Shown here in pieces: positions 1 through 38,100 of a stretch of DNA of 38,100 nt. The notes under the pieces were generated by a model, which saw only the letters and a list, made by a program, of their open reading frames with translations, was not told the DNA's origin and did not search any database. This stretch comes from Acidobacteriota bacterium. Its GTDB lineage: Bacteria; Acidobacteriota; Terriglobia; Acidiferrales; UBA7541. The stretch is from NCBI GenBank assembly GCA_003224145.1, contig QHYN01000244.1, positions 1 to 38,100 of the forward strand, written 5' to 3'. Every line of letters begins with the position of its first letter. Position 1 is the first letter of the stretch. The position numbers and the translations under genes were made by a program.

Positions 1-2
1 CG

Positions 3-1127
3 CTGCGCGCGCTCAACGGCGTCAGCTTTGGCATCAACAGCGGCGAGTGGGTTGCACTCATGGGCCCTTCCGGCTCCGGGAAAACTACGCTCATCAACAT
101 TCTCGGCGGGTTGGACACGTTCACTTCCGGCTGCGTCATCGTTGACGGCGTCGACCTCTCAAAGCTGAGTGAAAGCGAGCTGGTGCGTTACCGAGCCGAG
201 AAAGTCGGCTTCGTTTTCCAGCAGTTTCATCTCGTGCCGTATCTCACTGCCCTCGAAAACGTAATGCTGGCGCAGTATTTTCACAGCGTCACGGACGAAA
301 AAGGCGCCGAGGAAGCGCTGAAGCGCGTGGGCCTGGGCGACCGCCTGACGCATCTACCCGCACAGCTGTCCGGCGGCGAACAGCAGCGCGTGGCCATCGC
401 GCGCGCACTGATCAATCAGCCGAAGCTTATTCTTGCCGATGAGCCCACCGGAAATCTCGACGAGGCCAACGAAACCATCGTCCTCCAGATCTTTCAGGAA
501 TTGCACAATTCAGGACATACGATTCTGATGGTCACGCACGACCCGGACATCGCCCGGCAAGCCGACCGCCGTATCGAACTCGCGCATGGTCACCTGCACT
601 TCGACACGGCGCTGCATGGCCCGAGTCAACCGCTCAATTGTCCGCTGGTAGACACGCCGGACTGTTGCAAGTCTGTTTCGACCGATGACGAAATCCGCTT
701 TGACCATCTGCTCGAGCAGATTTGGGTCTGCGGCGAGGAAGGGAACCCCGCTCAGGTCGAGCGCTTGCGCGCTGCTGGGGCCTCGGGAAAACTTTCGACT
801 GTGCCCGAAGAACCTGCCTCACGAGTTCTCTCGCGCATGGCGGATTTGCATTTGGTCGCGCTGCAAAACGGGGAGGCGCAGCTTACCCCTGTGGGGAGCC
901 AGCGCGCGCGCGATGTGGTGCGCCGCCACCGCCTGGCCGAGCGTCTGTTTAAAGACACGTTTTCTGTCGACGAGACTGAGGCCCACACGCAAGCCTGCAA
1001 GTTCGAGCACATCATCAGCCCGGAACTGGACCAGCGCATCTGCACGTTCCTGGGACACCCGAAGACCTGCCCCCACGGGAACCCCATTCCCCCCGGCGAT
1101 TGCTGCAACGGGAAGCCGAGGGCCTGA
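3..1127 (+). CDS. ABC transporter ATP-binding protein (LolD/MacB-like) fused to a C-terminal DtxR/MntR-like metal-dependent regulator domain; 5' end lies outside the window
   Basis: Walker [10 protein letters not shown], signature [15 protein letters not shown], Walker [14 protein letters not shown]-loop VTHD; C-terminal RHRLAERLF...[38 protein letters not shown] matches the DtxR metal-binding/dimerisation domain. Frame stays open upstream of the listed ATG ([24 protein letters not shown]). Confidence 0.88.
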
Positions 1128-1142
1128 CCGACGCCCGAAAAC

Positions 1143-1532
1143 ATGCCGACTCCTCCCGACCCGCGCAAAAAGCCGACCAGCGTCAAGATTCACGTTTCCA
1201 GCGGCGCCGGTGTGGATATCACGTGGGCCGACGGCCACTCGAGCCACTACGAGTTTGCGTATTTGCGCGACGAGTGTCCCTGCGCTACCTGCAATGACGA
1301 GCGCGGCAAGAAGGAAGCCTTCAAGTCCCTTGCGCCGGGGATGGCATCCTCTCCCGCGCTGCCCATGTTCAAGCCCAAGCCACGTGCCAAAGCGGCCACG
1401 CAGGTGGGCAACTACGCCATTCAGATTACCTTCAGCGACGGCCACTCCACGGGCATCTACGCCTACGACCATCTCCGCAGCATCTGTCCCTGCCCGGAGT
1501 GCGCCAAAGCGTTTCGGACCGCCGCTGGCTAG
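1143..1532 (+). CDS. DUF971 (gamma-butyrobetaine hydroxylase-like N-terminal domain) protein
   Basis: ITWADGHSSHYEFAYLRDECPCATCNDER...VGNYAIQITFSDGHSTGIYAYDHLRSICPCPEC. Confidence 0.85.
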   Translation: MPTPPDPRKKPTSVKIHVSSGAGVDITWADGHSSHYEFAYLRDECPCATCNDERGKKEAFKSLAPGMASSPALPMFKPKPRAKAATQVGNYAIQITFSDGHSTGIYAYDHLRSICPCPECAKAFRTAAG

Positions 1533-1681
1533 TTCTTTTGCGCTTGGGCATGAAGTGCTTTCTGCGAGGACTCCGCATCGCACCAATAGTTGGGAACATT
1601 ACGCCGGTTGTGCCATTCCGAGTATTTATGGAATGCTCTGGTCAGATTTGAAAGATCCACACTTTGGGAGCGAGGTGACCT

Positions 1682-2542
1682 ATGGCCTGTGAGCTTCACG
1701 AATTGAAACACGTTCCGCTTTTCGCCCTCCTCGACGACGAAGAAGCCGCCGTTCTTGCGAGCCAGGTCGAATTGAAGCGATTTGCGCCACGGCAGCGCAT
1801 CTACAAAATCGGCGAAACGAGCGGACAGGCGTACGTCATGATCTCCGGGCGAGTTCGCGTCAGTACCGTGGACGAGGATCAGCAGGAAGTAGTCGTCGAC
1901 GAGCCGGGTCACGGTGAGTTTTTCGGGTTCGCCTCCATGCTGGAACAGACTCCTCATCAGACCGAGGCCATCGCCTTGGAAGAAACCGCTTGTTTAGAGG
2001 TTGCGCGGAACGACATCGCGGTCCTCCTCCAGCGCAAGCCCCTCGCCGGCATGGACATGCTCACGGTCCTTGGCAAACAGTTCCATGCCTCGCAGCAACT
2101 CGTGCGCGTGCGCGCCAATCGTCACCCCAACGAAATCATCGAAGGAGAATCCACTCTCGGCGAACGCATTGCCGATTCCGTCGCGCAGTTTGGAGGCTCC
2201 TGGACGTTTATCATCCTGTTTGGGATCCTGGCAACGGCCTACACAGCCGTCAACGTATTCCTGCGCAAGTCCGCCTGGGATCCTTATCCTTTCATTCTTC
2301 TGAATCTTTTTCTTTCGCTGCTCGCGGCCATTCAAGCGCCGGTAATCATGATGAGCCAAAACCGTCAGGACACCAAAGACCGCCTGCGCGGCGAGCTGGA
2401 TTACGATGTCAATCGCCGGGCCGCCTCCGACATTCAGGGACTTTCCCGCAAACTCAATCTCCTTGGTGAGAAAATCGGAGACGTTGAAGACTTGCTGCGC
2501 CAAAAATCGGGCGCTGCCGATTCATCGCGGCGGCCGGCCTAG
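1682..2542 (+). CDS. Cyclic-nucleotide-binding domain protein fused to DUF1003 membrane domain
   Basis: N-terminal cNMP-binding fold (PLFALLDDEEAAVLAS...ISGRVRVSTVDEDQQEVVVDEPGHGEFFGFASML); C-terminal GERIADSVAQFGGSWTFIILFGILATAYTAVN...AWDPYPFILLNLFLSLLAAIQAPVIMMSQNRQ is DUF1003-like. Confidence 0.85.
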   Translation: MACELHELKHVPLFALLDDEEAAVLASQVELKRFAPRQRIYKIGETSGQAYVMISGRVRVSTVDEDQQEVVVDEPGHGEFFGFASMLEQTPHQTEAIALEETACLEVARNDIAVLLQRKPLAGMDMLTVLGKQFHASQQLVRVRANRHPNEIIEGESTLGERIADSVAQFGGSWTFIILFGILATAYTAVNVFLRKSAWDPYPFILLNLFLSLLAAIQAPVIMMSQNRQDTKDRLRGELDYDVNRRAASDIQGLSRKLNLLGEKIGDVEDLLRQKSGAADSSRRPA

Positions 2543-2656
2543 ACAACATCCCGGGGAGCCTGGTTTCAGCTAATCTAGTTGTGCTCTGGCCGCGCAACTA
2601 GACTTCCCGCGTGAAAAATGCGAGCATTTTAGCCTGCAAGCTGGCGAAATCCATAC

Positions 2657-4927
2657 ATGAGCAGCACTCCCATCAGCCCTGCTGCCACGGGCAGCCGGGG
2701 CAACGGCATTCCGCGTGTCATCGTCGCCACGACAGCCCTCCTGACCTTCATTTCGTTCTGGCGTGCCGCGGCCATTGTTTTGAACGACCTCGCCTCCTCG
2801 GCCTACTACGCCGGTGGTGAAGCCGAAGGTTACATTGGAAAGACCGCGCCGTGGTTCATCCTAGCCATCATGCTGTTTTCGTATGCCGTGCGCGCGGTCT
2901 ACGTTGAAAGCTGCAGCATGTTTGTCCGCGGCGGCGTTTATCGCGCCGTAAAGCAATCGCTTGGTGGGGTACTCGCGAAATTCAGCGTTTCCGCGCTGAT
3001 GTTCGACTACATTCTGACCGGACCAATCAGCGGTGTTTCCGCCGGGCAATACCTCGGCGGTCTCCTCAGCGAGCTTTCCCAGCATGCGCATCTGAGCGGG
3101 CCCTTCTCGCCGGTTTCAATCAACGGTATCGCTTCAGGCTTCGCCATCGTGGTCACTTTGTATTTCTGGTGGGAGAACACCAAGGGCATTCCCGAGTCGA
3201 GTGAGAAAGCACTCCAGATCATGAAGCTCGTCACCGTGATGGTGGTGATGCTGGTCGGCTGGTGTGCGTACACCGTCATCGTGCGACACTCCGCGCTTCC
3301 CCCGCTGCCCCAGCCGCGTAACTTGAGACTAAGCCCCAGCGCCCTAGGATGGCTCGCGCACAGCAGCCTCCCGCACATGTTCGGCATCGTCGCCATTCTC
3401 ATCGCCCTGGGCCATTCCGTGCTGGCGATGAGCGGCGAAGAATCACTCGCGCAGGTCTATCGTGAAATCGAAAGTCCCAAGCTTCCGAACCTGAAAAAAG
3501 CCGGGCTCGTCATCTTCGTTTACAGTCTGGTTTTTACGTCCCTGGTTTCCTTTTTTGCAGTGATGATCATTCCGGACGACGTCCGTCAAGGCTTCCTGGA
3601 AAATCTGATCGGCGGATTGGCAATGAACCTCCAGGGGCCGCTGATCGCACGCCTGGTTTTTCATGGGTTCGTGGTCGTGGTAGGCACACTGATTCTCGCG
3701 GGTGCCGTGAATACCGCGATTGTCGGTTCGAACGGTGTGTTGAACCGAGTTTCCGAGGACGGTGTTCTGGCCGACTGGTTCCGGCAGCCGCACCCGCGAT
3801 TCGGAACGAGCTACCGCATCATTAACATTGTCGTGGGCCTGCAGATTCTCACCATCCTCATCAGCCGCGGCCACGTGACTTTCCTCGCGAACCTTTACGC
3901 TTTTGGCGTGATTTGGAGCTTCGCGATGAACGGACTCGCGGTGCTGGTTCTACGCTATACGAGTCCCGGCCAACGGGAATTCCAGGTCCCACTGAACTTC
4001 ACATTCCGGGGCGTTCAGATTCCGGTCGGACTCGGGCTAATCACCTTGACGTTGTTTCTGATCGCCGTCGTAAACCTGTTTACGAAGCCGGTCGCTACGA
4101 TGGCCGGTGGCGTCTTCTCCATCCTGCTTTACGTGGTGTTCACGATCTCGGAACGCCGGAGCAGGCACGGCGGGGCGACTCACGTCGAGATGGACCGGTT
4201 TAACCTCGAATTGGAAAGTGAACTTACACCAGAGGCAGTGGGCGCCCGTCCGGGCAATATTCTCGTGCCAGTGAGCAATCACTACGCGCTTTACCATCTG
4301 GGAAACGTACTGGACCGAATCAAGCCAGGGCGCCGCGATGTCGTCGTGCTCCACGTCCGGCTCTTGCGCCGCTCCGCTTCTGGGGAAAATGAACTCGAGG
4401 CCGATCAACTCTTCGGCAGCATCGAACAACACCTCTTCTCCCAGGCTCTCTCCATGGCAGAGAAGCGCGGCAAATCGATCCGCCTCGCCGTCGTTGCTGC
4501 AAACGATCTGTGGGACGGCATCCTGCGCGCCGCGACCGCCTTGCAATCCAGCACCATTGTTGTGGGACGATCTTCGAAGGAGTCCAACGAAGAGCAGGCG
4601 AGGCAGGTCGGCGAGGCCTGGGAAAAGCTGGGCGATCCGAAGCCGCAGTTCAACCTCGAAATTCACATGCCCAATGGGGACAAGGTCTATAAGGTCCTTG
4701 GCCCTCACGCCCCGAACCTGACGGCGAACGAGGTCAACCTCCTCCACCGGCTATGGCTGCGTTTCAGCGACTCCGTCGCGCCCCTGGAGATGCACCACCA
4801 CGACGTTGTACATTTCGCGTTGGAGGAAGTCCAAAAGGAATTGGACGAGGGGCACGAAGACATTGTCCTTAATCGTCTGCGCGCCCACCTCGAAGCCATA
4901 CAGAAAAAACGCAAGCAACCCTCCTAG
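2657..4927 (+). CDS. APC-family amino acid permease with C-terminal universal-stress-protein-like domain
   Basis: About 12 hydrophobic segments in residues 1-500 (ALGHSVLAMSGEESLAQVYREIE typical of APC), then a soluble GNILVPVSNHYALYHLGNVLD...STIVVGRSSK USP-like tail. Confidence 0.85.
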   Translation: MSSTPISPAATGSRGNGIPRVIVATTALLTFISFWRAAAIVLNDLASSAYYAGGEAEGYIGKTAPWFILAIMLFSYAVRAVYVESCSMFVRGGVYRAVKQSLGGVLAKFSVSALMFDYILTGPISGVSAGQYLGGLLSELSQHAHLSGPFSPVSINGIASGFAIVVTLYFWWENTKGIPESSEKALQIMKLVTVMVVMLVGWCAYTVIVRHSALPPLPQPRNLRLSPSALGWLAHSSLPHMFGIVAILIALGHSVLAMSGEESLAQVYREIESPKLPNLKKAGLVIFVYSLVFTSLVSFFAVMIIPDDVRQGFLENLIGGLAMNLQGPLIARLVFHGFVVVVGTLILAGAVNTAIVGSNGVLNRVSEDGVLADWFRQPHPRFGTSYRIINIVVGLQILTILISRGHVTFLANLYAFGVIWSFAMNGLAVLVLRYTSPGQREFQVPLNFTFRGVQIPVGLGLITLTLFLIAVVNLFTKPVATMAGGVFSILLYVVFTISERRSRHGGATHVEMDRFNLELESELTPEAVGARPGNILVPVSNHYALYHLGNVLDRIKPGRRDVVVLHVRLLRRSASGENELEADQLFGSIEQHLFSQALSMAEKRGKSIRLAVVAANDLWDGILRAATALQSSTIVVGRSSKESNEEQARQVGEAWEKLGDPKPQFNLEIHMPNGDKVYKVLGPHAPNLTANEVNLLHRLWLRFSDSVAPLEMHHHDVVHFALEEVQKELDEGHEDIVLNRLRAHLEAIQKKRKQPS

Positions 4928-4981
4928 AGTGCGGGCAGCGGACCACTCTTTCCCGGCTAGTCTTATTTAGATTAGTCTGAT

Positions 4982-5416
4982 TTAGACTAGTTGCGTGGTG
5001 CAGTGGCCGCAGCGCTTTGCCGCAATCGGAATGGTCATCGCGCACTGCGGGCACTCTTTCGTCGTGGGAGCCGCCGCCACAGCGGGTTTCTTGGTCCAGC
5101 GATTCACCTGCTGCACCACCAGGAAGACAGCAAAAGTTACGATGAGAAAGTTGATCAGGGTATTCAGGAATAGGCCGTAATTGAGCGTGGGCGCCCCCGC
5201 GGCTTTCGCGGCTACCAACGTCACGTAGGTTTTATCCCCTAGATTGAGAAACAACCCGGAAAAATCGACGTGCCCAAGCAGACGGCCGATTGGCGGCATC
5301 AATATATCTTCCACCATCGAAGAAACGATTTTGCCGAACGCCGCACCGATGATCACACCGACGGCCAGATCCACGACGCTGCCGCGCATGGCAAATTCTT
5401 TGAATTCTTTCAACAC
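4982..5416 (-). CDS. mscL: Large-conductance mechanosensitive channel MscL with C-terminal zinc ribbon; GTG start proposed
   Basis: [43 protein letters not shown] is diagnostic of MscL; CPQC-CGHC zinc ribbon at the C terminus; AAAAGGAGAACACAC-GTG gives a good RBS, so the longer 258-aa ORF call is over-extended. Confidence 0.93.
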
Positions 5417-5580
5417 GTGTGTTCTCCTTTTTTCTTTTCGATGAGGCGAGGACGGCCCCAGGTGGATTCCCCGGCCCTGGAGGGGCTGTCTGTACCGGGG
5501 ATTATAGCGGAGAAAAAACGAAAAGCATGAAAGCTGCCCCGATAGGTCTGAGCTGACCTGTGGATTCCGCAGGAAATTGG

Positions 5581-5940
5581 CTAGCGTGGCCGGAAGAAAA
5601 GCGCCGAGCCGATAATCCCCCGCACTGCGAGCACTGCACCTCCAGCCGCGATTATAGGTTCCACCCAGGCAAAGGGCACGCGAGTAATCGCCAGCATCAG
5701 GAGTCCCAGGATCAAGAGAGAAAGCCCGCGCGTCCAATTCTCCCAGCGAGCCCACCACTGCCCCGGCTTATAAAGAGCGCGCAGACCCCATAGAATGAGC
5801 GCGACACTGAGAATCAGCCAGGCCTTGCTGTGCCGGTCCACAAAAATACGCCGGGCCAAAGCGAGCCACGCGACCAGGACACCCAGCAAGAGGAGAATCA
5901 ATTCGATGGTGAACCGCAGCAGGCGCTCGGGCGTGAGCAT
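5581..5940 (-). CDS. Small hypothetical membrane protein
   Basis: 119-aa ORF with 3-4 hydrophobic segments, co-oriented with the downstream mscL and upstream cyclophilin genes. Confidence 0.6.
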
Positions 5941-5952
5941 TGCGGCGGCGCC

Positions 5953-6480
5953 TCAGGCGACGCGTTCGATGCGCAGTTTGTTGATGGTAACGGGAATGCG
6001 CGGCCGGTCGCTCGAATCGCGTGGCACATTCGAAATCTTGTTGGCCACATCCTGGCCTTCCACCACTTCGCCGAAGATGGAATGCCGGTTGTCCAGCCAC
6101 GGCGTAGCCGCCACGGTGATGAAGAACTGGCTGCCGTTCGTGCCTGGGCCCGAGTTAGCCATGGAAAGCATTCCGGCTTTCGAATGCTTCAGCGACGCGT
6201 GAAATTCGTCGGCAAACTTGTATCCCGGGCCGCCCATTCCCGTGCCATTCGGGCAGCCGCCCTGGATCATAAATTGTGGAATCACGCGATGAAAAATCAG
6301 CCCGTCGTAGAACGGCCGTCTTTCTTTCTGCCTGGTCTTTTCGTTTGTAAATTCTTTGGTGCCTTCGGCAAGTCCGACGAAATTGGCAACCGTCTTGGGG
6401 GTCTCTTTTTCGAACAGCCGCACCACGATGTTTCCCTGGGAAGTTTCAAATATAGCGTACGTTCCTGCCGGCCGGCTCAT
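5953..6480 (-). CDS. Cyclophilin-type peptidyl-prolyl cis-trans isomerase
   Basis: [31 protein letters not shown]...[38 protein letters not shown]. Confidence 0.95.
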
Positions 6481-6576
6481 GCGTTCTCCTTGAGTACCGA
6501 ATCATCCTACACGAGCCGTACTGTGCCGCGCCACTTCGCGACCTCATGGGCTTTTCACCTTTTCGAAGGAGATTTG

Positions 6577-7119
6577 TTACCAGCCCTTTTGTTTGCGCAG
6601 CTCCGTGATGTGTGCGGTGTGATGCTTCCCATGCCATTCGTAGAGGAAAAGCAGCCAGTCGACTGTGCGTTCGCCGCTTTCCGGGTGAACGAGGGGTCTC
6701 GCGAATTGCTCCGGTTTCAGAGAGCGCCAAATCCGATCCCATCGTTCATGCACCGTGCTCAGGAGCGTCAGCGATACATCGATCGGCGTGGATCTCGAAT
6801 CGGCCAGCTTGGCCCACGCTTCCTGGTCGTACGGCTTGATCGTCGGCTTGTCTTCCGTGAGCGCCAGCTTCAGCCGGACGTAGGCGTTCAAGTGGCTGTC
6901 TGGGACGTGATGCACCACTTGTCGCACGGTCCAGCCTCCGTCGCGATACGGAGTGTCGAGCTGCACTTCATTCAGGCCTTTCACGGCGGCGCGCAATTTG
7001 GCGGGCGTGGACGCGATCTCGTCGATCGCTTGCTGGCGCCGCCTGGGCGTGACTTGCGCAGCCATTTCAAAATTTCCAATCGGGTAGCGAGGATCCATTT
7101 TGAAATTCTCCGCGGGCAA
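6577..7119 (-). CDS. YfiT-type bacillithiol transferase / DinB superfamily protein
   Basis: YPIGNFEM...GGWTVRQVVHHVPDSHLNAYVRLKLAL...LLFLYEWHGKHHTAHITELRKQKGW. Confidence 0.88.
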   Translation of the reverse strand: MPAENFKMDPRYPIGNFEMAAQVTPRRRQQAIDEIASTPAKLRAAVKGLNEVQLDTPYRDGGWTVRQVVHHVPDSHLNAYVRLKLALTEDKPTIKPYDQEAWAKLADSRSTPIDVSLTLLSTVHERWDRIWRSLKPEQFARPLVHPESGERTVDWLLFLYEWHGKHHTAHITELRKQKGW

Positions 7120-7297
7120 CCACGTTTCTTTGGACTATAGCGGGTCGTGCTCGTGCCGGTCAACGCGGTTTGCGGCAAGAGGCCATTCCAATTTGGCCGT
7201 TCCCCAATTCCAAAACGCGGAAGTGGCGATGTTACAATACCGCCCTCGCTGTATCCGTCGAGGGCCGCCAGGAATCTAACGGCTGGAGAGAAATAGA

Positions 7298-8218
7298 ATG
7301 TATAACGTCGTCATCATCGGCAGCGGTTGTGCTGGCCTCACCGCGGCCATTTATGCTGCGCGTGCGAACCTGAATCCGCTGGTCATCGATGGGCATGAGC
7401 CTGGCGGCCAGCTTTCTCTCACCACCCATGTTGAGAATTTCCCCGGCTTCCCGGACGGTATCTTGGGACCGGAGCTTATCGAAAAGATGCGCCAACAAGC
7501 GCAAAGGTTCGGGGCGGAATTCAAAGCGGGAGCCGTGAACGAGGTTGACTTGCGCCAGCGCCCTTTCCGCATCAACGCCGGGAAAGACAAGTACGAAACG
7601 CAGGCTTTGATAGTCGCCGCCGGCGCCTCGGCCCGTTTGCTCGGCCTAAAGGGGGAGAGAGAGCTGATCGGCCACGGCGTTTCCACCTGCGCGACCTGCG
7701 ACGGCTATTTTTTCCGCGAGAAGCCAATTGCTGTGGTGGGCGGCGGCGATTCCGCGATGGAAGAGTCGAATTTTCTGTCGCGCTATGCCAGCAAGGTCCA
7801 CCTCATTCATCGCCGGAACGAATTTCGCGCCTCGAAGATCATGATCGACCGAGTCAGAAAGAATGAGAAAGTTGAATTTCTCACGCCCTTCGTGGTCGAA
7901 GAGATCCTCGCTCCCAAAGGTCTCGTCGAGGGTGTGCGCGTGCGCAACACTGAAACAAAGGAGGAACGGGAGATTCCCGCCGATGGCGTATTTGTGGCCA
8001 TCGGCCACAACCCGAACACCACTGTCTTCAAAGGCAAACTCGAAATGGATGCAAACGGCTACTTGGTCGCCAAGCACGGCAGCCTGACTTCCGTTCCGGG
8101 TGTCTTCGTTGCCGGTGACGTGCAGGATCACCGCTATCGCCAGGCCGTCACGGCCGCGGGATCGGGTTGCATGGCCGCGATGGACGCCGAAAAGTTCCTG
8201 GAAGAACACAAACACTAG
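7298..8218 (+). CDS. trxB: Thioredoxin-disulfide reductase
   Basis: GSGCAGLTAAIYAARANL (FAD), CATCDGYFF redox motif, GGGDSAMEES (NADPH), GVFVAGDVQDHRYRQAVTAAGSGCMAAMDAEKFLE. Confidence 0.96.
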   Translation: MYNVVIIGSGCAGLTAAIYAARANLNPLVIDGHEPGGQLSLTTHVENFPGFPDGILGPELIEKMRQQAQRFGAEFKAGAVNEVDLRQRPFRINAGKDKYETQALIVAAGASARLLGLKGERELIGHGVSTCATCDGYFFREKPIAVVGGGDSAMEESNFLSRYASKVHLIHRRNEFRASKIMIDRVRKNEKVEFLTPFVVEEILAPKGLVEGVRVRNTETKEEREIPADGVFVAIGHNPNTTVFKGKLEMDANGYLVAKHGSLTSVPGVFVAGDVQDHRYRQAVTAAGSGCMAAMDAEKFLEEHKH

Positions 8219-8321
8219 TGCAGTTCCAACTTGCTGCGGCAAGGACCTTGCAAGGTTAGACCGCCATCTGGATTATGTGGCTAACGAAACAGCAGTCGAA
8301 AATAGTTGGAACGGCACTAGT
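8214..8321. repeat. MITE-like element: 18-bp terminal inverted repeats (17/18) around a 72-nt core
   Basis: Left arm 8214-8231 ACTAGTGCAGTTCCAACT; right arm 8304-8321 AGTTGGAACGGCACTAGT (reverse complement ACTAGTGCCGTTCCAACT); CTAG present at both ends. Confidence 0.6.
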
Positions 8322-8356
8322 TTTCGTTCGGCTTGGGCTGCCATAATTGACGCCGC

Positions 8357-9268
8357 ATGCTCCGGTCGACACTTCTGAAGCTCTCCGAAAGCAAAAAATT
8401 CGCCAATTGGGTCACTTCCAATGGCACGACGCGCCGCATGGCACGCCGCTTTGTCGCCGGCGAAACGCTGGAGGAGGCAATTGCCGCTGCCCGCCAATGC
8501 AATGATGCGGGCATGATGGCCAGCCTCGATTATCTGGGCGAAAATGTTTCCACAACTTCGGACGCGCAGCATTCCCGCGACGCTTACCTAGAAGTCTTTG
8601 AGCGCATCGCCCAGGAAAAGCTTCACGCCAACGTTTCTTGCAAGCTCACCCAACTCGGTCTGGACATCAACCATGAATTCTGTGCCGGCCTGGTGCTCTC
8701 CATCGCGGAGCGGGCTGCCGGTTTCGATAATTTTCTGCGCATTGACATGGAAGGATCCAGCTACACCCAGCGCACCATCGACCTCGTCAAGCGCGTCCGC
8801 GCGCGTAACCCTGCCGTGGGCACGGTGATCCAGGCCTATCTCTACCGGAGCGAGACCGACGTTGCAGACCTATTGGCTTACGGCTGCCGTATCCGTTTGT
8901 GCAAGGGCGCTTACAAGGAACCTGAGGACGTCGCGTTTCCAAGGAAAGCTGACGTTGACGGCAACTTTATTCGATTGATGCAACTGCTTCTTTCCAGCGG
9001 CTTCTACCATGCCATTGCCACGCACGACCCGCGGATGATTGCCGCGACGATTCGCCATGCCGCCGCGAGGCAGATTTCCAAGGACGATTTCGAATTTCAG
9101 ATGCTTTACGGCGTGCGCACCGATCTCCAGCGCCACTTGGTCCGCGATGGCTATCGCGTGCGCATTTACATTCCGTTCGGCAACGACTGGTTTCCCTATT
9201 TCATGCGCCGCTTGGCCGAGCGGCCCGCTAACCTCGGCTTCCTGCTCCGCAATTTCTTCCGCAGGTGA
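8357..9268 (+). CDS. Proline dehydrogenase (stand-alone PRODH)
   Basis: VSCKLTQLGLDI...RIDMEGSSYTQRTIDLV...VIQAYLYRSETDV...RLCKGAYKEP...ATHDPRMI...FQMLYGVR...RVRIYIPFGNDWFPYFMRRLAERPAN. Confidence 0.95.
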   Translation: MLRSTLLKLSESKKFANWVTSNGTTRRMARRFVAGETLEEAIAAARQCNDAGMMASLDYLGENVSTTSDAQHSRDAYLEVFERIAQEKLHANVSCKLTQLGLDINHEFCAGLVLSIAERAAGFDNFLRIDMEGSSYTQRTIDLVKRVRARNPAVGTVIQAYLYRSETDVADLLAYGCRIRLCKGAYKEPEDVAFPRKADVDGNFIRLMQLLLSSGFYHAIATHDPRMIAATIRHAAARQISKDDFEFQMLYGVRTDLQRHLVRDGYRVRIYIPFGNDWFPYFMRRLAERPANLGFLLRNFFRR

Positions 9269-9334
9269 GTCTCAACGTTCTCCCCTCATTGGCTGCAAAA
9301 CGCCCGCCTGGGAAAGGTTCTCACGACTGTTGGC

Positions 9335-9375
9335 GGGAATCGCTACGCCGCCGACCTTCGGCGCTTCGCAATGAC
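9335..9375. repeat. REP-like GTCATTGCGAAGCGCCGAAGG...CGGCGTAGCGATTCCC palindromic sequence overlapping the P450 3' end
   Basis: Minus strand reads GTCATTGCGAAGCGCCGAAGGTCGGCGGCGTAGCGATTCCC, imperfect inverted repeat resembling dispersed GTCATTGCGA... repeats. Confidence 0.4.
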
Positions 9376-10722
9376 CCGGATGCCATATTTGGGGCGCAAC
9401 GTGACCGTGGCGAACATCTCGACAGGATGATCGAGGACAAGTTCGAGATGAAATCCCTGCTGGATCATGGCCAGCAGAAGGGTGGCTTCCATCATTGCGA
9501 ACGACGCTCCAACACAGACCCTCGGTCCGCCCCCAAATGGAAAATAGGCAAACCGCGGAATCTTTCCCGAACGCACCGGATCGTCCCTCCACCTCTCGGG
9601 GTCAAATCGTTCCGGGTCCGGAAAAAAGCGCGCGTCGCGCTGCGTGCGCCACTGCAGGATGAAAAGGTTTGAGCCGGCCGGTATTCGATAGCCACCGAGT
9701 TCACAATCGGAAATTGCTTTCCGGCCGATTCCCCACACCGCCGGGTACAATCGCATTGCCTCCTTCAGCACCATCTCCGTGTAGCGCAATCGAGGAAGGT
9801 CATCGGGTATCGGCACGCGGTCGCCCAGCACTTCTCGCAGTTCTTCAACAAGCGCGGCCTCGACGTGCGGGTTCTGCGCGATGAGGTAACAGGCCCAGGA
9901 CAGCGCAATCGCGGTAGTTTCATGGCCGGCGAGAAAAAGGGTCATGACCTCGTCGCGTAGTTGCGTGTCGCTCATGGGATGGCCGTCTGTGTCGCGCGCG
10001 CGCAACAACATATCCAGCAGATCTTCCCGTGGCTGATTGGAAGAACGCCGTTTGCGGATGATGCCGCCAATGATTTTGTCCAAGTCGCGGATGGCGCGCT
10101 GCTCACGCCGCGCGAGAAAAACCGGCATGTCAAGAAAGAATAACAGCGCTAGGCTGGCATTGATGACAAATCGTTGCATCACAACTTCCATGGCCTGGCC
10201 CACGCGCTCCGCCGAGCCGGAAACTTCCGCTCCATACAGACACTGGGCCACGATCTGGAGGGTCACGCACATCAGGTCGTCATGGATGTTTCGTTCCCCC
10301 TCGTTCTTCCATGAATCCAGCATGCGCCCGGCTGCTTCTGTCATCACCTGCGCATAAGCGAGGATATTTTGGCGGTGAAATGCCGGCTGGATGAGCCCGC
10401 GCTGGCGTTTCCAGAACTCTCCTTCGCTGGTAAGCAGACCATTTCCAAGGACGCGTGCCAGAGCCCGGTAATCCGCGGACTTCGTGAAATTCCCGGCCTG
10501 AGTGACCAGTACCGTTTCGATGTCGCGCGGATGAACCAGCAGATACACGGACACATGGGCGAGGCGCACGTGGACGACGTCGCCATATTCTTCCGCGCAT
10601 CGCTTGTAGAAGCCCAGCCAGTCGCGGGACAGTTCCACCAGACTGCCCAGAAGGAACCGCCCCCTCGGCCCCGGGGGAAGTCCCGGGGAAGTTTTGCGGG
10701 CAGTTGCGGGAGCTGCTGGCAT
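9343..10722 (-). CDS. Cytochrome P450
   Basis: I-helix AGHETTAIALSW, ExxR KEAMRLYP, haem loop FPFGGGPRVCVGASFAMMEA. Confidence 0.97.
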   Translation of the reverse strand: MPAAPATARKTSPGLPPGPRGRFLLGSLVELSRDWLGFYKRCAEEYGDVVHVRLAHVSVYLLVHPRDIETVLVTQAGNFTKSADYRALARVLGNGLLTSEGEFWKRQRGLIQPAFHRQNILAYAQVMTEAAGRMLDSWKNEGERNIHDDLMCVTLQIVAQCLYGAEVSGSAERVGQAMEVVMQRFVINASLALLFFLDMPVFLARREQRAIRDLDKIIGGIIRKRRSSNQPREDLLDMLLRARDTDGHPMSDTQLRDEVMTLFLAGHETTAIALSWACYLIAQNPHVEAALVEELREVLGDRVPIPDDLPRLRYTEMVLKEAMRLYPAVWGIGRKAISDCELGGYRIPAGSNLFILQWRTQRDARFFPDPERFDPERWRDDPVRSGKIPRFAYFPFGGGPRVCVGASFAMMEATLLLAMIQQGFHLELVLDHPVEMFATVTLRPKYGIRVIAKRRRSAA

Positions 10723-10731
10723 GGTTTCCGG

Positions 10732-11388
10732 TTAGTTCTTCCGGCAGACGGTCACGCCGTCGCGGAGCGGAATCAGCACGGGATAAAGTTCTTTGGACGC
10801 GTACACCAGCCGGTTGAATTCCTGTACGCCTTTGGTGTCATCGTCATCCTCTGCCGCTGGCCGCGCGGCTTTGCCGGACCACAGCGTATTGTCGGTGATG
10901 AGCAGCGCGCCACGGCGAAGCTTTGGCAGCGCCACTCGCAATGCGTCAGGATATTGGTGCTTGTCTACGTCATTGAAAATCAGATCGAAGGTGCCTGGGG
11001 CCTTCTTCAACAGCGCCAGGGCGTCGCCAACCTTTACTTCGATTCTCTTCGCGACTCCCGCACGGTGAAAATAATTCTGCGCCCGCCGCGCATTTTCTTG
11101 ATCTCCATCCGTGTAGAAGACTTTGACTTTCGGCCCCGCCGCGCGCGCCAGCCAGATCGTCGAGTATCCAATCGCCGAACCCATCTCGAAAATCCGCTTT
11201 GCGCCTGAGATCTGCACGAACAGTGCCAGCATCCGTGCCACTGCCGGCCCGATAATGGGAACCCGATTCTCCGCGGCATAGGCTTCCATTTCGCTGACCA
11301 CCGCATCGCGTTCGGGCAGTAGCGTGTACAAATACTCGTCGACATCGTCTTGAATATACCCGCTGCGCAGATTCTCGCTTCGGATCAT
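10732..11388 (-). CDS. SAM-dependent O-methyltransferase (CCoAOMT/COMT type)
   Basis: RIFEMGSAIGYSTIWLARA, TDGDQENARRAQNYF, DLIFNDVDKHQYPDAL, GALLITDNTLWSG. Confidence 0.93.
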   Translation of the reverse strand: MIRSENLRSGYIQDDVDEYLYTLLPERDAVVSEMEAYAAENRVPIIGPAVARMLALFVQISGAKRIFEMGSAIGYSTIWLARAAGPKVKVFYTDGDQENARRAQNYFHRAGVAKRIEVKVGDALALLKKAPGTFDLIFNDVDKHQYPDALRVALPKLRRGALLITDNTLWSGKAARPAAEDDDDTKGVQEFNRLVYASKELYPVLIPLRDGVTVCRKN

Positions 11389-12098
11389 AGATTCTCTCCC
11401 GGTTTCATCGCGTAAATCTTGAGCCCTTTGACTTTCTTCGTCTCTTTCCGGAATGCTTCCGCCGTTCCCGTCAAAAAAGAAAACGTCGCATAATGCATGG
11501 GGATGACATGCTTCACCCCGAGGAGCCGAATCGCGTAGGCCGCTTCCCGTGGCCCCATGGTAAAGAGGTCGCCGATCGGAAGCATCGCCAGGTCAGGTTT
11601 GTAAAGCTCCCCAATCAGTTTCATATCGCCGAAAAGCGCTGTGTCTCCCGCGTGGTACGCCGTGAATCCGCCCGGCATCCGGATAATGTAGCCTGCTGGC
11701 TCACCGCCGTAGTGGCGCACGCCCTGGTCGTCAATCGAATTGGAATGAAACGCGTGTGTCATCGTGATTTCAAAATCACCAATTTTCTGCGTGCCGCCCT
11801 TTCCCATGGGACAGGTTTCCTGCGCGAACCCCATGCTCTCAATCCAAAGGCAAGTCTCAAACATCGCCACAATCTTGGGCCTATGCTGCTTGGCCAGAGC
11901 CAGCAAATCCCCTAGATGATCGGTGTGCGCGTGGGTCAGGAAAATCGCGTCCAGCCGCGTCACGCTCTTCAGGGCTTCCGGACACCATGGATTCGTCGTC
12001 ACCCACGGATCAATCAGCGCCACTTGGCCGGATGGCGTCGTCAGCGAAAACGTGCTGTGGCCAAAATACGTGATCCGATTGCCTTTGGTATTGAGCAC
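11385..12098 (-). CDS. UPF0173-type metal-dependent hydrolase (metallo-beta-lactamase fold, UlaG-like)
   Basis: YFGHSTFSL, LTHAHTDHLGD, AFHSNSID, YHAGDTALFGDMKLI, HVIPMHYATF; 4-nt overlap with the downstream methyltransferase. Confidence 0.94.
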   Translation of the reverse strand: MLNTKGNRITYFGHSTFSLTTPSGQVALIDPWVTTNPWCPEALKSVTRLDAIFLTHAHTDHLGDLLALAKQHRPKIVAMFETCLWIESMGFAQETCPMGKGGTQKIGDFEITMTHAFHSNSIDDQGVRHYGGEPAGYIIRMPGGFTAYHAGDTALFGDMKLIGELYKPDLAMLPIGDLFTMGPREAAYAIRLLGVKHVIPMHYATFSFLTGTAEAFRKETKKVKGLKIYAMKPGENL

Positions 12099-12159
12099 AA
12101 ATAGCCCCCGAGAAGAGTCTCCGGCAATGCTTGCTTACCGGACTGCATTTGCAGACACG

Positions 12160-12684
12160 TTAGTGAGAGCCCGAGGTGAGCAGCGAGCGAATCGCCGTCT
12201 CATACGCATCCCGCGTGCGCTCCCCAATGAACTGCCCGATCTGGCGGCCATCTTTCGCATAGAAGAATGAAGCTGGCAGCGAGCCGTTCCATTCGGGCAG
12301 TACGGCTTGCCGAAACGAGCCTTCTTCGCCCGGCTTCTTTCGGTAGTTGGGAAATACGGGCTTATACCGTGCGATGAAGCGCCGCATCAAGATTAAATCG
12401 CCGTCACCATCCAGGTTCACACCCACGACCTTCAATCCCTGCGGCGCGTATTGTTTCGCCAGCTCATTCAGCATGGGATATTCGTCGCGGCACGGCTCGC
12501 ACCACGTCGCCCAAAACGTAACCAACAGCGGTTTCCCGCGATACTGCTGAATCAGTTTCTGGTATCCCTGGGTATCAATGATCTCTGGATCCCGCGGCGC
12601 CCCGGTTTTTTGAGCCTGTGGCGCGGCCATCGCGGCCCCCGCGGCCAGAAAACACAACAAAACCAACCTGCCTCGCAAGCTCAT
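12160..12684 (-). CDS. TlpA/ResA-like secreted thioredoxin-fold protein
   Basis: Signal-peptide-like MSLRGRLVLLCFLAAGAAMAAPQ; PLLVTFWATWCEPCRDEYPMLNELAKQY; GGAAGGACC before ATG at 12684 (longer ORF start rejected). Confidence 0.9.
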   Translation of the reverse strand: MSLRGRLVLLCFLAAGAAMAAPQAQKTGAPRDPEIIDTQGYQKLIQQYRGKPLLVTFWATWCEPCRDEYPMLNELAKQYAPQGLKVVGVNLDGDGDLILMRRFIARYKPVFPNYRKKPGEEGSFRQAVLPEWNGSLPASFFYAKDGRQIGQFIGERTRDAYETAIRSLLTSGSH

Positions 12685-12725
12685 GGTCCTTCCTTCCATC
12701 CTCATTCTATCCATACCCCTCCCGG

Positions 12726-12754
12726 TTGAGAATCTCATTCCCGGCGCGTACAAT
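12726..12754 (+). promoter_or_regulatory. Putative sigma70 promoter for the ferredoxin gene
   Basis: TTGAGA (12726-12731) - 17 nt - TACAAT (12749-12754). Confidence 0.55.
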
Positions 12755-12866
12755 GCTCTTAAGCCGCTTGTCGCTGCAAGCAGCCTCATGGTATAAGGAG
12801 TTTTTCGCCGGTCGTGCCGGTTTATCACAGGAGCCCGGCCCGAAGCTTGAATAAAGGAGAACTCGA

Positions 12867-13139
12867 ATGGCTTACGTGATAGCCGAGCCATGCATCGGCA
12901 CAAAAGATACAGCCTGCGTGGACGTTTGTCCGGTGGATTGCATCCATCCGCGCAAAGATGAGCCGGAGTTCGAGTCCGAAACCCAACTCTACATCCACCC
13001 CACGGAATGCATCGATTGCGGCGCGTGCGTCCCGGTCTGCCCCGTAACCGCCATCTTCGCACTCGAAGATTTGCCGGAGAAGTGGGCCAGCTTCACGCCC
13101 GTCAATTCGGATTGGTACGCGAAGAGGGGAAAGCTGTAG
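12867..13139 (+). CDS. Ferredoxin (7Fe-8S / 2[4Fe-4S] type)
   Basis: [18 protein letters not shown] and [16 protein letters not shown] cysteine clusters; AAAGGAG RBS. Confidence 0.96.
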
Positions 13140-13315
13140 ACGCGACTGGCTGACCGGAGTCTCGGGCGGCACGCTTAGGCGCGGCGCGCTTTTTCTCAGT
13201 TGGAAGCGCAGAACGCGGCTTCAAAAATCGGCGTCGAACTCAATCCCTGGCATCCCGCACTCCATCCCATGCCAACTCTTTCTTTCGCGAAATCGTCTAC
13301 TAAAGAAGCCGCCAA

Positions 13316-15112
13316 GTGGGGAGGTCCTGTTTGAAGCCTATTCGTGTTTGTTTGACTCTAACCTTCGCATTCTTGCTTTTCTACATCGTGTTCCCCTCCC
13401 CTACTAACTCTCAAACGCCAACGGGTCACAAACCGCCGATTCATCACCTGCCCTTCACTTTCGAAGGGAATTGGTCCGGCTCACTACAGGCTGGCGACGC
13501 CGTTTTGCATCTCGTCTTGCATGTTTCGAAAGCGGAGGACGGCTCGTTCAAGGCCACCATCGACAGCCTGGATCAAGGCGTTTACGGCATCGAAGTGACC
13601 TCTCTTATTCAGAAGGACTCCCATCTCCAGTTCGCCGTTTCTTCCGTGGGCGCTTCCTACGACGGGAAAATCTTGGCGGATCATTCCGGCATCGAAGGCG
13701 TTTGGTCGCAGGGTAGCGTCGGTCTTCCGCTGACTTTCCATCGCCCGGCGGCTGGAGCTGGAGCGAAAAAGCCCTCCGATGCCATCGCAGGCGCCGAAGG
13801 CGTGTGGCAAGGGGCGCTGGAGGCCAATGGCATGCGTCTCCGCCTCCAGCTTCACGTCTCACATGACGATCAAAAGCTCCTCGTCGCTGCTCTCGACAGC
13901 CCCGACCAGGGCGTCAGCGGACTTCCTGCCACCAAGGTCAGCCAAAAAGAAGCTGTCTTTCATTTTGAAATTCCCGTGGTGAATGGCGTGTACGAAGGAA
14001 CGCTCAACACCGCAAAGTCAGCCATGAGCGGGGGCTGGACGCAGAACGGTGTGACGCGGGATTTGAAGTTTCAACGCTCGGACCAGTTGCTCGAACTCGT
14101 GCGGCCGCAAAATCCTGTGAAGCCGTATCCGTATCGGGAAGAAGAACTCGCATTTCCCAATGACCAGGCAAAAATCTCGCTCGCCGGAACGCTCACGCTT
14201 CCTTCGGGTCAGGGTCCATTTCCCGCGGCCATCCTCATCGGCGGCTCCGGGCCTCACGATCGCGATGAGACCATCGCCGGGCACCGCCCTTTTCTGGTAC
14301 TTGCCGACCACCTGACACGCAAAGGAGTCGCCGTTCTTCGTTGCGATAAACGCGGGATCGGCAAGTCCACCGGCACGTATTACCAAGCCACCAGCGAAGA
14401 TTTCGCCAGCGATGTGCAAGCCGCGCTCTCTTATTTGAAATCCAGAAAGGAAGTCGACCCCAAAAGAATTGGCCTCATCGGCCACAGCGAAGGAGGTCTC
14501 GTCGCGCCCATGGTTGCCGCGCGTTCCAAGGACGTCGCTTGGATCATTCTCCTTGCCGCTCCCGGTCTGAAAGGCGAAGACACTTTGCTCCTCCAATCCC
14601 AGCTCATTTTGAGGACGGCTGGTGTGAACGACGAACAGATCGCCAAAACGCGCGAATTCAACAAGCAAGTTTACGCGCTGGTTCGCCAGGAGGGCGACCC
14701 TGCAAAGCTGCAAACGAAATTAAATCAGCTCGTGGAATCGAGCGGCATGGGCGCGGCGTTGCTTCCCGCAGACCTGCAGTCACAAGTTCGCCTCATGACC
14801 TCGCCCTGGTTTCGCTTCTTTCTCGATTACGATCCAGTTCCCGTTTTGCAGAAGACGCTCTGTCCGGTCCTTGCTCTCAATGGCGAAAAGGATCTCCAGA
14901 TCGCGTCAAAACAGAATCTCGAACAAATTCGCAAGGCCTTTCAGCAAGGCGGTAACACGGATTTTCAAACCACCGAGTTGGCCGGCTTGAATCACCTCTT
15001 TCAGCATGGTCCAACGGGCTCACCCACAGAATACGGCGGTATCGAGGAGACCATTGCCCCGGAGGCCTTGAACTCCATTTCCGATTGGGTCCTGAAGCAC
15101 ACCGCTCTTTGA
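13316..15112 (+). CDS. Secreted alpha/beta hydrolase (serine hydrolase) with two N-terminal repeat modules
   Basis: Signal-like N terminus; GSGPHDRDE, GHSEGG nucleophile elbow, GLNHLFQ His region; duplicated N-terminal motifs FEGNWSGSLQAGDAVLHLVLHVSK... / AEGVWQGALEANGMRLRLQLHVSH... Confidence 0.9.
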   Translation: MGRSCLKPIRVCLTLTFAFLLFYIVFPSPTNSQTPTGHKPPIHHLPFTFEGNWSGSLQAGDAVLHLVLHVSKAEDGSFKATIDSLDQGVYGIEVTSLIQKDSHLQFAVSSVGASYDGKILADHSGIEGVWSQGSVGLPLTFHRPAAGAGAKKPSDAIAGAEGVWQGALEANGMRLRLQLHVSHDDQKLLVAALDSPDQGVSGLPATKVSQKEAVFHFEIPVVNGVYEGTLNTAKSAMSGGWTQNGVTRDLKFQRSDQLLELVRPQNPVKPYPYREEELAFPNDQAKISLAGTLTLPSGQGPFPAAILIGGSGPHDRDETIAGHRPFLVLADHLTRKGVAVLRCDKRGIGKSTGTYYQATSEDFASDVQAALSYLKSRKEVDPKRIGLIGHSEGGLVAPMVAARSKDVAWIILLAAPGLKGEDTLLLQSQLILRTAGVNDEQIAKTREFNKQVYALVRQEGDPAKLQTKLNQLVESSGMGAALLPADLQSQVRLMTSPWFRFFLDYDPVPVLQKTLCPVLALNGEKDLQIASKQNLEQIRKAFQQGGNTDFQTTELAGLNHLFQHGPTGSPTEYGGIEETIAPEALNSISDWVLKHTAL

Positions 15113-15238
15113 CGCAACCAGACGCCTGCACCGATCGTGCCCGCTCCTTCCGGCCTGCGAGTTTTGCGCCTCCGCACTTGTACTTCGGCTCATAAAATCC
15201 CGCGCCGGGTTATCATGCTAGAGAGAAAAACTGTCCCC

Positions 15239-17383
15239 ATGCCGCAGAATTTCCATCTCGCCCTGCTCATTCATGCGCACCAGCCCTGCGGCAATTTTGA
15301 GCACGTGCTCGAAAAAGCTTACAGCGATTCCTACCTCCCTTTCTTGGAACATCTCGAGAAATACCCGGGCGTTCGTCTCGGCCTGCATTATTCTGGGCCT
15401 CTTCTCACCTGGATCGAGCGGCACCGGCCCGAATATTTTACTCGTCTGAAAGAATTGGTTCAGAGCGGCCGCGTGGAACTCGTAGGCGGCGGCTTCTACG
15501 AACCAATCCTTGTTTCCATCCCGCCCGAAGATCAGTTGGAACAGATCGCCCGTCTTGCCACCTATCTCGAAAAACAGTTTGGCCGACTCCCCTCCGGTGC
15601 TTGGCTTGCCGAACGCGTCTGGGAGCCCCAGCTTCCCACCTCCCTTGCTGCCGCCAACGTCTCCTACACGCTTGTGGACGACATGCACTTTCTCGCCGCC
15701 GGCTTCGAGTCGGAAGAGCTCTTCGGCGCCTACATTGCGGAGGACCGCGGCAAAAGCGTCTGGCTCTATCCCGGCCAGAAGGCCCTCCGCTATCTCGTCC
15801 CTTTCGGCAAGGTCGAAGACGTCATCGCTTATTTGCGCGATGCCGCGAGTCTTCACCCCGGCGGCGTGGCTGCCATGGGCGACGACATGGAGAAGTTCGG
15901 CGTCTGGCCCGGAACCCGCGACCATTGCTACAAGGACGGCTGGCTTGCCGATTTTTTTGCCGCCCTCGAAAAAAATTCCGCTTGGTTAAAAGTGTGCACG
16001 CCAGCTGAGTACCTCGCTTCTCATGCGCCCCTGGGTCGCGCCGATCTCCCCACCGCTTCCTACACCGAGATGATGGAGTGGGTGCTCCCGACGCGTGTCC
16101 GCCAGCGTTACCACGCCGTATTGCACGAGTTCAGCGCCCGCCCCGAAGTGCTTGCCTTCTTTCGCGGTGGCTCCTGGCGCGGCTTTTTTCGCAAGTATCC
16201 CGAGGCCAATTTGCTGCACAAAAAGATGCTGCGCGTCTCCACGCGCATCGCCGCTGCGCCCGTGCGCCACGGCCGCGACAACCAAAAAGCAACCGCGGAG
16301 CTTTCCGAAGCCCGCGACTTGTTATTGCGCGCTCAATGCAATGACGCCTATTGGCACGGCATCTTTGGCGGAATTTATGCACCGCATTTGCGCACCGACG
16401 CCTGGCGCAATCTCATCCGCGCGGAACTGATTGCCGACCGCCAGACTCCCGGCGCGCTCGTCCCTCGCGTCGAACTGCTGGACTACGATGCGGACGGCAC
16501 GAACGAATTGCTCTTCACCTCTCCGGAATGCCAGGCGCTCTTGAAGCCGAGCGACGGGGCCACCATCGCCGCGCTCGATTTCCGTCCTGCGGCCGCCACT
16601 CTCGTCAACTCGATTTTGCGGCGTCCCGAGGCCTACCACACGCGCTTGCGCGAAGCCGCCGGGAAATCCGCCACCGCCGCGGTCTCTTCCATTCATGAAC
16701 AAACCCGCGTCAAGGAACCCGGCCTGGAACGCTTCCTGCGCTACGACCGCTGGCCGCGCCACGCTTTCCGCATTCTGATTTTCGATCCTTCCCGCACGCA
16801 CCCTGACTATGAAGCCCTCGAGCTGCACGAAGATGCCGGCTTTGCCGGCGGCTCCTTTACCGTGAAGAACTCTTCTCCTCACGACGCCGAGCTTTTCCGT
16901 GCCGACGCACTGGCTCTGGATCGCAAGACGGAAGGAGCGGCGCCCAGGCTTCTGCTCGTCAAACAATTCTCTTTCGGCCCGGCGCCCCAGGGTTGTGAAG
17001 TCGCCTGTGAGATCACCGTGAAGCTCAAGGAACCTCTCGAAAAGCCGGTTGCCATTGGCATCGAGTCGGTGGTCAATCTTCTGGCTCCGGCCGAGCCCGA
17101 CCGCTTCTTCGAGACGCCCGCGGGCCGGAAGAATCTGCGCTTCAGTGGCTCATTGCCGGCCTCGGTTCTCCGCATGGAAGACGGCTGGCAGCGCATCCGT
17201 GTCGCCTTGCACGCGCCGGCCGCGGAAGAATTCTGGATCGCCCCGATTGAGACCGTTTCGGAATCGGAAGAGGGTTTCGAACGCGTCTATCAGGGCTCGC
17301 AGATTCTTGCCGTTTGGCGCCCGCCGCTCACTACCCAAAAAACCTGGTCCGCCCGTCTGCGCTGGCGCCTGGAATCTTTTTGA
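15239..17383 (+). CDS. GH57 family glycoside hydrolase / 4-alpha-glucanotransferase-like (DUF1925/DUF1926-type C terminus)
   Basis: LALLIHAHQPCGNF, WLAERVWEPQLP (nucleophile region), AAMGDDMEKFGVWPGT (acid/base region). ORF track start 15137; start at 15239 or 15215 more plausible. Confidence 0.9.
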   Translation: MPQNFHLALLIHAHQPCGNFEHVLEKAYSDSYLPFLEHLEKYPGVRLGLHYSGPLLTWIERHRPEYFTRLKELVQSGRVELVGGGFYEPILVSIPPEDQLEQIARLATYLEKQFGRLPSGAWLAERVWEPQLPTSLAAANVSYTLVDDMHFLAAGFESEELFGAYIAEDRGKSVWLYPGQKALRYLVPFGKVEDVIAYLRDAASLHPGGVAAMGDDMEKFGVWPGTRDHCYKDGWLADFFAALEKNSAWLKVCTPAEYLASHAPLGRADLPTASYTEMMEWVLPTRVRQRYHAVLHEFSARPEVLAFFRGGSWRGFFRKYPEANLLHKKMLRVSTRIAAAPVRHGRDNQKATAELSEARDLLLRAQCNDAYWHGIFGGIYAPHLRTDAWRNLIRAELIADRQTPGALVPRVELLDYDADGTNELLFTSPECQALLKPSDGATIAALDFRPAAATLVNSILRRPEAYHTRLREAAGKSATAAVSSIHEQTRVKEPGLERFLRYDRWPRHAFRILIFDPSRTHPDYEALELHEDAGFAGGSFTVKNSSPHDAELFRADALALDRKTEGAAPRLLLVKQFSFGPAPQGCEVACEITVKLKEPLEKPVAIGIESVVNLLAPAEPDRFFETPAGRKNLRFSGSLPASVLRMEDGWQRIRVALHAPAAEEFWIAPIETVSESEEGFERVYQGSQILAVWRPPLTTQKTWSARLRWRLESF

Positions 17384-17413
17384 GCCCGAGCCTAGTCTAC
17401 GGGCGACCGTCCC

Positions 17414-17573
17414 TTGGAGTGCGGCGGCTCGACGCCGCTTTCCTCCCCGTCTTCCGTTCGTCCGCGCCCTCGCCACCTGAACCGCTGTTCCGAGAGCACC
17501 ATAGGTGCGCCAGAAGTTAGCCAGCCCGTCAGGGCTAGGTAATGGCCCAGAGAATGGGCAGCGCCGTAGGCGC
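17414..17573. repeat. Cluster of REP-like micro-hairpins in the intergenic region
   Basis: GCACC-ATA-GGTGC (17496-17508), AGCCC-GTCA-GGGCT (17523-17536), GCCC-agagaat-GGGC (17545-17559), GCGCC-GTA-GGCGC (17561-17573); upstream GGAGTGCGGCGGCTCGACGCCGCTTT. Confidence 0.6.
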
Positions 17574-17697
17574 GGCACGCCCCGCCCGCCCATCCGCTCT
17601 TCGCGTCCTGTCGGTTTCGACGCCATCCTGTTCGGTAGTAAAGCAGAAGAACAGCAGGAGGACGGGTCCCGCTTCACGCGCAGACTTGATCGCGAAC

Positions 17698-18507
17698 ATG
17701 AAGTCCGCCGTGATACAGATTTCATACAGGGTCGATCCGCCGGTGCCCAATGGTGCGGGAATAGCGGGAACAGGTTTTCTCGTGAGCAAGGACGGCTACG
17801 CTCTCACCGCAGCCCATGTCATTACTCAAACCAAGAATTTGGCTCAGGCGAGTGGCGCGAAAAGTGTCCAGTTTGTTGCAGGAGTCTCTCTGGATACTTC
17901 TTCGGTGCCCAAAATGAATTTCCAAGGGTCTTTCCGAGAAATACCCTGCACCGTAGTTGACATCGATGAAGCGCACGACATCGCTATTCTCAAGTTGAGT
18001 CAAAATTCGTTCAGCCCCCTTTTTGAGTCGGGCTTCGTAGTGGGTGACAAGGAATTGCCCCTCCGCGCACAAACGGTAAGGCTTGAAGCCGAGCTTCCTC
18101 CCGAGGGGAAAGAGTTGTTAGTCTCGGGCTATCCCCTGACCGTTCCCACACTCGTGACCCAACAGGGCACTGTCGCAAGTTTGAGTTTTACGTCCATCGA
18201 AATCGAGAGGCCAGGTGCGCCGCCTTGGTTCAAAATTCCCGAAGTCGCCGACCTAATATTTGCGGACATCGTAGTTAATCCCGGTAACAGCGGCGGTCCC
18301 TTCTACCTGTCTGATACGGGAAACGTAGTAGGAATCTGCCACGGGAACCTGCCTTCTCCTGTGCGTTTGCAGAACGGCGGTATTGTGCAAATGCAAATCG
18401 GAGGCTCGTCACAAACGCTCATGCAGAACTCAGGTTTGGCTATCGTGCTGCCTATCAAGTATGGAATCGCACTTCTTGATAAAAATAAAATCAGCTACGA
18501 GCATTGA
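17698..18507 (+). CDS. Trypsin-like serine protease
   Basis: Catalytic triad motifs TAAHVI, EAHDIAILKL, VNPGNSGGPF. Start at 17698 preferred over 17542 because the upstream 52 codons translate repeat-like DNA. Confidence 0.85.
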   Translation: MKSAVIQISYRVDPPVPNGAGIAGTGFLVSKDGYALTAAHVITQTKNLAQASGAKSVQFVAGVSLDTSSVPKMNFQGSFREIPCTVVDIDEAHDIAILKLSQNSFSPLFESGFVVGDKELPLRAQTVRLEAELPPEGKELLVSGYPLTVPTLVTQQGTVASLSFTSIEIERPGAPPWFKIPEVADLIFADIVVNPGNSGGPFYLSDTGNVVGICHGNLPSPVRLQNGGIVQMQIGGSSQTLMQNSGLAIVLPIKYGIALLDKNKISYEH

Positions 18508-18556
18508 TTTCCCCGGACGAGTGGCCCAGACGTAAAGCCCGACGACGAATTTGGGT

Positions 18557-18590
18557 GCCCCATCACGCCGGGTTTGCGTGTGGGGCTTTT
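18557..18590 (+). terminator. Rho-independent-terminator-like hairpin downstream of the protease
   Basis: GCCCCATCACGC-CGGGTTT-GCGTGTGGGGC followed by TTTT (one bulge). Confidence 0.55.
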
Positions 18591-18799
18591 GACATTGACT
18601 CATGCGATGGCCACGCACCAGCTCACGATCAAAACCAATCCGGCAAAATCGGCTCGCCAAGGCTTCCCCCTCGCGCCCTCCGCCCGCCTTCCCACAGTTT
18701 CCCCCGCCCCCAGTGAGCTCTACCCCTGTGTTTTCTTTCGTTTACGCGCCCGTTCGAACCGATGTGCTCTCTTGTTAAATACTAGTACTATAAATGGAA

Positions 18800-18828
18800 T
18801 TGACAAGACTTATATTTCGCGCTATCAT
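18800..18828 (+). promoter_or_regulatory. Near-consensus sigma70 promoter
   Basis: TTGACA (18800-18805) - 17 nt - TATCAT (18823-18828) in an AT-rich patch; no credible ORF begins for ~560 nt downstream. Confidence 0.7.
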
Positions 18829-18909
18829 GGATCGTGAATTCTCGACTCCACTCCCACCGCCCGCCGCTTTTCGATCCTTCTCCTGACATCTTTGCCTTTC
18901 TGCTTCCTT

Positions 18910-19310
18910 GCGTCCTCTTAGATCGTCACCGTGACGAAAATCCCTTCACCGCAAGTCCTTTAGATTCTGCTCTTACAAACGGTGACGCCCGTAACCCCTT
19001 TAGAATCCGCTCTTACAAAAAATGCCGGGTGTCACCCGCGATTTTCTGCTCTTCCTTCTTGCGCCCGTCGCTACTCTGCAGTCACAAGCCCTTTGCCATC
19101 CCTTTCTTTTTAACCAGTTACGAACTGCAAATTGTCCAAGTCCTTTGTTTTGATATTCATACAAATTGCCCGGGGGGTGTATCCCCCTCTCTTCGTTCTC
19201 CAGAGTTCCGTATACTCTTCCAAGTTCCGTATACCCTAAGTCCTTTGTTTGCCACTCTTACGAAAACTGCCGGGGTAGTCGTACTTCTAACCAAGAATCC
19301 CCGCAGAAAA
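18910..19310 (+). repeat. Degenerate repeat/hairpin array in the relA/spoT leader; candidate structured non-coding RNA
   Basis: AAGTCCTTT at 18953, 19138 and 19238 (variants AACCCCTTT 18993, AAGCCCTTT 19086); TTTAGATTCTGCTCTTACAAA (18959) vs TTTAGAATCCGCTCTTACAAA (18999); distinct hairpins after the units. Confidence 0.6.
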
Positions 19311-19396
19311 ACTCTACCTACTTCCCATTCTGGACCTCGCTCCTCCCCGGTCTTCCACCCCTCCCCGGAGGTGCCCTTTTGGGCGTAAACTAACCC

Positions 19397-21619
19397 ATGC
19401 CCTCGCCAAGCAATCTCCCGCTAAGCTTCAACCGCAACCGCGCGGCTCGCCTGCTGGACGCCCGCCTCGAAGAGCTCCTCGAAAAACTCCGCAAGAACCG
19501 CCCTTCCGAGGATCCGTGGATGCTCCGCCGCGCCTATGAAATTGCCTCGGAGCGCCATCACGATCAGCTCCGCAGTTCCGGCGACCCTTACGTGTCCCAT
19601 CTCCTCGAAGTGGCGCACATTCTCGCCGACATGCGCCTCGATGTCACCACGCTCACCGCCGCCATTCTGCATGACGCCATCGAGGACACCGAGTATCCCG
19701 CCTCCCGCATTGAAGAACGTTTCGGCGCGGACGTCGCCCACCTCGTCGAAAGCGTCACCAAAATTGCCCGCCTGAACATCAGCGCACCCGAAACCCGCCA
19801 GGCCGAAAACGTCCGCAAGATGCTGCTGGCCATGGTGACCGACGTTCGCGTCGTGCTCGTCAAGCTCGCCGACCGCCTGCACAACATGCGCACTCTCGAA
19901 TACCTCGATCCCGCTCGGCAGCAGCGTATCGCCCGCGAAACTCTCGACATCTACGCGCCCATTGCTCATCGCCTCGGAATGAGCGTGGTTCGCGGCGAAC
20001 TCGAGGACCTTTCCTTCCGCTATCTCGAACCCGAAGCCTTCTTCGCCCTGCAAAAACAAATCAGCGACAAAGCGGCGTTTCACAAGGAATTCCTCGATGA
20101 GGTTCAGGCCACCATCCGGTCCAAGCTCGTCGAAGCCGGTATTCCCGCCGAACTCGAAGCCCGCGTGAAAGGTCTCTATTCACTCCACCGCAAGATGCTC
20201 CGTCAGGAATCCGGCCTCGAACAGATTTACGACATGCTGGCCGTGCGCGTCGTCTCCGATTCGGAGCGCAACTGCTACGCCGCCCTCGGCGTGGTCCATC
20301 ACATCTGGCGCCCCGTCCCCGGCCGCTTCAAGGACTACATCGCCATTCCACGACCCAATCTTTATCAGTCCCTGCATACCACCGTGATGCATAGCGGGCA
20401 GCCCTTCGAGGTGCAAATCCGCACGCAGGATATGCACCGCATCGCGGAAGAAGGCGTGGCGGCACACTGGAAATATAAAGCGGGCAAGCCAGGAGCGCAG
20501 GATGACGATCAGCGTATTTCCTGGATGCGCCAGCTCATCGAGTGGTCGCAGGAACTTCAGGAGCCTGGAGAATTTCTTTCCACGCTGAAAGTGGATCTCG
20601 CGCCTCTGGACGTATACGCGTTTACCCCCAAAGGCCGTGTGCTGGAACTCCCGCGGGGCGCCACGCCGGTGGACTTTGCCTACATGGTGCACACCGAAGT
20701 GGGCCACCAGTGTGTCGGCGCCAAAGTGAATGGCCAGATGGTTTCGCTGCGCCACGAAATCCAGAGCGGCGATGTGGTCGAAATCCTCACGCAGAAAGGC
20801 CATCACCCCAGCCGCGACTGGCTTAGCTTCGTGAAGTCTTCGTCGGCGAAGAGCAAAATCCGCCATTGGATCAACGAGCAGGAACGCGCGGAAGCCAGGG
20901 AGATGGGCAAGCGTCTGCTCGAAAACGAAGCGCGCCACTTCGGTCGCAGCCTGAAGAAAATCCCGGAAGCGGACATGCTCAAGCTGGCCACCGATTCCGG
21001 CCTCTCCAAAATCGAGGATCTTTACGCCGCTGTCGGTTTTGGAAAATATTCCGCGCGCCAGATTCTCACGCGTGTGCTCGGCGAACCGGCCAAAACCGAG
21101 GGGCCTTCAGCGCCTGATTCCGCGCCGACCCTGGTCAAAACCGTGAAGCGCATGCTGGGCTTTGGCGAAGCTCCGCTCATCGTCAAGGGCCACGACGATT
21201 TGCTCGTCTACCGCGCCAAGTGTTGTAACCCCATTCCCGGCGACGAAATTGTGGGCTACATCACGCGCGGCCGTGGGGTCGCTGTCCATACACACGCTTG
21301 TCCCAACGTGCAGAATCTGCTGTACCAGACGGAGCGCCGCATCGCCGTCGAATGGGGCGGCGGGAGCACCTCCACTTTTCCGGTACGGCTTTCCATTCGC
21401 GCCGCGGATCGCGCCGGATTGCTCGCGGAAATCACTGCGGTGATTAGCGGCGCGGGCTCCAACATTCACAGTCTCGAAAGCCGCCCCGATCGCGCCAATG
21501 CGCGGATCGACGCCAACTTGGAAATTACCGATAGACGCCAGCTCGAAACCATTCTCCTCAATATCAAGAAAATTTCCGGTGTCTTCGGCGTCGAACGCAT
21601 CTATCCGGCCAGCCACTGA
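19397..21619 (+). CDS. Bifunctional (p)ppGpp synthetase/hydrolase (RelA/SpoT homologue)
   Basis: HD domain (HLLEVAHILADMRLD...AAILHDAIEDT), synthetase FKDYIAIPRPNLYQSLHTTV, TGS, and C-terminal ACT domain. Confidence 0.97.
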   Translation: MPSPSNLPLSFNRNRAARLLDARLEELLEKLRKNRPSEDPWMLRRAYEIASERHHDQLRSSGDPYVSHLLEVAHILADMRLDVTTLTAAILHDAIEDTEYPASRIEERFGADVAHLVESVTKIARLNISAPETRQAENVRKMLLAMVTDVRVVLVKLADRLHNMRTLEYLDPARQQRIARETLDIYAPIAHRLGMSVVRGELEDLSFRYLEPEAFFALQKQISDKAAFHKEFLDEVQATIRSKLVEAGIPAELEARVKGLYSLHRKMLRQESGLEQIYDMLAVRVVSDSERNCYAALGVVHHIWRPVPGRFKDYIAIPRPNLYQSLHTTVMHSGQPFEVQIRTQDMHRIAEEGVAAHWKYKAGKPGAQDDDQRISWMRQLIEWSQELQEPGEFLSTLKVDLAPLDVYAFTPKGRVLELPRGATPVDFAYMVHTEVGHQCVGAKVNGQMVSLRHEIQSGDVVEILTQKGHHPSRDWLSFVKSSSAKSKIRHWINEQERAEAREMGKRLLENEARHFGRSLKKIPEADMLKLATDSGLSKIEDLYAAVGFGKYSARQILTRVLGEPAKTEGPSAPDSAPTLVKTVKRMLGFGEAPLIVKGHDDLLVYRAKCCNPIPGDEIVGYITRGRGVAVHTHACPNVQNLLYQTERRIAVEWGGGSTSTFPVRLSIRAADRAGLLAEITAVISGAGSNIHSLESRPDRANARIDANLEITDRRQLETILLNIKKISGVFGVERIYPASH

Positions 21620-21781
21620 GCTGCAGCGTAGCCATTCTTGCTTTGGAATGAATTACAGAAAGTAGCGCACCAGAAATGAGGTTTATGAAACGCGGTTCAC
21701 CCAGTTCCACCTGTACTTTCGCAGGGTGTCTTGCACAGCACACTTCCGCGCGTCTCCGCTTGCCCCCGATACAATGGAATT

Positions 21782-22387
21782 ATGCGGTACACCCTCATTC
21801 CGCTTGCCGTTTTGCTGCTTCGTATATTCGGATGCGACAGCCATCCGCTCACGGATTATCGCCCGCTCGACCAGGCGGGCATGTGGTCCAGCAACGTCGA
21901 GCAGCTCAAAGCGCTCAACACTTCCGACACAGAAGTCTCGCAAATTGCAAAATTGAAGCAAGCGGGAATGAGCGACGACGGTTGCGTGACCATGGTTTCT
22001 GATGCGCACGAGCACCACCACCCCTTCGCCAGCGCCGATTCCGCCGTCAATTTGGTGCGCGCGGGCTACGCGGAGCCGATGATCCTAGAAATTGCAAAAA
22101 CGGATCAGCTCGATTCCTTAAGCGGTGATGCCGTTATGTTGCGGCTGGTGGGGCTCTCCGATTCCGCGGTGGAAGTGATTTTGCACCGCAGGCTGCGCGG
22201 CCAGCGCACGCTGAGCAGCGCGGAAATCGGGCGGCTGAAAAATACCGGGCTCACCGAAAAACAGATCATGGAGCGCATCAACCAGGGCATGACCGATGCG
22301 GAAGCGGACCGGGAAGCGGCGGTCCGGGAAGCCACGCGGAATCATGCGAACACCGGGTTTACGCGCGTCCACGGGCGGCGGCACTGA
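21782..22387 (+). CDS. Putative lipoprotein of unknown function
   Basis: MRYTLIPLAVLLLRIFGC lipobox-like start, remainder hydrophilic helical repeats; start at 21782 preferred over 21731 (good signal sequence). Confidence 0.65.
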   Translation: MRYTLIPLAVLLLRIFGCDSHPLTDYRPLDQAGMWSSNVEQLKALNTSDTEVSQIAKLKQAGMSDDGCVTMVSDAHEHHHPFASADSAVNLVRAGYAEPMILEIAKTDQLDSLSGDAVMLRLVGLSDSAVEVILHRRLRGQRTLSSAEIGRLKNTGLTEKQIMERINQGMTDAEADREAAVREATRNHANTGFTRVHGRRH

Positions 22388-22450
22388 AATCTTTTCCCTG
22401 AAGGCAGACGCTTTCGAATTCGTCCTATTCCCCGTTACAATTATTGCGCC

Positions 22451-23923
22451 GTGAGTGCCCCGTTGTGTTCGCGCCTGGTCTTTGCAACGCTTCTCGCCGC
22501 AATTTCTTTTTGGTCGGCGTCATGCGCGGTGCCGCTCGGACCCGGCTATACGATTGAGAAGCAGGAAGCCCGCGTGCAGTTCGTGACCGCGCCGGAGCCG
22601 CGGATTCGAATCGAGGCGGACTATCAACTGAAGAACACGGGCAACCGGCCGCTTCATGAATTGGAGATACGTCTGCCGGGGCGGCGGCGATTTTCTTCGA
22701 GTGAAGTTCGTGCAAGCTGGGACGCAGCAGCATTGGCGCTCGAAAAGTCTCCAGCGAATCCGCGGAATACACTCATCACGCTGGGAGAACCGTGGCGCGC
22801 GTCCGCGCGACATACCTTGCACCTCTCGATGGAGTTCTTGCCGGCAAAAGAGGGAGAAACGACCCTGAGCTTTTCGAAGGATGCATTTTTTCTGCCTGCG
22901 GCTGGGTGGAGCGCTGAATTGCTTCCCCCCGGGGGGCTCTTCACCACAGGCGGTGTGCCGCCGAAGAGATGGAATCTCCTCGTGACTGTGCCGGAAGGAT
23001 TTCAGATTCACACCAGCGGCGTACCGACGAAATCCAAGGGAAAGGGCCGAGAATTCACTGTGCTTGCGCTGCAGAGGCAGAAGGATCCGTATCCCTTCGT
23101 GATTGCGGGACGATACAGCGCGGCGGAAATTGGCAAAGGAACAGAGAGATTGCATTTGTGGACGAACGAGCAACAGGAATCCGTGGGGCTGCAGGAAATG
23201 AGGGACGCGCTCACTCGTGTGGTCGCGACGTACGATGCGGCTTTTGGGGAACGCAGCAAAGATTCTTCGCAGACCTGGATTGTGGAATGCCCGGTGGTGG
23301 TGGGCTGCTTCACCACTCTGAACCCCTTGACGGCAAAGCTCCTGGGAGGAGACGAAAACGAGCGCACGACCGCGGAAATGATTTCGCATGACACGATGGT
23401 GGTGGACTTCAGCGGCGGAACACCTAAACTGGCGGCCGCAGCGGCTCCCTCCCTTGCTGCGAGCTGGCTGGGGTATGCGCAAAACCCCGGATTTTACGAG
23501 CAAAAGCCACCGCTATCGCTTTTTCCTGCATTTGCCGCAGCGCTTGGGCACGACGCCGCGCAAGGAACGGAATCGCGCGAGGAAACCATCCGGCGCGCGC
23601 TCCGCCTGATTCCCACGAACGGGAAGCCGCAACAAGAAGATGATCCGGCGGTTCTTCGGGTCAAGAGTTTCTTGTTCTTCTACGCGTTGCAAGACCGGTA
23701 TGGACAGGAAGTGTTCCGCAAAGCCACGCAGTATATGCTGTATGCGCGGCGGGAGCGGGGATTCGAGCTCAGCGATCTGATTGCCGCGTTCGAACGGGAA
23801 ACGCACCAAAACGTAGCGGAGTTTGTGCGATTGTGGATGAAACGTCCCGGAGTGCCGGAAGAGTTTCGCGCGCGGTATGAAGGGACTGCCGCGGCGACGA
23901 ACGATAAGGAGACGAGACCATGA
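22451..23923 (+). CDS. Secreted M1-aminopeptidase-like protein lacking the HExxH zinc motif
   Basis: M1-like N-terminal beta domain, C-terminal [27 protein letters not shown]...[29 protein letters not shown]; motif position reads [12 protein letters not shown] start. Confidence 0.65.
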
Positions 23924-24297
23924 GAGATGTTGTTTTGACAGACCGCGGGCCGAAACCCATCGGGCCGTATTCGCAGGCCATCCGTGCCAATGGGTTTCTA
24001 TATGTGTCGGGGCAGGTGGCGCTGGATCCGAAGACGGGTGAGTTGACAGGCACGGACATCCAGCAGCAGACGCAGCGGACGCTCGAGAACCTGAAGGGCA
24101 TCCTGGAGGCAGCGGGCTCGAATCTGCACCACGTGGTGAAGACGACGGTCTTCTTGAAGGACATCAATGACTTCGCGGCGATGAATGAGGTGTACGCCAA
24201 ATTTTTTACGTTGGCGCCGCCGGCGCGGTCGACGGTGCAGGTGGCGCGTCTGCCGAAGGACGCGCTGGTGGAGATTGAAGTGATTGCGGGATTGTAG
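23920..24297 (+). CDS. ridA: RidA family (YjgF/YER057c/UK114) reactive intermediate deaminase
   Basis: [31 protein letters not shown]...[47 protein letters not shown]...[20 protein letters not shown]; 4-nt overlap with the upstream gene. Confidence 0.95.
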
Positions 24298-24349
24298 GCG
24301 ACGCGGAGATTGTAACGGTCGTGTTTTTTGGCCCTTGCACTTTCCTTGC
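24222..24349 (+). repeat. Direct repeat copy 1: ridA 3' end plus ~50 nt of 3' flank
   Basis: Aligns to 27922-28048 at roughly 88% identity by eye. Confidence 0.85.
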
Positions 24350-24527
24350 TTTCTCGCAAGGGCTTTGCGTTATCTCAGCTGGAATATTATTGAAGTTCTA
24401 CTTTCGGGTGGCCCGTCATTCGGACAGAATTTCACTTGGCAAGAAGTGACGTTTCCGGATGTCTGTGGCCTACTCAGCCTCTTCTCGATTGCTGCCAGGA
24501 GCAGCACAGTTCCGAATGAACGATTGT

Positions 24528-24587
24528 CCATCCAGTCAGCCGTCTTGCCGTCGAGGTGTTCCTGAATGGCGATGTGCGTCATGGCCG
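24528..24587 (-). pseudogene. Truncated cupin remnant (C-terminal [19 protein letters not shown])
   Basis: Matches [19 protein letters not shown] of the intact cupin (nt 25130-25189). Confidence 0.7.
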
Positions 24588-24708
24588 GCGACCCCGGTAG
24601 CGGCTGAAGTGATACAGTGAATGGAGAACGCAAACGTACGTCAACGCGATTTATCGCTAATCCTCGTGCCTTGTGGCGGGCCTGACCGGCAGCGATGACG
24701 GCGCACCG

Positions 24709-25080
24709 TCAGCGCATCTGAGCGAGAACGGCAACGTCGAACTTTGAATAGTACTTCTTCACGTCGTTGGTCCCGTACTTGGCGCGGAATTTCTCGACCA
24801 CGGACGACACCTGTGTGGCGTCAGCGACAAGAACAACCTTGACTTCAGCCTCTGCGCCCCGCGCATCGATCCGAATCATCGGGTTGTTGAGCACGTTCTT
24901 GTACCACTGTGTGTCCGACCCCTGCACCGGCAGGAGGTAAAGCTTGTCGTCCTCCAATACGAACCAAACCGGGATTGAGATGGTGCGTCCTGACTTTCTG
25001 CCGGTCACACTGATCTTAATTTCCCGAGATCGGGAAAGGCGGCCTTTTAGAGCATCGTTCCGCGCTGGCTTATTGCTCAT
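24709..25080 (-). CDS. Deazaflavin-dependent nitroreductase-like / PNPOx-like split-barrel protein
   Basis: ISVTGRKSGRTISIPVWFVLEDDKLYLLPVQGSDTQWYKNVLNNPMIRID. Confidence 0.7.
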   Translation of the reverse strand: MSNKPARNDALKGRLSRSREIKISVTGRKSGRTISIPVWFVLEDDKLYLLPVQGSDTQWYKNVLNNPMIRIDARGAEAEVKVVLVADATQVSSVVEKFRAKYGTNDVKKYYSKFDVAVLAQMR

Positions 25081-25091
25081 CCAAATGTCCT

Positions 25092-25493
25092 TTATTTGCC
25101 GGCGCGGTATTGCGCGTCGCTGACCTGTTCCATCCAGTCGACAGCCTTCCCGTCGAGCTTTTCCTGAATCGCGATGTGCGTCATGGCCGTGGTCGGGGTA
25201 GCCCCATGCCAGTGCTTCTCGCCGGGCGAGAACCAGACCACATCACCGGGCCGAATTTCCTCGATAGGCCCCCCTTCGCGCTGAACCCAGCCGCAGCCAG
25301 CTGTGACGATGAGAGTCTGACCGAGCGGATGTGTGTGCCATGCAGTCCGCGCGCCCGGCTCGAAGGTTACGCTGGCACCTTGAACAAGTGCCGGATCGGG
25401 AGCCTGAAAAAGCGGATCGATCCGTACGGTGCCAGTGAACCACTCTGACCGTCCCCTGACAGAAGGTTGCGAGCCAATTCTTTTGATTTCCAT
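25092..25493 (-). CDS. Cupin-domain protein
   Basis: [70 protein letters not shown]. Confidence 0.93.
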
Positions 25494-25594
25494 TTTCTCG
25501 CTTCCTTCAGTTGAACTTGATCTTCAATTTTCCAAACGGCTCAAATCAGTACGCCAGTTCAGGACCACCTTTCGTTTCATTAACCTCTTGCCGC

Positions 25595-26602
<1,008 letters not shown>

Positions 26603-26636
26603 TTATAAATTAGTTTCCTTACAAAATTTGGCCCAG

Positions 26637-27644
26637 TTACGATGCTGCCCTTGCACGGTGTTTCTCGCGCCAGCGGGCTGGTGGAACTCCTTCCCACGTG
26701 CGGAAAGCGCGAACGAAGGAGTTAGCGTCCTCGTATCCGAGAAGGTAGGCAGCTTCATTCAATTCGAGGACGGAGTTATTGAGATAGTGGCGAGCAAGCT
26801 GGTGACGGGCCTCTTCTAAAACGCGCTGGAAGCTGGACCCTTCGTCTTGCAAACGCCGCTGAAGAGTACGGGAGCTGACATGTAGCGCATCGGCGATGTC
26901 CTCGATGGTCGGACGCCGGCCTGTGAGTTTTTGCTGTACCGCTCCGCGGACGCGCTTGGCGAAGTTCTCGTTGCCGCTTTGCTGCTTCAGGTCTTCCTCG
27001 AACTGGGGCGCGAGCATCCCCAGCAGCTCAGCATTTCGTGTGACGAAAGGGCGCTGAGCGTCGGAGGCGCGAAACACGATAGTATTGCGCGGGGCCCCGC
27101 AGACGACAGGGCAACCAAAGTGCCGCTCAATGGTTTTTACGTGCGAGCGAAGTTGAACGAACTCCACGCGCAGCGGCGACAGGCGCGTACCCGTACCGTG
27201 GCGAGCGGTCGATAGCACCCAAGCGAAACAGCATTCGATAAGAACCGGAGGCTCGACTTCATCTGCCAGGAGCCAGCGGAACTGGATGCTCCACTCTTCG
27301 TCGTCCTTTTCCTGCAGGATTTCTTCCGGGCAGGTGAGCTGTTTGTAGCGAGCCATTTGGTCTATGGCTGCACCGAGGTTCTCCGAAGACAGGGCGGCGA
27401 GACCGATGGGATGAAACCGTTCGGTCTTACTTTCTGTGCCGAGCTGGAGACCGATCGCCGGATTGGGGGTGACTTCGCCTACGGCGCGCCAAAGGGCAAA
27501 GAGTTCCTCGGTATTAAGGAGCACGCGCGGTTGATCGATAAATCCCTGGGGAAGCCCGGCTCTGCGCAGGACTGCAGATGCACGGACTCCCAGTTCTTCC
27601 AACTTCGAAAAGGTGCTGCCAGAGACGCGAAAGTGCTTGTTCAT
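26637..27644 (-). CDS. AraC-family transcriptional regulator (OruR/ArgR-like N-terminal domain)
   Basis: C-terminal RRPTIEDIADALHVSSRTLQRRLQDEGSSFQRVLEEARHQLARHYLNNSVLELNEAAYLLGYEDANSFVRAFRTWEGVPPARWR. Confidence 0.94.
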   Translation of the reverse strand: MNKHFRVSGSTFSKLEELGVRASAVLRRAGLPQGFIDQPRVLLNTEELFALWRAVGEVTPNPAIGLQLGTESKTERFHPIGLAALSSENLGAAIDQMARYKQLTCPEEILQEKDDEEWSIQFRWLLADEVEPPVLIECCFAWVLSTARHGTGTRLSPLRVEFVQLRSHVKTIERHFGCPVVCGAPRNTIVFRASDAQRPFVTRNAELLGMLAPQFEEDLKQQSGNENFAKRVRGAVQQKLTGRRPTIEDIADALHVSSRTLQRRLQDEGSSFQRVLEEARHQLARHYLNNSVLELNEAAYLLGYEDANSFVRAFRTWEGVPPARWREKHRARAAS

Positions 27645-27921
27645 TCGGTTTACTCAGATTTGAGAGAAGCCAGGTCGATGGAGAAGCGGTACCTCACATC
27701 TGACTTGAATTTAAGATGCTCGGCGAGCACCCCGCTATACAGAACACGCCATTGTGCATGCAAAATGCGCCAAACGCTACAGGTTAGGCTCGTATGGTCG
27801 GCAACTCGGAAGTGCTCGTCACGTTTGCGCTGACCGGGAGTCCGACAGGTTGTTTCGATATGGCGGCCCTTGGCGATGCAGCGCGGGTACGGCGTGGATC
27901 CGTCGCTTGAACTCGAGCACG

Positions 27922-28048
27922 GGTGCGGTCGACGGTACAGGTGGCTCGTTTGCCGAAGGATGCGCTGGTGGAGATTGAAGTCGTTGCGCGTAGTTGGCGA
28001 CGCGGAGATTGTAACGGCCGTGTTTTTTGGCTCTTACACTTTCCTTGC
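27922..28048 (+). pseudogene. Direct repeat copy 2: truncated ridA 3' end and flank
   Basis: [21 protein letters not shown] in frame, then GGCGACGCGGAGATTGTAACGGCCGTGTTTTTTGGCTCTTACACTTTCCTTGC as downstream of intact ridA. Confidence 0.85.
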
Positions 28049-28130
28049 GGCGACCGCCTGGCGACACCGCGGGCGCCGCGTGTTCATCGAGGCACTTCAA
28101 GTTCGCAAAATGAGTCCAATTCGCGTTCGC

Positions 28131-30827
28131 TCACTCGCGCCCGACATTCGTCAGTCCTTCCAGGAGAACGATGTCGGAATCGCCCTCGGCAACCGCCGCC
28201 AGGACAAAGCGCCCGTCGGGCGACCAGGACACGCGGCGGGCAATGAACGTCGCGCGTTGGCCGAAATCGGTAATCTGACGCCATTCGCCAGTCGTTGTCG
28301 AGAGCGCCCAAAGATTGGTGGTAAACCCGTCGGTCAGTGCTTGCGCCAGCCATTTCCCATCGGGCGACAGCGCGGGATTGACGATCTGCCAGATCGGCGC
28401 CCGCGAGGATGGAATGCGCGCGAGCACGCGAAAGGGTCCGTCCTCGGGAGTCGCAGCCCGGATTTCGAATTCCGGTGTGCCATCGACAATCGGCCGCTCG
28501 AACACGTAGTACAGGGTGGCGCCGTGTAGCCCAATCACGTTACGCAGCCGCTCGGTCCTCACGGTGACAGCCGGGCCTCCGTCAAGAGGCACTTTTTTCA
28601 GCACGACATCGGTGGCTGTCACGCCGCTCCACGTCGAGTAATAGACCCAGCGGCCGTCCTGCGACCAAGCAGGACCGAGACCAGGGTTCGCGACGTTGCG
28701 CAGAGTGCTTCCATCTGAATCCACCAGCCAGACTCCAAACTTCAGCCCGGCGTTGCCGCGCGAAGAGACGAACACGATGGTGCGGCCATCGGGCGACCAC
28801 TGTGGGACGCCCAAGGCCACGCTCGGATCGCGCTCATGAGTGATCTGACGCAGCCCGCCACTCTCGGTGTTCACAACCCACAGGTTTGCGTGACCGCCGC
28901 TGTCAGATAGAAACGCGACTTCTTTGCCGTCGGGGCTGGCTGTTGGGGTGAGGACCTGCCCGGTCTGTCGCGTCACACGAACGGCGCGGCGCACGTTCTC
29001 CGTGGGCGGACCGTCGACCGGGAACTTCCAGATGTCGGTCTGTAGTTTCATGCGGCTGACCAGTATTGCGCCACTCTTGGAGATGTCCGGATTCATGTGC
29101 GACGTCTCGCCCGATATGACTTGCCGGACGCGTCCATCACGCAATCTCACCTCCCACAGGCCTAATGTCGGCAAATAAGGCATCGTGCCGCCGCGGCTTG
29201 AGCTGTAGATAATGCCCGTGCTGTCGGGCAGCCAAGCAAAACCGCTCATCATAGTGTTGTCATGCGTTAACTGACGCGGTTCCCCTCCAGTTGCCGGCGC
29301 CACGAAAATGTCGAATCTAATCGTGTCTCCGCGCTGAAAGGCAATCCATCGGCCGTCCGGCGACCAGCGGGGATACAAGTAGTATGTGGTGGGGGTGAAC
29401 TGGGCGACCAGATCGAATCTGGAACCGTCTTCGGACGCTGTCACCAGTTGGATGCCCTCTTTCGCCAGCCGAAAGAGCGCAAGCCGCCCATCCGTCGGGC
29501 TGACGTCAGTTCCTCCCACGCTGTCGACGACACGCCGTGGCACGCCACCAAACGTCGGGATCTCCCAGATGCTCCCCTGAACCGCTCCTGATACGGCCGG
29601 CGAAAAATACAGGATCAAGCTTGAGTCGGGCGACCAGCGAGGGAACTCGTGATCGACTGGATCGCGCGTGATTTGCAGCGGCGCGCCGCCCGCAATAAGC
29701 TGCACGAAAATCTGTCGTTTGCCACCCACGCCAGCGGTGAACGCCAACGACCTGCCGTCCGGTGAAATGGCCGGAGACTCCTCGAGGCCGGGAAGATCCG
29801 TGAGACGTGTGACGCGAATATCGGGCGGCGACGGCCTCGCCGCTGGCCTTCCGAACCTGTCGAGCACCGCCCAGAGAAAAACGAGGGCTGTCGCAATCCC
29901 GAGCGACAGCGCCGAGAGTGCCACGGGGGACCATCGTCGCGGCGCCGGCACTGGAGCCGGTTCGGCAGGCGTGGCCATCGTGTCTTCGAGCTCGATCCGC
30001 GCGTCTGCGATGTCGTGAAGCCGCCGCCTGGCATCTTTCTGCAGACAGCGCGTCAGCAAGCGTCGGATGCTGCCCGGCGTATCGGGCGGCAGCGACTTCC
30101 ACGCCGGTTCGGCGCCAACGACGGCAACGATAGTGTCCGTGACGGTCTCGCGTGCGAAAGCCGAAGAGCCCGTTAACATCTCGAAGAGCACGCACCCGAA
30201 GGCCCAGATGTCGGTGCGTTTATCGACCGGCTGACCTCGCGCCTGCTCCGGGCTCATGTACGCGGCGGTGCCGAGAATCACGCCTTCGATCGTCCCGCGC
30301 GCCGTTATAGTGGGAGACTTCGACAGATCCGGACCGGACCCTTCGGCCGCAAGAGCTTTTGCGAGACCGAAGTCGAGGACCTTGACCACCCCATCGGGCG
30401 TGATCTTGATGTTGGAGGGTTTGAGATCGCGATGGATGATCCCGGCTCTGTGGGCGGCGTCGAGTGCATCGGCGATCTGTTGCGCGACGGCCAAAGCCTC
30501 CGAGAAAGGCAACGGGCCCCGGCGCACGCGATCGTCCAACGTGTCGCCCTCGACCAACTCGAGCACCAGGGCCGGCACGTTGCCGGCGTCTTCGAAACCG
30601 TAGATTGCCCCGATGTGCGGATGATTGAGCGATGCGAGCAGTCGTGCTTCGCGTTCGAAGCGCGCCGCGCGATCGGCGTCCGCCGTGAACAGCGGCGGCA
30701 GGAGCTTCAGCGCGACGTCACGCCCAAGCTTGGTGTCGCGGGCGCGATACACCTCCCCCATACCGCCAGCGCCTAGCGGTGCAACGATCTCATACGGCCC
30801 GAGTTTCGTGCCAGAGGTTAGGGCCAT
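28131..30827 (-). CDS. Ser/Thr protein kinase with transmembrane segment and C-terminal TolB/WD40-like propeller
   Basis: GPYEIVAPLGAGGMGEVYRARDTKLGRDVALKLL, IIHRDLKPSNIK, VLDFGLAK, TM segment ALSALSLGIATALVFLWAVL, repeated SPDGR/WSPDG blades. Confidence 0.95.
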   Translation of the reverse strand: MALTSGTKLGPYEIVAPLGAGGMGEVYRARDTKLGRDVALKLLPPLFTADADRAARFEREARLLASLNHPHIGAIYGFEDAGNVPALVLELVEGDTLDDRVRRGPLPFSEALAVAQQIADALDAAHRAGIIHRDLKPSNIKITPDGVVKVLDFGLAKALAAEGSGPDLSKSPTITARGTIEGVILGTAAYMSPEQARGQPVDKRTDIWAFGCVLFEMLTGSSAFARETVTDTIVAVVGAEPAWKSLPPDTPGSIRRLLTRCLQKDARRRLHDIADARIELEDTMATPAEPAPVPAPRRWSPVALSALSLGIATALVFLWAVLDRFGRPAARPSPPDIRVTRLTDLPGLEESPAISPDGRSLAFTAGVGGKRQIFVQLIAGGAPLQITRDPVDHEFPRWSPDSSLILYFSPAVSGAVQGSIWEIPTFGGVPRRVVDSVGGTDVSPTDGRLALFRLAKEGIQLVTASEDGSRFDLVAQFTPTTYYLYPRWSPDGRWIAFQRGDTIRFDIFVAPATGGEPRQLTHDNTMMSGFAWLPDSTGIIYSSSRGGTMPYLPTLGLWEVRLRDGRVRQVISGETSHMNPDISKSGAILVSRMKLQTDIWKFPVDGPPTENVRRAVRVTRQTGQVLTPTASPDGKEVAFLSDSGGHANLWVVNTESGGLRQITHERDPSVALGVPQWSPDGRTIVFVSSRGNAGLKFGVWLVDSDGSTLRNVANPGLGPAWSQDGRWVYYSTWSGVTATDVVLKKVPLDGGPAVTVRTERLRNVIGLHGATLYYVFERPIVDGTPEFEIRAATPEDGPFRVLARIPSSRAPIWQIVNPALSPDGKWLAQALTDGFTTNLWALSTTTGEWRQITDFGQRATFIARRVSWSPDGRFVLAAVAEGDSDIVLLEGLTNVGRE

Positions 30828-30857
30828 CCGTGCGCGCAATTATAGCCCCAAGAATGA

Positions 30858-31031
30858 GAGGCAGCCGCCATCTTCCGGCTGGGACGAGCCAAGGGAGTGA
30901 CCCTAACGACCATCGATGCGTCGATTGTGGCGATTGCTCTGGAACATCACGTCAGCGTCTTCACTCTAGATAAGGACTTTTTCCGCATCGCCCGATTCAC
31001 CGGCCTTTCGGCTGCACTCGCCGCGTCCTTG
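30858..31031 (+). pseudogene. Truncated VapC/PIN-domain toxin C-terminal remnant
   Basis: Frame reads GVTLTTIDASIVAIALEHHVSVFTLDKDFFRIARFTGL, typical of the PIN-domain C terminus; no N-terminal half and no antitoxin gene. Confidence 0.55.
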
Positions 31032-31228
31032 AGTCCAGCTCGAGATAGCTGGGTTTGATCCCTGGGAGGGAGAACATAGCGGGGATTGGGTGTATACTCC
31101 GGCTACCAGTTCAAGCAAGTTGGAGTTCCCATGAGGTTTTTCTCGCGCGGGAATCCGAACATTCCATTGAGCCAAGGCCGAACCTTGGATTGTCCTGCAG
31201 CGGCCTGCTCTCCCCTAGAGAGGGTGAC

Positions 31229-33028
31229 ATGAAACAGACCTTCGCGATCGCCATTGGAGGCGCGGCGGGCCAGGGAGTAGCCACGCCAGGAGACATTTTC
31301 GCAAAAATCTTCAGCCGACGTGGCTTGAACCTGAATGCTTACAACGCCTATCAATCCATCATTCGCGGCGGCCATACGCTGCTGACGATTCGAGCGGGTC
31401 CGGAAAAAGTCACCAACATGGGCGACCGGATCGATCTGCTGATTCCTCTCAACCAGGACACCATGGATCGGCATCTGGGGCTGCTGAGGGCCGGGGCGGC
31501 GTGTATCTACAATGCGGACACGATTAAGCCTGGCGTTGCCGCCAGCGGCGTGCAACTCTGCCCACTCCCCGTTTCCGAGTTGGCGGACATCACGCGAAAC
31601 AAGGTTGCGCAGAACACGCTGGCGCTCGGGGCGGGCCTGCACATGATGGGTATTGGATTCCCAGCCTTAGAGGAAGTCCTGCGGGAGCAGTTCAAGAAAA
31701 AAGGCGAGGCCGTGGTGGCGGAAAACATAGGCGTGGCGCGAGCGGGCTACGATTACGCCGCGGCGCACTTCCGGGCTTTCGCGAATCCGCTACCCAAAAT
31801 GGAAAAACGCTACGCCGTGCTGAGCGGGAATACCGCCCTGGCCATGGGTGGTGCCGCGGCGGGGGTGAAGTTTTACTGTGCTTATCCGATGAGTCCTTCG
31901 ACCGGCGTGTTGCACTGGATGGCAGCGCACGCGCGCAAAGCCGGCATCATGGTGCGGCAGGTGGAGGACGAAATCGGGGTGATCAATATGGCCATCGGTG
32001 CGGCGCACGGGGGCGTCCGCGCGATGTGCGCGACATCGGGCGGCGGCTTCGCGCTGATGAGCGAAGGCTTGGGGATGTCCGCGATGATCGAAACCCCGGT
32101 GGTGGTCATCAACTGCCAACGAGCGGGCCCGTCGACGGGCGTTCCCACCAAGACCGAGCAGGGCGACCTTTGGCAAATGCTGGGCGCCGCTTTTGGAGAC
32201 TATCCGCGAGTGATCGCGGCTCCGCTGGATATTGGCGATTGCTTCAAGCTGATCCCCGAGATTTTCAACGTTGCTGACCGGTTCCAGTGCCCTGGACTCG
32301 TGCTTTGCGATCTGTTGCTGTCGGAAGGCAGGCTGAGCGTCGATCCGAAAGATCTGGATTTCAGCACGGCGATCGATCGTGGCGAGCTGATTACCAGCTC
32401 GAACGGCAACGGGGCGGGCGCTGAGGTTGCCACGAACGGGAGTTACAAACGCTACAAAATCACGGAGAGCGGTATTTCGCCGCGCGCTGTCCCGGGCGTT
32501 CCCGAGCATATTCACACCGTGGCCACGGACGAACACATGGAAGACGGGGTGCTGATCAGCGACGAATTCACCAATCCGGTCAAGCGCCGCGCCATGATGG
32601 AAAAGCGCATGCGCAAGGTGGCGGGGATTGAGGCTGCCGTTGCGCCGCCGAAGCTAATGGGACCGCGCGATGCGGAGGTTACGTTGATCGGCTGGGGCTC
32701 GACGAAAGGGGTGATCGAGGAATCCTGCGAAATTCTCAATGAGCAAGGGATTTCCGCAAACCACCTCCAAATCCGCTGGCTGGTGCCGCTGCATGGCGAG
32801 GCGATTCTTCAAATTCTTAAAGGCGCGCGGCACACCATCATCGTAGAGAACAATTACAGCGGCCAATTCGCGCGCTACTTGCGTAGCGAAACCAGCTTTG
32901 TGCCGGACGGACACATTCGCAAATACGACGGGGAACCCTTCATGCCACACCACATTGTGGAAGCGGTGAAGGAGCAGCTCGCCGGGAAGACAAAACTCTC
33001 GGTTCCCGCGCACGAGATTATGGTCTGA
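31229..33028 (+). CDS. 2-oxoacid:ferredoxin oxidoreductase, fused gamma-alpha subunit (KorA-like)
   Basis: GGAAGQGVATPGDIFAKIFSRRGLNL (gamma domain), YPMSPSTGVLHWMAAHA, VEDEIGVINMAIGAAHGGVRAMCATSGGGFALMSEGLGM; start at 31229 after GAGAGGGTGAC. Confidence 0.94.
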   Translation: MKQTFAIAIGGAAGQGVATPGDIFAKIFSRRGLNLNAYNAYQSIIRGGHTLLTIRAGPEKVTNMGDRIDLLIPLNQDTMDRHLGLLRAGAACIYNADTIKPGVAASGVQLCPLPVSELADITRNKVAQNTLALGAGLHMMGIGFPALEEVLREQFKKKGEAVVAENIGVARAGYDYAAAHFRAFANPLPKMEKRYAVLSGNTALAMGGAAAGVKFYCAYPMSPSTGVLHWMAAHARKAGIMVRQVEDEIGVINMAIGAAHGGVRAMCATSGGGFALMSEGLGMSAMIETPVVVINCQRAGPSTGVPTKTEQGDLWQMLGAAFGDYPRVIAAPLDIGDCFKLIPEIFNVADRFQCPGLVLCDLLLSEGRLSVDPKDLDFSTAIDRGELITSSNGNGAGAEVATNGSYKRYKITESGISPRAVPGVPEHIHTVATDEHMEDGVLISDEFTNPVKRRAMMEKRMRKVAGIEAAVAPPKLMGPRDAEVTLIGWGSTKGVIEESCEILNEQGISANHLQIRWLVPLHGEAILQILKGARHTIIVENNYSGQFARYLRSETSFVPDGHIRKYDGEPFMPHHIVEAVKEQLAGKTKLSVPAHEIMV

Positions 33029-33041
33029 GGAGGAGACGCAC

Positions 33042-33938
33042 ATGGCGACAAGCGTGCAACGTGCCAGTCAACTGACCCTGGCGGATATGAAAGGCAAAGT
33101 CGATCCGGACTGGTGCCCCGGATGTGGCGATTTTGGCGTGCTCGCGGCGCTGGAAAAGGCGCTGGTCGAGCTGCGAATCCCGAATCACAATGTTGTCGCT
33201 ATCAGCGGCATCGGGTGTTCGTCCAACCTTCCCGGGTACATCAACACGTATGGGATGCACACGCTACATGGTCGGGCGCTGGCGGTGGCGACTGGTTTGA
33301 AGCTTGCCAATCATGAGCTAACTGTCATTGTCACGGGCGGCGACGGTGACGGCTTCGGAATCGGCGGCAACCATTTCGTGCATACGATGCGGCGAAATGT
33401 GGACCTGCTCTACATCGTGATGGACAACCAGATCTATGGCCTGACCACAGGTCAGACGTCTCCGACGAGCCGAATCGGGATGAAGACGAAAAGCATGCCA
33501 TTCGGGAACATCGAGGCGCCGGTCAATCCGATTTCCCTGGCACTGGCGGCGGGCGCGACGTTTGTCGCGCGAGGCTACAGCGGCGAACAGAAGCATCTCA
33601 CGGAGCTCATCAAACAAGGCATCGAGCACAAGGGCTTTTCGTTCCTCGACGTCTTCAGCCCCTGCGTGACTTACAATCATGACAACACTTACCAGTGGTA
33701 CCGCCCGCGGGTGAAAAAGCTCGAAGATGATTCTGCCTATGATGCAACGGATTGGACAGCCGCGATGGAGAAGTCGCTGCTCTGGGGCGATGAAATCCCT
33801 ATTGGCAAATTTTTCGAGCGCACAGACGTTCCCACCCTGCACGGGTCCGAGCCGGTGTTGAACGAAGGACCGCTGGTGCACCTAGACGCCAGGGTGCCGC
33901 CCGATGTGGCCCGCACATTCATTGAAGAGCTAATGTAG
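33042..33938 (+). CDS. 2-oxoacid:ferredoxin oxidoreductase, beta subunit (KorB-like)
   Basis: DPDWCPGCGDFGVLAALEKAL, SGIGCSSNLPGYINTYGMHTLHGRALAVATGLKLAN, GGDGDGFGIGGNHFVHTMRRNVDLLYIVMDNQIYGLTTGQTSPTS. Confidence 0.96.
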   Translation: MATSVQRASQLTLADMKGKVDPDWCPGCGDFGVLAALEKALVELRIPNHNVVAISGIGCSSNLPGYINTYGMHTLHGRALAVATGLKLANHELTVIVTGGDGDGFGIGGNHFVHTMRRNVDLLYIVMDNQIYGLTTGQTSPTSRIGMKTKSMPFGNIEAPVNPISLALAAGATFVARGYSGEQKHLTELIKQGIEHKGFSFLDVFSPCVTYNHDNTYQWYRPRVKKLEDDSAYDATDWTAAMEKSLLWGDEIPIGKFFERTDVPTLHGSEPVLNEGPLVHLDARVPPDVARTFIEELM

Positions 33939-33972
33939 GAAAGGTGGTCCATTCTTTGACGGCCACGGGAAT

Positions 33973-36600
33973 CTAGCTTCCGGCGGCGGCATGGCGAGCC
34001 AGGAATTTCCGCCGGTACAGTTCGAAGAAACGGCTGGTGAAGCGATTCTCAGGGTCGTAGCGGTGTTTCGCCTGGAAGAAGCTGTCCATGTTGGGATATG
34101 CCCGCCGCAGGTCTTCGAATTCCACTTCGCGAGCGTAGGTGAGATAAAAGGTGCCGCCGTTCTGCACGGCGAGGCGTGTCAACTCTTGTGCAAGCTCGTT
34201 GCTCTTCCTCCACCCTTCCGGCGAGAGAGGCTCATTGATATACAGCACCGCGGCAAGAGCTTCCTCACGCGGCGCATAAGAGAGGAAGGATTCGGGGTCT
34301 GCCCTCACGTAGCGGATGGTCAATCCCAGTAGATTCGTCCGTGATTCGCGCAGAACGGTGCGGGCCGCTTCCATAAAAGGAACAAAGCGGGGGATGGGAA
34401 CAAAAAACTCCTGAATCACGTCCGTATCGGCGGGCGAATGGTATTCAAACATTTTGATCGCCGAGACCGGGGGCCGCATGGCGTTATTACGGGAGACGAA
34501 TCCTCCGCGTGAGGGATGCAGGGAAATCAGCTTCTCGGCGTGCCACCGAAGGGTCTTTCCCCATCGGTGTTTTCGGGATAACCCGAACAGAAAACGGTCG
34601 CGCTGGACGTTGCGTTCGTGGTCGAGCTGGAAAATACCTTTGGGGCGGGCCGATGTCGCGCTCCATTTCGTCACGATGGTGTCGTCGAGAAAACAATTTG
34701 GCGCAATAGAGGGACGACCAATGAAGAGCCGGGCGTCGGAATCACCGCGGACCTTTCGCTCGAAATATTCGGGAACCGCGGCGAGAGGCATGACTTCCGA
34801 ACTCTGCTGGTAAACGCAATTCTCAACGAGTTCGAGATCGACATCCAGGATAATTCCGAACATGCCGTAGCCGCCAATGGCGAGGCGAAACAGCTCAGCG
34901 TTTTCGGACCTGCTCGCGTGAAGCACAGAGCCATCTGCGAGCATTATGCGAAAACCAAGGACGCTCTGAATGATGGTGGAGAATTCAAGATCCCGGCCGT
35001 GGGCATTGGCGGAAAGCGAGCCCCCCACGGTGAAATTGTTATCGGACTGCTGGGCCTTCATGGCGAGTCCGGAGGCGTTTATGGTGTCCTGGATTTTTTC
35101 CCAACTGATTCCGCTTTCGACGGTGATCCGCTTCCCGGGCACGTCGAGAGAAAGGACACGGTTGAAGCGCTTCAAATCCAGAGCGACGGCGCCCTCCGCA
35201 AAGGCGTGGCCACCGAGATTGTGCGTCGTTCCCATTAGACAGACCTGCAGACTGTTCTTGCGCGCCTGATCCAGAGCTTCACGAATGCCCGAGATCGTGC
35301 GGGGTGAATAAATCGTTCGTAAGCGCGCGGAATAGACGCGGCGCGCATCGATTACCCGGAGGTGTGGTGTTTCTTTTTGAATTTCGTAGAGTGCACTCAG
35401 GAGCCGCTTGCGTGCGCGCGAAGGCACTTCCGGATAGACCGGGAGATAGAGCAGCTTGCGGTAGGCGGCACGCAATTTTTCGGGCGCGGGGAATTTGCCT
35501 CCCGGCGGCGGCTCGACCACGTAGAGCGCGGAGCCCGCAGTGGTGGCGTCAAATCCATAGGTGCGAAGCGCGGCAGCAAACCGGTCGGGAGCTTCCACGA
35601 GAACGGGAAACACCCAATAGCTGTGAAAGGGCGCGGCGCTGCCGAGGCAAGTTAGGCCGGGAGGAAGCGCTCGCGCAAATTCTCCTGCCACCTCCGTCCG
35701 CTGTCGCAACCGCTCGGCGCTGAACTTGCGGAGACGCCGCCGCAGCAGCCCCAGGAGCGGGGCGGACGGGTGCTTGCGAATCAGCGCCAGATCCTCTTCT
35801 TCGTCTTCGGGCGGCAGATTGCGCACCGCGTTGATCACCTGGTCGAAATCCTTTTCGAAGAACATGCAGGCGCGGTAAAAAAGGCCGTAGAGAAGAGGAA
35901 TGGTGAAGAGCTTGACGAGAACGTGGGTGAAGAGCAAATGGAAATACTCGGTGCGCTTCTGCAGTGGGTAGCCTTGCTGGAGGGAGCGCATTTTTTGCAG
36001 AAGCTGGGGATCTTTCAATCGAACGAGCGCGCCGACGAGCGCGGTTGCCGTTTTGATGGAGCCGAAGCTGAACATCGCCACATCCGTCTCCACATGACCG
36101 GTGTAATCCATGCCCGAGAAGGCTTGCGCGCAGTCTTCCAGGACCAGGAGTCCGTGACGTTTGGCGACGGCGATGAACGGGTCCATCTCCACGCGGCTGC
36201 CAAAAAGATGTGCAATCACTACCGCGCGCGTTTTCGGCGTGATCGCCGCTTCCATTGCCGAAACCTCCGGCGCGAGTTTTTCGAGATTGAGATCCAGCGG
36301 GACGGGAACCAGGCCGTGTTTCCGGGCAATGTCTGCCATTTCGCGAATGGTGAGCGCGGACATCAGAATTTCGCTGCCCGGGGACCATCCCTGAGCCTTC
36401 AAGAAGAGGTCGAAGGCTGCACGCACGGCGAACGTAACCAGGACGGGCTGCCCCGGAGCAAACAGATGACGGAGAGCGGCCTCGCACTTCTCCGCGTTCC
36501 CAGGGACAAGACACCGGAGCATACCTGCGGCGAGGTCGCGCCAACGAATGTCGAGTTGTTTACGGGGATAGAGCAACAGTTTCCGGCGGGTCATCGGCAT
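33973..36600 (-). CDS. Fusion of a DegT/DnrJ/EryC1-like PLP aminotransferase domain with a C-terminal FAD-linked oxidase (ALO/DprE1-like)
   Basis: N half: PVLVTFAVRAAFDLFL, LEDCAQAF, MFSFGSIKTATALVGALV (PLP Lys context). C half: GTTHNLGGHAFAEGAVALDLKRFNRVLSLD...QSDNNFTVGGSLSANAHGRD and C-terminal DPENRFTSRFF. Single uninterrupted ORF. Confidence 0.88.
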   Translation of the reverse strand: MPMTRRKLLLYPRKQLDIRWRDLAAGMLRCLVPGNAEKCEAALRHLFAPGQPVLVTFAVRAAFDLFLKAQGWSPGSEILMSALTIREMADIARKHGLVPVPLDLNLEKLAPEVSAMEAAITPKTRAVVIAHLFGSRVEMDPFIAVAKRHGLLVLEDCAQAFSGMDYTGHVETDVAMFSFGSIKTATALVGALVRLKDPQLLQKMRSLQQGYPLQKRTEYFHLLFTHVLVKLFTIPLLYGLFYRACMFFEKDFDQVINAVRNLPPEDEEEDLALIRKHPSAPLLGLLRRRLRKFSAERLRQRTEVAGEFARALPPGLTCLGSAAPFHSYWVFPVLVEAPDRFAAALRTYGFDATTAGSALYVVEPPPGGKFPAPEKLRAAYRKLLYLPVYPEVPSRARKRLLSALYEIQKETPHLRVIDARRVYSARLRTIYSPRTISGIREALDQARKNSLQVCLMGTTHNLGGHAFAEGAVALDLKRFNRVLSLDVPGKRITVESGISWEKIQDTINASGLAMKAQQSDNNFTVGGSLSANAHGRDLEFSTIIQSVLGFRIMLADGSVLHASRSENAELFRLAIGGYGMFGIILDVDLELVENCVYQQSSEVMPLAAVPEYFERKVRGDSDARLFIGRPSIAPNCFLDDTIVTKWSATSARPKGIFQLDHERNVQRDRFLFGLSRKHRWGKTLRWHAEKLISLHPSRGGFVSRNNAMRPPVSAIKMFEYHSPADTDVIQEFFVPIPRFVPFMEAARTVLRESRTNLLGLTIRYVRADPESFLSYAPREEALAAVLYINEPLSPEGWRKSNELAQELTRLAVQNGGTFYLTYAREVEFEDLRRAYPNMDSFFQAKHRYDPENRFTSRFFELYRRKFLARHAAAGS

Positions 36601-36806
36601 AGAGTGGCGGCATTCTATAACAGGCGGCGGAAAGAGACCATCCCAGAAGAGCGTCCTTGGTGCACCGCTGAACGCGGCGCGCAGGCAAACCGTGTCACTA
36701 TCCTGTCGGCAAGGCGCTGGCGCGATTGCCATGAATCTCTTAGAATCGCGTCACTTTTTGGGGCCATCCTGTTACAGGTATGACTCCATTGTGAGGAGGT
36801 TCTCTT

Positions 36807-37259
36807 ATGAAGGCGGCCATCGGTTTGTGCGCGACGCTCTGCATGTGCGCGGCTGTTGGGATTGCCCAGCAGCAGGTGAAACCTCGTGGAGAAGAGGGAA
36901 GAATCATTGCGCTGGAATCGGCCTGGGACCAGGCCGAGCAAAACAGGGACGTGAACGCGCTCGCCAACCTGCTGGCGGACAACTTGGTTTACGTGGACTA
37001 CGACGGGTCGCTGAGCAACAAACAGGAATTCCTGGCGAGCATCAAGAGCGGGGACGTCACCGGGGAGCAGATCAACAACGAAGGTGTGAGCGTGCGTCTG
37101 TACAACAACAATGTGGCCGTGAGCACGGGCATCTACCGAGACAAAGGAATCGAAAAAGGAAAACCCTTTCACCGCCGGGGGCGCTTCACCAACGTGTGGC
37201 TGAATCAAAACGGCAAGTGGGAATGCATTGCCAGCCAATCGACGTTGATCGCGCGCTAG
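36807..37259 (+). CDS. Secreted SnoaL/DUF4440-like (NTF2-fold) protein
   Basis: Signal-like N terminus; IIALESAWDQAEQNRDVNALANLLADNLVYVDYDGSLSNKQEFLASIKSGD...GRFTNVWLNQNGKWECIASQST; GAGGAGG RBS. Confidence 0.88.
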   Translation: MKAAIGLCATLCMCAAVGIAQQQVKPRGEEGRIIALESAWDQAEQNRDVNALANLLADNLVYVDYDGSLSNKQEFLASIKSGDVTGEQINNEGVSVRLYNNNVAVSTGIYRDKGIEKGKPFHRRGRFTNVWLNQNGKWECIASQSTLIAR

Positions 37260-37375
37260 CCACAAGGAATCCAGAGTCTTAGATAACGAAATCCACGCAA
37301 TCGAAAGTGCAGCCGCCACAACTTCATTAGAGAGAGGGTATCGAAAGATTTCTGGAGATGGGCAGCGCAGGTGGC

Positions 37376-38080
37376 TTACGGTCGATCTTCGCTTTCGTGG
37401 ATTTCGTGAGCGACCCAGATGGTCACGCCCACGCTGGCTGCGATGACGTACCAAATGAACTTGCTCTTGGCAGCTTTAATGGGAGGCCCGCCTATGCCTT
37501 TGGTGCCAGCCCCGCGCGGCCCCTGTGGGTTAGGCGCGTTCGGATCAAGAACGATGCGGTAAGCGACTCCTTCGGGAATTTCGCGCACGTCATCTTCGAC
37601 GGCGATAGAAAGCGAGCCGCGAGTGCTCTGGACGACGAGTTCCTTGGGGCCCAGGACGGTGACCTTCCCGATGGTGGGCCCGTCGGTGTACGGACGAATC
37701 ACCGCGGAAGCCACATGCAGGGCGAAAGCTTTTGAATTGGCCGTGGAAAAAGTGGCTGAGCCGAGCGTAAGCGTGGCGGCGTTGCTGGCCTCATCCTGAA
37801 TCAAGGTAGCGCAGCTGCCGCCTGAGAGAAGCAAGCGGGCCGCGCCCGCACGCACCTGGACGCTACCCATTTGTTCCGTACTCAGCCGGTCTCCGCTAAA
37901 AACGGTTGCACCGACAGAAGCCAGGGTGGACCCCACATGAGCGCGATCAGCAAAAACCACCGTCCCAAACGAAGCGGAGGGAGCGCCCCAGAGAGGTGTA
38001 ATCAAAAGCGTGAGCGAGAGCAGGGTGGCAACAAAATCTCGGGCTATTAAAGAGCAGTCGAACAAATACAGGCGCGCCAT
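37376..38080 (-). CDS. Secreted FecR-like domain protein
   Basis: LLSLTLLITPLWGAPSASFGTVVFADRAHVGSTLASVGATVFSGDRLSTEQMGSVQVRAGAARLLLSGGSCATL; C-terminal TM segment. Confidence 0.75.
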   Translation of the reverse strand: MARLYLFDCSLIARDFVATLLSLTLLITPLWGAPSASFGTVVFADRAHVGSTLASVGATVFSGDRLSTEQMGSVQVRAGAARLLLSGGSCATLIQDEASNAATLTLGSATFSTANSKAFALHVASAVIRPYTDGPTIGKVTVLGPKELVVQSTRGSLSIAVEDDVREIPEGVAYRIVLDPNAPNPQGPRGAGTKGIGGPPIKAAKSKFIWYVIAASVGVTIWVAHEIHESEDRP

Positions 38081-38100
38081 CATCGCCTCCAAGAGGGCCA

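Follow-up and report, generated by a model that had tools for sequence, protein, structure and literature searches.

A dispersed mosaic repeat upstream of relA in Acidobacteria that may provide an additional promoter and a translated leader

In the genome of an uncultured member of the Acidobacteriota, the gene relA/spoT is preceded by roughly 560 nt that follow a near-consensus promoter and contain repeated units and short inverted repeats. What is this stretch of DNA, and does it serve relA? We analyzed it within a window of 38,100 nt (contig QHYN01000244.1 of assembly GCA_003224145.1, positions 1 to 38,100 of the forward strand). An initial annotation of the window had offered several readings: a structured RNA or independent small RNA, a long regulatory 5' untranslated region (UTR) of relA, or a dispersed repeat that landed there. 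The genome comprises 4.79 Mb in 359 contigs and has its relatives among uncultured group 2 Acidobacteria. For comparisons we used one genome per species, mostly draft, and called genes with a simple home-made hexamer caller, whose called starts are imprecise.

A dispersed mosaic repeat upstream of relA

We found that the stretch upstream of relA is a dispersed repeat, as one of the initial readings had it. A BLAST search of the same genome with positions 18780-19396 gave 65 matches, at ~74-95% identity. In aligned copies, the homology begins at ~18683-18699 and ends at ~19338 (both ends are approximate). That is, the element described initially is present, but it is longer than had been claimed. 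The copies join a head to modules in varying numbers and are therefore mosaics; we refer to head and modules together as the cassette. The head spans ~170 nt from ~18699 and contains ATACTAGTACTAT, TTGACA, 17 nt, TATCAT, and then GTGAATTCTCGACTCC. Both the promoter and the AAGTCCTTT repeats at 18953, 19138, and 19238, with their variants, are where the initial annotation had placed them. The imperfect palindrome ATACTAGTACTAT may be an operator. Features of the copy in the window are listed in Table 1.

Table 1. Features in and around the cassette upstream of relA
Feature	Coordinates	Strand	Basis or comment
Intrinsic-terminator-like hairpin, GCCCCATCACGC..GCGTGTGGGGC then TTTT	18555..18590	+	Sequence; behind the trypsin-like gene
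Cassette head with promoter region, a dispersed repeat in its own right	18699..18870	+	16 aligned sequences from the same genome
Imperfect palindrome ATACTAGTACTAT, operator-like	18779..18791	no strand	Present in most heads of this type
-35 box TTGACA	18800..18805	+	Sequence, aligned heads
-10 box TATCAT, 17-nt spacer	18823..18828	+	Sequence, aligned heads
Leaderless-type leader ORF, GTG start, TAA stop	18834..19388	+	184 codons; open frame across the family
Module A: CGTCACCGTGACG palindrome and two units CCTTTAGA..CTCTTACAAA, 40 nt apart	18924..19040	+	Aligned copies
Module B: ..AGTTCCGTATACCCTAAGTCCTTTGTTTGCCACTCTTACGAAAACTGCCGGGGT..CTTCCCATTCTGGA	19092..19338	+	Aligned copies; ends in CTTCCCATTCTGGA
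relA proximal -10-like box TAAACT	19386..19391	+	5 nt before the ATG; common to related species
relA/spoT	19397..21619	+	HD_4, RelA_SpoT, TGS, and ACT domains

The cassette is restricted to a narrow lineage. A pattern describing the units had 40 matches in the genome of the window and 0 when the pattern was reversed, so the repeats far exceed what chance would give. A degenerate version gave 94 matches in that genome and 0-94 per genome across 36 congeneric species, with at least one match in 31 of the 36, and one genome of a sister genus had 46; as a control, the reversed degenerate pattern matched 0 times in any of these genomes. Homologous arrays in relatives, which the initial annotation had suggested as a check, were thus found. 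Among 151 genomes of the class, representing 72 genera, matches occurred in two genera only, with none in the other 70. In the literature that we searched, which covers the field in part, there was no description of this cassette family.

Genes called with the hexamer caller overlapped none of 74 unit clusters (0/74). The cassette is dispersed, short, and intergenic and has no transposase gene of its own, as is typical of MITEs and Correia-like elements, and we identified no linked transposase. We rejected the possibility that the units are REP elements driven by a RAYT, since the number of Y1_Tnp matches does not track the number of units: one species (G006) has 52 units and 0 Y1_Tnp, and another (G050) has 5 units and 15 Y1_Tnp.

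Other loci and species showed several further arrangements. In G012, stand-alone palindromic C elements of ~130 nt predominate. At loci L120-L139 of this species the C elements, ~130-155 nt long, contain GTAAGT..ACTTAC dyads. They have a G-rich end, GGGGGGTGGGG, often terminate in GTTATGGTTAACCAG, and mostly face the 3' end of a gene on the opposite strand. Upstream of the stand-alone C elements at L127, L131, and L132 is another type of promoter, TTGACT..TATAAT, followed after ~40 nt or less by an intrinsic-terminator-like hairpin; very short RNAs could be made there. Tandem units at L172, L176, and L181 of G045 have a period of 39 nt (13 codons) and not 40. In G042, CCTTTGTTTCCCCTACTTACGCAAA is present in nine identical copies, perhaps a separate recent expansion. 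Module A carries the same ~30-nt GC-rich hairpin insert, GCGCCTTCGCGCG..CTGCGCGAAG, in the same position at two loci from two species, L061 and L017. In the window, the terminator-like sequence at 18512-18600 behind the trypsin-like gene has similar copies at other loci and is a further dispersed repeat. The sole Rfam match in the window is an Acido-Lenti-1 RNA (RF01687; 17495-17539, minus strand, 39.4 bits), and a search of the window for tRNA and tmRNA genes found none.

An open reading frame at a fixed distance from the promoter

The region before relA had been described initially as having no credible gene. We found that it contains a frame of 184 codons that begins with a GTG 5 nt after the -10 box, ends with a TAA 8 nt before the ATG of relA, and is kept open across the family. 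Near-consensus promoters, belonging to several head families, are found upstream of most arrays. Promoters were chosen on the basis of their score and the position of a start codon only, and the length of the ORF was not used.

We compared the three reading frames in 51 arrays from six species. In these arrays a start codon lies exactly 5 nt past the -10 box. The codon varies (GTG, ATG, or TTG), and it is always a start. TTG was added post hoc, after inspection of arrays that lack GTG and ATG (G045 has TTG at that place). With TTG included, the frame set by this codon (frame 0) was free of stops through the last unit in 41 of the 51 arrays, and the other two frames were open in 4 and 4. Considering GTG and ATG starts alone (39 arrays), no stop interrupted frame 0 before the last unit ended in 34, and the others were open in 4 and 3, with 18 stops in frame 0 versus 109 and 138. 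Start codons at other distances from the -10 box were not accompanied by such a bias. Loci fetched after the hypothesis had been formed behaved similarly: frame 0 was open in 4 of 5, versus 0 and 1 for the other frames, and in G045, also fetched afterwards, it was open in 8 of 9, versus 0 and 0. Five of the 10 failures (L126, L127, L154, L157, and L168) either belong to the C-element type of locus or have terminator-like sequence behind the promoter.

The arrays share ancestry, including within one species, so these counts are not independent and the p-values given here serve as guides. Because shared ancestry could mimic the signal, we recounted stops using only sequence without similarity to other arrays. 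In this array-unique sequence, ~2,100 codons per frame, there were 14 stops in frame 0 versus 45 and 40 in the other frames (p=2e-5). In addition, the spacing to module A fell in one frame in 18 of 22 arrays, though the spacer varies widely.

Leaderless genes that have a TANNNT box ~12 bp before the start codon were predicted in all three acidobacterial genomes that were examined previously, with a mean of 13% (PMC3160421). Our own baseline for leaderless genes, obtained with the home-made caller, was a small peak only (5 of 172, at 6 nt). The cassette has two of the features expected of leaderless genes of the TANNNT type, the spacing from the -10 box and a frame open beyond chance. On these grounds the leader looks translated from the first nucleotide of its transcript, which runs counter to the main point of the initial reading as a long regulatory 5' UTR.

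Downstream genes and a proposed role for the leader

The gene next downstream of a unit cluster was co-directional for 24 of 31 clusters in the genome of the window and for 10 of 14 in G023, but for only 9 of 25 in G012. Arrays are found upstream of relA in some species only, with different heads (G000, G012/G048, G023, and G003), and array remnants are found there in G016, G001, and G041. In those related species that were inspected, array or not, a TAnACT or similar box precedes the ATG of relA by 5-7 nt; in the window, this box and the stop codon of the leader overlap. The presence of this conserved promoter-like box is a further argument against viewing the leader as the 5' UTR of relA. 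At larC and at a gene encoding a DUF480 protein, the array is likewise upstream of a conserved proximal promoter. That these three genes have conserved promoters of their own is a counterpoint to the view of the cassette as a supply of promoters.

We also followed the open frame beyond the repeats. Between the last unit and a co-directional gene, frame 0 was open in 18 of 26 arrays, compared to 11 and 7 for the other frames (p=0.007). Several leader ORFs run a few nucleotides into the next gene before they end. At one locus, puuD-like as read from the protein, the leader ORFs of G023 (A and B modules) and G022 (a C module) are unrelated to each other and share one stop, 14 nt inside the gene. 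Leader ORFs do not appear to be N-terminal extensions of the next gene: 5 of 21 intact ORFs (~24%) were in frame with it, no more than expected by chance.

Based on these results, we favor, with some reservation, the notion that the cassette is a lineage-specific dispersed mosaic that provides the next gene with an additional promoter and with a leader that is translated. At its head, a sigma70-type promoter and an operator-like palindrome would lie before the gene's own promoter. The terminator-like hairpin behind the trypsin-like gene, similar copies of which occur at other loci, suggests that the cassette probably needs a promoter of its own. Transcription would start at the start codon itself (18834), leaving no 5' UTR, and the transcript would read on into relA. 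Repeat modules that are interchangeable would make up the leader ORF, together with unique pyrimidine-rich sequence. The leader is 34% C and 17% G (C/G 2.0), versus 30% and 29% in the window as a whole. Judging from this composition, such a C-rich, G-poor, and poorly structured leader could be prone to Rho-dependent termination when it is not translated. Its translation would keep transcription running and bring ribosomes to the next start codon, and in this way might prevent polarity or be coupled to expression of the gene. Modules could be swapped as long as the frame with the TAA stop is avoided, and selection would act on the openness of the frame and not on the peptide.

Dispersal, modularity, intergenic position, the exact 5-nt spacing, and the selective openness of one frame are all seen directly in the sequence. 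For approximately 11 of 37 arrays the neighbor ahead is a gene on the opposite strand, with its 3' end toward the array, and these arrays are mostly open as well. A model in which the cassette purely serves the downstream gene does not predict such open arrays, and coupling leaves them unexplained. It is possible, if rather doubtful, that the cassettes constitute a lineage-wide system serving tens of genes, relA and many housekeeping genes among them. Each gene would have a second promoter and a leaderless leader selected for its translatability and not its product, assembled by the reshuffling of modules that stay open in two of the three frames, and the leader would sense the state of translation or initiation through Rho or reinitiation.

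Alternative explanations and known systems

The open arrays that lack a co-directional gene would be accounted for if the cassette were a selfish MITE-like or REP-like mosaic repeat that happens to spread as open units, much as Rickettsia palindromic elements do within genes, the ORF being a by-product that reduces harm to transcription nearby and has no function for the host. The patchy copy number among species, the stand-alone palindromic C elements of G012, often oriented toward the 3' end of a gene on the other strand, and the finding that one orthologous site bears different heads and modules would all fit. We consider this alternative unlikely. Several species pairs have arrays at orthologous loci. 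Presence at relA is patchy and many loci are shared, in species that are too distant for the identification of exact empty sites. A B unit at larC is near-identical over >50 nt between species in which fourfold sites are just 54% identical. A purely selfish repeat also does not explain why the start codon keeps a fixed distance of 5 nt from the -10 box or why stops are depleted in non-repeat sequence too. In addition, no linked transposase was identified, and the numbers of Y1_Tnp and of units do not go together.

Could the peptide be the product? Fast-evolving but real small proteins, with an N-terminus of the form M-x4-[HQ]-[PS]-R-[RHQ] followed by repeated modules, would require that frame 0 be open. 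The N-terminal pattern is weak; codons 6 and 8 within it vary mostly at the third position, and module A is translated as RHRDENPVTASPLDSALTN.DARNPFRIRSYENCRVS in most arrays. In contrast, substitutions in module A are spread over the codon positions (0.154, 0.149, and 0.184) with almost no excess at the third. In the alignment of the relA leaders of G012 and G048, we read about as many differences at one codon position as at another, and within the first 250 nt there are two indels, one of 3 nt and one of 6 nt. Two frames are used for module B, in 8 and 7 arrays, and never the frame containing TAA. A Pfam search with three leader ORFs gave no match. Constraint at the level of amino acids, as in a conserved protein-coding gene, was thus seen only as a weak signal at N-terminal codons, and we rejected an ordinary protein for want of a codon-position signal and a Pfam match. 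A family of small proteins is improbable as well. Because differences are even over codon positions, module B is used in two frames, and there is no Pfam match, we infer that openness of the frame is retained and the peptide is largely free, and that the nucleotide sequence of the units can nonetheless be strongly kept.

This conservation of unit sequence, which extends to all positions and to orthologous loci, and the regular spacing of the units (40 nt, or 39 nt in G045), with dyads of the form GTAAG..CTTAC, are also what might be expected of a DNA array of protein-binding sites that acts on the neighboring promoter in an enhancer-like way. Such an array would not predict an open frame or a start codon locked to the -10 box, and we judge it to be an improbable explanation by itself, although binding sites and translation could coexist.

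A structured regulatory RNA or small RNA is very improbable and largely refuted, despite the presence of short inverted repeats. RNAalifold, run on 21 A, 38 B, and 43 other units, detected no covariation, which the initial annotation had named as a test, and the energy of the consensus fold of module B was close to zero. Rfam had no match at the site of the cassette. The initial annotation had described stems that vary in sequence and all pair. We found that the CGTCACCGTGACG palindrome has the same sequence in aligned copies, and it does not covary because the sequence itself is kept. All six pairs of CGGGTG/CACCCG are kept in 5 of 20 aligned copies and all five pairs of CAGTT/AACTG in 0 of 7; only GGGGG/CCCCC mostly keeps its pairing (5 of 7). 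The missing covariation, the lack of an Rfam match, and the loss of most of the named stems speak against a structured RNA family.

If the cassette does supply an additional promoter together with a translated leader, then tens of translated leaders per genome go unannotated in these abundant soil bacteria, and unrelated genes have come to share a standard promoter-plus-leader module derived from a repeat family. The cassettes would then be a natural test of selection on the openness of a reading frame independent of the peptide, and would offer a concrete way to study how Acidobacteria translate leaderless messages. The analysis also corrects a plausible call of a structured RNA that was based on palindromes alone.

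The cassette resembles several known systems in part. Correia elements of Neisseria (NEMIS/CREE) are short, dispersed, non-coding sequences that have sigma70-type promoters and are found upstream of genes (PMC10969869). The cassette is also dispersed, carries a promoter of this type, and lies upstream of genes. It differs in being made of mosaic modules behind a ~170-nt head, in having a leaderless ORF through the array, and in belonging to another phylum. Rickettsia palindromic elements (RPEs) are palindromic repeats that are in an open frame inside coding sequence (PMC10969869), and the repeats of the cassette are likewise kept in an open frame. RPEs enter existing conserved genes, whereas the frame of the cassette belongs to a leader ORF that comes with a promoter, and no unit cluster overlapped a called gene. 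CGTC-tagged REP families have stems of 8-9 bp, and Acidobacteria are not among their reported hosts (PMC3733652). Like REPs and CGTC-tagged palindromes, the cassette is intergenic and dispersed, and its module A begins with CGTC; the likeness is limited to these first letters, and the stem of module A is different. With leaderless TANNNT genes (PMC3160421) the cassette shares a -10 box ~11 nt before the start codon. Those are single conserved genes, in contrast to a dispersed family with little conservation of the peptide. The likeness to translated leader ORFs that control polarity or coupling would lie in the proposed mode of action; the known ones are individual leaders, and here a leader built from repeats is common to tens of loci per genome. 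Of all these, the nearest kinds are promoter-bearing MITEs, for which Correia elements are an example, together with in-frame palindromes, for which RPEs are one.
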